DNA from: Coriobacteriia bacterium
Lineage (GTDB): Bacteria; Actinomycetota; Coriobacteriia; Anaerosomatales; Anaerosomataceae
Length of the DNA stretch: 64,000 nucleotides
NCBI GenBank assembly: GCA_030652115.1
Contig: JAUSBK010000007.1
Span: 310,001 to 374,000 of the forward strand
Direction of reading: 5' to 3'
Of this stretch, positions 1 to 64,000 are shown piece by piece (positions within the stretch are counted from its first letter, which is position 1; every line of letters starts with the position of its first letter). Both the position numbers and the translations under genes were made by a program. The notes under the pieces are model-generated. The model did not search any database. It was not told the DNA's origin and was given only the letters and a program-made list of their open reading frames with translations.

Positions 1-996
1 CTGTCCGCACTCGTGGACGAATACATCTCAAGCGTGCAGCCGGTGGGCTCCAAGGTGCTCGTGGAGCGCTATCACCTGGGCTGCAGCCCTGCCACCGTGC
101 GCTCCGAGCTGGCGGCGCTCGAGGAGACAGGGCTTGTCTTCCAGCCGCACGTGTCTGCGGGGCGCATCCCCACCGACAGCGGCTACCGCGCGTACGTGAA
201 CGACATGGTGGGCTCCGGCGCCCAGCAGCTGGGTTCGTCGGAGACCGAAGACGTCCGCCGCTACTACGCCGAACTCGAGCACGAACTCACCGACGTTCTG
301 CGGGAGACTTCGGCGATGCTCTCGAAGCTCACCTCGTACGTGGCGGTCGTGGCGGCGCCCACGTTGCGGCGTGCGCGGATCCGGCGCGTGACCCTCGTGC
401 CCCTTGCTGCGCGCCGTGCGCTCGTGGTGGTCGTGACCGATTCAGGTCAGGTGGCCAACCGCACTATCGAGTTCATGGATGACGTGCCTGCCGTGGCGCT
501 TTCGAGCGTGGAGGCGTACCTCTCGCGCACGCTCGATGGCGCGATGGGCGGCGAGGCCGAGTCGGTCCGGCGCACGATCGACGGCGTGCCGGGTCACGAG
601 GCGCACATCGCGCTTCGCGTGCTCGACGTGGTTCTCGAGTGCCTTGCCGAGGCCGATGAGGACCGCGTGCTCACTGGTGGCGTCTCCGCGCTGCTTGCAC
701 ACCCTGAGTTCAACGACCCGGCGGCCGTCCGGCCGCTCGTCGGCTTGCTGGAAGACGGCTACTCGCTTCTCTCGGTGCTCACCGAGGTCATGCGCACAAC
801 CGGCGTGGAGGTCCGCATCGGCAGGGAGAACCCGGCCGCCGCGCTCGAGCACACGAGCTTCGTGGCGACGCGCTACGGCGAGGGTGACTCGGGCGGCATC
901 ATCGGTGTCATCGGGCCCACGCGCATGGACTACCGACGGGCGATGTCCGCCGTCAGGACCGTCTCGGACGCACTGACCAACGTGCTGGAATCATAG
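1..996 (+). CDS. hrcA: Heat-inducible transcription repressor HrcA (5' end missing)
   Basis: The reading frame is open from the first base, so the start codon and roughly the first ten residues lie outside the window. The visible N-terminus (LVDEYISSVQPVGSK, then SPATVRSELAALEE) is the winged-helix DNA-binding part of HrcA. The rest matches the family's GAF-like/dimerisation region, including the late GVIGPTRMDY block. HrcA represses dnaK/groE-type operons by binding CIRCE operators. The next gene is dnaJ, 15 bases downstream, the usual heat-shock arrangement. No CIRCE inverted repeat is visible because the promoter is off the left edge. Confidence 0.95.
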   Translation: MSALVDEYISSVQPVGSKVLVERYHLGCSPATVRSELAALEETGLVFQPHVSAGRIPTDSGYRAYVNDMVGSGAQQLGSSETEDVRRYYAELEHELTDVLRETSAMLSKLTSYVAVVAAPTLRRARIRRVTLVPLAARRALVVVVTDSGQVANRTIEFMDDVPAVALSSVEAYLSRTLDGAMGGEAESVRRTIDGVPGHEAHIALRVLDVVLECLAEADEDRVLTGGVSALLAHPEFNDPAAVRPLVGLLEDGYSLLSVLTEVMRTTGVEVRIGRENPAAALEHTSFVATRYGEGDSGGIIGVIGPTRMDYRRAMSAVRTVSDALTNVLES

Positions 997-1011
997 GAGG
1001 ACGACACCACC

Positions 1012-2127
1012 TTGAGTGCTGTGGACTACTACGAGCTGCTTGGCGTCCCGAAAGAGGCGTCAGCCGACGACATCAAGAAAGCCTTCCGCAAGCGGGCGCG
1101 CGAGACGCACCCGGACGTCAATGACGGCCAGCATGCCGAGGAGACGTTCAAGCAGATCAACGAGGCCTACGAGGTGCTCTCGGATCCGGAGAAGCGCGCG
1201 CGCTACGACCGGTTCGGCACTGTCGACCCGCGTGCGGGTGGCGGCTACGGGGCCGACTTCAACGGCGGCGACTTCTTCGACATGAACGACTTGTTCAGCG
1301 TGTTCTTCGGCGGGGTGCGCGGTGCGGGCGGCCGTGCGGATCCGTCGGGACGCGACCTGCGCACCCAGGTGGCGGTCACGCTCGAGGACGCCGCGTCAGG
1401 CGCACCGAAGGATGTGACGATCACCCACCCGATGACGTGTGCGACGTGCTCGGGCAGTGGTGCCGCCGTAGGCGGCTCGGCACAGACGTGCACGGTCTGC
1501 TCGGGCACCGGTCAGAAGCGCACGCAACGCAGGACGATCCTCGGCGTGATGGAGTCGCAGTCGCCATGCGAGCGGTGCGGCGCCACCGGCGTGATCATCG
1601 ACAAGCCGTGTCCGGCCTGCGGTGGCCAGGGTCGCGTGAACGGGACCGAGACCGTACGGGTGCAGCTCCCCGTCGGCATCCCCGATGGCTACACGTTGCG
1701 CGTTCCCGGCAAGGGCGAGGCGGGGGTCCGAGGGGCGGCCTCGGGGGACCTGCTCGTGACGGTGCGCGTGCTGCCCCACGAGTTCCTGCATCGCGAGGGC
1801 AACGACCTGCACGTGATGGCGGGCATCAACATCGCGCAGGCGGCGCTCGGCGGCGAGATGACCGTGGCCGGCCTGTTCGACGACGTGGTGATCCCGTTCA
1901 GCGCCGGCGTGCACACCGGCGACACGGTGCGCGTGCGCGCAGAGGGCATGCCTCGCATGGACGGCGGCAAGGGCGACTTCATCGTGCACCTCGACGTTCT
2001 CGCGCCCAAGAAGCTGAACAAGCGGCAAAAGGAGCTCCTCCAGGAGCTTGGCGAGAGCCTCGGCACGGGGCGCAAGGGCGATGAGCGAACGCCGCTGTCG
2101 AAGCTCAAGGACTGGCTGGGCGTCTAG
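1012..2127 (+). CDS. dnaJ: Chaperone protein DnaJ
   Basis: 371 aa. The J domain lies at residues 3-70 with the HPD tripeptide (ETHPDVND) that stimulates DnaK ATPase. A short Gly-rich linker follows, then a zinc-binding region with four Cys-rich repeats ([32 protein letters not shown]) and the C-terminal substrate-binding domains. This is a type I (full-length) DnaJ. The start is TTG at 1012, behind an AGGAGG-like site at 996-1001; no better start codon exists near the conserved YYELLGV. It sits directly after hrcA, which fits HrcA-controlled co-expression. It acts in the cytoplasm as co-chaperone of DnaK. Confidence 0.96.
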
Positions 2128-2880
2128 ATGTCACTCCACCGATTCTTCGCCGAAGGACCGATGCCCCCATCGGGCGAGATCCCGCTCGCCGAAGGCGCGG
2201 TGCACCATCTCCGCGACGTGCTACGGCTCGCGGCTGGCGAGGAGATCATCGTCGTGAGCGGAGGTGTGGCCACGCGCGTGCGGCTCACCGAGGTGGGCGA
2301 GCGTATCGCGGGCGAGCGGCTCGAGGACCTGCCGGTTCGCGGCCTCCCGCGGGTGACGCTCGCACAGGGGCTCGCCAAGGGCGACAAGATGGACGACGTC
2401 GTCCGGCAGGCCACCGAGGTCGGCATCTCGCGCGTGGTGCCGTTCGCCGCCGACCGCAGCGTGGTCAGGCTCGACGCGGCAAAGGCCGTCGCTCGCACCG
2501 ACCGCTGGCGACGGGTCGCTGCCGAGGCCGCGCAGCAGTCGCAGCGTGCCGACATCCCGCAGGTGCACGACATAGTGGCCGCCGATGCGCTGCCCGACGT
2601 GCTTGCCGGCTCGGTCGTGCTCGTATGTTGGGAGGAAGCGACCGGTGCCGAGGGCATCGCTGAGGCGATCGCGCGGCTTGCACCCTCGGCCGGCACCGAC
2701 GTGGCCGTCGTGGTCGGGCCGGAAGGTGGCCTGACGCAACGGGAGGTCGGGCTGCTCGAGTCCGCGGGTGCCCTGACCGTCACGCTCGGCGCGACGGTCT
2801 TGCGCACGGAGACCGCCGGTGTGGTGGCGAGCGCGCTTGCGGTTCATGCGCGCGGTGGCCTGGGCGCACGCCGTGGCTGA
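2128..2880 (+). CDS. rsmE: 16S rRNA (uracil1498-N3)-methyltransferase RsmE
   Basis: 250 aa, typical RsmE size. It begins immediately after the dnaJ stop codon. The N-terminal PUA-like part (HHLRDVLRL) is followed by a SPOUT methyltransferase domain with the diagnostic VVVGPEGGLTQREV and LGATVLRTETA blocks, which form the knotted SAM-binding site. It methylates U1498 of 16S rRNA in the assembled 30S subunit. Its last codons overlap the start of the following methylthiotransferase gene, so translation is probably coupled. Confidence 0.93.
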   Translation: MSLHRFFAEGPMPPSGEIPLAEGAVHHLRDVLRLAAGEEIIVVSGGVATRVRLTEVGERIAGERLEDLPVRGLPRVTLAQGLAKGDKMDDVVRQATEVGISRVVPFAADRSVVRLDAAKAVARTDRWRRVAAEAAQQSQRADIPQVHDIVAADALPDVLAGSVVLVCWEEATGAEGIAEAIARLAPSAGTDVAVVVGPEGGLTQREVGLLESAGALTVTLGATVLRTETAGVVASALAVHARGGLGARRG

Positions 2881-4126
2881 TCGCGACTTGCGTGTCGCGT
2901 TCGTCACGCTCGGCTGCAAGGTGAATCAGACCGAGTCCGAATCGATCGCGGCCGAACTCGGCATCGCCGGTGTCGGGTGCCTGCCGGACGAGGCCGATGT
3001 GGTCGTGGTGAACACCTGCACGGTCACCGGCGAGGCGGACCACAAGGCGCGCAAGGCGGTGCGCCATGCGCTCGCGCTTCCGCAGGGGCCGGTTGTCGTT
3101 GTCACCGGCTGCCTGGCGGCACTCGATGCGGATGCGCTCCGCGATCTGGGCGACCGGGTCGTGGTCGAAGCGGACAAGGATGTCGTGGCCGCGCGCGTGC
3201 GCGAGCACACCGGCGTTGCGGCGACGACCGACCGGCCGGTCATCGTGCGCTCCGCCCGCGCGAGGGCGCAGCTGAAAGTCCAGGACGGTTGTGATGCGTT
3301 CTGCGCGTACTGCATCGTGCCGTACGCGCGCGGCGCTCCGCGGGCTGTGCCCGCGGAGCGCGTGCTCGCTGAGGCGGAGCGGCTGGTAGGAGCCGGCGCG
3401 TCGGAGATCGTGCTCACCGGTATCAACATCGGCCGCTACGACGATGGCGGATCGCGTCTCCCGGAGCTCGTGGAACGCATCGCCGCGACCGGTGTCCCGC
3501 GCATCCGCCTCTCGAGCATCGAGCCGGACGCCGTCGATGAGGCGCTCCTTGAAGCGGCGGCCGGGACGCCTGCGTTCTGCGCGCATCTGCACGTACCGCT
3601 GCAGGCGGGCGCGGACGGCGTGCTCGCGCGGATGGGTCGGCCGTACGATACCGCCACATATGCGGCGCTGGTCGCCCGTGCGCGCGAGATGCTTCCGGGC
3701 ATGGCGCTCACGACCGACATCATCGTCGGCTTCCCCGGTGAGACCGATGCCGAGTTCGGCGAGACGCTCGCCTTCGCCGAGGAGATGGCGTTCTCGCGAC
3801 TGCACGTCTTCCGCTACTCGGCGCGACCCGGCACGCCGGCGGCCACGATGCACGCGCAGGTCCCTCCCGAGGTGCGTGCCGAGCGCTCCGCGCGGTTGCG
3901 CGAGCTCGGCGAGGAGATGGCCGCGGCGTACGCCGGGACGCACCTCGGCCGCACGGTCGAAGTGCTCGTGGAGCGCACGGGCGCCGACGGCACCGCCGAG
4001 GGCGTGACCCGCGAGTACGTGCGCGCCCGCATCCCTCGTGGGGCTCTGCCGGCGGGCTCGCTCGTGTCCGTGAGTCCCGAGCGCATCGAGGCAGGCCCGG
4101 TGCTTGTCGGGCGGAGCCTCGGCTAG
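2873..4126 (+). CDS. mtaB: tRNA (N6-threonylcarbamoyladenosine37-C2)-methylthiotransferase MtaB
   Basis: A MiaB/RimO-type radical SAM methylthiotransferase. The N-terminal UPF0004 domain has the expected cysteines (TLGCKVNQ, NTCTVTG, VTGCLA) for the auxiliary cluster. The radical SAM motif CDAFCAYC binds the second 4Fe-4S cluster, and a TRAM-like domain ends the protein. The TLGCKVNQ form and the absence of a ribosomal-S12-type context favour MtaB, which converts t6A37 to ms2t6A37, over MiaB. I chose GTG 2873, which overlaps rsmE by 8 bases; an in-frame start at 2819 would only add residues not typical of the family. Confidence 0.87.
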   Translation: MADRDLRVAFVTLGCKVNQTESESIAAELGIAGVGCLPDEADVVVVNTCTVTGEADHKARKAVRHALALPQGPVVVVTGCLAALDADALRDLGDRVVVEADKDVVAARVREHTGVAATTDRPVIVRSARARAQLKVQDGCDAFCAYCIVPYARGAPRAVPAERVLAEAERLVGAGASEIVLTGINIGRYDDGGSRLPELVERIAATGVPRIRLSSIEPDAVDEALLEAAAGTPAFCAHLHVPLQAGADGVLARMGRPYDTATYAALVARAREMLPGMALTTDIIVGFPGETDAEFGETLAFAEEMAFSRLHVFRYSARPGTPAATMHAQVPPEVRAERSARLRELGEEMAAAYAGTHLGRTVEVLVERTGADGTAEGVTREYVRARIPRGALPAGSLVSVSPERIEAGPVLVGRSLG

Positions 4127-4163
4127 ACGCTCCAGCACGGCTCGTTCCCGCACGCTGCCGTGG

Positions 4164-4169
4164 TAGAAT
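4164..4169 (+). promoter_or_regulatory. Candidate -10 element upstream of phoH
   Basis: TAGAAT, about 70 bases before the phoH start, in the 113-base gap after mtaB. No good -35 is visible at 17 bases. A G/C-rich potential hairpin (CGCCC...GGGCG, about 4182-4198) follows in the presumed leader. The same TAGAAT occurs before dnaG and before the tRNA remnant at 52179. Confidence 0.4.
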
Positions 4170-4239
4170 CCTGCTGGTACGCGCCCTGCAGCGGGGCGTT
4201 CGGGCGTCCTTAAGACCAGCGAGAGAAGGTACCGCCAAC

Positions 4240-5220
4240 GTGACGAACTCAACCCAGGTGCACCTGGTCGCTCCATCCGAGGTGAACATGGTCGAGCTGC
4301 TCGGCGAAGGCGATCACCTCCTGCGGCTCATCGAGGAGCAGTTCGAGTCCGACATCGCGGTAAGAGGCAACGAGATCACGATCTCGGGCGAGGTCTCCGA
4401 GGCGCAGGCCGTCTCCGCACTATTCACCGAGCTGTTCACGCTGGTGGGCGGGACCGAGCCGCTCACGGCGGACGCCGTGGAGCGCGCCATCGACATGCTC
4501 AGGCGCGGCGAGTGCAGCCCGTCGAGCGTCTTCTCAGACGTCATCCTTACGCATCGCGGCAAAGCCATCCGTCCGAAGACGGCCGGCCAGAAGCACTACG
4601 TGGACGCGATCCGCACGAACACCGTGACCTTCGGCATCGGTCCGGCAGGCACCGGCAAGACCTACCTCGCGATGGCGATGGCCGTCGATGCGCTGCGCAA
4701 AAAGGAGGTCGGACGCATCATCCTCACCCGTCCGGCCGTCGAGGCGGGGGAGAAGCTCGGCTTCTTGCCCGGCAACCTCTACGAGAAGGTCGATCCGTAC
4801 CTGCGGCCGCTCTACGACGCGCTCTTCGACATGATGGACGTCGAGAAGTCGGCCAACCTGACCGAGCGTGGCGTGATCGAGGTCGCCCCGCTCGCGTTCA
4901 TGCGCGGTCGCACGCTCAACGACTCCTTCGTCATCCTGGACGAGGCGCAGAACACCACGCCCGAGCAGATGAAGATGTTCCTCACGCGCCTCGGCTTCGG
5001 GAGCAAGATCGTCATCACCGGCGACGTCACGCAGATCGACCTCATCGGCGGTCTGTCCGGACTGCGCCAGGTGCGCAACATCCTGACCGACATCACCGAC
5101 GTCGCGTTCGTCGAGCTCCAGCCGCGGGACGTCGTACGCCACCGGCTCGTGCAGCGCATCGTGACCGCCTACCACGAGTTCGACGAGGCCCAGCGGATCG
5201 CCGCCTCAAGCGATGCCTAG
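4240..5220 (+). CDS. phoH: PhoH family protein (PhoH/PhoL ATPase)
   Basis: 326 aa. An N-terminal KH-like segment is followed by the PhoH ATPase domain with Walker A GPAGTGKT (about residue 129), the EKLGFLPG block and Walker B FVILDEAQN. These proteins are cytoplasmic ATPases, linked by their genomic neighbourhood (ybeY, 7TM-HD, era) to RNA processing and ribosome maturation. The start is GTG 4240 behind a GAGAGAAGG-type site. The gene overlaps the downstream pgpH-like gene by 8 bases and probably opens a transcription unit running through ybeY and era. Confidence 0.93.
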   Translation: MTNSTQVHLVAPSEVNMVELLGEGDHLLRLIEEQFESDIAVRGNEITISGEVSEAQAVSALFTELFTLVGGTEPLTADAVERAIDMLRRGECSPSSVFSDVILTHRGKAIRPKTAGQKHYVDAIRTNTVTFGIGPAGTGKTYLAMAMAVDALRKKEVGRIILTRPAVEAGEKLGFLPGNLYEKVDPYLRPLYDALFDMMDVEKSANLTERGVIEVAPLAFMRGRTLNDSFVILDEAQNTTPEQMKMFLTRLGFGSKIVITGDVTQIDLIGGLSGLRQVRNILTDITDVAFVELQPRDVVRHRLVQRIVTAYHEFDEAQRIAASSDA

Positions 5221-7336
5221 ACGCCGCATCATCGACCGCCTCGGCCGTCTGTGGCCGAAGAGCGGATGGCTCTCGACCACGCTGGGCAAGCGGGTGCTTC
5301 TTGGCGTTGCCGTGGTCGTGCTGGCTGCGCTGCCGCTCGCCATACGCGTCGTGCCCCTCGGCTTCGACGAAGGCGAGCCGGCGCCGCGCACCTTCCGGGC
5401 GCCGCGATCGATCCAGTTCACCGACGTGGAGGCCACCGAGGCGCTCAGGCAGGCCGCCTCGGACGCCGTGTCGCCGGTGTACGTCTTCGACGAAGCCGCC
5501 CGGACCCAGGCGCGCCAGGAGATCGTCCAGTTCTTTGCCTCGGTCACCTCGGCGCGGGCGTCCTACAGCACCGACGCGACCGCGCAGGCCGCCTTTCTGA
5601 GCGACCGCTACCGCGAACGTCTGGACGACGAGGCGATCGCCGCGGTCCTCGCGCTTCCGGATGCCTCGCTCGACATCGTGGCCCGCAACGTCGAGGGTCT
5701 CGTGGCGGGCATCCTCTCAGGGCGCATCGAGGAGGAGGACCTCGCCGATGCGAAAGACCAGCTCGCGCGCAGTGCCCAGCTCATCCAGCTGACTATCACG
5801 GAGCGCTACGCGGTGATCGCCGTCGGGACTGCATTCCTTGAGCCCACGTACACGGAGGACGAGGCAGCCACCGCGCGCGCGCGTGCCGAAGCGGACGAAC
5901 GGGTGTCTCCGGTCGTGATGGTCGTCCAGGAGGGCGAGAACATCATCGAGCGTGGCGACATCGTCACCGAGCGCGACATCGAACTCGTACGTACCCTCGG
6001 CGGTCTTGAGCAGGGCACGGACGCCGTCTCGGTGATCGCCGCGGTCCTCGTGATGACAGTGCTCATACTGTCGGCGGGTGTGTACTGGGCGGTCTACGAT
6101 CAGGCGACGTGGGGCCTGATGCGCAATCTCATGCTATTGGCCACGCTGCTTCTCGGCATGATGTACCTCACGCGCGGCATGTCGATCCTGGCGCCCGAGG
6201 TCTCGACGTATCTCATGCCGGTGGCGCTCGCTGCGATCCTTGCGACGCTGCTGCTCGGTCCCCGGCCGGCTGTAGTGCTGACCATCCTCACGACCGTCGC
6301 GAGTCTTCTTCTCGGCTTCTCGGGTGGGGCGCAGGTCGTTGTGACCTTGCTCGGCAGCCTCGCGGCGATCGGTGCGCTCGCGTTCGTCACGCAGCGCTCG
6401 CACCTGTTCTACCTCGGCGGCTTCCTCATCGCGTTTCTCGGCATCGTGTCCTTCGGCGCCTCGCTTGCCTCGGGCAACGCGCCCGGCGACGCGCTCGTCT
6501 CGGGCCTGTACGGGCTCGCAGGTGGTCTGGTGACCGCCGTGCTCATGGTCGGTCTGCTGCCGTTCTTCGAGTTCGTTTTCGGCGTGACCACGGACATTAC
6601 GCTGCTCGAGCTCGGCAATCCGAGCCACCCGTTGCTGAAGCGGCTGATGACCGAGGCACCGGGCACGTACTCGCACTCGGTCATGGCCGCGAACCTCGCC
6701 GAGACCGCCGCCGAGGCGATCGGCGCGAACCAGCTGCTCGCACGCGTGGGCGGCTACTTCCACGATGCGGGCAAGGTCGTGCGGCCCGCGTTTTTCGTGG
6801 AGAACCAGGCCGGCGGCGAGAATCCGCACGACTCCACGTCGCCGTCGCTTTCGGCGCGCATCATCACCGCGCACGTGCGCGAGGGCGTTGAGCTTGCCGA
6901 ACAGTATGGGCTGCCGTCGGAGGTCGTGGACATCATCCGCCAGCATCACGGCACCTCGGTGGTGGGCTACTTCTATGACAAGGCGAGCAAGAAGGGCGGC
7001 CCGCTTCTCGAGGCCGACTTCCGTTATGACGGTCGCCGTCCGGACACGCCGGAGGCCGCGCTCGTGATGATCGCCGACATGGCCGAGGCAGGCGTGCGGT
7101 CGCTCGACAAGGCCACGCCGCAGCGGATCGAAGCCATGATCCGCAAGATGGTGCGGACGAAGATCGACGATCACCAGCTCGATGAGACCTCACTCACGCT
7201 CGCAGATGTCGAGACTATCGTCATGGTCTACACGCGCATGCTGGCAAGCGTGTACCATCCGCGCATCGAGTACCCGGAGCCGGCCGAGGAGGGGGAGCGC
7301 CATGCAGGTGAGCATCGTCAGCCACAGGGAGCCTGA
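5213..7336 (+). CDS. pgpH: 7TM-HD family cyclic-di-AMP phosphodiesterase (PgpH type)
   Basis: 707 aa. One N-terminal membrane segment (about 26-46) precedes an extracytoplasmic 7TMR-HDED domain (about 50-275). A block of about seven transmembrane helices (about 280-465) leads to a cytoplasmic HD hydrolase domain with GYFHDAGKV and a later IIRQHHGT motif that bind the metals. Members of this family hydrolyse c-di-AMP to pApA. The HD signature is complete, so it should be active. It is embedded between phoH and ybeY, a common order. The extracellular domain presumably senses an unknown ligand. Confidence 0.9.
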   Translation: MPRRRIIDRLGRLWPKSGWLSTTLGKRVLLGVAVVVLAALPLAIRVVPLGFDEGEPAPRTFRAPRSIQFTDVEATEALRQAASDAVSPVYVFDEAARTQARQEIVQFFASVTSARASYSTDATAQAAFLSDRYRERLDDEAIAAVLALPDASLDIVARNVEGLVAGILSGRIEEEDLADAKDQLARSAQLIQLTITERYAVIAVGTAFLEPTYTEDEAATARARAEADERVSPVVMVVQEGENIIERGDIVTERDIELVRTLGGLEQGTDAVSVIAAVLVMTVLILSAGVYWAVYDQATWGLMRNLMLLATLLLGMMYLTRGMSILAPEVSTYLMPVALAAILATLLLGPRPAVVLTILTTVASLLLGFSGGAQVVVTLLGSLAAIGALAFVTQRSHLFYLGGFLIAFLGIVSFGASLASGNAPGDALVSGLYGLAGGLVTAVLMVGLLPFFEFVFGVTTDITLLELGNPSHPLLKRLMTEAPGTYSHSVMAANLAETAAEAIGANQLLARVGGYFHDAGKVVRPAFFVENQAGGENPHDSTSPSLSARIITAHVREGVELAEQYGLPSEVVDIIRQHHGTSVVGYFYDKASKKGGPLLEADFRYDGRRPDTPEAALVMIADMAEAGVRSLDKATPQRIEAMIRKMVRTKIDDHQLDETSLTLADVETIVMVYTRMLASVYHPRIEYPEPAEEGERHAGEHRQPQGA

Positions 7337-7745
7337 GCAGCTGAACTTCGAGGCCTTCGAAAAGCTCGCGCGATTCGTGCTTTCCATGGAGGGCGTTCCC
7401 GAGATGATCGAACTCTCGATCGCGCTCGTTGACGAGGACGAGATGGCGCACCTCAACAGCCAGTATCGCGGGATAGGCGGCCCCACCGATGTGCTGTCGT
7501 TCGGCTGTGACGATCCGTGTCCCGCGCCGGGCGATGAACCGATCACACTCGGTGACGTGGTCATCGCGCCCGCGGTCGCCGAGCGTCAGGCGACTGAGCT
7601 CGGTCACAGCGTGGAGCACGAACTCGACGTTCTGCTCGTGCACGGTGTGTTGCACCTGCTCGGCTATGATCACGAAGCGGTCGACGATGCAGGTGCGATG
7701 GCGGCCCGCGAGGCGGCGCTGCTCGAAGCATACGAGTCCCGGTAG
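7302..7745 (+). CDS. ybeY: Endoribonuclease YbeY
   Basis: 147 aa from ATG 7302, which has a GGGGGAGCGCC site directly upstream and begins at the conserved N-terminus. The frame is open further upstream, but only inside pgpH. The signature HGVLHLLGYDHE, with three His for zinc, is complete, as is the substrate-pocket block GGPTDVLSF. YbeY processes the 3' end of 16S rRNA and takes part in 70S quality control. It overlaps pgpH by 35 bases and is followed by dgkA after 8 bases. Confidence 0.94.
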   Translation: MQVSIVSHREPEQLNFEAFEKLARFVLSMEGVPEMIELSIALVDEDEMAHLNSQYRGIGGPTDVLSFGCDDPCPAPGDEPITLGDVVIAPAVAERQATELGHSVEHELDVLLVHGVLHLLGYDHEAVDDAGAMAAREAALLEAYESR

Positions 7746-7753
7746 GGAGCCCG

Positions 7754-8455
7754 ATGCGCAGTCGCTCACTCCTCTGGAGCTTCAACTATGCGATCGAGGG
7801 CATCGTCTATGCGCTCCGTACGCAGCGCAACATGCGGTTGCACGTGGCCGCGGCCGTGCTCGTGCTGGCGGCGTCGCTCTTCTTCGGGATCGGTCGCTTC
7901 GAGTTCATCGCGATCGTCTTCGCGGTCACGTTCGTCTTCGTCGCAGAACTCGCGAACACGGCGATCGAGGCGGCCGTCGACGTGGCCACGCAGAGCTTCG
8001 ACCCGCTCGCCAAAGTCGCCAAGGACGTCGCCGCGGGAGCTGTCTTCATCGCGGCTGTGAACGCGCTCATCATCGGCTACATCGTGTTCTTTGCACGCAT
8101 CAGCTCGATGACGGACTCGCTCCTGACCCGCGTACGACAGACACCGGCGCATGTCACCATCATCGCGCTCCTGCTCACGGGACTCGTGGTGCTCATCGTC
8201 AAGGCCATCACCAAGAAGGGGACGTACATGCGGGGTGGGTGGCCGTCGGGCCACAGCGCGGTGGCCTCCTCGTGCGCCACGGCGATCGCGTTCATCACCG
8301 AAAGCGCAGGCGCATCGGTCCTCGCGGGCTTCATCACGGTGCTGGTCATGCAGAGCCGGGTAGAGGGCGAAGCGCACACCGTGCCGCAGGTGATCGCCGG
8401 GGCCGCCCTCGGGATTCTCATCACCACGCTCATCTTCCAGCTATCATGGTTCTGA
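7754..8455 (+). CDS. Undecaprenol kinase (DgkA-type) fused to PAP2-type phosphatase domain
   Basis: 233 aa, about twice the length of a plain Gram-positive DgkA. Residues 1-115 form the three-helix kinase, with the catalytic/Mg-binding AELANTAIEAAVD segment. Residues about 125-233 add helices with partial PAP2 motifs: RGGWPSGHS and SRVEGEAHTVPQVIAG. The kinase phosphorylates undecaprenol or diacylglycerol. The PAP2 half could dephosphorylate lipid phosphates, so the two activities would oppose each other on one membrane protein. Similar fusions occur in other bacteria. The operon also contains CNNM/CorC and era. Confidence 0.82.
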   Translation: MRSRSLLWSFNYAIEGIVYALRTQRNMRLHVAAAVLVLAASLFFGIGRFEFIAIVFAVTFVFVAELANTAIEAAVDVATQSFDPLAKVAKDVAAGAVFIAAVNALIIGYIVFFARISSMTDSLLTRVRQTPAHVTIIALLLTGLVVLIVKAITKKGTYMRGGWPSGHSAVASSCATAIAFITESAGASVLAGFITVLVMQSRVEGEAHTVPQVIAGAALGILITTLIFQLSWF

Positions 8456-8482
8456 TGTCGCACGAAGGGGCTTGAGAACCAG

Positions 8483-9778
8483 ATGGTCGCAATCGCGCTG
8501 CTCATAGCAGTCGCCACGCTCGTGCTGTGCGCCGCCGTACTGGCGGTGCTCTCCGCAGCCGAGGCGTCGGTGCGTCTGTTGTCCCGAAGCCGCACGCGGC
8601 GTCTGCTTGAAGCCGAGGTGAAGGGCGCTGCCGCCCTCGACCTGCTCGCCGATCGCCCCAGCCGTCTTGCCGCTGCCGCCGCGCTGCTGCGTGCGCTGGC
8701 GTACGCACTCACGGCGGCCGTGCTCAGCTGGGCTACCCTTGTGGTGCTCGATATCGGGACGCAGCTGTGGGTGGCGCTCGCAGCATCCGGCGTCGGCGTG
8801 GTGGTGCTGTTCGCGCTCGGCGAGGCCCTGCCCCGCACGCTCGCGGTGCAGAATCCCGAGCGTGTCGGCCTTGTCTCGGCTCCGTCGGCTGCCCGGCTCA
8901 CGGCGGTCTTCGCGCCGGCGGCACGCTTCTTTGCCGCCGGGTGGATGGCGATCACCTCGCTGGTGACGGACGAGCCGGTGACGGACGCGTGGCTCACGGG
9001 CGACGAGTACGGTACCGAGACGGTGGCCGAGGAGCAGGAGCGCGAGGACGCCGAGGAGGCGTTCTTCGAGGCGGTCGTGGACTTCGCAAGCAAGATCGTG
9101 CGCGAGGTCATGGTGCCGCGCACCGACATGATCTGTCTCGAGGATACGGCGAGCGTTCCCGAGGCCGTCACGGTCATCGCGCAGTCGGGCCTCTCGCGCG
9201 TGCCGGTCTATCACGACACCCTCGACGATATCGTGGGAGTGTTGTTCGCCAAGGACCTGCTCATCTGCGTGGGCACGGCATCGTGTCCGTCGACGGTCGG
9301 CCCGCTCGCGCGCGAGGTCTTCTTCGTGCCGGAGACCAAGCCGGTCGACGAACTGCTCGTGGAGATGCGGCAGCGCAAGACGCACATGGCGCTGGTAGCC
9401 GACGAGTACGGTGGCACGGCAGGCCTCGTGACGATCGAGGACCTGCTCGAGGAGATCGTGGGCGAGATCTTCGACGAATACGATCGCGACGAGCCGATGG
9501 TGATCGCGCTCGAGGACGGCGGGATGCTGCTCGATGCGCGGCTGCCGATCGACGACTTCAACGACTTGCTGGGGACCGCGATCGAACTTGAGGCTGACTC
9601 CATCGGCGGACTGTTCGTGGAGCTCGCCGGGCACATCCCTCAGCCGGGCGAGGAGATCGAGGTCGAGGGCGTGCGGATCACCGCACGCGATGTGGAAGGA
9701 ACGCGGGTCAGGAGCCTGCATGTGAGGCCGCGCCCCGAAACCGACAAGGAGGACGAGGATGCCGAAGCACATAACTGA
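8483..9778 (+). CDS. CNNM/CorC-family transporter (hemolysin-C family, CBS domains)
   Basis: 431 aa. An N-terminal DUF21 (CNNM) membrane domain of about three or four helices occupies residues 1-160. A pair of CBS domains follows, with family blocks VMVPRTDMI, GLSRVPVYHDTLDDIVGVLFAKDLL and MALVADEYGGTAGLVTIEDLLEEIVGEI. A CorC_HlyC domain forms the C-terminus. Such proteins are implicated in Mg2+ efflux or homeostasis. The 3' end overlaps cdd by 20 bases. Substrate cannot be read from the sequence. Confidence 0.88.
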   Translation: MVAIALLIAVATLVLCAAVLAVLSAAEASVRLLSRSRTRRLLEAEVKGAAALDLLADRPSRLAAAAALLRALAYALTAAVLSWATLVVLDIGTQLWVALAASGVGVVVLFALGEALPRTLAVQNPERVGLVSAPSAARLTAVFAPAARFFAAGWMAITSLVTDEPVTDAWLTGDEYGTETVAEEQEREDAEEAFFEAVVDFASKIVREVMVPRTDMICLEDTASVPEAVTVIAQSGLSRVPVYHDTLDDIVGVLFAKDLLICVGTASCPSTVGPLAREVFFVPETKPVDELLVEMRQRKTHMALVADEYGGTAGLVTIEDLLEEIVGEIFDEYDRDEPMVIALEDGGMLLDARLPIDDFNDLLGTAIELEADSIGGLFVELAGHIPQPGEEIEVEGVRITARDVEGTRVRSLHVRPRPETDKEDEDAEAHN

Positions 9779-10190
9779 GGCCGACCTGGCCCTGCTCGCG
9801 TTCGCGCGAGAGATTCAGCCGAAAGCGTACGTGCCCTACTCGAGCTTCCGCGTCGGGGCCGCCGTGTTCGCCGGAGGAGAGATCTTCCAGGGCGTGAACG
9901 TAGAGAACGCCGCGTACGGTTCGACCATCTGCGCCGAACGTGCCGCCGCCATGGCAGCGGTCACCGCGGGCCACACCGACTTCGACGCGGTGGCCGTGAT
10001 CGGCGACTCTGAGGCGCCGTGCGTCCCGTGTGGCGCGTGCCGTCAGTTCCTGGCGGAGTTCAACCCATCCATGCGCGTGATCATGAGCGGTCGCACTGAT
10101 GCGATCGACGTGAAGCGGCTCGACGAGTTGCTCCCCGACGCGTTCGTCCGCGGGTACCTCGACCAGGACGACGACGGAGAGAACGACTAG
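9759..10190 (+). CDS. cdd: Cytidine deaminase
   Basis: 143 aa, homotetramer type. The zinc and catalytic motif CAERAAAMAAV (Cys plus the catalytic Glu) and the second half PCVPCGACRQFLAEF (two Cys) are intact. YVPYSSFRVGAA is the conserved N-terminal block. It converts cytidine or deoxycytidine to uridine or deoxyuridine for salvage. An AAGGAGG site lies 9 bases before ATG 9759. The acidic tail DQDDDGEND is not needed for catalysis. The downstream era gene starts on the base after its stop codon. Confidence 0.95.
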   Translation: MPKHITEADLALLAFAREIQPKAYVPYSSFRVGAAVFAGGEIFQGVNVENAAYGSTICAERAAAMAAVTAGHTDFDAVAVIGDSEAPCVPCGACRQFLAEFNPSMRVIMSGRTDAIDVKRLDELLPDAFVRGYLDQDDDGEND

Positions 10191-11105
10191 GTGAGTGCGC
10201 AGGAGACGCCGACGGTAGCCAGCGGGTTCGTCGCCCTTGTCGGCAGGCCGAACGCCGGCAAGAGCACGCTCGTGAACGCGCTCGTGGGCGTGAAGGTCGC
10301 CATCACCTCGGACACACCCCAGACGACCCGACATCGGCTCCGGGCGATCATCGACCGCGAGGATGCGCAGATCGTTCTCGTCGACACGCCGGGTCTGCAC
10401 AAGCCGCACGACGCGCTCGGCGAGGAGGTCAACCGCTCCAGCGTGCTCGCCGCGGCAGACGTGGACGTGCTCGCGCTGTGCATCGACGCGAGCGCATCGG
10501 TGGGGTCCGGCGACCGGTGGGTTGCCGAGCGGGTGGCCAAGGGCAAGCGCCCCGTCGTCCTCGTCCTCACCAAGGCGGATGCGGCCGACGAGGCGACGAT
10601 CGCCCGGCAGCTCGAGCGCGCCCGTGAACTGGTGACTCCGGTGGCCGAGGTCGTGCTCTCGGCGAAGACCGGCTTCAACCTGGACGGCTTCATCGAAGCG
10701 GTGCTGCCGTACCTTCCGCCCGGACCGCGCTTCTTCCCGCGCGACATGACGACCGACCAGTCACTCGAAGTGATGCTCGCCGAGCTCGTTCGCGAGAAGG
10801 TGTTGCGCAACACGCGCGACGAGGTGCCGCATGCGGTGGGCGTGCAGCTCGACGACCTCGTCTACGACGAGAAGCGTGACTTCCATACGGTCGCCGCCAC
10901 TATCTATGTGGAGCGGGACTCGCAGAAGGGCATCATCATCGGGAAGGGCGGCGAGATGATCCGCGCGATCGGTACCGAGGCGCGCGCGGACATGGAGCGG
11001 CTGCTGGGCACGGGGGTCCACCTCGACCTCCGCGTGAAGGTGAAGAAGGACTGGCGCCGCGACGGCGCGCAGATCAGGCGGTTCGGCTACGGGGATGGAC
11101 TCTGA
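10191..11105 (+). CDS. era: GTPase Era
   Basis: 304 aa. The GTPase domain has G1 GRPNAGKS, G2 around DTPQTTRHR, G3 DTPG, G4 TKAD and G5 SAK. A C-terminal KH domain with GIIIGKGGEMIRAIG binds the 3' end of 16S rRNA. Era checks 30S maturation and works with YbeY, encoded about 2.4 kb upstream in the same run. The start is GTG 10191, directly abutting cdd. Confidence 0.96.
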   Translation: MSAQETPTVASGFVALVGRPNAGKSTLVNALVGVKVAITSDTPQTTRHRLRAIIDREDAQIVLVDTPGLHKPHDALGEEVNRSSVLAAADVDVLALCIDASASVGSGDRWVAERVAKGKRPVVLVLTKADAADEATIARQLERARELVTPVAEVVLSAKTGFNLDGFIEAVLPYLPPGPRFFPRDMTTDQSLEVMLAELVREKVLRNTRDEVPHAVGVQLDDLVYDEKRDFHTVAATIYVERDSQKGIIIGKGGEMIRAIGTEARADMERLLGTGVHLDLRVKVKKDWRRDGAQIRRFGYGDGL

Positions 11106-11142
11106 GGCGACCGGCCGACGCCGAAGCGAGAGGGGCTCGACA

Positions 11143-11823
11143 ATGGACCGCGCTACGCTTGGGAAGACGATCGATCAGACGCTGCTCAAGCCCACGGTGG
11201 GCTATCAGAAGGCCTCCGAGTGGATGGAGTCGTCCGCGCGCCAGGGTTTCGCGGCACTGTGCGTGTCGCCGTTCTTCGTCGCGCTCACGTCCCAGCGGCT
11301 CGCAGGCACGGACACCAAGGTCTGCTCGGTCTGCAGCTTCCCGCTCGGCTATGCGAACACCGAGTCGAAGGCCGAGGAGGCCGCGCATCTCGTGCAGCTC
11401 GGCTGCGATGAGGTGGACATGGTCCTCAACTTCGCGGCGCTGCTCGAGGGCGACGATCGCTTCGTGCACGACGACATCGCCGCGGTGGTGCACACCGTGG
11501 CCGAGGCGTCGAACAACTCGGCGATCGTGAAGGTCATTCTTGAGACCGGGCACCTGGACCCCGCGACGATCGAGCGCGGCTGCATCCTTGCGGTCAAGGC
11601 GGGCGCGCACTTCGTGAAGACCTCCACCGGGTTCGGCCCGCGCGGTGCGTCTATCGAGGACGTGCGCATCATGCGTGCTGCAGTGGGACCGGACATCGGC
11701 GTGAAGGCGGCCGGCGGCATCCGCGACCTCGACACCGCGCTTGCGATGATCGACGCGGGTGCGTCACGCATCGGCACCTCCTCGGGCATCGAGATCCTCG
11801 AGGCGCTCGAGGCGCGCGGCTAG
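11143..11823 (+). CDS. deoC: Deoxyribose-phosphate aldolase
   Basis: 226 aa from ATG 11143, preceded by a GAGAGGGG site; the frame is open back to 11095 but that part is not family-like. The Schiff-base lysine lies in HFVKTSTGFG, and the second active-site lysine in VKVILETG and VKAAGGIRD is present. It splits 2-deoxyribose-5-phosphate into glyceraldehyde-3-phosphate and acetaldehyde, completing deoxynucleoside salvage together with cdd upstream. Confidence 0.94.
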   Translation: MDRATLGKTIDQTLLKPTVGYQKASEWMESSARQGFAALCVSPFFVALTSQRLAGTDTKVCSVCSFPLGYANTESKAEEAAHLVQLGCDEVDMVLNFAALLEGDDRFVHDDIAAVVHTVAEASNNSAIVKVILETGHLDPATIERGCILAVKAGAHFVKTSTGFGPRGASIEDVRIMRAAVGPDIGVKAAGGIRDLDTALAMIDAGASRIGTSSGIEILEALEARG

Positions 11824-11830
11824 CGCCCTC

Positions 11831-12592
11831 ATGCCCTCGCACAGCGTCCGGGCGCTCTCGCTGAAGAAGACCAAGCTCGGCGAGACCGACCTTATCGTGA
11901 CGTTCCTTGCCGCCGACGGCTGCCAGGTTCGGGCGGTCGCCAAGGGCGCGCGCAAGCCCGGATCGCGCTACGGCGGGCGCGTCGAGCCATTCACGGTGGT
12001 GGACCTGCTGCTGCACACCGGGCGCACGCTCGAGACGATCACCGAGGCCGAGATCGTGGCCCCGCACGCCGGCATCCGGAGCGACTACGATCGCGCACAG
12101 GCCGCCTCGGTGGTCGCCGACTTCCTCGACAAGGTGTCCCAGGAATGCCAGACGGAGGACCGTCTGTTCGGACTGGCGTGCGCCACGCTCGACGCGTTGG
12201 AGGTCGCCGAGGGCGACACGCTGCTCGCGCTCGTGGTCGCCTTCCTGCTCAAGGGCATGGCGATGCACGGCTACCGGCCGCAGTTCGAGGGGTGCGTCGA
12301 GTGCGGCGCCACCGCACGCGACACGCGCTTTTCGCTCGAGCTCGGGGGACTCTACTGCGAGGGCTGCGGGTCCCAGGGCCCAGACGTCGTGCATCTCTCG
12401 CCTCAGGCGCGAAGCGCGCTCGTACGGCTGATGGCCGCCACGATGGCCGAGGTGGCCGGGCTCGGCCTGTCACGCGCCGTGCTCGTCGACGCTTTCGGCG
12501 TGATGCGCGCGTTGGTCGTCTACCACGTACCGGCGCGGCTCAAAGCGCTTGCGCTCTACGCGGTCGAGGTGCAGCGCCCGGCGGGGTCCTAG
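11831..12592 (+). CDS. recO: DNA repair protein RecO
   Basis: 253 aa from ATG 11831, only 7 bases after deoC. An N-terminal OB fold ([21 protein letters not shown]) is followed by a helical domain with a zinc site, CVECG...CEGCG. RecO loads RecA on SSB-coated DNA with RecR. The order era-(cdd/deoC)-recO-glyQS is common in Gram-positive genomes. Confidence 0.92.
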
Positions 12593-12672
12593 ACCGCGCT
12601 CCCTGGTGTAAACTAATCGCCACGCTCGGCGCACCCGCCGGGCTCCGCCAGCACGGACGATTCGGGGAGTTC

Positions 12673-13593
12673 ATGGCACTCAACTTCCAGGACATGATCA
12701 TGGCGCTGCAGCGCTACTGGGCCGATCAGGGCTGCGTGGTCCTGCAGCCGCACGACATGGAGGTCGGCGCGGGCACGTTCCATCCCGCCACGACGCTCCG
12801 TTCGCTCGGCCCGGAACCGTGGCGCACGGCGTACGTGCAGCCGTCCCGTCGTCCTACCGACGGACGCTACGGCGAGAATCCGAACCGCCTGCAGCACTAC
12901 TACCAGTACCAGGTCATCCTGAAGCCGAGCCCGGACAACGTGCTCGATCTCTACTTCGACTCGCTCCGCGCCATCGGCATCGAGCCCGCCGAGCACGATA
13001 TGCGCCTCGTGGAAGACGACTGGGAGTCGCCCACCCTCGGCGCGTGGGGCCTTGGCTGGGAAGTGTGGCTCAACGGCATGGAGGTCACGCAGTTCACCTA
13101 CTTCCAGCAGGTGGGCGGCATCGAGTGCGATCCCGTGCCCGCCGAGATCACCTACGGTCTCGAGCGTCTCGCGATGTACATCCAGGGTGTGAACTCGGTC
13201 TTCGACCTCGAGTGGTGCCCGGGCTTCTCGTACGGCGACGTGTTCCTGCGCAACGAGCGCGAGCAGTCGAAGTACAACTTCGAGCTCGCCGATACCGCGA
13301 TGCTCCGGCAGCTCTTCGACCTGCATGAGGCCGAAAGCACCCGCGCGCTTGCTGCGGGCGCGGTGCTGCCCGCCTACGAGCAGGCGCTCAAGTGCTCGCA
13401 CTACTTCAACCTGCTCGATGCGCGAGGCGCCATCGCGGTGACCGAGCGCGTGAGCTTCATCGGTCGCATCCGCACGCTCGCAAAGGGATGCGCCGAGGCG
13501 TACGTCGCGAGCGATCCCGGTCCGACGGAACTCGCCGAAGACGCTGAAGCCGCATCCGCCGCCTCGAGCACCGAAGGCGGTGATGCCCGATGA
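12673..13593 (+). CDS. glyQ: Glycyl-tRNA synthetase alpha subunit
   Basis: 306 aa from ATG 12673 at the conserved [21 protein letters not shown], with GGGGAG upstream. The class II catalytic core is evident from the [19 protein letters not shown] and [20 protein letters not shown] blocks. With GlyS it forms the alpha2-beta2 enzyme that charges tRNA-Gly. The last codons overlap the start of glyS. The C-terminus has an Ala/Glu-rich tail. A TAAACTAAT stretch in the 80-base gap after recO could be a promoter. I see no T-box. Confidence 0.95.
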
Positions 13594-15662
13594 GCCGCGA
13601 CCTGCTGCTCGAGATCGGCGTGGAGGAAGTACCCTCGGCACCTCTGTACGACGCCGTCACGCAACTCAAGACCCGCGCCGCCGTCGCGTTTGACGCAGCG
13701 CGCCTGAGCTACAGCGAGATCACCTCGTTCGGCGCTCCGCGTCGCCTGGCCCTCGTCGTCACGGGGCTCTCGGAGCGCCAGGACGATGTCTCCATGCGCG
13801 TGAAGGGCCCGGCCGTGGCGGCCGCCTTCGACGCGGACGGCAATCCCACGAAGGCCGCGGAGGGCTTTGCCCGGAGCCGGGGCATCGCCGTGAGCGACCT
13901 GGTGCGCGAGACCACCGACGCTGGCGAGTACGTCTTCGCGCAGGTGGAGGAGACCGGTCGGCCCGCCGAGGAGATCCTCCCGGACCTGCTCGCACAGCTC
14001 ATCGCCGACCTGGACTGGGCGAAGTCGATGCGCTGGGGCTCGGGCTCGACGCGCTTCATCCGCCCTGTGCGCTGGCTCGTGGCGCTCTTCGGCTCGATCG
14101 TCGTCCCGGTGCGCTTTGCCGGCGTCGAGGCCGGCCGCACCACGGTGGGCCACCGCTTCCTCGGCAGCAAGGTGGATGTTCCGTACGCCGGCGCGTACCA
14201 GGAGGCGCTCTGCCAGGTGCATGTGGTCGCCGACGGCGAGGAGCGGGCGGAGCTCATCCGTGCTGCCCTGGACAGCGCAGCAGCCGCGCTCGACGCGCGC
14301 GCCGTGGTGCCCGAGAAGACGTTCGCCGAGGTCGTGAACCTCGTGGAGTTCCCCACGGTGGGCGTTGGCCGGTTCGACGACGCGTTCCTCGCCGTGCCGC
14401 GCGAGATCGTGGAAGAGGCGATGGAGAGCCACCAGCGGTACTTCCCGATGGAGGATGCCGACGGCAGCCTGCTCCCGCGGTTCCTCGTGGTCCACAACGG
14501 TGATCCTGCACGCACCGATGCGATCATCGCAGGCCACGAGCGCGTGATCCGCGCGCGTCTGGCCGATGCGGCGTTCTTCGTGAACGAGGACCTCTCGCGT
14601 CCGCTCGAGAGTTACGTCCACCAGCTCGATCGCATCGTCTTCCACGAGAAGCTCGGGTCACTCGGCGCCAAGGTGGCGCGGATCGAGGCGCTCGCTGCTG
14701 CGCTTGCCGCTGCGGTCGACGCGCCGGCCGACGAGGCCGCCTACGCGGCCCGCGCGGCGCACCTCGCCAAAGCCGACCTCGTAACGCATGCGGTCATCGA
14801 GTTCACCTCCCTCCAGGGTGTCATGGGCTTCCGCTACGCCAACGCGGCAGGCGAGGCGCCCGTGGTAGCCGAGGCGATCGTCGACCACTACCGGCCCAAG
14901 TTCGCCGGCGACGAACTGCCGAGAAGCCTTGCGGGCAAGCTCGTGTCGATCTCAGACAAGCTCGACACGATCGTGGGCATCTTCGCGATCGGCCAGGGCC
15001 CCACCGGCTCGGCCGACCCCTACGCGCTCAGGCGCTCGGCCATCGGCATCCTCACGATGATCATCGATGGAGGCGTGCGCCTCCAGCTCGACGAGGCCAT
15101 CGCCTCGGCGCTTGCGGGATATGCCGAGGCCGTGCCCGGTCTGGACCCGAACGCCGTGGGTGCCACCGTGAAGGCGTTCTTCGACGGCAGGCTCGAGGTC
15201 ATGCTGCGCGACCGCGGTTTCGAGTACGACGTGGTCGAGGCCGTCATGGCCGTGGCCTCGGCCGATCCGGCGGACACCGTCCATCGCGTTCGCGCGTTCA
15301 CCGCGTTCCGCCAGTCGGACGCCGGCCGTGACCTGTCGGTCGCCTTCAAGCGGGTGGCGAACCTCGCCGACCCGGAGGCAGGGGACAGTCCCGATCACGG
15401 CATGATGGGTGATGAGGAGCGCGCGCTGGCCGATGCGGTCGAGATCGCGTACGAGCGCGTGGGCGCGCTCATGACCGTGGACCGCGACTACGAAGCTGCA
15501 CTCTCGGCACTTGCCGACCTGCGCGCTCCGGTGGACGCCTTCTTCGACAGCGTGCTCGTGATGGATCCCGACCCGGCGCAGCGCGCGAACCGCCTTGCGC
15601 TCCTCAACCGGCTTCAGGGTCTGTTCGCGGACTTCGCCGACTTCGGAAAGCTTGCGGGGTAG
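13590..15662 (+). CDS. glyS: Glycyl-tRNA synthetase beta subunit
   Basis: 690 aa, normal length. The N-terminal [12 protein letters not shown] block, the internal ESHQRYFP segment, an HD-like domain and a C-terminal anticodon-binding/DALR-like region follow family order. It pairs with the alpha subunit, whose stop codon overlaps this ATG, so the stoichiometry is likely set by translational coupling. The bacterial heterotetramer differs from the single-chain GlyRS of many actinobacteria. Confidence 0.94.
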
Positions 15663-15665
15663 CGC

Positions 15666-16487
15666 GTGCGCGGCGACCCCATCTCGATCCACGTCATCTC
15701 GGACTCGCTCGGCGAGACGGGGGAGACGGTGGCGCTTGCCGCCGTGTCCCAGTTCAAACCCAACGCGTTTCGGATCGAGCGCCTGCCAAAGGTGCGCACG
15801 CCTGCCGACTTGCGAACGATCGTGAAGGAACACTGCGGGCGTGACTGCATCTTCTTCTACACGCTCGTGGACAAGCCGCTCAGAGACGAGATGGAGCGGC
15901 TCACCGCCGGCGGCGCCATCGGTGTGGACCTGCTCGGTCCGGCCGTGGCACGTCTGGCCGAGGTGACCGGCCACCAGCCCACGGGCGAGGCGGGACGCAT
16001 CCGCCGCACCGACGAGGGCTACTTCGACCGCATCGAGGCGATGGAGTACGCCGTCAAGCACGACGACGGTCGGAACGCCGAGGGCCTCATCGACGCCGAC
16101 ATCGTGGTGATAGGCGTTTCGCGAACCTCCAAGACGCCGATCTCCATGTACCTGGCGTTCAAGGGCTGGCGGGTGGCCAACGTTCCCCTCGCGCCTGGCA
16201 CCGCGCCCCCGCCCGAGATCTTCCAGCTCGATCCCCGGAAAGTCTTCGGACTGGTCACGAGCGTGGACGTTCTGCTCACCATCCGCCAGGAGCGGATGAA
16301 GGAACTCGGCGGCTACGTGCCGGGATACGCAGAGCGCGAGGCCATCGAGGCCGAGTTGGCCGAAGCGCGAAAGGTGATGCGCAAGATCGGGTGCCTCGTG
16401 GTTCACACGGACAACCGGGCCGTGGAGGAGTCGGCGCAGGAGATCCTGCGCCACGTGGGCGTGTCCTCGCTCGAGACGTCCGACTAG
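15666..16487 (+). CDS. ppsR: Pyruvate, phosphate dikinase regulatory protein (kinase/Pi-phosphorylase, DUF299)
   Basis: 273 aa from GTG 15666. The N-terminal SIHVISDSLGETGETVA and the P-loop IGVSRTSKTPISMYLAFKGW identify the DUF299 family. It inactivates PPDK by ADP-dependent threonine phosphorylation and reactivates it by Pi-dependent dephosphorylation. The target, ppdK, is the next gene, 85 bases downstream, which supports PPDK rather than PEP synthase as its substrate. Confidence 0.92.
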   Translation: MRGDPISIHVISDSLGETGETVALAAVSQFKPNAFRIERLPKVRTPADLRTIVKEHCGRDCIFFYTLVDKPLRDEMERLTAGGAIGVDLLGPAVARLAEVTGHQPTGEAGRIRRTDEGYFDRIEAMEYAVKHDDGRNAEGLIDADIVVIGVSRTSKTPISMYLAFKGWRVANVPLAPGTAPPPEIFQLDPRKVFGLVTSVDVLLTIRQERMKELGGYVPGYAEREAIEAELAEARKVMRKIGCLVVHTDNRAVEESAQEILRHVGVSSLETSD

Positions 16488-16521
16488 CTGTCACGAGGGG
16501 GCGGCGGCTGCCGTCGGTACG

Positions 16522-16527
16522 GTATGA
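16522..16527 (+). promoter_or_regulatory. Candidate -10 element upstream of ppdK
   Basis: TATGAT in the 85-base gap before the ppdK start. No convincing -35 is seen. A GAGGGAGGA ribosome-binding site precedes the TTG start. Confidence 0.35.
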
Positions 16528-16572
16528 TTCGAAGTCTAGGGGTACGGGCGGGTTTACGAGGGAGGACCTAAG

Positions 16573-19290
16573 TTGTCGGATACCAAGCGCGTATACGCAT
16601 TCGGCGGCGAACAGACCGAGGGCGACAAGAGCATGAAGTTCATCCTCGGTGGCAAGGGCGCCAACCTGGCCGAGATGGCCACCATGGGACTTCCGGTCCC
16701 GCCAGGCTTCACCATCACCTGTCAGGCGTGCATGGAGTACTACCACGCCACGCCGCCTGCGATGCCCGAGGGCCTTGCCGAGGAGATCGCGGCCAACGTT
16801 GCCGCCCTCGAGGCCAAGATGGGCAAGCGCCTCGGCGACGAAGCCGACCCGCTGCTCGTCTCCGTGCGCTCCGGGTCGGCGTTTTCCATGCCGGGCATGA
16901 TGGACACGGTCCTCAACCTCGGGCTCAACGAGCGCACCGTAGCCGGGCTGATCGCCAAGGCCGGAAACGAGCGCTTCGCATGGGACAGCTACCGCCGGTT
17001 CATCCAGATGTTCAGCAAAGTGGTTCTCGACGCCGAGGGTGACCTGTTCGAGAACGCGATCAACACGATGAAGATGGCGCGCGGCGCGGCGTCGGACACC
17101 GAACTTTCCGCCGCGGATCTCAAGGAGCTCGTGAACGTCTTCAAGGGCATCGTGGCCGAGCATGTGCCGGCCGCGGACTACCCGCAGCTCGCGGTTAACG
17201 GCAAGGTCGTCTTCCCGCAAGACGTCTCCCAGCAGCTTCACCTCGCTATCGAGGCGGTCTTCAGGAGCTGGATGAACCCCCGCGCGGTCTACTACCGCAA
17301 GATGGAGCGGATCGCCGACGACCTGGGCACCGCGGTGAACGTGCAGGCGATGGTCTTCGGCAACATGGGGGAGACTTCGGCCACCGGCGTGGGCTTCACC
17401 CGCAACGCCGCCGACGGCACCAAGGAGTTCTACGGCGACTTCCTCACTAACGCGCAGGGCGAGGACGTGGTGGCCGGCATCCGCAAGACGCGGCCGATCG
17501 CCGAGCTCGTGGACGTACTGCCCGAGGCCGGCGCCGAGCTCTACAAGGTGTTCGACATCCTCGAGAGCGCCTACCGCGACATGTGCGACATTGAGTTCAC
17601 CATCCAGGAGGGCAAGCTCTGGATGCTGCAGACCCGCATCGGCAAGCGCACCGCACGAGCCGCGCTCAAGATTGCGGTGGACATGGTCGCCGAGGGCGTC
17701 ATCAGCAAAGACGAGGCGCTCATGCGCATCGATCCCAACCAGCTCGACCAGCTCCTGCACCCGCAGTTCGACACCACCGCAACCTACAACGTGCTCGCCA
17801 AGGGCCTGAACGCAAGCCCGGGCGCGGCTGTCGGCGAGGTCGTCTTCTCGGCCGACGATGCCGAAGCTGCAGCAGCCGAGGGCCGCAAGGTCATCCTCGT
17901 GCGCTGGGAGACCACTCCCGACGACCTCCACGGCATGGTGGCCGCACAGGGCATCCTCACGAGTCACGGCGGCAAGACGTCGCACGCGGCCGTGGTGGCG
18001 CGCGGCATGGGCAAGCCGTGCGTCTGCGGTGCAGAAGCGCTCAAGATCGACGCCAAGTCCAAGCTGGCCGAGGTGAGCGGCACCAAAGTCGTGCTCCACG
18101 AGGGCGATCTCATCTCCATCGACGGGACCACCGGTATCGTGGTGCTCGGCCAGGTGGAGCTCGTGCAGCCCGAGGTCTCGGGCGACTTCGACACCATCCT
18201 CGAGTGGGCCGACGAGGTCCGCACGATGGGCGTGCGCGCGAATGCCGACACCCCCGAAGATGCCGCGCTCGGTCGCTCGTTCGGCGCCGCGGGCATCGGT
18301 CTGTGCCGCACCGAGCACATGTTCCTCGGCGAGCGAAAAGACATCATCCAGGACTTCATCCTGGCCGCAGACGAGAGTGTGCAGAAAGACGCGCTCGCGA
18401 AGCTGCTCGCGGTGCAGACCGAGGACTACCTCGGCATCCTCGCCGCGATGGACGGGCTGCCCGTGACGGTACGCCTGCTCGATCCCCCGCTCCACGAGTT
18501 CCTCGACTCGCCGCGCGAGCTTGAGGTCGAGATCACCCGCGAGGAGTGCGCCGGCGTTTCGGCCGAGACGCTCTCGGCCAAACGGAAGCTGCTCGCGCAG
18601 ATCGACGCCATGGCCGAGATGAACCCGATGCTCGGCCTGCGCGGCTGCCGCCTCGGCATCATGCATCCGGAGCTCTACGCGCTGCAGGTCGAGGCCATCA
18701 CCAAGGCCGCCTGCCAGCTGAAGCAGCAGGGCAAGGACCCGCGGCCGGAGATCATGATCCCGCTCGTGAGCGTACGCACCGAGCTCGCCATCTTGCGCGA
18801 CGAGACCGAGAAGGTCATCGCACGCGTGCAGGCGGAATGCGGCATCGAGATCGCGATCCCCATCGGCACGATGATCGAGCTGCCGCGCGCTGCAGTCTGC
18901 GCCGATGAGATCGCCGAAGTGGCCGACTTCTTCTCCTTCGGCACGAACGACCTCACGCAGACCGCGTTCGGCTTCTCGCGTGACGACATCGAGAGCAAGT
19001 TCCTGCCGCGGTATCTCGAGCGCAAGGTGCTCGCGCGCAACCCCTTCGAGACGATCGACGCCGGCGTGGCGAAGCTCGTGGAGATGGGCTGCGAGCGCGG
19101 CCGGACAACGAACCCCAAGCTCAAGCTCGGCGTCTGTGGCGAGCATGGCGGCGATCCGGACTCGGTGAAGACGTTTTACACCATCGGCCTGGACTACGTG
19201 AGCTGCTCGCCGTACCGCGTGCCGCTCGCGCGCCTGGCCGCAGCGCAGGCCACGCTGGCCGCGCAGACGACGGCTTCGGACAACCGGTAG
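16573..19290 (+). CDS. ppdK: Pyruvate, phosphate dikinase
   Basis: 905 aa. An N-terminal ATP-grasp domain (KGANLAEMATMGLPVPPGF, SVRSGSAFSMPGMMDTVLN) precedes the central phospho-His swivel domain with GGKTSHAAVVARGMGKPCV, where the catalytic His sits beside the regulatory Thr. The C-terminal PEP/pyruvate barrel contains GLCRTEHMF and FSFGTNDLTQ. It interconverts pyruvate + ATP + Pi and PEP + AMP + PPi. Since PPi is also the substrate of the pyrophosphatase encoded at 21.6 kb, the two could share a PPi-based energy economy. TTG 16573 is the start, behind a strong GGGAGGA site. Confidence 0.96.
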   Translation: MSDTKRVYAFGGEQTEGDKSMKFILGGKGANLAEMATMGLPVPPGFTITCQACMEYYHATPPAMPEGLAEEIAANVAALEAKMGKRLGDEADPLLVSVRSGSAFSMPGMMDTVLNLGLNERTVAGLIAKAGNERFAWDSYRRFIQMFSKVVLDAEGDLFENAINTMKMARGAASDTELSAADLKELVNVFKGIVAEHVPAADYPQLAVNGKVVFPQDVSQQLHLAIEAVFRSWMNPRAVYYRKMERIADDLGTAVNVQAMVFGNMGETSATGVGFTRNAADGTKEFYGDFLTNAQGEDVVAGIRKTRPIAELVDVLPEAGAELYKVFDILESAYRDMCDIEFTIQEGKLWMLQTRIGKRTARAALKIAVDMVAEGVISKDEALMRIDPNQLDQLLHPQFDTTATYNVLAKGLNASPGAAVGEVVFSADDAEAAAAEGRKVILVRWETTPDDLHGMVAAQGILTSHGGKTSHAAVVARGMGKPCVCGAEALKIDAKSKLAEVSGTKVVLHEGDLISIDGTTGIVVLGQVELVQPEVSGDFDTILEWADEVRTMGVRANADTPEDAALGRSFGAAGIGLCRTEHMFLGERKDIIQDFILAADESVQKDALAKLLAVQTEDYLGILAAMDGLPVTVRLLDPPLHEFLDSPRELEVEITREECAGVSAETLSAKRKLLAQIDAMAEMNPMLGLRGCRLGIMHPELYALQVEAITKAACQLKQQGKDPRPEIMIPLVSVRTELAILRDETEKVIARVQAECGIEIAIPIGTMIELPRAAVCADEIAEVADFFSFGTNDLTQTAFGFSRDDIESKFLPRYLERKVLARNPFETIDAGVAKLVEMGCERGRTTNPKLKLGVCGEHGGDPDSVKTFYTIGLDYVSCSPYRVPLARLAAAQATLAAQTTASDNR

Positions 19291-19303
19291 ACCACCGGGA
19301 AGA

Positions 19304-19329
19304 GGCGCCGGGCCCAAGAGCCCGGCGCC
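19304..19329 (+). terminator. Perfect GC-rich hairpin after ppdK
   Basis: GGCGCCGGGC (19304-19313) pairs perfectly with GCCCGGCGCC (19320-19329) around a 6-base loop. There is no T-run, so it is either a weak/Rho-assisted terminator of ppdK or a leader structure for the dgt gene that follows. Confidence 0.5.
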
Positions 19330-19371
19330 GTCCCGCGTGTGGGGACGGGGTGCCAAGTGGGCAGCGGGATC

Positions 19372-20397
19372 GTGACGCGTGAGGAGTACGAGGCCGCCGA
19401 AGCGGGGCGGCTCTCGCCGCGCGCCGCGCTCTCTTCGGCCACGCAGGGGCGCGAGCGCCCGGGGATGCCCGACCCCTACCGCACCGAGTACCAGCGCGAC
19501 CGCGACCGCATCCTGCACTCCAAGGCGTTCCGGCGCCTCTCGCACAAGACGCAGGTCTTTCTCGCGCCGGAAGGCGACCACTACCGCACCCGGCTCACGC
19601 ACACACTCGAGGTCTCGCAGATCGCGCGGAGCGTAGCGCGTGCGCTGAATCTCAACGAGGATCTCACCGAGGCGATCGCGCTGGGCCACGACCTCGGCCA
19701 CACGCCGTTCGGGCACATCGGCGAGTCGGCGCTCAACGACGCGCTCAAGATCGCGCACCGCCGCGATCCCAACGTGCCGGCCGCCTACCACCACAACCTC
19801 CAGAGCCTGCGGATCGTGGAATCCCTCGAGTACGAGGGCAAAGGGCTCAACCTCACCCTGGAGGTGAGGGACGGGATCCGCTGTCACACCGGTCGCAAGC
19901 GGGCGAGCACGCTCGAGGGTCAGATCGTGGCCATCGCCGACCGGGTGGCGTACGTGAACCACGACATCGACGACGCACTCCGCGCGGGCGTGCTCACCGA
20001 GGCTGACCTCCCAAAGGTCGCGTGCGATGTGCTCGGAAGCACCATCAACGAGCGCATCACCACGATGGTCACGAGCCTCGTCGAGACGACCGCGGTCTCG
20101 CCGAGCGTGACGATGGCCGATGACGTCTACAAGGCCATGATGGACCTGCGATCGTTCCTGTTCGACAACGTGTACCTCTCGCCGAACGCGAAGGCCGAGG
20201 AGCCGAAGGCCTACAACGTCGTGCGGACGCTCTTCGATCACTACATGGCGAACCCCGCCGATCTTCCGCCGGACGAGCGTCCCGCATCGGATGACCAACT
20301 CGCCCAGGCCGTCACCGACTACGTTTCGGGCATGACCGACCGGTTCGCGATCCGGACCTACGAGCAGCTGATGATCCCGAGCCGCTGGCGGGTGTGA
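19372..20397 (+). CDS. dgt: Deoxyguanosinetriphosphate triphosphohydrolase-like protein (dGTPase, HD superfamily)
   Basis: 341 aa from GTG 19372. The start is uncertain: 19339 and 19357 are in frame, but family members begin near the TREEYEA block. The signature RILHSKAFRRLSHKTQVF, the HD-site segments TRLTHTLEVSQIA and LGHDLGHTPFGHIGE, and IADRVAYVNHDIDD are all present. It hydrolyses dNTPs to nucleoside plus triphosphate. In many genomes this gene sits next to dnaG/rpoD; here those lie about 13 kb downstream. Confidence 0.9.
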   Translation: MTREEYEAAEAGRLSPRAALSSATQGRERPGMPDPYRTEYQRDRDRILHSKAFRRLSHKTQVFLAPEGDHYRTRLTHTLEVSQIARSVARALNLNEDLTEAIALGHDLGHTPFGHIGESALNDALKIAHRRDPNVPAAYHHNLQSLRIVESLEYEGKGLNLTLEVRDGIRCHTGRKRASTLEGQIVAIADRVAYVNHDIDDALRAGVLTEADLPKVACDVLGSTINERITTMVTSLVETTAVSPSVTMADDVYKAMMDLRSFLFDNVYLSPNAKAEEPKAYNVVRTLFDHYMANPADLPPDERPASDDQLAQAVTDYVSGMTDRFAIRTYEQLMIPSRWRV

Positions 20398-20400
20398 CCG

Positions 20401-21429
20401 ATGCCCGAGGCCGAGCGTCCCGCGCCCGCGGCGGGCGCGCAGCGTCGCCCGGGTCTCGACGTGCTCAAGGGTCTGGCGATCCTGCTCGTGGTCTTCAACC
20501 ACGCCGTGCTGTGGCCCATGCGCGCCGGCGACCCTGCGAGCGGATTCGCGTACGGCGTCGCCTTCGGCACGGTAGCGGCCTTCTCGGCGGTCGCGGGATA
20601 CTTGCAGGGCCGCCATCCCGCACGCGAGGAGTACGCCGTGCTGCGCAAGCGCGCCGGGCAACTCATGGTGCCGTGGCTCGCGTGGGCGCCGGTCTACGCG
20701 CTGGTGCCGCTCGTGTGGGCGTGGGCGGGACGTGGGGAGCTCCCTATAGAGATGCGCACGTGGCCGTGGATCCGCGAGATCCTGCTCGGTGGCGGTCCGC
20801 TCTGGTTTCTCACCGGACTCTTCGCAGTGACCGCCATCTGCGCCTTCCTGGACACGCGCACCACCGGGTGGTGGCCGATGTGGCTCGCGTGGGGGACGTA
20901 CACGGTGCTGGCGGTCGGCTCCTCGCTCGGCAACGTGAGCCCTCTGGACCTCGGCAACGGTACGTTCTGGGCGGTGGTGCCGCTTTACGTGGGTGCCTAC
21001 TGGTTCGGCCTGCGCATCTCGCGCGACGGAGATCCGGGATGGGCCGAGTGGGCGCTGTGGACCGCGCTGGTGCTCTCGATGCTCACGAGCGGGGTGGTTA
21101 CCTACGTGCGTGCGGCCGACACCTCACTCCGGTGGCTGATGTGGCTTCCGTACGCGATCGGATGCGTGGGCGGGTGTGCCGCACTGCTGCTCGCCATGCG
21201 CGACACGGCAACCGGGCACGGACCCGCGTTTCAGGCGCTCGCACGGGTGGGGCGCTCGTCGCTCGGCCTGTACGTGCTGCACCCGCTGTTCGTGGCTCCG
21301 GTGACACTGTTCGCCCACGGTCGCGGTGGGGTGGTGGTGGCGTTTGCAGCCGCACTCGCCACGGCCGCCATCGGCACGCCGGTGGTGGAGTGGACGCGCC
21401 GAATCCCGGTGCTGCGCCGTATCGTGTGA
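20401..21429 (+). CDS. Acyltransferase 3 family membrane protein
   Basis: 342 aa with about ten predicted membrane helices. The N-terminal RRPGLDVLKGLAILLVVFNHA matches the acyltransferase-3 signature (R..D..RG.AI..V...H), with the catalytic-type His in FNHA. The C-terminal GRSSLGLYVLHPLF is also typical. Such proteins O-acetylate or acylate sugars of the envelope; the acceptor is not predictable. It starts 3 bases after dgt and is not close to the exopolysaccharide cluster. Confidence 0.75.
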   Translation: MPEAERPAPAAGAQRRPGLDVLKGLAILLVVFNHAVLWPMRAGDPASGFAYGVAFGTVAAFSAVAGYLQGRHPAREEYAVLRKRAGQLMVPWLAWAPVYALVPLVWAWAGRGELPIEMRTWPWIREILLGGGPLWFLTGLFAVTAICAFLDTRTTGWWPMWLAWGTYTVLAVGSSLGNVSPLDLGNGTFWAVVPLYVGAYWFGLRISRDGDPGWAEWALWTALVLSMLTSGVVTYVRAADTSLRWLMWLPYAIGCVGGCAALLLAMRDTATGHGPAFQALARVGRSSLGLYVLHPLFVAPVTLFAHGRGGVVVAFAAALATAAIGTPVVEWTRRIPVLRRIV

Positions 21430-21560
21430 CACCGCCCGAGTCGCGTTGCCGGCTTGTTGCCGCACGATACAAGGTCGGCTATCATCGCCAAAGCGCCGAG
21501 GGGGCTTTGCGCCCGACCTGGGCTGCTTGAGTTATTCACTGGGAAGGGAGACGCACGTTC

Positions 21561-23651
<2,091 letters not shown>

Positions 23652-23690
23652 GACCCTCTGCCGCAACGCGGCATTCCGCCTCCACAGCGA

Positions 23691-23722
23691 TGCTCCCGGG
23701 TGCCGATCGGCACCCGGGAGCA
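23691..23722 (+). terminator. Strong intrinsic terminator of hppA
   Basis: A perfect 14-bp stem (23691-23704 with 23709-23722) around a GATC loop, followed by TTCGTTTG. The 240 bases from here to 23966 hold no gene that I can support. They form the leader of the cytochrome locus and end in a GAGAGGAGG ribosome-binding site. Confidence 0.85.
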
Positions 23723-23966
23723 TTCGTTTGGGGGTCTCCGCGGGGGTACGAAAAACGGGAGGACCTGTGCGGGCGGGTCCTAGCAACACTTCCACTGCAG
23801 CACATAAGGAAATCGAATGGCTGTCATTTCACGGCATCTTGCGCAAGAATGGTTCAGGGAACGACCAATCTACGCCGATAACACGAGGAGTCCGTGCGTA
23901 AGAGAAGGAGGTGTTCGTTCGCGGGGAAACTGACAAGCAATTCCGACAAGCGAGAGGAGGTAGTGT

Positions 23967-26900
23967 ATGAGAAGGGGAAACAGGCCGCTGCGCTGGCGAA
24001 TGTTGATCGGTGTTGCGTGTCTGGCCCTGGCGGTGAGTGTGCCAGCAGTTGCTTCTGCGGCAGTACTCGCGCCGGTGTACCGGTTCTACAAAGTCTCGAA
24101 CGGTACGCACTTCTACACAGCAGGCGAGGCGGAGGCCAATAACATCATCGCTACGATGAGCTCCGTCTACAGATATGAGGGTGTCGCATACACACTAGAA
24201 GTCGACCACCCCCAGATGAACGCCCCGCTGTATCGATTCTTCAACAAGGCGAACGGTTCGCACTTCTACACTGCAGGTGAGGCGGAGAAGAACAGCGTTA
24301 TCGCCAACCTGTCCAACGTCTTCACGTACGAAGGCGTTGCGTACAATGTGAGTGCGAATGCGGCCGGCAACACGCCGGTCTATCGCTTCTTCAACAAGTC
24401 CAACGGCTCGCACTTCTACACCATCAGCGAGGCCGAAGCGAACGAGGTCATCGCCAAGTACGCCGCGACCTACACATTCGAAGGTCCCGCGTTCTACCTG
24501 GCGTACTCGACCGCTCCTCCGCCTCCGGGCGGCGACACCATCGCGCCGACGACGACGACCGATCTTGAGACCGTCTACCGCGGCCTTGCCACCATCCGGT
24601 TCTTCGCAATCGACAACGCCGGTGGCTCGGGTGTCGACCGTACGTTCTACAATCTTGATGGTATGGGAGCCGTTCAGGGAACGATCGCGTACGAGAACTC
24701 CCTGGGACTCCACACAATCGAGTACTGGTCGACTGACGACGCCGGGAACGAGGAGACGCACCACTTCGCCACGTTCACCGTCGTCTCGGTCCATGCGGAT
24801 CCGAACATCGCTGAGTGCACCGACTGCCATTCTGGCGATCTCATGAGCACTCACGATTCGATCGGCACTCCGGGCCCCGGTTGCGTCGCATGCCACGGCA
24901 CCGGCATCACGCCGAGTTTCGTGTGCTCCGACTGCCACGGCCCTGTGACCGATCCTACGACCCACCCGGATCTGGGCATGGTGCATGACGGCTCGGCCGA
25001 GACCTGCACCGACGCCGCATGTCACGCCAACGACGTTAGCGTGATCCACGACACGATGCTCTCCAATGGCGTTACGCCGCCGAGCTGTGCAGCGTGCCAC
25101 GCCGACGGTGTCACTCCGTCGACCGTTTGCGCGGACTGCCACGGTGGCTACACCACGTACCACCCGGCACCCGGCATGGCTCCGCACGCCGTCACCGGCT
25201 TCTGCTACACAGCGGGATGCCACGTGACCTACGGCGGCGCGCAGAAGAGCGACGCTGCGCTGCTTCACAACACCTGGGCCAAGAACCCCGGCTGTCCCGC
25301 ATGCCACGGCGAAGGCGTTACGCCGACCCTGACATGCTTCGATTCGGACTGCCACGGCGCAGGCAGCATGACGCTCGAGACCACCCACGCTTACGAGCAT
25401 GTGGATGCATCGGGCGTTAACAGCGGCGGCTGCACCGCGTGCCACGGCACCGACCTGCCGACCGCTCACGTTGCGGTGGGCTGCACGTGCCACACCAACA
25501 CGAACCTCAATGGTCTGATGGCTCCGCTGCTTGCGGCTGGAGAGGCCGAGTGCCTCGACTGCCACACCGATCCCATGGATCCGGCTGCGGCGCATCCGTA
25601 CCACGTTGGCGCGCACGACGCGATAGAGCCTGCGTTTGAGGTCAACAGCCCTGGCTGCGTGTCTTGCCACGGCAGCGACCTGATGGCGGTGCTTCCTGAC
25701 GGTAACCCGGTGACGGGTGTCAGCGAGCACAACTACTGCTCGTGCCACCAGTACGGCGAGGCCGAGACCCAGAGGTCTTGCGAAGAGTGCCACACGATGC
25801 CGATGGACGCGGCCGCTACTTATCCGTATCACGTCGGCGACCACGCCGCACTTGAGGCCGGCATCGCCGGTACCTTGAGCTCCGCGTGTGTCTCGTGCCA
25901 CGGCACCAATCTGCTGGACGTCGACGCCGGTAGCCTGCATCTTGCAGGCGAGCACGTGGGCTGCCTGTGCCACGCGTACGGCGAGGCTGTTCCCGGCAAC
26001 GATGAATGCGTCGACTGCCACGAAGGCTCGTACGCGCCTCACGGCTTCGTCAGTGGTTTCGGCCACACCGGCGAAGGCTGGGAGCCGGCATCCGGTCACA
26101 ACACGGAGGCCTTCGGCACGATCGGTGCCTTCGAGAAATTCGATGGCTCCGAGGGCATCACGCTGTACTGGGAGTCGCATATTGCCAGCTCCACGCTGCA
26201 GCCCTCGTGGGAAGTCGAAGCCGGCTTCCAGTGGGCAGAAGCGCCTGCGGGCTGGGCGGGTACGTCCCTTGAGGTCGGCGACACGGGTGTCGTCTCGACC
26301 GACTGGGAGTTCCCCGAGGTGAACGTGTTCTGGGATCCGGCAGACACTGCCGCTCCCGGGGACGCACTCTTCCTCGACGCGACATCTGTCGTGTCTTGCG
26401 AGGATTGCCACACCGGTCTTCTGGCCGCCGGTCCGCACGGTGCGGACGACAACTGGGGTCTCGACCCGGACTATCCGGCCGACTACTCCTACGGCGAGCT
26501 CACCAAGCAGGTCGAGCAGTTCCCGTCCGGCATGAAGCTTCGCTCCACGCTGACGACGGCGACGCAGACCTACGGTGACGGTATGACGCTCATCTGCTCC
26601 AAGTGCCACGACCTGGAGAACTACCAGTCTGGCACGACTGTGAACAACCCGTTGCCGATGTACTCCACCGGCGACGTGGCGTTCGACTATGCGGCCGATA
26701 CGTGGGATCCGGTGTACATCAATACCGGCAGCTCGCGTACGACCGGCTACTACGTCTGGACGCGGAACGACGGCACCCAGGTGGATCCTGCTACTCTCAC
26801 GATCACCGCTTCCAGCTGGTCGTCCACGGATCCCGAGGCGCAGCCCTGGATTCAGGGCAATGCCGGAACGTTCACTTCGGCCACCATCGGTTCCAGCAAC

Positions 26901-27344
26901 ACGGCTCACTCCAGCCATCACCAGGACACCAACGACGGCTCGGCGCAGTGCGTCGGCTGCCACATCGGTATCCCGCACGGTTGGAAGCGTCCGCGCTTGC
27001 TGGTGAACGGTGGCTGGAACGGAACGGCCAACTCCATCGGTGCGGGTGTTATCCCGGCTGACCCGGCTCCCTACAGGGACCCGGACATGCTCGGTACCAG
27101 CCGCAGCCAGGGTGGTGCGCTGCTCAATCCGCTGACCGGCTACAACGGCATGGGCATGCTGACCCTCAGTGCTGTGGACAACCACAACCTGTGGGCAGGT
27201 AGCGTCAGCGCCACTGATCCCGCAAAGCAGTACTACACAGGAGCGGCGTACTGGTCCGAGCCAAGCTGCCAGGCGTGTAACGATCACGCCGGCGAGGATG
27301 GCATCCGGATCATCGACACCGAGGCGACGACGTACGGCCCGTAG
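23967..27344 (+). CDS. Secreted multihaem c-type cytochrome with N-terminal HFYT (DUF5648-like) repeats
   Basis: 1125 aa. A signal peptide (residues 1-31, ending near ASAAVLA) is followed by three tandem repeats of about 46 residues (VYRFY.....HFYT....E...I.....Y.YEGVAY; about 34-178). About 21 haem-type motifs fill residues 280-1000: 15 CXXCH, three CX4CH (CTDAACH, CYTAGCH, CFDSDCH) and three CXCH (CTCH, CSCH, CLCH). A last motif reads CQACN instead of CQACH near the C-terminus. Residues about 490-700 are three diverged copies of a CXXCH-CXCH-CXXCH unit. There is no clear C-terminal anchor, so it is exported and possibly cell-surface. Downstream genes encode another cytochrome and the ResB/ResC maturation system. 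An extracellular or periplasmic electron conduit is the likely role, though the substrate is unknown. Confidence 0.88.
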   Translation: MRRGNRPLRWRMLIGVACLALAVSVPAVASAAVLAPVYRFYKVSNGTHFYTAGEAEANNIIATMSSVYRYEGVAYTLEVDHPQMNAPLYRFFNKANGSHFYTAGEAEKNSVIANLSNVFTYEGVAYNVSANAAGNTPVYRFFNKSNGSHFYTISEAEANEVIAKYAATYTFEGPAFYLAYSTAPPPPGGDTIAPTTTTDLETVYRGLATIRFFAIDNAGGSGVDRTFYNLDGMGAVQGTIAYENSLGLHTIEYWSTDDAGNEETHHFATFTVVSVHADPNIAECTDCHSGDLMSTHDSIGTPGPGCVACHGTGITPSFVCSDCHGPVTDPTTHPDLGMVHDGSAETCTDAACHANDVSVIHDTMLSNGVTPPSCAACHADGVTPSTVCADCHGGYTTYHPAPGMAPHAVTGFCYTAGCHVTYGGAQKSDAALLHNTWAKNPGCPACHGEGVTPTLTCFDSDCHGAGSMTLETTHAYEHVDASGVNSGGCTACHGTDLPTAHVAVGCTCHTNTNLNGLMAPLLAAGEAECLDCHTDPMDPAAAHPYHVGAHDAIEPAFEVNSPGCVSCHGSDLMAVLPDGNPVTGVSEHNYCSCHQYGEAETQRSCEECHTMPMDAAATYPYHVGDHAALEAGIAGTLSSACVSCHGTNLLDVDAGSLHLAGEHVGCLCHAYGEAVPGNDECVDCHEGSYAPHGFVSGFGHTGEGWEPASGHNTEAFGTIGAFEKFDGSEGITLYWESHIASSTLQPSWEVEAGFQWAEAPAGWAGTSLEVGDTGVVSTDWEFPEVNVFWDPADTAAPGDALFLDATSVVSCEDCHTGLLAAGPHGADDNWGLDPDYPADYSYGELTKQVEQFPSGMKLRSTLTTATQTYGDGMTLICSKCHDLENYQSGTTVNNPLPMYSTGDVAFDYAADTWDPVYINTGSSRTTGYYVWTRNDGTQVDPATLTITASSWSSTDPEAQPWIQGNAGTFTSATIGSSNTAHSSHHQDTNDGSAQCVGCHIGIPHGWKRPRLLVNGGWNGTANSIGAGVIPADPAPYRDPDMLGTSRSQGGALLNPLTGYNGMGMLTLSAVDNHNLWAGSVSATDPAKQYYTGAAYWSEPSCQACNDHAGEDGIRIIDTEATTYGP

Positions 27345-27356
27345 AACCTAGCGCAT

Positions 27357-27386
27357 CCGGAGGGCGGTCTCATGGCCGCTCTCCGG
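27357..27386 (+). terminator. Hairpin between cytochrome and split-Soret genes
   Basis: CCGGAGGGCGG (27357-27367) pairs with CCGCTCTCCGG (27376-27386) with one G-T pair. No T-run follows. It may act as a partial terminator or mRNA stabiliser that sets different levels of the two cytochromes. Confidence 0.5.
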
Positions 27387-27441
27387 AAGGGCTCGCACTT
27401 CGAGCAGTTGGATGCTACGGATGCTGAGAGGATGGATACAT

Positions 27442-28326
27442 ATGGAAGCTAGCAAGGTTTCGCGGAGGCAGTTCCTGGGAGGAACTGCGGCCGTCGTCGG
27501 CACCGCGATGCTCCCGATGGTCGCGAACACCACGGCAGCGCTGGCAACTCCCGCGGGCAAGCTGAGTGATGCAGCAGCAGCACTCACGCCCTGGGTGCCG
27601 CTGAACGCTCAGGCTGCCGCACGGCATGGACTTGAGATCTACAGGGGCATGCACAATGCCTCCCTCGGACAGAGTGGTTGATGCGAGGGTACCTACTGGC
27701 CCGTGATTGGCCAGATCGCAGCGAACTATCCGAGCTCGCTCTTCAACCAGGTCCCGAGAGGACTGTTCAACTACGGCGCAGGCGGCGTTAACGCGTGGCG
27801 CAACATCTGCGGTGGCCCGAACGGTGGGTCGGCGCTGCTGGCCCAGCTGGGTGCCCCGACCTCGGTCAAGGATGAGTTCAACGCCTGGTACGAGCGGACG
27901 CTCTTCCCGAGCAACGCCGCGTTCGTTGACTGGAATGCTGGCGGCTGGACCGTCACTACTGCCCCGAGGACGGGTGCTCCGCAGGCGGAGCCGCAGTCGC
28001 TGCTGTGCCACGCCTCACACGGTCGCTGGCTCGATGCAGCGGGCGGCGAGGAGGGCGGCTGGGTAGCGTCGTTCCCCGGCGCTGACGCTGCTGCCAAGGT
28101 CGGCGCTGCAGGCGCAGACCGTTGTTCCAAGCTCGTGTATGACTGTGTCTACAAGCTCTGCGAACTCATCAACAACTGGAAGGCCGGCACCATGCCCACC
28201 GGCGCGCTCGATCCGAGCGTGGCCGCGTGCTTCGGGTGCCATGGTTCTGTGGATCCGCTGGATCCCGAGAACTGCGCGCCTGAGGTTGCCGGTAAGATGA
28301 GGTGCACGGATACCTGCCACAAGTAA
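27442..28326 (+). CDS. Tat-exported split-Soret-type cytochrome c, C_GCAxxG_C_C family, predicted selenoprotein
   Basis: One continuous frame of 294 residues if the in-frame TGA at 27679-27681 is read as selenocysteine (residue 80). The Tat signal is SRRQFLGGTAAVVGTA at residues 7-22. The TGA lies in SLGQSG-U-CEGTYWPVIGQIA, where the split-Soret/C_GCAxxG_C_C family has a conserved Cys. Downstream, family features continue unbroken: FNYGAGGVNAW, CGGPNGG (the GCAxxG-type site), LLCHASHGRW, CSKLVYDC, and two haem sites CFGCH and CTDTCH near the C-terminus. ATG 27442 has GAGAGGA 9 bases upstream; the start at 27412 has no such site. A conventional reading would split it into an 89-aa and a 207-aa fragment. 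Alternative: a nonsense-mutated pseudogene, but intact downstream motifs and the hairpin argue against it. Confidence 0.85.
27682..27720 (+). promoter_or_regulatory. Candidate bacterial SECIS element
   Basis: Directly after the TGA, TGCGA (27682-27686) pairs with TCGCA (27716-27720), and an upper stem TGGCC (27697-27701) pairs with GGCCA (27709-27713). The 7-base apical loop CGTGATT contains a GU. The loop starts 21 bases after the TGA, within the spacing known for bacterial SECIS elements. The structure is compatible with SelB binding and lies wholly inside coding sequence, as expected. Confidence 0.65.
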
Positions 28327-28351
28327 GACGGCAGGTCCGTAAGCGCGCACA

Positions 28352-28379
28352 GGGGGGCGGGCAGCGATGCCCGCCCCCC
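28352..28379 (+). terminator. GC-rich hairpin after the split-Soret gene
   Basis: A perfect 12-bp stem of G/C pairs (28352-28363 with 28368-28379) and a GCGA tetraloop lie 25 bases after the stop codon. There is no T-run, so termination may be partial, leaving the following genes at lower expression. Confidence 0.6.
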
Positions 28380-28420
28380 GCGCTGACCGAACGCAGAACG
28401 TTCGAAGGGGTTGGAAGCGT

Positions 28421-28999
28421 ATGAAGCGAGGCTGGATCTTGGCACTTGTGGTGGTTGCGATCATCGCATCGGGCGCGGTGGCTGCGACGTATCTGCGGGG
28501 CAACTACGCCGAGTCGCCGGTCCGATCGCTTGAGGCGCTCGCGCAGGCCACCCGGGATAAGGACTGGGCGGCAGTCGAGGCGTACTTCGATGCTGAGGCT
28601 GTGGCGACCCGTCTCGCCGAGTCCAAGATCGCAGCAGCGCCTGAGGCCGAGCTGGACTCGGGTACCTCCACGCACGATGACCCGCGGGGCGGAGCCGAGA
28701 CGGAAACACAGCTCATGGGCCGCATGACCGCCACCTACATCGAAAACTACCGCCAGACGATCCAGCGAAGCGTCGAAGCTGGCATCGAGTCCGGCGCGAC
28801 CGGCGTTGAAGGCGTGCTACTTGCTGGTAAGGCGAGTGATGTCGAGTATGTGAGCGACACCGAGGCGCGCGTGACCATTGAGGTGCCCGCAGATGAGGGT
28901 GGAGCGCTCGAGATCATCGCCACGATGGTGCGGGTTGACGACCACTGGCAGATAATCGCGCTGGAGACTGTCGACGCGCCTGTGACTCCGGCTGAGTAG
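28421..28999 (+). CDS. Membrane-anchored DUF2939-like protein of unknown function
   Basis: 192 aa from ATG 28421, with GAAGGGG upstream. A single N-terminal membrane segment or uncleaved signal (residues 5-24) is followed by SPVRSLEALAQATRDKDWAAVEAYFDAEAVATRL, resembling the DUF2939/lumazine-like fold that pairs small conserved Asp/Trp positions. The C-terminal half ends in a beta-rich, NTF2-like stretch (DDHWQIIALE). No haem motif is present. It sits between the cytochromes and the maturation genes, so an assembly or scaffold role outside the membrane is plausible but unproven. Confidence 0.6.
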   Translation: MKRGWILALVVVAIIASGAVAATYLRGNYAESPVRSLEALAQATRDKDWAAVEAYFDAEAVATRLAESKIAAAPEAELDSGTSTHDDPRGGAETETQLMGRMTATYIENYRQTIQRSVEAGIESGATGVEGVLLAGKASDVEYVSDTEARVTIEVPADEGGALEIIATMVRVDDHWQIIALETVDAPVTPAE

Positions 29000-29027
29000 A
29001 TCGTCACTGATGACAGGGATGGTGAGC

Positions 29028-29762
29028 ATGACGGAGAACCCGGAGAGCACCGAGGACACCGGGAGCGCCGAGGACGTCGAGATCGTGGAGGACGCAGACG
29101 CCACGGAGGTCGACGGAGTCGAGGACATCGCTCGGGACGAGGCACCGGATGAGGCACGCAAGTCGCGTCTGGGTCTCGGGCTGGCCGCAGCGTTCTTCGT
29201 AGCGGCGCTCGTACTCGCGGTGGCCGTGTTCTACGGGAGCCAGGATCCGGAGACTCCTGCCGCAGGCGGTGGAGAGACGACCGAACCCGTCGGCATGAGC
29301 ATGGCCGGCCCGGTGGTGGACGTGAACGTTTCCGAGGAGGCGCTCGCAAGCGAGCCTGAGGCGCCGGATCTCTCGACGCCGGAGGCAGCGGTACGCTCGT
29401 ACATCGACTGGACGTCATACGCATACCGAACCGCACAGTCGCAGGCGGCACTTCCCACGATGAGCACCTATCAGGAAGTTCACGTGGACTCGTACATCCA
29501 GTACAACATCCAGAAGAGCCGCCTGCTCGATCAGACGATCGTTGAACTCGAGTTCGGCGAGATCACGGTGGAGGGCGACACTGCCACCGTTCCGGTGAAG
29601 GAGGCGTGGAAGTACAGCTACGTCTCGATCGAGGAGGCCGGCGAGGTCATCGGCGGGCCGTACGAGATCGAGTACGATGCCGTCTACTCGCTCCTGAAGA
29701 CGGAAAGCGGCGATTGGGTGGTCGACTCTGTGGATGCGACCGCGCTGGGCGAGGTCCAGTGA
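29028..29762 (+). CDS. Membrane-anchored protein of unknown function
   Basis: 244 aa from ATG 29028; ATG 29010 is also in frame but lacks a site upstream. A very acidic cytoplasmic N-terminus (residues 1-42) precedes one membrane helix (about 47-68) and an exported domain. That domain contains TPEAAVRSYIDWTSYAYRTAQS and a later beta-rich part (KYSYVSIEEAGEVIGG), an NTF2-like pattern similar to the gene upstream. No cysteines for haem are seen. Its stop codon overlaps the GTG start of resB, so it is in the same operon and translationally coupled to cytochrome c maturation. Confidence 0.6.
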   Translation: MTENPESTEDTGSAEDVEIVEDADATEVDGVEDIARDEAPDEARKSRLGLGLAAAFFVAALVLAVAVFYGSQDPETPAAGGGETTEPVGMSMAGPVVDVNVSEEALASEPEAPDLSTPEAAVRSYIDWTSYAYRTAQSQAALPTMSTYQEVHVDSYIQYNIQKSRLLDQTIVELEFGEITVEGDTATVPVKEAWKYSYVSIEEAGEVIGGPYEIEYDAVYSLLKTESGDWVVDSVDATALGEVQ

Positions 29763-31192
29763 CCGTCACGCTCTCCCGAAGGGCATGGCGACTCCTCACG
29801 TCGCCGCGTCTGGCCACGGTGGTGATCGCGCTCGTCGGCGGCTGGGCAGTGCTCGCGTCGTTCGTGCCGCAGGGCGATGCGACCGCAGCGCCGGTGGCCG
29901 AATGGGCGGCTGCCTACCCCGGATTCGAAGCGCTCGCAGGCCCGCTCGGCCTGCATCGAGCCTTCACCGCCCCTGTCTTCCTCGTATTCGTAGCGCTGCT
30001 GGCCGTCCTCACGGCCGCGTGCGCCTGGCAGCGAACCCGGGTGGCGGCTGTCCGCTCGCGGTTCCTCCGGACCGCGGTTGCCGAGGCGGGAAGCCCCGAC
30101 GCGCGTGCCGACTTCGAGATCGTCTGCCGTCCCGGACTGAGTTCGGCCGAGGCTCTGGTGACGACTGCCGAGACACTCGAACGGCTCGGCATCCGCCCCA
30201 CCCGCGCCGAGAAGCACGTCACGGCGGTCTCGCCGCTGTGGTCGGTGTGGGGAAGCGCGGTCTTTCACTGGGCGCTGGTGACGCTCATGGTGGTGATCGC
30301 GCTCGGCAGTCTCGCGCGGTCCTCCGGCCAGATGGGGATCGCGGTGGGAGAGGCGAAGCCCGATGTAGCTGAGTCCTACGGCGTGCTCGACGAAGGCTCG
30401 CTTCACAGCTTCGGCGCGGGGCGCTCGATCCGGGTGGACGCGTTCGACGTGAACTACGAAACGGGCGGCGTCAAGCGTGGCGCCACGCCCACGGTCACGG
30501 TGCTCAATGCCGCGGGCGAGGTCGTGAAGACGCAGCTCGTCTACCCCAACAACACGCTCAAGACCGGCTCGCTGACCATCTATCCCTACGACTACGGGTT
30601 CTCGGCAACCGTGGCCATGCTCGACGACAGCGGTGCCGAGCTGCAGCGCACCACGCAACTCATCGACTTCGCGGGCTCCGCGGAGGGCGGCACGGCTCCC
30701 CTCGGGGCGCTCGTGCTCAAGGATGAGGCGGGTGCCGCACAGTACCGGATGCTCATCTCGGTCCCGCTCGACCAGTCCGAAGGTGGCGGCCTCGTTGGCA
30801 GGATGCCCGAGGACCCACGCGCGCGCGTGGTTCTCCTGAACGCCGCAGGCGAAGCGGTGATGGACGAGACCCTGCGCCCCGACGAGACGGTCGCGCTTCC
30901 GAGCGGCGGCACACTCCGGCTGCTCGGCGTGGATTACTACGCGCGTCTGCAGCTCGTGGACGACCCGTCGATACCCTTGCTGTATGCCGCGGCGATCGTG
31001 GCGATGATAGGCCTCGGCGCCGCCACGCTCGTCCGTCAGCTGGTGATCTCGGCGTGGGTGGCCGAGGACACGGGCGAGACAAAGCTTCGTGTGCGGATGC
31101 GTCTGTGGCGCGCGCTCACCACAAGCCGAAGTGAGATCGAAAGCGAGCTCAGGCGGGCGCTCGGTCCCGCCGAAGAGGGGAGTGCGTCGTGA
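29759..31192 (+). CDS. resB: Cytochrome c biogenesis protein ResB/Ccs1
   Basis: 477 aa from GTG 29759. Transmembrane helices lie near residues 19-39, 72-92 and 164-186, with a large exported domain (about 190-420) and a final helix near 425-445. LTSPRLATVVIALVGGWAVLASFVPQ is the typical ResB N-terminus. With ResC it forms the system II haem exporter and apocytochrome ligase. It overlaps both neighbours by 4 bases. Its presence right behind the cytochrome genes suggests dedicated maturation of their many haem sites. Confidence 0.88.
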   Translation: MTVTLSRRAWRLLTSPRLATVVIALVGGWAVLASFVPQGDATAAPVAEWAAAYPGFEALAGPLGLHRAFTAPVFLVFVALLAVLTAACAWQRTRVAAVRSRFLRTAVAEAGSPDARADFEIVCRPGLSSAEALVTTAETLERLGIRPTRAEKHVTAVSPLWSVWGSAVFHWALVTLMVVIALGSLARSSGQMGIAVGEAKPDVAESYGVLDEGSLHSFGAGRSIRVDAFDVNYETGGVKRGATPTVTVLNAAGEVVKTQLVYPNNTLKTGSLTIYPYDYGFSATVAMLDDSGAELQRTTQLIDFAGSAEGGTAPLGALVLKDEAGAAQYRMLISVPLDQSEGGGLVGRMPEDPRARVVLLNAAGEAVMDETLRPDETVALPSGGTLRLLGVDYYARLQLVDDPSIPLLYAAAIVAMIGLGAATLVRQLVISAWVAEDTGETKLRVRMRLWRALTTSRSEIESELRRALGPAEEGSAS

Positions 31193-32031
31193 CGCTCGAG
31201 ATCGTGATGACCTGGGTGGCACTGCTGCTGTACGCGGTTGCCACGGCGGCCTCGGCGATCGGCGTGGTCTTCACCAAAGAGAAGCTGACCGGGAGGGCGG
31301 CTGTAGTGGCTGCCGTCGGCCTGCTGGCGCAGACGGTGTCGCTGGCCGCGCGCTGGGTGCGCGTGGGGCACGGCCCGTATCTCGGCTTCTACGAGGTCTC
31401 CGCGGCGCTCGTGTTCTTCGTGGTGGCGGCGTTCGTGTTCGTGACCTGGCGGCAGCCTCGAATGGCCGCGGCCGGCATCGGCATCATGCCCGTTGCCCTG
31501 CTGCTCCTCGGGGGCGCCATGCTGGCGCAGAACATCGACGTGCCGATGACCGCCAAGCTCACGAGCTTCTGGCTCGCCGTGCACGTCGCGTTCGCGAATC
31601 TGGCGTTCGGTGCGTTCGTCATCTCGTTCGGGTGCGCGATCGCGTACGTAGTGCGCGAACGCTCGAAGACGGGCACCTGGGTGCGGCGCTTCGAGAAGCT
31701 GCCGGCACAGGATGCGCTCGAGAACCTGACCGTGCGCTACGTCCTCGTCGGCTTCTTCTTCTGGGGCATCATGATCGTCACCGGCGCCATTTGGGCCAAC
31801 GAAGCGTGGGGCCGCTACTGGGGCTGGGACCCGATCGAGACCTGGAGCCTCATCGTCTGGATCATCTACGCGGTGTACCTGCACGTGCGGTTCACCCTGG
31901 GGTGGCGCGGCGAGCGGCTCGCGTGGTTTGCCATCGTCGCGATGCCGCTGTCGCTCTTCACGCTCGTGGGGATACCGCTCGCCTTCGACACCACGCATGC
32001 GGGCATCGGCGGTCTCGGCAAGGACCTGTAG
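31189..32031 (+). CDS. resC: Cytochrome c biogenesis protein ResC/CcsA (haem handling)
   Basis: 280 aa, about eight helices. The tryptophan-rich WWD-type motif WGRYWGWDPIETWSLIVW, flanked by conserved His (VRHV-type positions LAVHVAF and YLHVRF), binds haem at the outer face. This is the partner of ResB in system II. The gene overlaps resB by 4 bases. The radical SAM gene converges on it from the minus strand, with only 6 bases between the two stops and no obvious terminator. Confidence 0.9.
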   Translation: MTLEIVMTWVALLLYAVATAASAIGVVFTKEKLTGRAAVVAAVGLLAQTVSLAARWVRVGHGPYLGFYEVSAALVFFVVAAFVFVTWRQPRMAAAGIGIMPVALLLLGGAMLAQNIDVPMTAKLTSFWLAVHVAFANLAFGAFVISFGCAIAYVVRERSKTGTWVRRFEKLPAQDALENLTVRYVLVGFFFWGIMIVTGAIWANEAWGRYWGWDPIETWSLIVWIIYAVYLHVRFTLGWRGERLAWFAIVAMPLSLFTLVGIPLAFDTTHAGIGGLGKDL

Positions 32032-32037
32032 CGGACG

Positions 32038-33543
32038 CTACTCGGCGGACTTCCCGCTGCCCATCGACTTCATCGCGTCGGCCATCTTCTTCGGCATCTC
32101 GCCGGCTTTCGCCATGCCGATGCCGAGGAAGTCGAAGTGCTCGCCGTAGTCGCGCATCATGACTTTCATCGCGCTCAGCATGTAGCTGCGCTTGAAGCCT
32201 TCGGGCAGCGCCAGGATCTCGCTCATCTTGTTGGCGTAGAAGGTCATGTAGCACCTGCCGAGGGCGATCATCACGTCGTTCAGGGACATCGCGTACGGCT
32301 CGATGATCGGCGTGGAGATGTTGTACTGCGCGTAGTCCCACACGCGGATGCGATCGTGCACCTCGTCCCAGAGTGCCGTGTACGGCATGGGCGTGAGGAC
32401 GGGGAAGACGGCGATGTCAGGGTTGAGGCGTGCGGCCATCGCGGCGGTCTGCTTGATCGAGTCCCACGTCTCTTCGGGGAAGCCGATCATGAACGACGCT
32501 TCGATCATGATGTCGTGCTTCTTGAGCATCTCGACTGCCTGCTGGTTCTGGTCGATCGTCGTGCCCTTGTTGAGGCTGGCGAGCAGCTCGTCGGTGGACG
32601 TCTCGAGGCCGAGGTAGATGTGCATGATGCCGGCGTCGTGGTACTTCCACAAGATGTCCTCGTCGCGGATGATGTCCTCCACGCGGGTCTCGATCAGCAG
32701 GTAGACGCCGAGGTCCGCCTCGATGAGCAGGTCAAGGATCTTCTCCCAGCGCTCGCGGTCCCGCGTGGGGTAGGCGTCGATCATCGTGATGAACTCGACT
32801 TTGTACTCCTCCACGAGGTGGCGGATCTCCTCCAGTACCTTGTAGGGGTCACGCGCGCGCCACTCGCCGCGCCAAAACACGCGCTGGCTGCAGAACGAGC
32901 AGCCCATCATGCAACCCCGTGACGTGAGGATCGAGGCCATGCGTCCCCATGGATCGATGTTGTAGTGGTAGTCCTCCCAGTCGAGGAGGTGCCACGCAGG
33001 TGTGAGCGTGTCGAGGTCGACGATGTGCGGACGCTGGGTGGTGGTCACCACCTCGCCGTCGCGCTTGAAGGCGATGCCGCGCACATCGTCGAGCGGTGTG
33101 CCTTCGGCGAGTGCCGAGAGGAGTTCCACGAGCGTCTCCTCCATCTCGCCGCGGAGGATGACGTCAACAGGCGTGTCCTCCTCGGAGAACATCTCCTCGT
33201 ACATGAACGTGGGGTGCGGTCCGCCGATGAGCGTGGCGATCGCAGGGTCCACCTGCTTGGCCACCCGCAGCGCCTCGACGGCCGCCGGCACCGTGCAGGT
33301 GCTGATGGCGCCGGTCACGGGCAGGTAGTCGAGCGACATGACGACATCGGGCCTGAAGGTCTCGATCTGATGCCGGATCTCGTCGTAGGAGGTGTCCTTG
33401 TACATCGCGTCGTAGATCTTGGCTTCGTGTCCCGCACCCAGCGCAGCGCCTGCAAGGTAGACGAGGTGCACGGGCGGCCAGTTGCCGATCATCTGCTGGC
33501 CCCAGCACCTGTAGGGTGGTGTCACGAAGAGGATCTTGCTCAT
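32038..33543 (-). CDS. B12-binding domain radical SAM protein
   Basis: 501 aa from ATG 33543, where MSKILFVTPPYRCWGQQ begins a cobalamin-binding Rossmann domain (about 1-150, with IGGPHPTFM). The radical SAM motif is SRGCMMGCSFCSQ (CxxxCxxC), followed by GLETSTDELLASLNKG and FMIGFPEE. It resembles the BchE/hopanoid and oxygen-independent cyclase type of enzymes. The substrate cannot be assigned. The frame is open to 33702 but that part is in the dnaG promoter region and is not conserved-looking. It is transcribed opposite to its neighbours and may be single-gene. Confidence 0.8.
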   Translation of the reverse strand: MSKILFVTPPYRCWGQQMIGNWPPVHLVYLAGAALGAGHEAKIYDAMYKDTSYDEIRHQIETFRPDVVMSLDYLPVTGAISTCTVPAAVEALRVAKQVDPAIATLIGGPHPTFMYEEMFSEEDTPVDVILRGEMEETLVELLSALAEGTPLDDVRGIAFKRDGEVVTTTQRPHIVDLDTLTPAWHLLDWEDYHYNIDPWGRMASILTSRGCMMGCSFCSQRVFWRGEWRARDPYKVLEEIRHLVEEYKVEFITMIDAYPTRDRERWEKILDLLIEADLGVYLLIETRVEDIIRDEDILWKYHDAGIMHIYLGLETSTDELLASLNKGTTIDQNQQAVEMLKKHDIMIEASFMIGFPEETWDSIKQTAAMAARLNPDIAVFPVLTPMPYTALWDEVHDRIRVWDYAQYNISTPIIEPYAMSLNDVMIALGRCYMTFYANKMSEILALPEGFKRSYMLSAMKVMMRDYGEHFDFLGIGMAKAGEMPKKMADAMKSMGSGKSAE

Positions 33544-33683
33544 CGAGTACGGCCTCCGGTCGTCACTGTGTCGCGGGCAGTGTTCAGGGTAACACTCCGT
33601 TCGCGCAAGAACGGGAATGCACTTCGTGTGTATCGGCATCCGGTGGCGGGGTCCGGACACCCGCGATTGCAGGTAGACCCTGG

Positions 33684-33689
33684 TAGAAT
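33684..33689 (+). promoter_or_regulatory. Candidate -10 element upstream of dnaG
   Basis: TAGAAT in the 210-base divergent gap between the radical SAM gene and dnaG. A CGAAGGAGG ribosome-binding site stands before ATG 33753. No consensus -35 is seen. Confidence 0.4.
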
Positions 33690-33752
33690 TGCAGTCTTGC
33701 AAGTTCCGCGCCTGAATCCGCGCCCGAGACGTTTGTTCCCGAAGGAGGTGTC

Positions 33753-35597
33753 ATGGGCCGCATTTCCGATGAGGACATCGCGCGCGTCCGTGACGCCACC
33801 GATCTGGTCTCTCTCGTGTCCGAGACGGTCGTCCTGAAGAAGAAAGGGCGCCTGTTCTGGGGCAACTGTCCGTTCCATGGCGAGAAGACCCCGAGCTTCA
33901 AGATCGACCCCACCACCCAGCTGTGGCACTGCTTCGGCTGCAGCCGCGGCGGCGACGCATTCGGGTTTGTGATGCAGGCCGAGAACCTCGACTTCCCCGA
34001 CGCCATCAGGCGCCTCGCTGAGCGCGCGCGCATCGACATCGTGGAGGAGGGTGGCTCCGGGCTGTCTGCGGGCCGCAAGGAGCGGCTGGTGGCCGCGTGC
34101 GAGTCCGCAGCCGAGTACTTCCACCAGCAGCTCGTGAGCTCGCGGAGCGCGGGCGCTGCCGAGGCGCGCGAGTATCTCGCAAAGCGCGGCTTCGGCTCGG
34201 ATGTGGCCAAGCGCTGGCGGCTCGGGTATGCGCCGGCTGGCCGTGACGAACTCGTGCACCACCTCACCGGCGCGAGTTTCACTCGCGAGGAGATCGTGGA
34301 GGCGAACCTCGCGCTTGGTGACGGACCGCGTCTCAAGGACCGCTTCTTCGGCCGGATCATGTTCCCGATCGCCGATCTCCACGGGCGCACGATCGCGTTC
34401 GGCGGCCGTGTGGTGGGCAAAGGCGAGCCGAAGTACCTCAACTCGCAGGAGACGCCGATCTTCCACAAATCCGCGAACCTCTATGCGCTCGATCGCTCAC
34501 GCAACAACATCGTGGCGAGCGGCACCGCGGTCGTCGTGGAGGGCTACACCGACGTGATCGCGCTTCACGAGGCGGGCATCGCATACGCGGTCGCTACCCT
34601 CGGCACGGCGCTCGGCGAGCGGCACGTGAAGCTGCTCGGGCGCTTTGGCAAGCGGGTGGTGTACCTCTTCGACGGCGATGAGGCGGGCCGCCGGGCCGCG
34701 CTGCGCGCGGTCGAGTTCCTCGACTGGTCCATCACCCCCGAGGCGGGCAGCGGCCAGGTGGCGCTCGATGTAGCGCTCATCCCGGGTGATATGGACCCCG
34801 CCGACTACGTGGCCGCCGAAGGCGCCGAGAAGATGAGCGCGATGATCGAAGGCGCGCGGCCGCTTCTGGAGTTCGCGATCGAATCGCGCCTCGCCGCTCA
34901 CGACCTCACCCGGCCCGAGGGTAGGAGCGCGGCGCTTGCGGATGCGGCGGCGCTCCTCACGCCGGTCCGCGAGTCGCTGCTGGGCAAGGACTACATGGGC
35001 TACATCGCCGGACGGCTGCAGACCGACTTCACCACCGTGCAGCGCGCGGTGCCGAAGACGCGAGCGGCAAGGGCGGTTCCGTCAGCCGACGGGTCGGTCA
35101 CGAAGCCGGATGCGCCGGTGGTTCCGCGCACCACGGAGCAGAAGGCCGAGGCGGAACTCGTGCGGATCGCGGCTATCGCGCCATCGGTACGGCCGAGGGC
35201 ACGGGACTTGCTTGCACAAGGTGCTGTCGCCGACGAGACGGCGGCCCGGCTGCTGGGGCTCATCATCGAGGCCGGGACCGCGCGTGGCGACGAGCTCTAC
35301 GCGGCGGTTGCGCGCACCGATAGAGAGGCTGCAGAGACTCTCTCCGGATGGTTGGTGGACGCCCGCGAAGTGGAACAAGTACAATACGCGTTTCGTGAAG
35401 TTGAAGCTCGGGTCAAGGATTTTGCCCTCGGACGTCTAATCTTCAGTAAGAAAGCTGCTTTGCAGGCGACCGACGCCAAAGAGAACCCGGAAGCATACGA
35501 TCGCCTCTTCGGTGAGATCGCCGAATTACAGCGCAGCCAGCAGGCTTTGCGGTTGCGTCAGCCTGGTACCGATGATGTCGAGATGGAGCACACCTAA
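33753..35597 (+). CDS. dnaG: DNA primase DnaG
   Basis: 614 aa. The N-terminal zinc-binding domain has the CPFHGEKTPSF...WHCFGC motif. The Toprim catalytic core holds VVVEGYTDVIALHEAG and YLFDGDEAGRRAA with the metal-binding acidic residues. The C-terminal part should contact DnaB helicase. It synthesises RNA primers for lagging-strand replication. rpoD starts at the base after its stop codon, the conserved macromolecular-synthesis arrangement. Confidence 0.95.
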   Translation: MGRISDEDIARVRDATDLVSLVSETVVLKKKGRLFWGNCPFHGEKTPSFKIDPTTQLWHCFGCSRGGDAFGFVMQAENLDFPDAIRRLAERARIDIVEEGGSGLSAGRKERLVAACESAAEYFHQQLVSSRSAGAAEAREYLAKRGFGSDVAKRWRLGYAPAGRDELVHHLTGASFTREEIVEANLALGDGPRLKDRFFGRIMFPIADLHGRTIAFGGRVVGKGEPKYLNSQETPIFHKSANLYALDRSRNNIVASGTAVVVEGYTDVIALHEAGIAYAVATLGTALGERHVKLLGRFGKRVVYLFDGDEAGRRAALRAVEFLDWSITPEAGSGQVALDVALIPGDMDPADYVAAEGAEKMSAMIEGARPLLEFAIESRLAAHDLTRPEGRSAALADAAALLTPVRESLLGKDYMGYIAGRLQTDFTTVQRAVPKTRAARAVPSADGSVTKPDAPVVPRTTEQKAEAELVRIAAIAPSVRPRARDLLAQGAVADETAARLLGLIIEAGTARGDELYAAVARTDREAAETLSGWLVDAREVEQVQYAFREVEARVKDFALGRLIFSKKAALQATDAKENPEAYDRLFGEIAELQRSQQALRLRQPGTDDVEMEHT

Positions 35598-36992
35598 GTG
35601 ACGGCCACACCCAAGAAGTCCGCGGAAGCGCCGGCCGAGAAGACCCCCGCCAAGACTGCCGCTAAGGCCCCCGCCAAGGCCTCTGTTAAGGCCCAACCGA
35701 AGACCCCCACCAAGACCGTGCCGGAGCTTGAGCTCTCCGCGGTCAAGACGCTGGTCAAGATGGGCAAGTCCAAGGGCAACCTCACCGATGAGGAGATCCA
35801 GGGCGCGCTGTCGGACATCGATCTGAACGAAGAGCAGTTCGAGAACATCTACATGTTCTTCCAGAAGAGCGGCATCGAGATCGCCGAAGAGCATGTATCC
35901 GAGGTCGACATCGACGACGTGCCGCGCGACGAGCCGGTCGATCCGGACGCGGTGGTGGAGGACGTGCCGGAGGACGCGGTCGCGGAGGTTGTCGCGGTCG
36001 CGAAGCCCGCCGCCAAGACCGCCGCGAAGCGTAAGCCGCGCCGCAAGACGGACACTGTGGCCTCGGCGCCACTCACGAGCGACCCCGTGCGCATGTACCT
36101 CAAGGAGATCGGCAAGGTGCCGCTGCTCACGGCGCGTCAGGAAGTCGATCTGGCCATGAAGATCGAGGCGGGCCTGCTCGCCGTCGATCAGCTCGATGAG
36201 GCCGCCGGGAAGGGCGTCAATCTCGAGCGGCCAGAGCAGCGTCGTCTCGAGCGCCTCGAGCGCATCGGTGTGGACGCCAAGAAGCAGCTGGTGGAAGCCA
36301 ACCTGCGCCTCGTGGTCAGTATCGCCAAGCGCTACGTGGGACGCGGGATGCTCTTCTTGGATCTCATCCAGGAAGGCAACCTCGGTCTCATCCGCGCCGT
36401 CGAGAAGTTCGACTACGAGAAGGGCTTCAAGTTCTCCACCTACGCCACGTGGTGGATCCGTCAGGCCATCACGCGCGCGATCGCCGACCAGGCGCGCACC
36501 ATCCGCATCCCGGTGCACATGGTGGAAACCATCAACAAGCTCATCCGCATCCAGCGGCAGCTGCTCCAGGAGCTCGGGCGCGAGCCCACCCCGGAGGAGA
36601 TCGGCGAGAAGATGGAGATGAGCGCCGAGCGCGTGCGCGAGATCCTCAAGATCAGCCAGGAGCCCGTCTCGCTCGAGACGCCGATCGGCGAGGAAGAGGA
36701 TTCGCAGCTGGGCGACTTCATCGAGGACGGCGAGGCGGTCGTGCCGCCGGACGCGGCGAGCTTCAGCATGCTGCAGGAGCAGCTCGCCAAGGTGCTCGAC
36801 TCGCTTTCCGAGCGCGAGCGCAAGGTGATCGAGCTCCGCTTCGGCCTGGAAGACGGGCACCCGCGCACCCTCGAAGAGGTCGGCCGCGAGTTTGGCGTGA
36901 CGCGCGAGCGCATCCGACAGATCGAGAGCAAGACGCTCTGCAAGCTGCGGCACCCCAGCCGCTCGAGCAGGCTCAAGGACTACCTGGAGTAG
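35598..36992 (+). CDS. rpoD: RNA polymerase primary sigma factor RpoD (SigA)
   Basis: 464 aa from GTG 35598. A Lys/Ala/Pro-rich N-terminal extension (about 1-40) and a region 1.1-like segment are followed by region 1.2 ([16 protein letters not shown]), region 2 ([20 protein letters not shown], the -10 binding helix), region 3 and region 4.2 ([17 protein letters not shown]). This is the housekeeping sigma. Lys/Ala-rich extensions are typical of high-GC Gram-positive sigma factors. A terminator lies 25 bases downstream. Confidence 0.96.
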
Positions 36993-37016
36993 GGGAGTCC
37001 ACCCACGGAGACGAAC

Positions 37017-37042
37017 GAAGGCCCCGCAGCTGCGGGGCCTTC
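37017..37042 (+). terminator. rpoD terminator (26-base perfect palindrome)
   Basis: The 13-bp GAAGGCCCCGCAG arm and its complement are contiguous, making a hairpin with CTTC then TGCG after it. The identical 26 bases occur again at 37813-37838. Confidence 0.8.
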
Positions 37043-37106
37043 TGCGTTGCCCTCGATCGCACCTGTGACGTATACTTGAGGCGCAAGCTGTACGTCAGGA
37101 GGCACG

Positions 37107-37349
37107 ATGAACACGAAGCTGACCCTGCGCATGGACGATTCGGTGATCCGCGGAGCGAAGCGCTACTCGGCCAAAGCGGGGAAGTCGGTCTCGCAGCTGG
37201 TCGAAGACTACCTTGCCGTGTTGTCGCGCGAGGCCGGGTCCTCGGAGGACACGCTGCCTGCGGTGGTGAAGTCGCTCTACGGAGCGCTTGCCGGTTCCGG
37301 CGTGTCCGAACAGGACTGGTACGCGCACCTCGAGGAGAAGCACCGGTGA
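37107..37349 (+). CDS. Antitoxin-like protein (DUF6364/VapB type) of a VapBC pair
   Basis: 80 aa. The N-terminal MNTKLTLRMDDSVIRGAKRYSA with VSQLVEDYL is a ribbon-helix-helix DNA-binding pattern of the DUF6364 type. The C-terminal part, SEQDWYAHLEEK, should block the toxin active site. It precedes the PIN-domain toxin and overlaps it by 4 bases, the usual coupled toxin-antitoxin order. An AGGAGG site lies 8 bases before ATG 37107. Confidence 0.8.
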   Translation: MNTKLTLRMDDSVIRGAKRYSAKAGKSVSQLVEDYLAVLSREAGSSEDTLPAVVKSLYGALAGSGVSEQDWYAHLEEKHR

Positions 37350-37789
37350 GGGTGCTCTTCGACACGAACGTCGTGCTCGACGTCCTCCTTGCCCGGGAGC
37401 CGCACGCACTTCCGGCTGCACGACTGTTCGCGGCCGTCGTGGATGGTGTGCTTGAGGGAGTGTTGTGCGCCACAAGTGTCACGACGCTGGACTACCTGGC
37501 CTCGAAGGCGGCCAGCGCCCGGGTAGCCCACGATCTGCTCGATGTCGCACTCGGTATCTTCGAGATCGCCCCTGTGAACGGCGCTGTCCTGCATCAGGCG
37601 CTCGGCGGTCGCGGGCCCGACTTCGAGGACTCCGTGATCGCTGCAGCTGCCGCGGCTGCCGACGTGGACGCGATCGTCACGCGCGATCCAGCCGGTTATC
37701 GGTATGCGGCGATGCCGGTGATGTCTCCGGAGGAACTGATCGCCGTCATCCACGCCACGCGTGACCATGTGGAGATCGTTTCGATCTGA
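37346..37789 (+). CDS. PIN-domain ribonuclease toxin (VapC type)
   Basis: 147 aa from GTG 37346. The PIN motifs are present: VLFDTNVVLDVLL (first Asp), the Thr/Ser-Asp segment SVTTLDYLA, and the acidic pair in GPDFEDSVIAAAAAAADVDAIVTRD. These metal-binding residues cut RNA, often tRNA, when the antitoxin is degraded. The residue set is complete, so it is likely functional. The pair sits between two identical terminators. Confidence 0.85.
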   Translation: MRVLFDTNVVLDVLLAREPHALPAARLFAAVVDGVLEGVLCATSVTTLDYLASKAASARVAHDLLDVALGIFEIAPVNGAVLHQALGGRGPDFEDSVIAAAAAAADVDAIVTRDPAGYRYAAMPVMSPEELIAVIHATRDHVEIVSI

Positions 37790-37812
37790 CGTGGCTGTGT
37801 GCCCCGAATGCA

Positions 37813-37838
37813 GAAGGCCCCGCAGCTGCGGGGCCTTC
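37813..37838 (+). terminator. Second copy of the 26-base palindromic terminator
   Basis: Base-for-base the same hairpin as after rpoD. It lies between vapC and the oppositely oriented tRNA-Asn, so it can serve both strands. Confidence 0.75.
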
Positions 37839-37847
37839 GGTGTTCAC

Positions 37848-37923
37848 TGGCTCCTCGGGTAGGACTCGAACCTACAACCCTCCGGTTAACAGCCGGATGC
37901 TCTGCCAATTGAGCTACCGAGGA
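37848..37923 (-). tRNA. tRNA-Asn (GTT)
   Basis: 76 bases including an encoded CCA (complement at 37848-37850). Acceptor TCCTCGG pairs with CCGAGGA, the T arm has GGTTCGAGTCC, and the anticodon loop CTGTTAA gives GTT at 37888-37890. All stems pair. Confidence 0.97.
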
Positions 37924-38099
37924 GTATCGGCTGCGCCTCGTGAGGCGCGGCTTGCGATTATACGGGTCGGGTCGAAGCTCCGCAACACGCGATGAGATGT
38001 GCCGTTCGGGGGTATATGTCCACCAACGAGTACGCGACCGTTCGGTTGCGTTCTGCGATTGTTGTCACAAGTCCATCGACCAGCGTTGAGGGGGAAGTG

Positions 38100-38711
38100 A
38101 TGCGACGAATACTGAGATTCCGTGCAGTAGCCGCTCTGATCGTCGGTGTGCTCCTGGCTGCGGCCGTTGTTGCACCGATTTCGGCTTCTGCGATCCCGGC
38201 ACCTAACCAGGCCATCTACCGCTTCTACAATCAGGGCACGGGGGCGCACTTCTACACCAACTCGGTGGCCGAGCGTGACCATGTGATCGCCACGTGGCCC
38301 ATGCTCTTCACGTACGAGGGTGTGGCGTTCTACGTGTACGACGAGAGCATGTTCTTGGAGGAGGCCAGTGCCTCGGGGGTCAGCCTGCTGCCCACCTCGC
38401 CGGTCTATCGCTTCTTCAACAAGCTGAACGGGTCGCACTTCTACACCCTGTCGGCCGAAGAGGCCGACATGGTGATAGCGAAGTTCCCGGGGACGTTCAG
38501 CTACGACGGTGTCGGATTCAGCGCGTATTCCGCGCCGGTGGAGTACATGCCGCTGATGCCGGTGTATCGCTTCTACAACACGGAGAATGGGTCCCACTTC
38601 TACACGATCTCGCCGGATGAGAAGGCGCTCGTGCTGCTGTACTACGGGGGCAAGTACCGGTTCGAAGGCGTGGCGTTCTATGCGATGAGCGGGTACCTGG
38701 GAGGCGACTAG
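38100..38711 (+). CDS. Secreted HFYT-repeat protein (DUF5648-like)
   Basis: 203 aa from ATG 38100, with GGGGGAAG upstream. The frame is open from 37992, but the signal peptide begins at MRRILRFRAVAALIVG. After cleavage near ASA-IPA, the mature protein is three tandem repeats of about 48 residues (YRFYN...G.HFYT....E.D.VI.....F.YEGV.F), one each near residues 38, 102 and 150. The same repeat starts the large cytochrome at 23967. Family function is unknown. The 166 bases before the gene show no gene. Confidence 0.85.
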   Translation: MRRILRFRAVAALIVGVLLAAAVVAPISASAIPAPNQAIYRFYNQGTGAHFYTNSVAERDHVIATWPMLFTYEGVAFYVYDESMFLEEASASGVSLLPTSPVYRFFNKLNGSHFYTLSAEEADMVIAKFPGTFSYDGVGFSAYSAPVEYMPLMPVYRFYNTENGSHFYTISPDEKALVLLYYGGKYRFEGVAFYAMSGYLGGD

Positions 38712-38718
38712 ATGTGCA

Positions 38719-38741
38719 GGGCCGTTCAGCGATGAACCGGC
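38719..38741 (+). terminator. Imperfect hairpin between the two HFYT-repeat genes
   Basis: GGCCGTTCA pairs with TGAACCGGCC with one bulged C around a GCGA loop. No T-run follows, so the two genes may be partly co-transcribed. Confidence 0.4.
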
Positions 38742-38788
38742 CGTCTTAGGCGAGGCACCTATCGATTGCGATGAGGCGAGGAGGAGCG

Positions 38789-39388
38789 ATGCAGAGGACA
38801 GGAACAAGAATCATCACACTGATCGTGCTGGCGGCCGTGCTGGCAACCGTGATGGCGGTGGCGACCCCGGCATTCGGGCAGACCAACAACGAGGTCACCG
38901 TCTACCGCTTCTACAACCAGGGCACGGCGACGCACTTCTACACCGCATCGGTGGAGGAGCGCGACATGGTGATCGCCACGTGGCCGACGGTGTTCACCTA
39001 CGATGGACCCGCGTTTGTGATCTTCGAGGAAGGCTGGTTCCCGCCGGAGTACGAGCCGCCGCGCGCGCCGGTCTATCGCTTCTTCAACAAGGTGACCAAG
39101 GCTCACTTCTACACCATCTCGCTGGACGAAGCCAACATGGTGATCAGCAAGTACCCGGCGGTCTACACGTATGACGGTGTCGGTTTCGAGGCGTACACCG
39201 AATCCAACGAGTACGTGTCGCTGGTGCCGGTGTACCGCTTCTACAACATGAACAACGGCTCGCACTTCTACACTGCATCTGCGGTGGAGAAGGCGATCGT
39301 CCAGATCCAGTACCGTGACACGTATCGCTACGAGGGAGTCGCATTCTTCGCGATTCCCTACGGCTACTACTACTTCGCCAGGCTGTAG
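38789..39388 (+). CDS. Secreted HFYT-repeat protein, paralogue of the preceding gene
   Basis: 199 aa from ATG 38789, with a GAGGAGGAGCG site. The signal peptide is at residues 1-29 (LIVLAAVLATVMAVATPAFGQ, cut near AFG). Three HFYT repeats follow, and the C-terminus YGYYYFARL is Tyr-rich. It is about half identical to the upstream protein, so the two look like a tandem duplication. No membrane anchor or cell-wall sorting signal is visible; it may be released or held by partner proteins. Confidence 0.85.
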   Translation: MQRTGTRIITLIVLAAVLATVMAVATPAFGQTNNEVTVYRFYNQGTATHFYTASVEERDMVIATWPTVFTYDGPAFVIFEEGWFPPEYEPPRAPVYRFFNKVTKAHFYTISLDEANMVISKYPAVYTYDGVGFEAYTESNEYVSLVPVYRFYNMNNGSHFYTASAVEKAIVQIQYRDTYRYEGVAFFAIPYGYYYFARL

Positions 39389-39410
39389 CTAACCACACGA
39401 TCGCGTCACA

Positions 39411-39439
39411 GCGACGCCGTCCCACATGGGCGGCGTCGC
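39411..39439 (+). terminator. Terminator after the HFYT-repeat genes
   Basis: GCGACGCCG pairs with CGGCGTCGC, with an inner CCC/GGG pair, and TTGCGTCTC follows. It closes the two-gene unit just before the accessory region. The 160 bases to 39600 hold nothing else I can support. Confidence 0.75.
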
Positions 39440-39600
39440 TTGCGTCTCGAGATGATCTGCGTGTGCGCTCGCGCTCCTAGAGGCGGCTGTGACGGTCTCC
39501 GGGGTGCGACCTTTGCTTCGGCAGGCGTTTTGAGCCGGCTTACCGTCCGTTGCGGCCACTCGTGTACGATCCGTCTCCGCTGGAGGAGGGGGCGGGTAGG

Positions 39601-40716
39601 GTGGGACGCACGGCGAGGCGGAGGACGGTCGGCGCGTGGCTCGAGGAGTGGCTCGCCGTGTACGTCTACCCGCGCATGCGCGACGGCGAGCTGGCCGGCG
39701 GTACGGTCGCCAGCTACCGCGGGCACGTGCACCGCTACCTCATCCCCGAGCTGGGGACCATCGAGCTCCGACGGCTTGGACCGGAGCACGTCACCGCTCT
39801 CTACCGCCGGATGGGTGCACCGAAGGCCGAGGGCGGCTACGGACTATCCGTACGCACGCGGGAGCTGACGCATGCGACGCTGCGCATGGCGCTCGATCGC
39901 GCGGTCGCGCTGGGGCACGTGAAGCGAAACGTGCTCGTGGAAGGGCAGGGGGTCGACCGACCCCGGGTGCGACGGCGGCGCGTCACCGCGCTCGAGCGGG
40001 ACGAAGCGGTGATGCTGCTCTCGACGCTCGCAGCGGATCCCGGCGCCGGACGTCGGTTGTTCGTGCCGGCACTGCTTGCGCTCACTACCGGGATGCGGCG
40101 GGGCGAGATCCTCGCACTGCGGGTGAGCGACATCGACCTGCCTGCACGCAGCCGTTCGCGAGCGCTCGGTAGACTCACGGTGGCGCGCACGTGGGACAAG
40201 AGCGTCGACCCCACGCTGCCGTACGCGCCGATCGAGCGGTATCGCGTGCGCGAGTGGCCCAAGTCGGGGCGAGAGCGCTACATCGATCTGCCGCCCGAGG
40301 TGGTACGAGTGCTGAGGGAGGCGCTTGCGGAACGGGCGAGGGTGAAGCAGGCAGCTGGTCCGGATTGGCAGACCGGCGGGCTGCGCTGCGACGGCACGTC
40401 GATCGAGTGGGGCGAGCTCGTGGTGTGTGACGCGTACGGGCGTCCATGGTGGCCCGACTCGTTTTCGAGCGCATGGTATCAATGGTGCAAGGCCGCGGGC
40501 TTCTCATGCCGCTTCCACGACTTGCGCGCAACGTCGGGGTCCATTGCGCTTGCGGCGGGCATTGACGCGGAGGCGGTGAGCGAGCGGCTCGGCCACCACT
40601 CGGCGGCGTTCTTCCTCGAGCACTATGCCAAAGCGTTGCATACGGCCCGCGCAGCGGATGCTGGTATCATGGGCGAGTTGGTCTCAGAGGCACTCGCGCA
40701 CCAGACGGGCCCGTAG
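39601..40716 (+). CDS. Tyrosine recombinase/integrase lacking the N-terminal arm-binding domain (Int1)
   Basis: 371 aa from GTG 39601, behind GGAGGAGGGGG; TTG 39550 is also in frame. The SAM-like core-binding domain (TVGAWLEEWLAVYV) is followed by the catalytic domain with Arg in TTGMRRGEIL, HxxR in FHDLRATSGS, and His and Tyr in LGHHSAAFFLEHY. It is clearly homologous to the integrase at 47518 but lacks about 70 N-terminal residues that protein has. The stop codon lies inside the 5' half of a tRNA copy at 40707. No element is visible to its left, so it is probably what is left of an older insertion. Confidence 0.82.
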   Translation: MGRTARRRTVGAWLEEWLAVYVYPRMRDGELAGGTVASYRGHVHRYLIPELGTIELRRLGPEHVTALYRRMGAPKAEGGYGLSVRTRELTHATLRMALDRAVALGHVKRNVLVEGQGVDRPRVRRRRVTALERDEAVMLLSTLAADPGAGRRLFVPALLALTTGMRRGEILALRVSDIDLPARSRSRALGRLTVARTWDKSVDPTLPYAPIERYRVREWPKSGRERYIDLPPEVVRVLREALAERARVKQAAGPDWQTGGLRCDGTSIEWGELVVCDAYGRPWWPDSFSSAWYQWCKAAGFSCRFHDLRATSGSIALAAGIDAEAVSERLGHHSAAFFLEHYAKALHTARAADAGIMGELVSEALAHQTGP

Positions 40717-40745
40717 CTCAATGGTGGAGCAGGGGACTCATAATC
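40707..40745 (+). repeat. Left attachment site: 39-bp 5' half of the CAU tRNA
   Basis: Identical to 48973-49011 of the intact tRNA from the first base through the anticodon loop, then it diverges. The spacing between the two copies is 8,266 bp. This is the expected product of site-specific recombination in the anticodon region, where the element supplies a replacement 5' half. Confidence 0.88.
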
Positions 40746-40837
40746 TAAGCCCACCGTGTGAAGCCCTGCATTGAGGCCCATTCTGAGCACGAATCAGCGC
40801 ATCTAGTGACACTGAAAGCACGCGCTGTCAGGCAGTT

Positions 40838-40858
40838 CGGCACCAACTCGGCACCAAA
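40838..40858 (+). repeat. Candidate left arm-type integrase sites
   Basis: Two direct copies of TCGGCACCAA at 40838-40847 and 40849-40858, 11 bases apart. The same decamer occurs at the right end (48841-48929). The rest of 40746-41101, some 350 bases, has no gene that I can support. Confidence 0.65.
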
Positions 40859-41101
40859 TCGGGGCGTTCAGTTCCCGTTTACATCTGGTTGATACTGACC
40901 GGCTAGAGTGACGATCATGCGCCCGTCAGTCCCCTCTGGCGGGCGTTGTCACGAGCGGAGGCCCCGGAGGGTGTTCGCCCTCTAGGGCCTCTACGCCGTG
41001 CCTCGTCAGCAACGCGATTGTAGCACCCCTCTTGCGTTCTGGCATCACTCGGCGTATAGGTTGTGGCATAGGTTCCAGCATCACTTGAGGGGGTGTGCTG
41101 C

Positions 41102-41686
41102 ATGACAGACGAGAAGGTGCGCGAGAACAAAGTCCGACGGGCGGCAGAGCGGCAGGGGCTTAAGTTAGTGAAGTCACGTCGCCGCGATCCGCGCGCGCTC
41201 GACTTCGACAAGTGCGCCCTCGTGAGCGTGCGGGACGGGCGTAGCGTGTTCGGCCGTACAGACTACGTGCAGGGGCCGACGCAGAACACCGCCACGCTCG
41301 AGGACTGTGAGCGATACCTGGACGCGACCGCCGAGTTCGGATGGTCGAACACCGCGGAGTTTAAGACGCTCATCCTCTCCGCGCGTGAGGTAATGGAGCG
41401 CTGGGATATGGACGAACCCGCCGCGCTGCGCATCCTCGGCTACCACCCGCTGGATGACTTTCAGTGCATGGTGGACGCGCACGGCAACCTCTATTGGACC
41501 GTGGGTAAGGTGCAGAAGGCCGAGGCCGAGTATGGCGATCTCATCGCCGCGAAGGATTGGGACGGGTTCGTGCGGCGCAGCGCCAAAGTGTATCGGCTCG
41601 ACCGCACGGATCCTCGGACGGGTGACACTATCCGGGGATTCCAGCGTGGCGAGAACCTGAAACGCCCGCCTATTGTGAAGCTGTAG
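41102..41686 (+). CDS. Hypothetical protein of the integrative element
   Basis: 194 aa from ATG 41102, behind GAGGGGG; GTG 41093 is an alternative. The N-terminal AAERQGLKLVKSRRRDPRALDF is a short basic segment seen in many unnamed actinobacterial proteins. The rest (AREVMERWDMDEPAALRILGYHPLDDF) has no recognised motif. It is a soluble, charged protein without signal peptide. It is first in a two-gene + strand unit near the left attachment site. Confidence 0.6.
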   Translation: MTDEKVRENKVRRAAERQGLKLVKSRRRDPRALDFDKCALVSVRDGRSVFGRTDYVQGPTQNTATLEDCERYLDATAEFGWSNTAEFKTLILSAREVMERWDMDEPAALRILGYHPLDDFQCMVDAHGNLYWTVGKVQKAEAEYGDLIAAKDWDGFVRRSAKVYRLDRTDPRTGDTIRGFQRGENLKRPPIVKL

Positions 41687-41696
41687 GGGGGCGACA

Positions 41697-41891
41697 ATGG
41701 GGACTCTTTGGCAGGACCGCCGCGCCCTGCGCACCGTCCGAAACAGCGTCGTGTGGATCGCATCCGTCGTGACACCGCTCCCGCTCGTGCGCACCATCCC
41801 TACCGAGACATTGGGCATCGCTGTCGCCGGCGCCGTGGCCGCGCTGCTGTTCGTCTACATCTCGCTGTACGCCGTGACCGTGCGCTACTAG
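41697..41891 (+). CDS. Small membrane protein, unknown
   Basis: 64 aa. A basic N-terminus (WQDRRALRTVR) is followed by one or two hydrophobic segments (residues 18-30 and 38-62). It starts 10 bases after the upstream stop with GGGGGG as a site. The stop is adjacent to that of the convergent HTH gene. Small membrane proteins of this kind can be exclusion or holin-like, but nothing here shows that. Confidence 0.45.
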   Translation: MGTLWQDRRALRTVRNSVVWIASVVTPLPLVRTIPTETLGIAVAGAVAALLFVYISLYAVTVRY

Positions 41892-41892
41892 A

Positions 41893-42231
41893 TCAGCCTT
41901 CCCGTGCCGGGACGTAAGGGGATGCGCCTCGAGGGTTGGGGCGCATCCTGCGTGCGGGGTAGAACTTGCCGTCGGTGCCGGTGACGCGCTTGGGTGATTC
42001 CAGGTTCGTAGCGTTACGAACCTCCTTAATGTCGAGCCGCACCGTGCCCTCAGTGACTCCGAGAGCCTTGCCGATAGCCACCCTGGAGTGCCCCTCCTGC
42101 CACAACGCAGCGACAACCTCACGCCGCTGTTCGCGGGGAAGCTGGCGGCGGTCCTGGTTGAGGGTACGGGCGATGTGGACGTGATGACGCCCCGAAGGCT
42201 TGCGACCCTCGGGGCGTCTAATCCCTGGCAC
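41893..42231 (-). CDS. Helix-turn-helix protein, possibly N-terminally truncated
   Basis: 112 aa from GTG 42231. REQRREVVAALWQEGHSRVAIGKALGVTEGTVRLDIKEVRN is a clear helix-turn-helix. The part before it, GRHHVHIARTLNQDRRQL, resembles the segment just ahead of the HTH in ParB-like phage proteins, whose N-terminal domain would be missing. A stop codon lies 12 codons upstream. It could be a short regulator or the remnant of a longer gene. Confidence 0.5.
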   Translation of the reverse strand: MPGIRRPEGRKPSGRHHVHIARTLNQDRRQLPREQRREVVAALWQEGHSRVAIGKALGVTEGTVRLDIKEVRNATNLESPKRVTGTDGKFYPARRMRPNPRGASPYVPAREG

Positions 42232-42249
42232 GAGATCACCACGAGCATA

Positions 42250-42840
42250 CGCCGCGCACGCTCACCGCTGCAAGCCCTCGCAACGTGCGAATGGGAGCGA
42301 TGCCTAACCCGAACGGCAACTCGCCTTAGAACGCGCTACAGAGCCTCACAGGGCGAACATACGTTCGATAGGCTGCGACGGTGACGAGCGCACGATGCTT
42401 TATGGGCAGGGAGAGGAAATCGGGGGACGCACACGTTGTTGGTTTTCAGAATACACAGCTGTACTCGCTAGCCACAGACGGCATTCCCCCAGGGGGGGTG
42501 GCAGGGGGGGGGTGTAGCGCGCATGGGCGGAGTGTATGCACAAGCTATGCACACCGTGACGCCCACGATCAGCGGCCGGGTACCACCTGTTGTGGTTGGT
42601 GCGATTATGCAGGGTATGCAGTCTGCTCAGTGAGGCTCTGACCTGCGCATACTCGGCTAGGTTTACAGAACCTTCATTATCTCCACTGTGATATTCTGCC
42701 CGTTTTATGCATTACGTGCATGAGGCTCTGAGGGCTGATGTGCGGGCTTCTTTCTTGGAATCCGCGTGCTCGGGCGGTGTCTCTCCCTAGCCCTCTCTCA
42801 TCGCCCCTCGCATCGTACAACGTCGCCACAACGCAAAGAA
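42250..42840. other. Gene-free region with TATGCA repeat pairs; possible origin or control region
   Basis: No supported gene in about 590 bases, and G+C is locally lower. TATGCA occurs at 42535, 42546, 42606, 42615 and 42706, mostly as pairs 9-11 bases apart. TGAGGCTCTGA is repeated near 42630 and 42721. A poly-G block occupies about 42490-42512. Iteron-like spacing next to a replication-type gene suggests an element origin, but no initiator box is known for it. Confidence 0.4.
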
Positions 42841-42872
42841 GCGGGACCCCCGGTGTTATCCGAGAGTCCCGC
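42841..42872 (-). terminator. Terminator of the minus-strand operon
   Basis: GCGGGAC/GTCCCGC stem with inner CGG/CCG. On the minus strand it is followed by TTCTTTGCG, 55 bases after the stop codon of the last gene. Confidence 0.65.
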
Positions 42873-42927
42873 CTGGTGCGCTCGTGACGCGGGCTGTCAG
42901 CGCGGTCACGTTTGCGCGAGTGGTCGT

Positions 42928-43215
42928 CTAGAAGAGGTTCGGGAACATCGCGCGCACTCTCGCCGCAACCGCAGCGCGGATGAACCCGCCGGGGTTCGAC
43001 AGGAATTCGAGCACGTCCACCGGATAGCCGCACAGATCGCGTAGCGCCGCAGCGAGCCGTGCGATGTCCGATGCGCTCGGCCCGGACGATTGCGTAGGTG
43101 CAGGGTGCGTTGAGCTGCTGCTGGCAGGGTACGTGCCGAGGTGGGGCATGCGCCTAGCTTCGCGCTGCCAGGCCTCGGCGATCTCTCGCTTCTCGGCGTT
43201 GGTGAGTCCGGCCAC
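42928..43215 (-). CDS. Hypothetical protein, last gene of the element operon
   Basis: 95 aa. The N-terminal AEKREIAEAWQREARR is helical and charged. A Ser/Thr/Pro-rich linker (about 32-48) leads to a helical C-terminus (ARLAAALRDLCGYPVDVLEFLSNPGGFIRAAVAAR). No motif is recognised. It starts 2 bases after the 227-aa gene, so they are co-transcribed. Confidence 0.5.
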   Translation of the reverse strand: MAGLTNAEKREIAEAWQREARRMPHLGTYPASSSSTHPAPTQSSGPSASDIARLAAALRDLCGYPVDVLEFLSNPGGFIRAAVAARVRAMFPNLF

Positions 43216-43217
43216 GG

Positions 43218-43901
43218 TTATTCGCCTCGACCGGCGTTGAACGCTGCACGGCTGCTGCTGGACGTCCGCTCGGGGAGCGGCCCCGCGTCCGATAGTGCGT
43301 CCCTCGCGGACATCTCGAGAACGTCATTCAGGCTGAACGGAGAGCCGTCCGGAAGCAGCGGGTTTTCCTGGCGCGCCGCGTCCTCGTGCCACTTGGTGAG
43401 CATCGTCTCCGCGTCGTGCGCCTCCTGCCACTCATCATCGAACGTCCAGACCGGGATATCGAGGTGGCCGCCGATGGCGTCCGCTTCCGAGTGATCCCCG
43501 CGCCGCCGAAGCTCGGCACCGATGGCCGCCAGCACTTCGGGGTCCGCGTGCAGCGGGTCGTTCATCATGCCGTCGGCCTTCTTCACGAGGTCCGCCGTGC
43601 GAGTCGCCATCACTCTGTTCTCCATGTTCATAAACCTGTTCAGGCGACCGACGGCCTCCATCTGCGTGCTCGGCGCCTTGTCCTGGTAGCGGCTCTCGAC
43701 GGCTTCACGGGCGCGGCGAGCTGCGCCGGCCGCCGCGCCCGCCTCCGCGAAAATGGCCGCACGGAGCTTCTGTGCCCGCTCGGCCTTCATCGCCTGGAGG
43801 CCGCCGCTGGTGGCACCGCGGCGCTCGGCTTGATCGATGCTCCAATACGCGGAGCGTGCATCGGTACGCGCCTTGTTGAAATTCGGTGTGAAGTCAGCCA
43901 T
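43218..43901 (-). CDS. Hypothetical coiled-coil protein of the element
   Basis: 227 aa from ATG 43901, with GGAG 7 bases upstream; a longer start at 43931 lacks a site. The protein is largely helical, with Ala/Glu/Arg-rich stretches (MKAERAQKLRAAIFAEAGAAAGAARRAREAVESRYQ). Size and composition recall phage scaffold or head-associated proteins, but no specific motif supports this. It overlaps the upstream gene by 8 bases. Confidence 0.5.
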   Translation of the reverse strand: MADFTPNFNKARTDARSAYWSIDQAERRGATSGGLQAMKAERAQKLRAAIFAEAGAAAGAARRAREAVESRYQDKAPSTQMEAVGRLNRFMNMENRVMATRTADLVKKADGMMNDPLHADPEVLAAIGAELRRRGDHSEADAIGGHLDIPVWTFDDEWQEAHDAETMLTKWHEDAARQENPLLPDGSPFSLNDVLEMSARDALSDAGPLPERTSSSSRAAFNAGRGE

Positions 43902-44133
43902 TCTGGTGCTCCGTTTCGTCGTCGTTTGCATCGATGCAATCAGCGACCACGCCGTTGATGCACTCGGCGATCACGTCGCTCAAATCTGCGAGCTCGTCGG
44001 TGTCATCTTCGAACGGCACCCCGGCGATGGTCGCATCGAATAGCGCGAGTTCTCGCTGTAGTTCCGCCTGCTCCTCGGGCGTCATCTTGGTGAAGCCGAG
44101 GCGCTGAATCTGGTTGGGCCGAGGCTTCGGCAT
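43894..44133 (-). CDS. Small acidic hypothetical protein
   Basis: 79 aa from ATG 44133, with AGGAGGA 6 bases upstream. A basic start (MPKPRPNQIQRLGF) is followed by a strongly acidic C-terminus (FEDDTDELADLSDVIAE, DANDDETE). The start overlaps the preceding stop as TGATG, so it is translationally coupled to the TerS-like gene. Function unknown. Confidence 0.5.
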   Translation of the reverse strand: MPKPRPNQIQRLGFTKMTPEEQAELQRELALFDATIAGVPFEDDTDELADLSDVIAECINGVVADCIDANDDETEHQNG

Positions 44134-44585
44134 CACTCGTCCTCCTGCTCATCCGGGGTCGGGGTGTCCGCGGCTTGGGCGGCATGGGCGTCGCGCAGGA
44201 TTGCCTCGATGTCGCGGGCGATGTCGGCGCTGCTCCGCGACATATCGGGAACCGCTTCTGCGCGCCCCCGGAATCGCTCGAGCTTGTCCACGAGAATTCC
44301 CAATCCGACCGGCAGATCGCGTGGTGCGATGTTCCTGACGTTCGCTTCCAAGCGCTCGAGATAGGCGTCAACGATGCGCGCCAAGCGTGGCTCGACACCT
44401 TCCGCGGCTTTGGCCACGAACTCACGAGCATCATCGCGCTCTTCGCCGTCTGCTTCCTCGCGCCAGCGTGCGAGCGTCTTTCTGCTGTAGCCTGATGCCC
44501 TCTCGGCGGCGGCAAGGCTGCCGAAGAGCTCCACGGCCGCAAGGCCGGTGACACGATCTTGGTCGCTGTATCTCTTACCGCTCAC
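44133..44585 (-). CDS. HTH protein resembling phage terminase small subunits
   Basis: 150 aa from GTG 44585, which overlaps the upstream stop. ERASGYSRKTLARWREEADGE is a helix-turn-helix of the kind found at the N-terminus of TerS-like proteins. The central helical part (ARIVDAYLERLEANV...GILVDKLERFRG) is also seen in proteins encoded just before large terminases. No large terminase follows here. In phage satellites a lone TerS redirects helper packaging; here that is only a possibility. A transposase-like HTH protein is the alternative. Confidence 0.45.
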   Translation of the reverse strand: MSGKRYSDQDRVTGLAAVELFGSLAAAERASGYSRKTLARWREEADGEERDDAREFVAKAAEGVEPRLARIVDAYLERLEANVRNIAPRDLPVGLGILVDKLERFRGRAEAVPDMSRSSADIARDIEAILRDAHAAQAADTPTPDEQEDE

Positions 44586-45382
44586 TCGGGTGCTCCTTTC
44601 GAGTCGTCGTCCGAAGCGAACCCGGAGCCGTTGCAGTCGGGGCATCGGATCACCGAGTCGTCATCGAAGAAGATGTGCGCCATGCCTTCGCACCGGGGGC
44701 ACTGAGGGCGCTCCACTCGCGGTGCCGGCGCTGGCAGGGGGTGCGAACTACTGAGGCGCGCGTCGAGCAGCCTAGGCCATGAGCGCACCTCGAAGCCGTC
44801 ACGCACCTGGGCGATGAGGCGGTCCACTTCGGCTGCAAGCCTGCCGATGCCGTGGCGCTCACTGAGCATCGATGCGTCCGATGCAGAGAGGTTGCCACCA
44901 GTGGCGTGAACGATCTCATCAAGCCGTCCACCGTCGTGTTCTAGGGGTTGGCTTGGCTTATCTACTCTCTTCTTATCTACTCTCTTCTTATCTGCATCGC
45001 CGTCGGGAGTGCCGTCGGGAGTGCCGTCGGCATCGCTGTTGGCCTTGCCCCACTTCTTCAGGGCCTTCTGTCGCTGCATCTCACTGAATGCGCCTATCTC
45101 GGCTGCTGAACGCTGCCAAGCGAGGTAATCGTGGATTGCGTAGCCGTCCTCGGTTGGGGTCCAAAGGCCCACGCGCACGAGCTCTTCCGCATCCCTTTTC
45201 CATGTGGTACTTGCGGTCAGAATCCGCATCGCCTTTTGCGGAATACGGCCGTCGGTTAGATGCGCATCGGCATAGCAGAGGCCCAGAACGTACAAGCCGA
45301 CGGCGGCGTTGTGGCGCTTCTGGTCGAGTTCGAGAACCTTGGCATTGCCGGGGAACGATGAGTCAATGCGGATCCAGCTCAC
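44582..45382 (-). CDS. Phage replisome-organiser-like protein with C-terminal zinc motif
   Basis: 266 aa from GTG 45382. The N-terminal VSWIRIDSSFPGNAKVLELDQ, with GLYVLGLCYADAHLTDGRIP, matches the winged-helix start of phage replication/DnaD-like proteins. A linker holds short repeats (ADKKRVDKKRVDK and TPDGTPDGD), whose DNA is also tandemly repeated. The C-terminus has a four-Cys pattern CPRCEGMAHIF...CPDCNGSG that should bind zinc. It probably starts replication of the excised element with host DnaB/DnaC. The repeat-rich region at 42.5 kb could be its target. Confidence 0.55.
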   Translation of the reverse strand: MSWIRIDSSFPGNAKVLELDQKRHNAAVGLYVLGLCYADAHLTDGRIPQKAMRILTASTTWKRDAEELVRVGLWTPTEDGYAIHDYLAWQRSAAEIGAFSEMQRQKALKKWGKANSDADGTPDGTPDGDADKKRVDKKRVDKPSQPLEHDGGRLDEIVHATGGNLSASDASMLSERHGIGRLAAEVDRLIAQVRDGFEVRSWPRLLDARLSSSHPLPAPAPRVERPQCPRCEGMAHIFFDDDSVIRCPDCNGSGFASDDDSKGAPE

Positions 45383-45386
45383 GCGA

Positions 45387-45578
45387 TCACCGCCTGCTCG
45401 CGTCGAGCGCCATTCGCGCCGTTTCGCGAGCCTGCCGGGCGAGGCGTGCAACGTGGTCGCATACGTCGTTGAGCGCGCCGTCATCGTTGGCCCTCATCAA
45501 GATGCCGTGCGCCTCGATCAGCGCATCGGCGGCCGTAGCGGCGCGCTGGGCGCGTGTAGGGGATGGGTTGTCGGTCAT
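45387..45578 (-). CDS. Small hypothetical protein
   Basis: 63 aa from ATG 45578, with GGAGAAG upstream. An all-helical Ala/Arg-rich protein (RAQRAATAADALIEAHGILM...VARLARQARETARMALDAS). Its ATG overlaps the TGA of the excisionase gene. Function unknown; it lies between excisionase and the replication-type gene. Confidence 0.5.
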   Translation of the reverse strand: MTDNPSPTRAQRAATAADALIEAHGILMRANDDGALNDVCDHVARLARQARETARMALDASRR

Positions 45579-45772
45579 GATGCTTCTCCGATCAGCCGCA
45601 CGATCGCGGCCTTGGGTATGACGGTGCGTCGCCCAAGACGGACGGCAGGGATCTCCCCTGACCTCGTGGCGGCGTACACGCTGCTGTCGCACCGTCTGAG
45701 GACGAGTGCGGCCTCGTGGACCGTCATGAGGTCGGGGAGGGAGTCGAGGAGCGGGATGGCCTCAGTCACCAT
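45575..45772 (-). CDS. Excisionase-type DNA-binding protein (Xis)
   Basis: 65 aa. LMTVHEAALVLRRCDSSVYAATRSGEIPAVRLGRRTVIPKAAI is the classical MerR-like/excisionase winged helix. Xis bends DNA at attachment sites to steer the integrase towards excision. It overlaps the Xre-type gene by 11 bases and its downstream neighbour by 4, placing excision under the Xre promoter. Confidence 0.8.
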   Translation of the reverse strand: MVTEAIPLLDSLPDLMTVHEAALVLRRCDSSVYAATRSGEIPAVRLGRRTVIPKAAIVRLIGEAS

Positions 45773-45974
45773 CGGTGTCCTCCTCTACAAACAACTCTTG
45801 CGCACACTCGGCGTTATGGCCGATGGCCTCAGCGATGCGGACAGCCCAGACTGGATAGGGCCTGACCATCCCTGACTCGATGCGCCCGTACTCGGTGGGG
45901 CTGATGCGTGAGCGACGGGCGACCTCGGCGCGGGAGAGTCCGAGTCCCTCCCTCTTGCGGCGTAGTTTAAGCAT
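45762..45974 (-). CDS. Xre-family transcriptional regulator
   Basis: 70 aa from ATG 45974, with a GAGAGGAGG site. LKLRRKREGLGLSRAEVARRSRISPTEYGRIESGMVRPYP is a complete Cro/CI-type HTH. It heads the minus-strand operon and lies directly opposite the divergent + strand promoter, so it probably represses one or both sides, the lysogeny-type switch of the element. Confidence 0.8.
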   Translation of the reverse strand: MLKLRRKREGLGLSRAEVARRSRISPTEYGRIESGMVRPYPVWAVRIAEAIGHNAECAQELFVEEDTDGD

Positions 45975-45992
45975 GGTTCCTCCTCTCGGGAC

Positions 45993-46021
45993 TTGACGCA
46001 AGGATGTGACGGTACTATCAT
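45993..46021 (+). promoter_or_regulatory. Sigma-70-type promoter of the sigma-integrase operon
   Basis: TTGACG (45993-45998), a 17-base spacer and TATCAT (46016-46021), 38 bases before GTG 46059. GGATG...CATCC inverted arms overlap it (about 46001-46023), a possible operator for the Xre protein. Confidence 0.65.
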
Positions 46022-46058
46022 CCGTATCGGTAACGTTCCTGAGTGAGAGGACGGAACG

Positions 46059-46958
46059 GTGACGAGCGAATACGAGGTAGGCCGTGACGCAACGCTTCGC
46101 GCTGAAGTCGCTCGTCGGCTGAAGTGCGACAGCATCCCCGATGACGACTGGCGACGGCTGCGCGTCTTGGGCGACTCCCCCGAGGATCTAGCGGTTCGCT
46201 ACCGCTTCTGGGTCAGGAGCGGCCTGGCTGCTCGTCCAGTGACGGTGCCTGACCGCTGGGTGAGGCACTCAGCCGAGGTCCTCGAATCGTGCAGGGCCCA
46301 GCAGCAGCGGATGTTGGATCTCTTCAATCGCGACACTCCCGTAAGTCTCAGCGAGCTCGGGGAGTTCCTTCGCGTGCAGGGCGACCTCCGGCGGGATAAG
46401 AGTCCCGAGGTCGAGTTGCCGTATCCGTCCCCTGACGGACAGCCGAGGACGATGAGCATCAGCACGGGACTCGTGACTGGGCCCGACCTCTGGGATAGGG
46501 AGCGATGGTCGCCGCTGTGGAGGCTGCTGTGGGAAGCCGAGGGGCTGTCGATGCAGCACGGCTTCGAGGTATGGCAGATGGTCGGCTACCTCTTGTCTGA
46601 CGAGCAATACGTCCTCCCGTGGATCTCAGTCGGCGCTCGTACATACAAAGTGAATGACACATCGCGGGTGACGTTCGAGATCATCGTGCCGTTCCCGGAC
46701 ATAGATCCTCGGGACGTGGCAGATGCGTACCGCGAAGCGCGGGACGGGATGCGAGGGCAAGTGCCCATGCGTATGACGAGGGCGGAGCGAGTCGCGCGAG
46801 TCAGGGAGTTGATCTCCTCGATGGGCAAGCGGACGTACAGCGAATACGCCGAGGCTTGGAACGCGAGCCCGGACGTGCATCCGGCGGACAGGTTCGCGGA
46901 TGCCGCGAAGATGAACGCCTGGGTGCGCCGTCAGAAGCATGATGGGAAGTGGTCGTAG
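46059..46958 (+). CDS. Hypothetical protein heading the sigma-integrase operon
   Basis: 299 aa from GTG 46059, with GAGAGGA 8 bases upstream. A soluble protein without recognised domains. The N-terminal half is helical (DDDWRRLRVLGDSPEDLAVRYRFWVRSG), and the C-terminal part has charged helices (MTRAERVARVRELISSMGKRTYSEYAEAWNASP). Its stop is 2 bases before the next start, so it belongs with the sigma-like and integrase genes. Confidence 0.55.
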   Translation: MTSEYEVGRDATLRAEVARRLKCDSIPDDDWRRLRVLGDSPEDLAVRYRFWVRSGLAARPVTVPDRWVRHSAEVLESCRAQQQRMLDLFNRDTPVSLSELGEFLRVQGDLRRDKSPEVELPYPSPDGQPRTMSISTGLVTGPDLWDRERWSPLWRLLWEAEGLSMQHGFEVWQMVGYLLSDEQYVLPWISVGARTYKVNDTSRVTFEIIVPFPDIDPRDVADAYREARDGMRGQVPMRMTRAERVARVRELISSMGKRTYSEYAEAWNASPDVHPADRFADAAKMNAWVRRQKHDGKWS

Positions 46959-46960
46959 TG

Positions 46961-47518
46961 ATGCCCACCGACGAGCGGCTCACCGACGACCAGAAGCGAC
47001 TCGTGGAGAGTTGCCAGGGCCTTGTACGCAGCATCGCGTCAACAAAGCGCGCCACCACCGACGCCGAGTTCGATGATCTCGTGTCGGCCGGCAACGCGGC
47101 ACTGTGTCGCGCGGCGAAGAAGTACGACGATGCGCGCGGGGCGAAGTTCTCAACGTATGCGTACAAGAAGATCAAGGGCGCGATTCTCGATCGCATCGCT
47201 GAGGTCCGGCGAGTCAAGAGCACCGAGTATCCACAAATGGATGTCAGGCGCTCGGCGGTGGATCCCGATGACTATGCGTTCAGTCGAGTCCTGCACGACG
47301 ATCTCGCTTGCGCACTGGATCGCCTGCGGGACGATGAGCGCGCCGTGGTGTCGCTGCTGTTCGGCTTCGACGGCTCAGGTAGGCGGACGATCACCGAGGC
47401 GAGCGAGGCGCTCGGATGGTCCATTGAGCGCGTGATGCTCACTGAGTCGGCTGCCCTCGATGAGTTGCGCGAGCAGGTGCCGCATCTGGCGGACTACTTC
47501 GATGACTGGGAGGCGTGA
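46961..47518 (+). CDS. Sigma-70-like regulator encoded with the integrase
   Basis: 185 aa from ATG 46961. Region 2 is recognisable: LVESCQGLVRSIASTKR, EFDDLVSAGNAALCRAAKKYDDARGAKFSTYAYKKIKGAILDRI. A region 4-like HTH follows (LDRLRDDERAVVSLLFGFDG...TITEASEALGWSIERVMLTESAALDELR). It resembles a minimal SigF/SigB-type factor lacking much of region 3. Its stop and the integrase ATG overlap. It may direct transcription of element genes, including its own integrase, but this is inferred. Confidence 0.72.
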   Translation: MPTDERLTDDQKRLVESCQGLVRSIASTKRATTDAEFDDLVSAGNAALCRAAKKYDDARGAKFSTYAYKKIKGAILDRIAEVRRVKSTEYPQMDVRRSAVDPDDYAFSRVLHDDLACALDRLRDDERAVVSLLFGFDGSGRRTITEASEALGWSIERVMLTESAALDELREQVPHLADYFDDWEA

Positions 47519-48867
47519 TGAGATACCACGTCGAGCCCTACAGGCGCCGCGTCGATGGTGAGTGGAAGGCCGTCCGCAATCGCCAGAAGGTCGTTATCGA
47601 CCTCGGGATGCAGCCGGACCATGCGACGGGCAAGATGAAGCGCACGCGGGAGATCTACTACTTCGAGGGCGGCAAGCGCGAGGCCGAGGCCGATGCACAA
47701 GCCCGCGTCGAGAAGATGATGAGCGGGTCCGGGACTGTCGCGCCCGTTCACGGCACTGTCGGGGAATGGCTCGATGAATGGTTGAGGGTCTACATCGAGC
47801 CGAAGATGCGCGACGGACGGCTCGCTGCATCCACCGTCACGAGCTACCGAAGCATCGTTCGCCGCTACCTGAAGTCCGAGTTGGGCGACACGCCGCTGAA
47901 GGGTCTGAAGCCGGAACACGTCACCACGATGTACGCGAAGATGCAGAAGCCCAAGCCCGAGGGCGGCTACGGTGTCTCGCTGCGCACTCGTGAGCTCACG
48001 CACGTCACACTGAAGTCCGCGCTCAAGAAGGCCGTCGAGTTGGGGCGGGTCCGCTACAACGTCTTGGACGATGGGCAGGGAGTCGACCGCCCGACGCTGC
48101 CCAAGGGTGAGCGCAAGCGCCCAGTGAACGCGCTCGAACGCGAAGTCGCTGTCGGGCTGATGGCCGCACTTGCCGCTGACAGCGGTATAGGATCGCGGCT
48201 GTATCTCCCGGCACTGCTCGCGCTCGTGACGGGGATGCGCCGTGGCGAGATCCTGGCGCTGAGGCGCGACGATGTGACGCTGCCGTCCGAGTCCGACACT
48301 GGGGCACTGGGGCTCATCACCGTCCGTCGCGCATGGGACAAGGAGGCGGTCGAGGGCGGCAGGTCGCCAGTCGAGCGATACCGCGTGAAGGAGTGGCCGA
48401 AGTCCGGCGCCGAACGTGCGGTCGACGTGGCGCCCGAGGTCGTGACGATCCTGCGTGATGCGATGAAGCGACAGGACGAGCTCAGGGAGGCGGCAGGGGA
48501 GTTGTGGTTCACGTCCGCCAAGCGGGCCGATGGTACGGTCCTGGAGTGGGGCGACCTCATCATCACCGACGACCACGGCTTCCCGTGGTGGCCGGACTCG
48601 TTTTCGAGCGCGTGGAAGTCGTGGTGTGACGACAACAGCATCAAGTGCAGGTTCCACGATCTCCGGGCTACCTCGGGCTCACTCGCGCTAGAGGCCGGCA
48701 TCGATCCTGAGACAGTGAGACAGCGACTCGGGCATCACTCGGCGGCGTTCTTCTTGGAGCGGTACGCGAAGCCCATGCGCAAGGCACAGGAGCGCGATGC
48801 TGGTATCATGGGTGCGCTCGTGGCGGGCGTGGTGCCCGATGTTGGTGCCGAGGATGAGGCAGGGTAG
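47518..48867 (+). CDS. Tyrosine integrase of the element (Int2)
   Basis: 449 aa from ATG 47518. The N-terminal arm-binding domain (about 1-70, YHVEPYRRRVDGEWKAVR...) precedes the core-binding domain (TVGEWLDEWLRVYIEPKM). The catalytic domain has Arg in VTGMRRGEILAL, HDLR in RFHDLRATSGS, and His/Tyr in LGHHSAAFFLERY. It ends 105 bases before the tRNA attachment site. The 3' end of the gene contains an inverted copy of the arm-type repeat. Confidence 0.93.
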   Translation: MRYHVEPYRRRVDGEWKAVRNRQKVVIDLGMQPDHATGKMKRTREIYYFEGGKREAEADAQARVEKMMSGSGTVAPVHGTVGEWLDEWLRVYIEPKMRDGRLAASTVTSYRSIVRRYLKSELGDTPLKGLKPEHVTTMYAKMQKPKPEGGYGVSLRTRELTHVTLKSALKKAVELGRVRYNVLDDGQGVDRPTLPKGERKRPVNALEREVAVGLMAALAADSGIGSRLYLPALLALVTGMRRGEILALRRDDVTLPSESDTGALGLITVRRAWDKEAVEGGRSPVERYRVKEWPKSGAERAVDVAPEVVTILRDAMKRQDELREAAGELWFTSAKRADGTVLEWGDLIITDDHGFPWWPDSFSSAWKSWCDDNSIKCRFHDLRATSGSLALEAGIDPETVRQRLGHHSAAFFLERYAKPMRKAQERDAGIMGALVAGVVPDVGAEDEAG

Positions 48868-48929
48868 AAGCCCTCTCGTGCAGAATCCCGGCACTTCGGC
48901 ACCAAACCTCGGCACCAAACAGGCACCAA
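48841..48929. repeat. Candidate right arm-type integrase sites
   Basis: TCGGCACCAA in direct orientation at 48896-48905 and 48909-48918, a variant CAGGCACCAA at about 48920-48929, and an inverted copy at 48841-48850 inside the integrase gene. With the two at the left end they form an arm set typical of lambda-type integrases. Confidence 0.65.
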
Positions 48930-48972
48930 CATGAGGCGAGAAACCAAGAACCAGCAGGTCAGAACGTCACAC

Positions 48973-49047
48973 GGGCCCGTAGCTCAATGGTGGAGCAGGG
49001 GACTCATAATCCCTTGGTTGCAGGTTCGAATCCTGCCGGGCCCACCA
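48973..49047 (+). tRNA. tRNA with CAU anticodon, probably tRNA-Ile2 (lysidine type)
   Basis: 75 bases with encoded CCA. Acceptor GGGCCCG pairs with CGGGCCC; anticodon CAT at 49005-49007; T arm GCAGGTTCGAATCCTGC. The segment AGCAGGGGACTCATAATCCCTTGG resembles tRNA-Ile2 more than elongator tRNA-Met: note AGCAGG and CTTGGT flanking the anticodon stem. No strong promoter is seen just upstream, so it may rely on read-through from the integrase operon. Confidence 0.93.
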
Positions 49048-49166
49048 AATCGCATTCTAGAGAGGCCCCCCGCGTGTGTGGGCCTCTTCGTCATGGCGGG
49101 TCCCGAGGGGATCCAAGGAGGTGCCGAGGAGTTCGCACATCTGCTACCGGGGGGACGGAGGCCCTA

Positions 49167-49203
49167 CTGACGGAGTTCGCAAGAATGCGAACAGCGCCGT
49201 CAG
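49167..49203. repeat. Double inverted repeat in the gap after the tRNA
   Basis: Outer arms CTGACGG/CCGTCAG and inner arms TTCGCA/TGCGAA. It could be a tRNA terminator or a recombination remnant. The rest of 49048-49385, about 340 bases, has no supported gene. Confidence 0.45.
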
Positions 49204-49385
49204 CAAGTGTGCGAACCCACACGAATGAGGGTTCCTGTCCGAGTGCGCACCGATGCGAACGAGGTAGTTGGAGGTGATCAAGAGTCCGGCAAGGTTTGGC
49301 TGAGGTCCCGCGCGTATGGTGCTGTGGTCAGTACCAACGACCACCGGGGTGGGCCCATGATCACCGCTGTGTCAGCTTGTAGGGT

Positions 49386-49403
49386 GTTACCGTGTGTGGT
49401 AAC
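49386..49403. promoter_or_regulatory. Palindromic operator before the DUF4160-like gene
   Basis: GTTACC (49386-49391) and GGTAAC (49398-49403) form a perfect inverted repeat ending 8 bases before GTG 49412. Another GGTAACC occurs at about 49430. The HTH protein of the pair is the likely ligand. Confidence 0.5.
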
Positions 49404-49411
49404 GTGGCATC

Positions 49412-49603
49412 GTGGGTAAGGTGCGCCGGGGTAACCACATATTCGTGAGTTGGATCGGCGATCACGGGCACCATGTTCACGTGTTTCGAGATGGCAGGCT
49501 CATCGTGAAGTGGGATCTGGACAACAAGTCCCCGATCGAAGGTCACATGACGGGGCGCATCCGTTCTCTGATCGATGAGCTCGAAAGGGAAGGTCGGCTG
49601 TGA
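49412..49603 (+). CDS. DUF4160-like small protein (putative toxin of a two-gene module)
   Basis: 63 aa from GTG 49412. HIFVSWIGDHGHHVHVFRDGRLIVKWDLDNKSPIEG fits the DUF4160 pattern of a short beta-sheet with paired His followed by HVHV. DUF4160 proteins usually sit before DUF2442 proteins. It overlaps the next gene by 4 bases and has a palindrome at its start, so it is probably an autoregulated toxin-antitoxin-like unit. The start has no ribosome-binding site and may be leaderless. Confidence 0.6.
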   Translation: MGKVRRGNHIFVSWIGDHGHHVHVFRDGRLIVKWDLDNKSPIEGHMTGRIRSLIDELEREGRL

Positions 49604-50106
49604 GGATCGAGTCAGTCAGAGCGGACGCGGAGCAGCAGGTCTTCGTCGTGCGAACGTGGCGCGGTTCGTACTCTTTCCCGTATGGCAAAGCGGACCCGGC
49701 ACCTGACATGGGCAACCCCGTCAGCGATCTCTACGTCGACGAGGAGCTTGCGCTGGAAGGTTTCACCTACCGGCTCGCTTCCGGACATGAGGGGTCTGTG
49801 GTGGTGGACCAGGTCCTCGACTATAACCAGGATCCTGCCTATATGAGGAACATGCTGCTCTACAGGCTCACACTTGAGGCTCAACGGCAGCTACGGGCGA
49901 CGAGTCTATCTAAGCGGGAGATCATCCGCCGCCTCGGCACGTCGCCCGCGCAGTTCTATCGTCTGATCGACCAGACGAACTCCACGAAGTCGATCGACAA
50001 GGTCCTCTCCCTGTTGCAGGTGCTCGGGTGTGACGTCCAACTCGTCGTCCATCCGTGCGGCAGGGACTCGGGCGAGGGCGAATCTGGGCACGTGGCGTAC
50101 GGGTAG
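49600..50106 (+). CDS. HTH partner protein with DUF2442-like N-terminus
   Basis: 168 aa from GTG 49600. Residues about 1-70 are a beta-rich, DUF2442-like segment (VRTWRGSYSFPYGKADPAP). The C-terminal half, TSLSKREIIRRLGTSPAQFYRLIDQTNSTKSIDKVLSLLQVLG, is an Xre-like HTH of the antitoxin type. It would bind both the small protein and the upstream palindrome. The 300 bases after it contain only operators of the next unit. Confidence 0.6.
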   Translation: MRIESVRADAEQQVFVVRTWRGSYSFPYGKADPAPDMGNPVSDLYVDEELALEGFTYRLASGHEGSVVVDQVLDYNQDPAYMRNMLLYRLTLEAQRQLRATSLSKREIIRRLGTSPAQFYRLIDQTNSTKSIDKVLSLLQVLGCDVQLVVHPCGRDSGEGESGHVAYG

Positions 50107-50365
50107 TCGCCGGATCGCCCTCCTGCGGCTGACCATCGCCGGGGGAAGGTCCCGCGCCTCCCGGGCCACAGGTCCGAGCCCATCTTCTCAACCAGATAAT
50201 CACTGAATGCCCCCTCAGCATCTCTCCCGAGACGGCTGTGGGGGCGTTTGCGGCTCGGCGATGTCATGTTCTGTGTATGCAATCGATCTTGTGAGGATAG
50301 ATTGTGTGCACCAAACATGATTGTGTTTCCGGACGGCTGTCACGCGGGACACGGAAGATGTCTCC

Positions 50366-50438
50366 TTGTGACAGTTTGTGTGTCACAATTGACAGCGCAA
50401 CTGTCATATGCGACACTCCATCTGTCCCGGAGTGACAG
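50366..50438. promoter_or_regulatory. Operator cluster of the abiE-type locus
   Basis: Three inverted repeats: TTGTGACA/TGTCACAA (50366-50373, 50381-50388), TGACAG/CTGTCA (50390-50395, 50401-50406) and CTGTC/GACAG (50422-50426, 50434-50438). TTGACA at 50389-50394 is a good -35. AbiEi antitoxins are known to bind paired inverted repeats before their own gene. Confidence 0.6.
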
Positions 50439-50452
50439 GATGTGTGACTGAA

Positions 50453-51241
50453 ATGACAGCGCGAGACATTCCATCGACTTTGGCCCCGTTGTTGGAGCTG
50501 CTCGAACTGGAGCAGCCGCGGGTTGTCACGACGGCCGACCTGCGGACCCTGGCCACAGAAGCCGGTATCAGCTGGCCAGTCGACCTGGTTGTCCGGCGGC
50601 TCCGGCAGCGAGGTTGGCTGCTCGACTTGCAGACACGCGGTGTTTGGGAATTCGCTCCGGCCGCTCGGGCAGGCGCCCTTGGGACCGGCGATCCCATGAT
50701 CGAACTGCGGGCAGCGCTGAAGAAGAATCCAGACGCGCCGCTCGCGGTAGGGGCCGAGTCGGCTGCCTACCGTCTCGGGCTCTCCAGCCGACGCCCCGAT
50801 CGCGAAGTGATCGGCGCCCCGAAGGAGATTCGCCTGCCGAGGGCACTTCGGCAGTTCAGAATCGCCAGATGGACGACCCAACACGTAGTGCGACGGGACG
50901 ACTTGCCGGTGTGGAGAGTCGCGACTCTGCTTGCCTTCATGGCCTCTCAACCTGCGGGCTACCATGATTGGCCGAACGTGGGGGAGTGGATTGCTGCTGC
51001 AGCGAATGAAGTCCCGATTGATGACCTTACCGAGGAACTGTCGGGCCGACCACGGGCCGCTTGGGCCCGCGCAGCATACCTGCTGGACCGTGGCGGTCGT
51101 CCCGATTTCGCGTCCCAGCTTCTGGACGGCGCTCCTGACGGAAGAGGACCGTACTACATGGGAAGCCGGAAGGCTCCCGGGCGGTACTTCAAGGAATACG
51201 ACCTCGTCGACTCCACGGGCATGGAGGTCGGCATCGAATGA
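50453..51241 (+). CDS. AbiEi-type antitoxin/transcriptional repressor
   Basis: 262 aa from ATG 50453; GTG 50444 and ATG 50408 are also in frame, but the last overlaps the operators. An N-terminal winged helix (VVTTADLRTLATEAGISWPVDLVVRRLRQRGWL) is followed by an AbiEi/COG5340-type C-terminal domain. It should repress the operon and neutralise AbiEii. Its stop overlaps the toxin ATG (ATGA). Confidence 0.72.
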   Translation: MTARDIPSTLAPLLELLELEQPRVVTTADLRTLATEAGISWPVDLVVRRLRQRGWLLDLQTRGVWEFAPAARAGALGTGDPMIELRAALKKNPDAPLAVGAESAAYRLGLSSRRPDREVIGAPKEIRLPRALRQFRIARWTTQHVVRRDDLPVWRVATLLAFMASQPAGYHDWPNVGEWIAAAANEVPIDDLTEELSGRPRAAWARAAYLLDRGGRPDFASQLLDGAPDGRGPYYMGSRKAPGRYFKEYDLVDSTGMEVGIE

Positions 51242-52113
51242 TCACCGAGGGCTACCTGTTACGTCACTGCCAGGGCCGCCCCGGAGGTCGCGGGCCGGCC
51301 ATCATCGACATCGCCCAAGATCACCTGCTCTACTACCTTTCCGAACAGGGCTTGTTTGACCTCGGGCTTTCGCTCAAGGGCGGCACGGCCATACGGAAGT
51401 TCCGTGCAGGGAACGCGGGCCGCTTCTCTACCGACCTGGACTTCGCCGGCGTGAGTGATGCGCTGGCGGACTTGATGGTCGACGCCATAGACGGAGCGCG
51501 AGTCGGTCAGTTCGAGTTCGGGACCGCTCCAATCGACGGCACACGACGGTTGCAGCTTCTGATTCGCAGCCCCTTCGGGGAGATCGAGGTTCCCGCCCGG
51601 CTCGATCTTGGTCGAAGACGACTGTGGCTTCAGCCCGAGGTCCTCTCGGCATTGCCACTGCCAATCCATGAGCGCTACGACTTCGCAATCCCGCCCGTCC
51701 CTGCCTCCCGAATCGAGGAGGTCATCGCCGAGAAGCTTGCCCGCTAGCGGCGGGGCAGCTTGGCGCGGGACCTGTACGACCTCGCATGGCTAGCATCGCG
51801 TCCGTTCGATGAGGCGTTGGTTCGGAGGCTCACAGCGCTCAAGATATGGTGCGATGTCGTTGACGACGGACTAGGGCAGAAGCCGTTCGATCCAGAGGCG
51901 ATCCTCCGGCCACGCGAGGAGGCCGAGTTCAGGCCTGAGGCGATCGGCCATCTGACGACGCCCGTCGATGTCCCCGGTTGGGTAAGGGTTGTTCGCGAGC
52001 GGTTCTCGTTCCTTCGTGATCTCGATGACATAGAGCGTCGGTTCGCGCGCTGTAGCCATGCCGATGAGTGGCATGTGCGGCGGGCGATCGAACAACTCGG
52101 GGGCGAGGCGTGA
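51238..52113 (+). pseudogene. AbiEii-type nucleotidyltransferase toxin interrupted by one amber codon
   Basis: The frame is continuous for 291 codons except for TAG at 51745-51747. The first part (169 aa) has the nucleotidyltransferase motif LKGGTAIRKFRAG...RFSTDLDFAG. After the TAG, the same frame gives RRGSLARDLYDLAWLA, the RDLYDL motif that completes the active site, and goes on to the natural stop. The family usually has Tyr or Phe at the interrupted place (EKLARYRR), so one TAC-to-TAG change explains it. The truncated product lacks the second motif and is probably inactive; read-through is possible but unsupported. The antitoxin gene is intact. Confidence 0.75.
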
Positions 52114-52154
52114 CGGCCAAAGGCCAGAACCCCAGGCGCATGCGCCCCGTCTGC

Positions 52155-52160
52155 TAGAAT
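52155..52160 (+). promoter_or_regulatory. -10-like element before the tRNA remnant
   Basis: TAGAAT, 18 bases before the decayed tRNA at 52179. It matches other -10-like sites in the window and may be what is left of a tRNA promoter. Confidence 0.4.
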
Positions 52161-52178
52161 GTGCGGCGTGTGTTGGGC

Positions 52179-52251
52179 GGGCCCGTAGCTCACGCGCGAA
52201 GTGGCGGCTTCGCGATCGTTTGGCGGTAGTTCGAATCCTGCCAGGCCCCCA
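52179..52251 (+). pseudogene. Decayed copy of the CAU tRNA gene
   Basis: The first 14 bases (GGGCCCGTAGCTCA) and the last part (GTTCGAATCCTGCC, then GGCCC and CCA) match the intact tRNA at 48973. The middle is replaced by an unrelated hairpin, CGCGAAG/CTTCGCG (52195-52201, 52208-52214), and there is no anticodon arm. T-stem pairing is lost. It cannot be a working tRNA. Confidence 0.7.
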
Positions 52252-52274
52252 TCACCCACCACCGGAGAGGCCCC

Positions 52275-53381
52275 ATGGCCGAGCGCAGCAGATCGGCGCG
52301 AATGGACCGCGTGCGCGGTAAGCGCAAGCGGGTGTACGCGCTTGTGGCCGTGGCTGCCGCCGTGGTGGTGCTTGTGATCGCTGGCGTTGCGTTCGCGCTC
52401 GTGCGTTCGGCTTCGAGCGAGCGCCGCACGGTAGAGGCCGCGATCCCCGCCTCGGAAGAGACGTCGGCGTCTATTGCGTCGAAGGTGGGCACCTCCACCG
52501 TGCCCGTCGAGGTCCCGGTGCTCGTGGGCATGCAGATCGCCGAGGCCGAGATGCTCGTGAAGGCAGCCGGCCTCACGCTCGTGAAGATCCCCACGCCGCC
52601 CGGCGACGCGGTAGCCGGCATCGTGCTCGCGCAGACGCCTGCGGCGGGTCAGCGCATCACGGTAGACACGCCGGTCGAGCTTGTGTACGCCGATCCGGCG
52701 GCGGTGGCGGTGGCCACGGCGGCGCCTTCGTCGGCTCCGGCGGGTGCGAGCGGCTACGTGGTCTGCATCGATCCGGGCCACCAGGGCGTTGCCAACAGCG
52801 GCCAGGAGCCGGTGGGACCGGGCGCCACGGAGACCAAGGCGAAGGTCACCGGGGGCGCCAGCGGTGCGGTGACGCGCCAGGCCGAGCACGCCCTCGTGCT
52901 CACGCTGTCGTTCAAGATCAAGGAGCGCCTCGAGCGCTACGGCGTGACGGTGGTGATGACCCGCACGACCGCGATGGTGGATATCTCCAACGCGCAGCGG
53001 GCGCAGGTGGCCACCGAGGCGGGCGCCGACCTGTTCTTGCGCGTGCACGCCGATTCCAACACCAACGCCGACATCCGCGGCATCTCCACGCTCTATCCAG
53101 CGGGCAACGACTGGGTCGAGCCCATCCGCGAGGAGAGCCTGCGCGCGGCGGGCATCGTCCACAACCAGATGCTCGCCTCAACCGGCGCCGCCAACCGCGG
53201 CCTCTCGGCGCGCTCGGACCTGTCGGGCTTCAACTGGTCCACCGTGCCGACCGTGCTCGTGGAGGTGGGCTTTCTCTCCAACCCGAACGACGACAAGCAG
53301 CTCGCCGATGAGGCCTACCAGGACAACCTGGCCGACGGCATCGCACGCGGCGTGCTCTCGTACCTGGGGGTGACCGAGTAG
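52275..53381 (+). CDS. N-acetylmuramoyl-L-alanine amidase with PASTA domain
   Basis: 368 aa. A basic cytoplasmic start and one membrane anchor (about 20-43) precede a PASTA-like domain (about 75-138, VEVPVLVGMQIAEAEMLVKAAGLTL), then an Amidase_3 domain with the zinc ligands in CIDPGHQG, the Glu in RQAEHALVL, and LRVHADS and VLVEVGFLSN. It cuts the amide bond between MurNAc and the stem peptide, and PASTA binds peptidoglycan. Its stop codon overlaps the GTG of the next gene. Confidence 0.9.
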   Translation: MAERSRSARMDRVRGKRKRVYALVAVAAAVVVLVIAGVAFALVRSASSERRTVEAAIPASEETSASIASKVGTSTVPVEVPVLVGMQIAEAEMLVKAAGLTLVKIPTPPGDAVAGIVLAQTPAAGQRITVDTPVELVYADPAAVAVATAAPSSAPAGASGYVVCIDPGHQGVANSGQEPVGPGATETKAKVTGGASGAVTRQAEHALVLTLSFKIKERLERYGVTVVMTRTTAMVDISNAQRAQVATEAGADLFLRVHADSNTNADIRGISTLYPAGNDWVEPIREESLRAAGIVHNQMLASTGAANRGLSARSDLSGFNWSTVPTVLVEVGFLSNPNDDKQLADEAYQDNLADGIARGVLSYLGVTE

Positions 53382-54088
53382 TGGCCAGGAATCGCCGCGG
53401 TGCAGCTCCAAAGCGCAAAGGCCATCCGGTCAGGGTCGCGCTTGTGGCGATCGTCGTGATCGTTGCGGCGGCCGTGATCCTGGGCGAGGCGGGCGTGCTC
53501 GGGCCGGAGGGCGTTGCGGCAGAAGACCTCACCCGGGTGCTCATCGTGGCGGCGAGTCCGGACGAGAACGGGGACGTGGTGGGCCAGATCATCACGATCG
53601 TAGACGTGACCGAGAGCCCGGCCGCACTCGAGCCGCTGAGCCCGGCCCTCGAGGTCTCGATCCCCGGCACCACATACTCCGCGCTTGCCGACGCGTACGC
53701 GTTCGGGGGAGGCGCCGGCACTGCCGAAGCACTCGCGGACGCGCGCAACGAGGCGCCGCTGCCGTACGTGGCGATCAGCGCCGACGAGCTCGCGGCGGCC
53801 GTGGAGGCCGCAGGCGGCATGCGTGTCACGCTACCGGCCGACATGAGCGTGTTCGACGGCACCGACCTCTACACGTTCAAGCGGGGCGCGCAGACGCTGA
53901 GCGTGGCACGCCTGCAGGCGGTGCTCAAGGGTGCGCCCTACCTTGCCGAGGCGGAACAGCAGGCGCTGGACGCGTCGCTTGCCGAGGGGCTTGCCGCGGT
54001 GCTTGCTGCGAATCCCGGCACGCTCGAAGGGGCAACGCGCACCGATCTGGCGCCTGATGCACTGGAGCGCGTAGCGGCGACTCTCTAG
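53381..54088 (+). CDS. LCP-like (LytR-CpsA-Psr) exported protein, degenerate
   Basis: 235 aa from GTG 53381. After a basic start there is one membrane segment (about 17-36). SIPGTTYSALADAYAFGGGAGTAEAL, the VAISADELAAAVEAAGGMRVTLP block and a later FKRGAQTLSVARLQAVLKG follow the order of LCP ligases, but the family's Arg/Asp residues that hold the polyprenyl phosphate are mostly missing. It may be a non-catalytic relative. It is co-translated with the amidase, which points to cell-wall work. Confidence 0.5.
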   Translation: MARNRRGAAPKRKGHPVRVALVAIVVIVAAAVILGEAGVLGPEGVAAEDLTRVLIVAASPDENGDVVGQIITIVDVTESPAALEPLSPALEVSIPGTTYSALADAYAFGGGAGTAEALADARNEAPLPYVAISADELAAAVEAAGGMRVTLPADMSVFDGTDLYTFKRGAQTLSVARLQAVLKGAPYLAEAEQQALDASLAEGLAAVLAANPGTLEGATRTDLAPDALERVAATL

Positions 54089-54237
54089 GCGAGAGACTGC
54101 ATCGGCATTGCGCGAACGAAGTCCACGATGTAACGTGACTCGTAGCGACTTCCGGTCGTTAAGCTGATTATGTAGTGCACGAATGCTGGGGCGCGCCTGC
54201 GGGTGTGCACCGTTGGATGATCTGAAGGAGCGAACTG

Positions 54238-54990
54238 ATGGCGGACGAGTACCAGGCCACAGATGAGGTCAAGAAGAGCCGCAAGGGGCTCGTGGGCGCG
54301 CTCGTGGCGCTCGCGCTCGTCGTCGGCGGTACCGGCTTGATGTACGCCACCGGCTTTGGGCCGTTCGCGCCCGACGAGGCTGAGGTCGTGGAGACCAAGC
54401 CCGTCGAGACCGAAGAGGCCGAAGAAGAGGCCGACGACGAAGTCACGCCTGTGGCGAGCCCGGCCACCGTGCCGCTCCCGCCCGCCGAGGCCCAGGAAGT
54501 GATGTACTGGGAGCAGGTGGCGAGTGCCACCACCATCGATGACCTCGTTAACAACCAGTTCGTGACCTTCGAGCTCACCGAGGTCGTGAAGTCCACCGAA
54601 CTCGCCAACATCCGCGTGAAGGCCACGTACCATGACGGCGACGTCATGAACGGATGGCTCGTGCTCAAGTCGTACGAGGGCGCGTGGTACTTCCAGTCGA
54701 TCACGGCCGATGGCCATACGGTCACCACGCCGGACCTCGGGACTCCGGACGCCGACGTGCTCAAGGCGATCGTGGAGCAGCAGGCAGCCAACCAGGACGT
54801 GTACACCGCGATCCTCGACGGCACGTACAACAAGTTCACGGTCGACACGATCGTGGTGGGTTCCGGCGCCAAGACGATCAACATCACGCTCTCGGGTCCC
54901 ACCAAGACCGGCGACGCGGCAAAGGTCGCCTGCATCAGCAAGGACGGCGGCACCGGCACCCAGTGGTTCATCACCGGGTTCACAAAGTAG
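54238..54990 (+). CDS. Membrane-anchored protein of unknown function
   Basis: 250 aa, with AAGGAG before ATG 54238. One membrane helix (about 18-40) precedes an acidic linker (ETKPVETEEAEEEADDEV) and two similar beta-rich exported halves (about 85-165 and 170-250). The fold is not recognised; it resembles the anchored unknown at 29028 in layout only. A TATGTA-containing AT-richer stretch about 90 bases upstream may be its promoter. Confidence 0.6.
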   Translation: MADEYQATDEVKKSRKGLVGALVALALVVGGTGLMYATGFGPFAPDEAEVVETKPVETEEAEEEADDEVTPVASPATVPLPPAEAQEVMYWEQVASATTIDDLVNNQFVTFELTEVVKSTELANIRVKATYHDGDVMNGWLVLKSYEGAWYFQSITADGHTVTTPDLGTPDADVLKAIVEQQAANQDVYTAILDGTYNKFTVDTIVVGSGAKTINITLSGPTKTGDAAKVACISKDGGTGTQWFITGFTK

Positions 54991-55093
54991 CGACCCGCAC
55001 GGGTCTTGAGCGTATCGGCCGCACGCCACTCCTCGGTGTGCGGCCGAACGCTGTAAGATGATGCAGACCGCGCAGCCGAGCTCAAGGAGCCCC

Positions 55094-56920
55094 GTGGACG
55101 AACTGGACCTCCGCGACTATCTCAACGTGATCATGGCCCGCAAGTGGGTCATCATCCGTACGGCGCTTCTCGTGACGATCGTGGCGCTCGTGTGGAGCGT
55201 TCTGCAGCCGCCGGTCTACGAGGGCCAGGCGAAGCTGCTCATCTCCGAGACCGGCTCCGGAGCCGACATCTTCAGCAGCCTGGGGCTCGAGTACTCCAGC
55301 CAGCCTGAGCGAGGGCTTCAGACCCAGGTGCAGCTGATGCAGGTACGACCGCTTCTGGAGAACACCATCCGCACGCTCGAGCTGGGTGTCTCGCCCGAGG
55401 AGCTTGCCGAGCGCGTTGAGGTTACTGCGGTCGGGCAGACCAACATCGTGACGGTGATGGCGCGCGATGGCGACCCCGAGCAGGCTGCGGCGATCGCGAA
55501 CACACTCGCGGAGGAATTCGTGGTGTGGAGCCGGAACTACAAGCGTGAGAGCATCACCGATGCCGCCACAGAGGTGGAGACCCGCCTGGGCGTGGCCAGG
55601 GAGGAGATCCTCGACCTTGGCCGCACGATCGCCGACGAGGGTAAGAGCGACGAACTCACGGCCGAGCTTGCCATCGCCACCGGCAACTACACCACGCTTG
55701 CCGCCAAGCTCGAGGAACTGCGCATCAGCGCTCAGCTGGAGACAGGCTCGGGTCGCGTGGTGAGCCCGGCTGTGGTGGCCGACGATCCGGTGGCGCCCAC
55801 CCCGCTCCGCAACACCGCTCTCGGGTTGATGCTGGGCCTCATCGTCGGTCTCGGGCTGGCGTTCCTGTACGAGTACCTCGACAACACCATCAAGAGCTCC
55901 GAGGAGGCCGAGAAGCTCCTGGGCGTGCCGGTGCTGGGCATCATCCCGGCCGAGAAGTACGAGAAGGACGAACGGCGGCGCGCGAGCATCCTCACGCACC
56001 CATCGGGTGCTGCGGCAGAAGGCTACCGCGTGTTGCGCAACAACCTGGATTACATCAACTTCCAGCACGACATCAAGACGCTGCTCATTTCGAGCGCCGC
56101 ACCTGCGGAGGGCAAGAGCACGGTGGCAGCGAACCTCGCCGCCGGTCTCGCGCAGGCCGGCAAGAAGGTGGTGCTCGTGGCATGCGACTTCCGCAAGCCG
56201 ACCACCCAGCAGTTCTTCGGGGTCAAGAACCTCATCGGGCTCTCCGACGTGCTCACCGGTGCACATTCGCTCAAGAGCGCGCTGCAGAAGCCGATGGATG
56301 GTCTCGACCTCCTCGTGCTCACCAGCGGCAAACTGCCTCCCAATCCGAGCGAACTGCTCGGTTCCGAGAAGATGAAGGGCGCTCTGGACGAGCTCAAGGA
56401 GTGGGCCGACTGGGTGGTCATCGACACGCCGCCGCTCCTGGCGGTGGCCGATGGGGCGGCTGTGGTGCGGTACACCGACGGTGTGCTGCTTGTGACCAAG
56501 GCCAACAGCTCCACCCGCGAGGCCGTGCGGAAGGCCGGGGAGATGATCGCCAGCGCTGGCGGCCGGCCGGTCGGCTCTGTGGTGTGGGGCCTGGAAGCCG
56601 CTGGCGCTCGCGCGGGCTATGGCTACGGGTACGGCAAGGGCACCTACGGCGGCTACTACTCGTACGCCGACTACTACAACACGCCGGAGCCCGACGAGAA
56701 TCATCGGCGTGGGCACGAGCGAGCAGCCGCATCCGGCTCCGCTGTTCAGAGCGTGTACGTCCCCGCCAAGAGCCCCGGCCGCAAGTTCGCCGAGAGTCTG
56801 GGCAGGGTGACGAGTGCGGTGCTGGCAGTGCTGGCCGTGGTGGCGATCGCCGCGCTCGTGGTGTACTTCCTCGACCAGGCGCTCGGGTGGGGAGTGCTGT
56901 CGGGGCTGGTGAGCATGTGA
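55094..56920 (+). CDS. Polysaccharide co-polymerase/tyrosine autokinase (Wzz-BY-kinase)
   Basis: 608 aa from GTG 55094 after AAGGAG; ATG 55058 is in frame but has no site. A Wzz domain with two membrane helices (about 17-37 and 240-260) is followed by a BY-kinase with Walker A APAEGKST, A' VLVACDFRKPT and Walker B WVVIDTPPLL. The C-terminal cluster has many Tyr (GYGYGYGKGTYGGYYSYADYY) for autophosphorylation. Unusually, about 65 further residues follow, with a third membrane helix near the C-terminus. It controls polymer length in the Wzx/Wzy pathway. Confidence 0.88.
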   Translation: MDELDLRDYLNVIMARKWVIIRTALLVTIVALVWSVLQPPVYEGQAKLLISETGSGADIFSSLGLEYSSQPERGLQTQVQLMQVRPLLENTIRTLELGVSPEELAERVEVTAVGQTNIVTVMARDGDPEQAAAIANTLAEEFVVWSRNYKRESITDAATEVETRLGVAREEILDLGRTIADEGKSDELTAELAIATGNYTTLAAKLEELRISAQLETGSGRVVSPAVVADDPVAPTPLRNTALGLMLGLIVGLGLAFLYEYLDNTIKSSEEAEKLLGVPVLGIIPAEKYEKDERRRASILTHPSGAAAEGYRVLRNNLDYINFQHDIKTLLISSAAPAEGKSTVAANLAAGLAQAGKKVVLVACDFRKPTTQQFFGVKNLIGLSDVLTGAHSLKSALQKPMDGLDLLVLTSGKLPPNPSELLGSEKMKGALDELKEWADWVVIDTPPLLAVADGAAVVRYTDGVLLVTKANSSTREAVRKAGEMIASAGGRPVGSVVWGLEAAGARAGYGYGYGKGTYGGYYSYADYYNTPEPDENHRRGHERAAASGSAVQSVYVPAKSPGRKFAESLGRVTSAVLAVLAVVAIAALVVYFLDQALGWGVLSGLVSM

Positions 56921-57047
56921 GCGAGGACCAACCTTCACGGGGACGGCCTTGCAAGTGCTCGCATTGCCTTTTCGGAGAGCGCAGTCCTGAAAGGGTGCGG
57001 CGCCGAGGAGCGAACATGGACTTCCGGGCGGGACGGGAGTTCCTTAA

Positions 57048-58469
57048 GTGAGCGCGCTCGGCATCCGGCACTGGACAGCCCGACGGGGTCTGCCCGTCCT
57101 TTCTGTCGTGCTAGCCGTCTTGCTGGGGATTGCTGTTGTGGTTGGCCCCGAGCAGACTGTCGTTTCGACGCTCATTCTTGTGTTTGCCGTGGCTGCCGTC
57201 GTCTGGCCCGATCGAGCGTTCGTGGCTCTTGCTGCGATGACCATCCTGCAGTCGACAGTTGCGCGCCTCGTCGGTCAGGCATCCGTGCTTGGCGTCCAAG
57301 TGATGCGAGCGGACGACTACCTGCTCGTTTGGCTCGCTTTCGGATGCGTTCTTCACGTCGCGCTCGAGCGCCGTGAGCTGAAGCTGCCGCTTTGGAGGCC
57401 TGCTGCTCTGGTGGCAGCTGCTGGATTGGCGTCGGGCCTGCTGGCGGGTGTTCCGCTAGCCCTCCTTGTCCCAGGGGCGTATCTGGCACTGAAGTTCTGG
57501 GTGCTGATAGTGATAGGCGTGAATTCTGTCAGGCAGGAGACTGCGAGTCTTGCTGGCTGGGCGATTGGAATCACGTCAATCGTGGCGCTGGCCGTCGGGG
57601 CGCTTGAGTTCGCCGGGCCTACCATCGTCCGTTCACTGTTGCCTGGCTTTTCGAGTGGGATGTACAGGCTGGGACTGCCGGCGGTTCAGTCGCTTTTCCC
57701 GCACCCAGGAGTTTATGGATGGTTCATGGCCTTCTCGTCACTGGCCGCGCTTGCGCTCTGGATGCGGGGCGGGAGGTCTCGATATCTGGTCGGCAGCCTC
57801 GCCTGTGCAGCAGGGGCGGTGCTCTCGCTGCGACTCAAGCCTTTGCTGGGTCTATTGTTTGCCGCCCTGCTTGGGCTTCTGTTGCTCGCGCCTCCGCGCC
57901 GTCGAGCGCTCCAGCTGTCTCTCGGCGTCGCTGTGTTGATGCTGGCGCTAGGGAGTGTGGCATCTAGTGTAGTTGGAGTACAGATTCAGACCTATACCGG
58001 GGCTGACGCCGGAGGCAATGCTCGAAATGCGCTGTACCGTGGTTCGCTTGAGATAGCCCGCGACAACTTCCCCGTGGGCGTTGGATTCGGTCGCTTCGGG
58101 AGCTACCTTTCAGTCGTCGATTACAGTCCCGTGTATGAGGCGTATGGTCTGTCGACGGTGTGGGGTCTTTCGCGGTCCTACTCGGCGTTCGCTATGGACA
58201 CTACCTGGCCGTCGATCCTGGGCGAGGGTGGATGGATTGCGGTAGTTGGCTTCATGTGGCTTCTCGGAGTTGCCTTCACCATCGTGTTGACCGCGGCGAG
58301 GAACGTGCAATTGAAGGCAGAGGTGCGAGTCGTCGCAACGGTCGGGGTCCTGGTGCTGCTTGAAGCACTTGCGGAGTCCGTCGGCGCGCCTGTCTTCACG
58401 CAACAGCCGATGGCAATCCTCCTCGCGTTCCCTGTTTCGTACGTCTTGGCTTCGGAGCAGTGGCAGTGA
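57048..58469 (+). CDS. O-antigen ligase/polymerase-like membrane protein (Wzy type)
   Basis: 473 aa from GTG 57048, with GGGAG 8 bases upstream. About eleven membrane helices and a large loop (about 300-370, with GVGFGRFGSY) follow the Wzy_C/O-antigen ligase layout. It sits between the co-polymerase and a flippase, so polymerisation of exopolysaccharide repeat units is the likely role. Primary sequence is poorly conserved in this family, as expected. The stop overlaps the next start. Confidence 0.72.
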   Translation: MSALGIRHWTARRGLPVLSVVLAVLLGIAVVVGPEQTVVSTLILVFAVAAVVWPDRAFVALAAMTILQSTVARLVGQASVLGVQVMRADDYLLVWLAFGCVLHVALERRELKLPLWRPAALVAAAGLASGLLAGVPLALLVPGAYLALKFWVLIVIGVNSVRQETASLAGWAIGITSIVALAVGALEFAGPTIVRSLLPGFSSGMYRLGLPAVQSLFPHPGVYGWFMAFSSLAALALWMRGGRSRYLVGSLACAAGAVLSLRLKPLLGLLFAALLGLLLLAPPRRRALQLSLGVAVLMLALGSVASSVVGVQIQTYTGADAGGNARNALYRGSLEIARDNFPVGVGFGRFGSYLSVVDYSPVYEAYGLSTVWGLSRSYSAFAMDTTWPSILGEGGWIAVVGFMWLLGVAFTIVLTAARNVQLKAEVRVVATVGVLVLLEALAESVGAPVFTQQPMAILLAFPVSYVLASEQWQ

Positions 58470-59737
58470 GCACCAGGCGCAGTGCGGCGCTCGCCGCAAC
58501 GTCGCAGGGACTCACCCTGGGCCTAGCGGCAATTGCTACGATCATCAGTGCCGCCTGGCTCGGCCCGTCTGCGCGAGGCGTGGTTTCCATGGCAACGACC
58601 GCGGGACAGATCGGGGCCGTTCTTCTCGGCCTTGGCTTTAGTACAGGACTGACTGTACTCGTGGCTCGGGGAGAACTGAGAGTGGGATCCGCCGCGGTGG
58701 TGACAGTCTGGGTCGCTGCTGCTGCAGGGATTGTCGCGTGGAGCCTCAGGTGGCTGCTGGGTTGGCCGAGCGAGGATCCCCGAAACATGGTGATGGTCTG
58801 GCTTCCAATCACCGTGGTTGCGTACCTTCTGGCGAACTTGCAGGGTGGTACGGCTGTCGGGGCGAACCGATTCGAAAGCTCCCTGGCGAATGCCGCGGTC
58901 ACGGGCTTGCTGATGGCTGTCGGCTACCTGGTTGCATGGCTATACGCACCCCCCAGCGTGGGCACTGCAATGCTGATCTGGAGCTGTGCGCAGTTGTGTG
59001 GAGACGCCGTGGGATGGGCTGTGCTGTTAAGAGGAGTCCAGTTTGGCCGTCCCCGAAGACACCAGATGCACGAGCTCATGCGCCTATCACTCAGTGCGCT
59101 GCCGGCCTCCGTGCTTGGTGTAGCCACGACACGAGTAGATGTCCTTGCCCTGGGACTTGTGGCGCCAACCGCCGAGGTGGGCCGCTACGCGATCGCGGGT
59201 CTAGGCGTGCTTGTCTTGGGAATCGGGCCTTCAGCGATCGGTCAGTCGCTCGCCTCGCGCTACGGAAACGACCTTGACGCTGCCCCGCGCTTGCTGCTGC
59301 GGGGTGTGTCCGCAGGACTGGCAGTGTCACTGGGGACGGGAATCGTAGCCGGTCTGGGCATATTCCCGTTCGTGAGACTGGCGCTCGGTCCCAGCTACGC
59401 CGGGACCGAGCGGATGTTCCTCCTCCTGATTCCGGGAGCTATCTGCTTCAGCGTCTTTCAAGTGGCGTTGAATTACTTCACCGTGGTTCGCAAGAAGCCG
59501 CTATGGCCCGGTCGCATCGCTGGTCTGGCATTCGTGATGGATATGCTGATGCTTGCACTGCTGGCTCCGACCATGGGCGGCTATGGAGCGGCGATAGCAT
59601 CCACCACCTCCTACGCGGCTGCTGCTGCCCTAACGCTCTTGCACCTTCGTCAGGAGCTGCGCTGGCGGTTCTTGGGCGTTGGGTCGCCAGCGGAGTCTGT
59701 CGACGTCTTGGAGAGCGCGGAGTTGCAGGAACGATAG
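58466..59737 (+). CDS. Polysaccharide flippase (Wzx/MATE-like)
   Basis: 423 aa from GTG 58466, which overlaps the previous stop; GTG 58460 is also in frame. About twelve helices in MOP-superfamily order, with GPSARGVVSMATTAGQIGAVLLGLGFSTGLT near the N-terminus. It should move lipid-linked repeat units across the membrane for the polymerase encoded before it. Confidence 0.78.
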   Translation: MSTRRSAALAATSQGLTLGLAAIATIISAAWLGPSARGVVSMATTAGQIGAVLLGLGFSTGLTVLVARGELRVGSAAVVTVWVAAAAGIVAWSLRWLLGWPSEDPRNMVMVWLPITVVAYLLANLQGGTAVGANRFESSLANAAVTGLLMAVGYLVAWLYAPPSVGTAMLIWSCAQLCGDAVGWAVLLRGVQFGRPRRHQMHELMRLSLSALPASVLGVATTRVDVLALGLVAPTAEVGRYAIAGLGVLVLGIGPSAIGQSLASRYGNDLDAAPRLLLRGVSAGLAVSLGTGIVAGLGIFPFVRLALGPSYAGTERMFLLLIPGAICFSVFQVALNYFTVVRKKPLWPGRIAGLAFVMDMLMLALLAPTMGGYGAAIASTTSYAAAAALTLLHLRQELRWRFLGVGSPAESVDVLESAELQER

Positions 59738-59773
59738 AGTTGTCCGATGTGCTAGAGAGGTGAGCCCAGAGGG

Positions 59774-60922
59774 ATGGCCGTGTCAAGAAGAGTGGCGATA
59801 ATGTCCAGGCACGCAATAGGGAACTACGGCTCCCTACTGCAGGCGTATGCGCTGCAGACGGTACTGCAGCGGCTGGGTCACGATCCACTCTACGTGGACT
59901 ACCGGCCGCATTCCGACAACGCGTGGTGCACTTGCCGGACGATAATGAAGGCGTCCAGCAAGTGGAATAGGAATCCTCTGACACGTCTTGCGTACCTTGC
60001 AGTGCGAGTGCCGGAGACCGCCTACAGAGACTGGTTGTTCGGTTCGTGGCGGAAGAGACTGCTGAAGGTTACGAATCGCAAGTATCGGAGTCACCGGCCG
60101 CTTTCACGGCGCCGCCCGGACGCAGACGTCTACTGCACCGGCAGCGATCAAGTGTGGAATGTTACCGGACGCGGCGTGATTGATCCAGCCTATCTGTTCT
60201 GCTTCCTCCCGCCGAATGTACCCCGGTTCTCATACGCCGCCAGTCTCGGCAAGGCAGCGCTCGAGGAGCCCGACGAGCGGAAGCTAAGGGTTGGGCTCAA
60301 GCGCTATGCGGCAGTATCGGTTCGGGAGGGGTTTGGCGTCGATACTATCGAGGCGATGGGCTACTCGGCCACACATGTACTCGATCCCACGATGCTGCTG
60401 TGCAGTGATGACTGGGCCTCCTTGATGCCAAGCGACACGCCGGAGAGCAGGTACGTTCTGGCATACCAGATGCACTGGACGAAGGAGAGCGACGATTGGG
60501 CTAGGCGAGTCTCCGATACCCTAGGACTTGAACTCATACGGATTACCACGAGCTTTCATGACCGAGTTCGCGCTCAGGGCAAGGTGCTGGTGCTTCCAAC
60601 CGTGGGGGAGTTTCTCTGGTATGTAAGGAACGCCGACCTAGTGCTGACTGACTCGTTTCATGGTACGGCGTTCTCGATTGTGTTCAACCGGCCGTTCCTG
60701 GAGATCCTTCCAAGCAAGTACCCACAACGAAACCTGGACCTGCTCAACAGTTTGGGTCTGACGGATCGGGTCGTGACGGTCGCGAGCGACCCAACAGTTG
60801 CACTAAGTGGGCTGGACTATCGTCCCGTGAACCAGGTGCTGGATCAACGCCGAGAAGAGTCGCTGTCGTTCCTGCGTGAGTCGTTAGCAGCCTGCGGGAG
60901 AGAGGTTGGTCTTGTTGACTGA
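59774..60922 (+). CDS. Polysaccharide pyruvyl transferase family protein
   Basis: 382 aa. The N-terminal MSRHAIGNYGSLLQAYALQTVLQRLGH and the C-terminal ADLVLTDSFHGTAFSIVFNRPFLEI are hallmarks of PF04230. CTGSDQVWN lies between them. It transfers pyruvate from PEP to a sugar hydroxyl, giving ketal-modified polysaccharide. ATG 59774 is the first start; an in-frame ATG at 59801 is an alternative. It overlaps the ferredoxin-type gene, a frequent partner. Confidence 0.88.
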   Translation: MAVSRRVAIMSRHAIGNYGSLLQAYALQTVLQRLGHDPLYVDYRPHSDNAWCTCRTIMKASSKWNRNPLTRLAYLAVRVPETAYRDWLFGSWRKRLLKVTNRKYRSHRPLSRRRPDADVYCTGSDQVWNVTGRGVIDPAYLFCFLPPNVPRFSYAASLGKAALEEPDERKLRVGLKRYAAVSVREGFGVDTIEAMGYSATHVLDPTMLLCSDDWASLMPSDTPESRYVLAYQMHWTKESDDWARRVSDTLGLELIRITTSFHDRVRAQGKVLVLPTVGEFLWYVRNADLVLTDSFHGTAFSIVFNRPFLEILPSKYPQRNLDLLNSLGLTDRVVTVASDPTVALSGLDYRPVNQVLDQRREESLSFLRESLAACGREVGLVD

Positions 60923-62120
60923 GCATGTGGCGGCGGTGGTAGACCAGGCGCGCTGCACGGGCTGCGGAGCTTGCGTTCAAACGTGCCCTGAATCTGCGAT
61001 AACCCTGACGAATCGCGCCGACGGCTTTCTCTATCCCAGTGTGAACGAGGAGGCCTGCACCGCATGTCGGCGATGCTTGAGCGTGTGTCCCGCACACGTC
61101 GTGATAGAGGGTCGAGCTCCCTTGGCTGTGTACGCCGCCGTCAATCGGGACAGTGACGTCCTGCTGCGAAGCTCCTCGGGGGGAGCGTTCACTGCGTTGG
61201 CCGAGATCGTCTTGCGTGACGGGGGCGTAGTGTACGGTTGCGCCTTCGACGAGCAGTTGAGCGCTCGACACGTGCGTGTTGAAGCGATGCCAGAACTGGA
61301 TGGTCTTCGCGGATCTAAGTACGTGCAGAGCGACACTGGCCGGACATTCATTGAGGTGAAGGCGGATCTTGAGGCCGGTCGTCGCGTCCTGTATTCAGGC
61401 TGCCCCTGTCAAATTGCAGGCCTTAAGGCTTTCCTCAAACAATCCCGGGTGTCCCGGGTGCGCCTGCTCTGTGTTGACCTTGTGTGTCATGGCGTTGCAA
61501 GTCGCGAGATGTTTCAGGGGTACCTCTCCTGGCTTTCAGAGAAGTACAGGGGCCGGGTTATCGCGTTTGAGTTCAGGGACAAGTCGCGGGGATGGGGTCT
61601 AGTGGGTCGGGCTTCCTTTAGGCGTGGGAGACGGGCGTTCAGTCGCCCCATACATCCTCTGTCGAGTTACTACTATCACCACTATCTGAGAGGCACCGAC
61701 TACAGGGAGTCCTGTTATCAGTGTCAGCACGCGAATCTGACAAGGCAAGGAGACATCACCCTTGGTGACTTCTGGGGAGTTGAGCGGTTCCATAAAGAAA
61801 TCCCCTCAGAGCGTGGTGTGTCCCTTCTCCTGCTAAACAGTCCTAGAGCATTGGCTATGGAGCCCGAATTGGATCAGCTTCTACACCTCACTCCGAGTTC
61901 TCTTGAGCGCGCCGCAGCCACCAACGATCAGCTCCTTCGACCGGCCATCAGTGATGAGTCGCGTGCCCAGTTGCTCTCCACGTTCCAGAGGGAAGGCGCA
62001 TCGGGCATCGCTCAGCAGTATCGTCGCGCGCACCGGCGCGACATTGTGGTTGGGTACGTGAAGGCGCGAATTCCGCCCCGAATCCGACGAACACTCCGTA
62101 GAGCGCTGGGGAGGAGCTAG
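60912..62120 (+). CDS. Ferredoxin/FrhB-like (coenzyme F420 hydrogenase beta-type) protein of polysaccharide clusters
   Basis: 402 aa from TTG 60912 (TTG 60906 or 60915 also possible), with a GAGAGG site. Two 4Fe-4S motifs come first: CTGCGACVQTCP and CTACRRCLSVCP. An FrhB N- and C-terminal type domain follows, with SSSGGAFTALA, YSGCPCQIAGL and GDITLGDFWG. Such proteins accompany pyruvyl transferases in anaerobes' surface-polysaccharide loci; their reaction is not settled. It is not evidence for F420 hydrogenase. Confidence 0.82.
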   Translation: MLTEHVAAVVDQARCTGCGACVQTCPESAITLTNRADGFLYPSVNEEACTACRRCLSVCPAHVVIEGRAPLAVYAAVNRDSDVLLRSSSGGAFTALAEIVLRDGGVVYGCAFDEQLSARHVRVEAMPELDGLRGSKYVQSDTGRTFIEVKADLEAGRRVLYSGCPCQIAGLKAFLKQSRVSRVRLLCVDLVCHGVASREMFQGYLSWLSEKYRGRVIAFEFRDKSRGWGLVGRASFRRGRRAFSRPIHPLSSYYYHHYLRGTDYRESCYQCQHANLTRQGDITLGDFWGVERFHKEIPSERGVSLLLLNSPRALAMEPELDQLLHLTPSSLERAAATNDQLLRPAISDESRAQLLSTFQREGASGIAQQYRRAHRRDIVVGYVKARIPPRIRRTLRRALGRS

Positions 62121-62258
62121 CATGCGGCAGTCTCACCCTCGCTGGTGTGATGGGCCGCTAGTACTGAGGGCAGATTGTGTGGGTCGATGCTTGGCTGACC
62201 GTGAAATGCGTACCGTCTGAAATGTTGGGGTCTCCTTGAGACGAAGCAGAGCGTACTG

Positions 62259-62408
62259 AGGCAAGATAGATTCTTCGAAGGGCAGATCGTGGAATTCCCA
62301 GGTTTGGCTGGCCGCGGTGATATTGCGGCCTGCGATGTCTACAACACCCACGGCATCTCCGAGCAGACGCTCTACCGCTGAGAGCGCAAACACGGCGACA
62401 TGAGTCGG
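62259..62408 (+). pseudogene. Fossil fragment of an IS3-family OrfA transposase
   Basis: Translation gives RFFEGQIV..., then NTHGISEQTLYR, stop, ERKHGDM, matching the OrfA pattern RFTEEQIV...HGISEQTFYRWKxKYGGM. The Trp codon is TGA at 62379-62381. About 50 codons remain; no inverted repeats or OrfB are seen. The rest of 62121-62536 has nothing else I can support. Confidence 0.7.
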
Positions 62409-62536
62409 CCTGAGATAGGCCATGATTGGTGAGGGAGTGGATTTCAACTCCACGGTGGTCAATCCTTGGATTGACCAGGCTAGTCGTTCGCCGCGATTGT
62501 GTTGGTCGGAAAGTCGCGCAGGCTTGGGGGATTAGC

Positions 62537-63286
62537 ATGGTTCGGGCAAGGACTGTGAATGAGGGTCTCGTATCCAGGCACGGCGCTAGCTCACGGTTCT
62601 TGGTGAGACTCGCCAGAGCCATCAAGGGCGACCCCGCATTCGACATTGATCCGTCCATCAAGACCTGGTCGCTGATCGTCTTCGCTGTACGCCGGTCGAT
62701 GATGGCCCTTCGAGGTCTCGTCCTCTCCGTTAGGTGTGCAGGTTGCGCGTTTCCCGTGTTCGTCGGTCGCAGAGTGACGGTGACCAATGCCCGCTGGCTT
62801 CGGCTGAGCCCTGGTGTCACTATCGGGGACGGTTGCCACCTTGATTGTCTCGGCTCTATCGGAATCGTCCTCGGGAGGGGCGTGACCCTTAGACCCGGCG
62901 TCCGTATCGAGGTCACCAGCGTGCTGCGCGAACTTGGTGAAGGTATCGAAATCGGCGATCGGGTGGGAGTGAGCGAGGACTGCTTCCTAGGTGCCAAGGG
63001 TCGCATCGTTATCGGCAACGACAGCATGCTCGGTCCATCTACGAAGCTCATTGCGGAGAATCACTCGTTTGAGCGGACGGACATCCCTATTCGGGAGCAG
63101 GGAGAGACACGGAAGGGCATCGTGATCGGAGCGGATTGTTGGCTCGGTGCGAACGTGGTGATCCTGGACGGCGTCTGCGTCGGCGACCATTCGATCGTCG
63201 CTGCCGGTGCCGTCGTGACCGAGGATGTGGAGAGTCTCACGGTGGTCGGCGGCGTTCCCGCGCGGACGCTTCGCCGGAGGTCGTGA
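62537..63286 (+). CDS. Hexapeptide-repeat acyltransferase (sugar O-acetyltransferase type)
   Basis: 249 aa from ATG 62537. Left-handed beta-helix repeats run from about residue 75 (VTIGDGCHLDCLGSIGIVLGRGVTLRPGVRI) to the C-terminus (GIVIGADCWLGANVVILDGVCVGDHSIVAAGAVVTEDV). The family His is in ENHSF. The last repeats match WcaF/NodL-type acetyltransferases. The acceptor is presumably a sugar of the exopolysaccharide. The frame is open further upstream to 62426 only as chance. Confidence 0.85.
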   Translation: MVRARTVNEGLVSRHGASSRFLVRLARAIKGDPAFDIDPSIKTWSLIVFAVRRSMMALRGLVLSVRCAGCAFPVFVGRRVTVTNARWLRLSPGVTIGDGCHLDCLGSIGIVLGRGVTLRPGVRIEVTSVLRELGEGIEIGDRVGVSEDCFLGAKGRIVIGNDSMLGPSTKLIAENHSFERTDIPIREQGETRKGIVIGADCWLGANVVILDGVCVGDHSIVAAGAVVTEDVESLTVVGGVPARTLRRRS

Positions 63287-63349
63287 CTCATTGCACACTG
63301 GAGTCTTTGCGTCGGCCCCAGCGATGAACCTTCCGTTCATGGAGGCCCA

Positions 63350-64000
63350 GTGAAAGTCCTGATGGTCCACTCATATCACTACCTACGCGGCGGCGACATG
63401 TCCCACGTCTTCTCGCTCACGTCGTTGCTTGAGCAGGAGGGTCACGAGGTCCGCCATTTCGCGATGCACCATCCAGAGAACCTTGAGTGCGAAGATTCGC
63501 GGTACTGGGTCGAAGAGATCGACTTCGCGGCGCTGAACGAGCGCAAGACCCTGCGGAGCAGCCTCCGTGTCGCAGGACGTGCCATCTACTCCCCTGAGAC
63601 GGCGCAACAGCTTTCTCGGATGCTTGACGATTGGATGCCAGATGTAGCGCACGTGCATTCCATCCACGGTCATCTGAGCCCCTCTGTACTCCGTACGCTA
63701 CGGCACAGACAAGTGCCCGTCGTCTGGACGCTGCACGACTTCAGGCTGCTGTGTCCCAACAGTACGTTCCTCTCGGGGGACGGCGTGTGTGAGCGGTGCG
63801 CGGGCGGCAATGTCCTGCACTGCATCACTCGTCGCTGCAAGAAGGGCTCGATCGCCGCTAGCACGGTGGCTGCACTGGAGAGCGCGGTTCATCGGCTGCT
63901 GCGCATTCAACGGTGGGTGGATGTATTCGTTGCGCCGAGCATGTTCTTGCAGGGCAAGATGGTGCAGTACGGAGTCACGCCTGATCGGATCGTGTTCGTT
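63350..64000 (+). CDS. Glycosyltransferase family 4-type protein, 3' end outside the window
   Basis: 217 codons are visible from GTG 63350, behind GGAGG. The N-terminal VKVLMVHSYHYLRGGDMSHVFSLTSLLEQEGHEV is the GT-B donor-side start of GT4 proteins, with DVAHVHSIHGHLSP and PVVWTLHDFRLLCPNSTF following. A four-Cys insertion (CERCAGG, HCITRRC) after that is common in a GT4 subgroup. The acceptor sugar is unknown. The frame is open to the last base. Confidence 0.85.
   Translation, partial: MKVLMVHSYHYLRGGDMSHVFSLTSLLEQEGHEVRHFAMHHPENLECEDSRYWVEEIDFAALNERKTLRSSLRVAGRAIYSPETAQQLSRMLDDWMPDVAHVHSIHGHLSPSVLRTLRHRQVPVVWTLHDFRLLCPNSTFLSGDGVCERCAGGNVLHCITRRCKKGSIAASTVAALESAVHRLLRIQRWVDVFVAPSMFLQGKMVQYGVTPDRIVFV

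Follow-up and report, generated by a model that had tools for sequence, protein, structure and literature searches.

We analysed a window of DNA, meaning the whole 64-kb stretch from a Coriobacteriia bacterium, in which a forward-strand gene (27442..28326, +) encodes a putative Sec-containing split-Soret-like dihaem cytochrome c of 294 amino acids. The reading frame runs from an ATG at 27442 to a TAA at 28324-28326 and is interrupted once, by the TGA of codon 80 (27679..27681, +), which is followed by 214 codons and which we read as selenocysteine 80 (U80). The protein begins with a Tat signal (SRRQFLGG) that scored 21.6 bits in a profile search, just below the cut-off, and has haem sites at residues 263-267 (CFGCH, a CXXCH motif) and 288-293 (CTDTCH, a CX3CH motif). 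ORF calling splits the gene into two pieces, 27412-27681 and 27703-28326. The preliminary description of this DNA had proposed a single in-frame TGA at residue 80, a frame continuing for 214 codons beyond it with two haem sites, and a gene that standard annotation would report as two fragments, and the coordinates bear out all of this.

Open frames on either side of the TGA are little proof of readthrough, since in this GC-rich window 90 of the 1582 TGA codons in six frames are flanked on either side by 60 or more open codons. The reading is lifted above chance by homology upstream as well as downstream of the TGA and by the retention of the TGA in all seven copies described below. TGA also terminates 15 of the 46 called genes in the window, so this codon has not been reassigned in general.

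The gene sits in a cluster of cytochrome-related genes on the same strand. Its conserved upstream neighbour (23967..27344, +) encodes a multihaem cytochrome of 1125 amino acids with 15 CXXCH motifs (18 when CX2-4CH is counted) and an N-terminal DUF5648 domain. The DUF5648 region covers residues 36-178 of this 15-haem protein and an OmpL47-type stretch covers residues 208-272, a possible indication of surface attachment. Downstream lie two small conserved neighbours, a 192-aa protein with an N-terminal hydrophobic stretch and a weak DUF2939 match (28421..28999, +) and a 250-aa protein with one hydrophobic stretch and no family match (29010..29762, +). These are followed by ResB of cytochrome c maturation system II (29732..31192, +, start approximate; PF05140, E 6.8e-30) and a CcsA/ResC-type cytochrome c assembly protein, called CcsB in TIGR03144 (31189..32031, +; PF01578, E 3e-33; TIGR03144, E 7e-54). 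The order of multihaem cytochrome, Sec cytochrome, two small proteins, ResB and CcsA is largely conserved in six genomes: like the window, G077, G016, G093, G055 and G025 have a multihaem cytochrome with 12-16 CXXCH motifs, the Sec gene, the small proteins, ResB and mostly CcsA. This count leaves aside G049, whose contig ends about 1 kb away from the Sec gene. A gene for a B12-binding radical SAM protein (32038-33702, -) adjoins the cytochrome cluster in six genomes, and one is found in G095 on the same contig as a Cys form of the cytochrome. Cultured Anaerosomatales use H2 or formate to reduce Fe(III) or sulfur compounds, and they have 17-18 multihaem cytochromes (PMC9686372).

The split-Soret cytochrome c model NF047622 matched the window protein over nearly its full length (E 8.5e-19) with a score of 68 bits, which does not reach the curated cut-off of 400 bits for membership of the equivalog. 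The known split-Soret structure, PDB 1h21, was matched at E 2e-8 with the single sequence and at 7e-29 with a profile. An AlphaFold2 model built from an 11-sequence alignment had a mean pLDDT of 73.5, with low confidence in the signal and the haem tail, and this predicted structure aligned with 1h21 at Z 19.4 over 200 residues; nothing besides 1h21 rose above Z 2.5 in the structure comparison (VIA-align). The likeness to 1h21 in sequence and in modelled fold, along with the two C-terminal haem c motifs, places the protein in the wider split-Soret fold family. Haem motif spacing is unusual and varies among the relatives, the first being CX4CH in G077, G016, G093, G055 and G025 (homologues L021-L025) and the second CX3CH in the window, G077, G016 and G093.

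Searching 27 genomes of the same family, we found a copy with TGA in seven genomes, at the same codon each time: the window's own genome (G000), G077, G016, G025, G055, G093 and G049. All seven copies, the window's own included, are otherwise intact with no further internal stop, and the TGA copies are 39-68% identical to the window protein. G025 carries a second copy, in the Cys form, elsewhere in its genome. A search of the order (69 genomes) found full-length Cys copies in three more genomes, and a search of the phylum (396 genomes) found further loci, seven of which were aligned. Across the 18 aligned homologues, column 80 holds TGA seven times, Cys eleven times and nothing else, with Trp, Arg or Gly in none of them. 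The preliminary description had put the TGA at the family's conserved Cys and had suggested aligning U80 with homologues; on alignment, every homologue without the TGA has Cys there (11/11), and no Trp or Arg appears. Scanning the genome collection for Sec forms with two peptide patterns returned seven loci, all in Actinomycetota. In the tree, the most diverged Sec form, from G049 (L027/L076; 39% identity), falls beside the Cys form of G095 (L026/L077) with a weak support of 0.25, so that Sec may have arisen once or may have been replaced by Cys in G095.

Four non-haem positions, U80, C123, C189 and C228, are invariant and common to 1h21, and the three Cys are conserved in all aligned homologues as well as in 1h21, the title of which announces 'a novel iron centre'. 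The Cys of 1h21 that corresponds to U80 stands at position 44 of its chain sequence. Their conservation with 1h21, together with the Tat signal, makes these four positions candidate ligands of an iron centre. Cys81, next to U80, is not conserved: five of the seven Sec forms have it, G077 has Ser there and G055 has Gly, and most of the Cys homologues do not keep it. The earlier idea that Sec next to a Cys forms the redox centre is therefore not supported, and the invariant Cys123, Cys189 and Cys228 would be better partners for U80 than Cys81.

A putative SECIS hairpin starts directly after the TGA (27682..27720, +), with an outer stem UGCGA/UCGCA, an inner stem CUGGCC/GGCCAG and the loop CGUGAUU. 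The constraints on bacterial SECIS elements set out in PMC13188914 comprise a loop of 3-9 nt, a stem of 4-16 bp, a G in the first two loop positions, a spacing of 16-37 nt and an MFE of -7.5 or lower. The window hairpin fits them, with a 7-nt loop, a 6-bp stem, a loop G at position 2, a spacing of 20 nt and an MFE of -13.8; in G025 and G049 the top (closing C-G) pair of the inner stem is lost, which shifts the loop G to position 3. The stability of the hairpin is ordinary (z -0.63, with 53 of 200 shuffles folding as well), and counting pairs across the TGA copies revealed no covariation. In a simulation that recoded the same peptide with local codon usage, five of the seven genes gave at least five contiguous inner pairs in 75-81% of draws. 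The stem is largely a consequence of encoding the peptide YWPVIGQ with GC-rich codons, and its inner part does not form in the Cys homologues. Given the shuffles, the pair count and the recoding simulation, we do not accept the stability of the hairpin as separate proof of a SECIS; its fit to the published constraints and the loop codon still stand. The two-tier hairpin noted earlier at the base after the TGA, though present, is weaker evidence than it was taken to be.

Codon choice in the same region provides an RNA-level signal that is independent of the peptide. Synonymous conservation in a sliding window is raised after the TGA (0.76 vs 0.58 elsewhere), without being the gene's highest. 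Codon +9 after the TGA, whose third base falls in the predicted loop, shows the most extreme codon choice of all (rank 1 of 259 columns), reading ATT, ATT, CTT, ATT, ATT, ATA and GTT and thus ending in A or T in 7/7 copies; ATC accounts for about nine tenths of Ile codons near the locus in these genomes. The product of the codon-usage odds is 1e-7 if the genes are taken as independent, a nominal value that overstates the case because the seven genes share ancestry. Codon +13, which is GCA in six of the seven, ranks fourth. The loop codon is constrained.

The window's own assembly, 98% complete in 14 contigs, encodes a SelD that has its own Sec TGA in the N-terminal motif (SSKAGUAAKWGPGD), which is the usual Sec/Cys site of SelD. 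A SelD with a Sec TGA is likewise encoded in ten relatives, and a YedF-like protein is encoded beside selD in the own genome. Within this 98% complete assembly we found no SelA, no SelB above the cut-off and no true tRNA-Sec. Matches to the SelB model all fell below the cut-off and covered the GTPase part only, and a 47.6-bit match to the tRNA-Sec model was identified by ARAGORN as a tRNA-Ser; the check for a UCA tRNA-Cys in this genome covered the matches of the tRNA-Sec model. Five of the seven genomes with the TGA (G077, G016, G025, G055 and G093) have both SelA and a tRNA-Sec with a UCA anticodon; SelB was confirmed in G077 and G016, and neither SelA nor tRNA-Sec was found in G049.

Gene order around selD offers an explanation for what is missing. 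The contig that carries selD, C3, is collinear with G010 and G016 as far as selD (to yedF in G010); after selD come a ribbon-helix-helix/PIN pair, a large ORF and the contig end. We rejected the identification of this terminal ORF as a formate dehydrogenase, the large ORF having no Pfam match. In G077, which belongs to the same genus, selD is followed by the same pair and large ORFs, beyond which lie selA, selB and the UCA tRNA-Sec gene (selC). Because C3 ends inside the island that precedes selA-selB-selC in G077, and because the next conserved gene, a polyprenyl-synthetase-like gene that comes after selC in three relatives, is missing from the own assembly too, the own selA-selB-selC most likely fall in an assembly gap, as judged from collinearity and not from reads. 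G049 has the same island, and its contig ends inside it. This toxin-antitoxin-like pair with large Pfam-less ORFs lies between selD and selA in G077 (L093, L067), and the same island stands at contig ends in the own genome (L066, 16679-19950; C3 of G000, ~161.7-164.9 kb) and in G049 (L101). The preliminary description had named a search for the Sec machinery as a check and its complete absence as grounds for rejection; that search recovered selD and yedF while SelA, SelB and tRNA-Sec were not found in the own assembly, the rest most likely being lost to the gap.

Several other readings of the TGA have to be weighed against Sec insertion. If it were a real stop, in a decayed gene or through a sequencing error, the downstream frame would be a leftover; the two fragments obtained by ORF calling and the lack of selA, selB and selC in the own assembly would agree with this. 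The same TGA in seven genomes, however, makes a sequencing error very unlikely, both halves are conserved with no other stop, and beyond the TGA the frame retains the invariant Cys and the haem residues, so that we regard a real stop as extremely improbable. A two-product switch, in which a short exported peptide is made at low selenium and the cytochrome by readthrough, is possible in principle for any UGA-decoded gene, but the 79-residue piece would hold no haem or iron site, and we consider such a switch highly improbable. UGA80 might also be read as Cys by an opal-reading tRNA-Cys, or as another residue, at least in the genomes where no selA was found. Cys is indeed what all homologues without TGA have, and the own assembly and G049 yielded neither selA nor tRNA-Sec, but SelA and a UCA-anticodon tRNA-Sec occur in five genomes that carry this gene, the own SelD carries a Sec TGA and the missing genes coincide with contig ends, which leaves this decoding very unlikely.

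The best explanation, and a very probable one, is that UGA80 in the gene of a Tat-exported split-Soret-type cytochrome c is decoded as Sec, as predicted from comparative sequence analysis. The proposal that the protein is a selenoprotein is supported by the 7 TGA against 11 Cys at one column, the Sec-type SelD of the genome itself, the presence of both SelA and tRNA-Sec in five TGA genomes out of seven, and a hairpin that is compatible with a SECIS and has a constrained loop codon. SelB would carry out the insertion, directed to UGA80 by this hairpin. The protein would then fold in the cytoplasm around an iron centre, with U80, C123, C189 and C228 as candidate ligands, before Tat export; insertion of the cofactor ahead of export would explain a Tat signal on a c-type cytochrome. 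After export, the two haems c would be attached by the ResB and CcsA encoded in the cluster, and the gene order suggests that the protein would act as an electron carrier linking the membrane side to the 15-haem cytochrome, probably during anaerobic respiration.

What the Sec would do in this protein is a separate question. Sec is usually catalytic in characterised enzymes, and U80 could be inserted as a catalytic selenol, for example forming a selenenylsulfide with Cys81, instead of serving as a metal ligand; a UC pair occurs in five of the seven Sec forms. Against this, G077 and G055 have Ser and Gly in place of Cys81, and most Cys homologues do not conserve it, so a Sec-Cys81 pair cannot be essential; a selenol might act without Cys81. 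Overall we judge a catalytic selenol unlikely. A Sec-ligated iron (possibly iron-sulfur) centre, in which U80 would take the place of one of four thiolates and put an Fe-Se bond near two stacked haems, is somewhat more likely than that, yet falls short of even odds. Exchanging one Cys for Sec would be expected to alter the reactivity or the potential of the iron-thiolate centre.

We conclude that the locus appears to encode a new selenoprotein variant, with Sec possibly standing in for a ligand of the split-Soret iron centre. The word 'Soret' is absent, by keyword search, from the 2026 selenoprotein catalogue (PMC13188914), and the split-Soret literature consulted, from which most subscription journals are missing, does not mention a Sec form. 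If correct, this reading would add one more family to the list of selenoproteins, connect selenium with electron transfer by cytochromes in an uncultured anaerobic actinobacterial family and offer a test of the role of Sec at a structurally known iron site. The locus further illustrates that genes of this kind are split by ordinary gene calling and that a gap between contigs can make a Sec-using genome look Sec-less.

The closest known system is the split-Soret cytochrome c of Desulfovibrio desulfuricans ATCC 27774 (1h21), which shares with the window protein the fold, the four invariant non-haem Cys positions and the two C-terminal haem motifs. Unlike 1h21 and NF047622, the window protein has Sec for the first of the four Cys and a CX3CH motif at the second haem, and its gene is clustered with a 15-haem cytochrome and ResB/CcsA. 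A second comparison is with the C-GCAxxG-C-C proteins (PF09719 / TIGR01909), which NCBI calls a '(seleno)protein' and of which forms 1 and 2 are among the selenoproteins listed in PMC13188914. The arrangement of their Cys residues, C - CGxxxG - C - C, is similar to that of U80, C123, C189 and C228, whereas their models span about 120 positions without a haem tail. The Cys homologues of the window protein match them weakly (best E 0.0009; 17.5-18.9 bits vs a 27-bit cut-off), and the window protein itself gave no match to PF09719. Finally, multihaem ExtKL and octahaem tetrathionate-reductase-family selenoproteins are also catalogued in PMC13188914; set apart from the window protein by name and model, they provide a precedent for Sec in c-type cytochromes.
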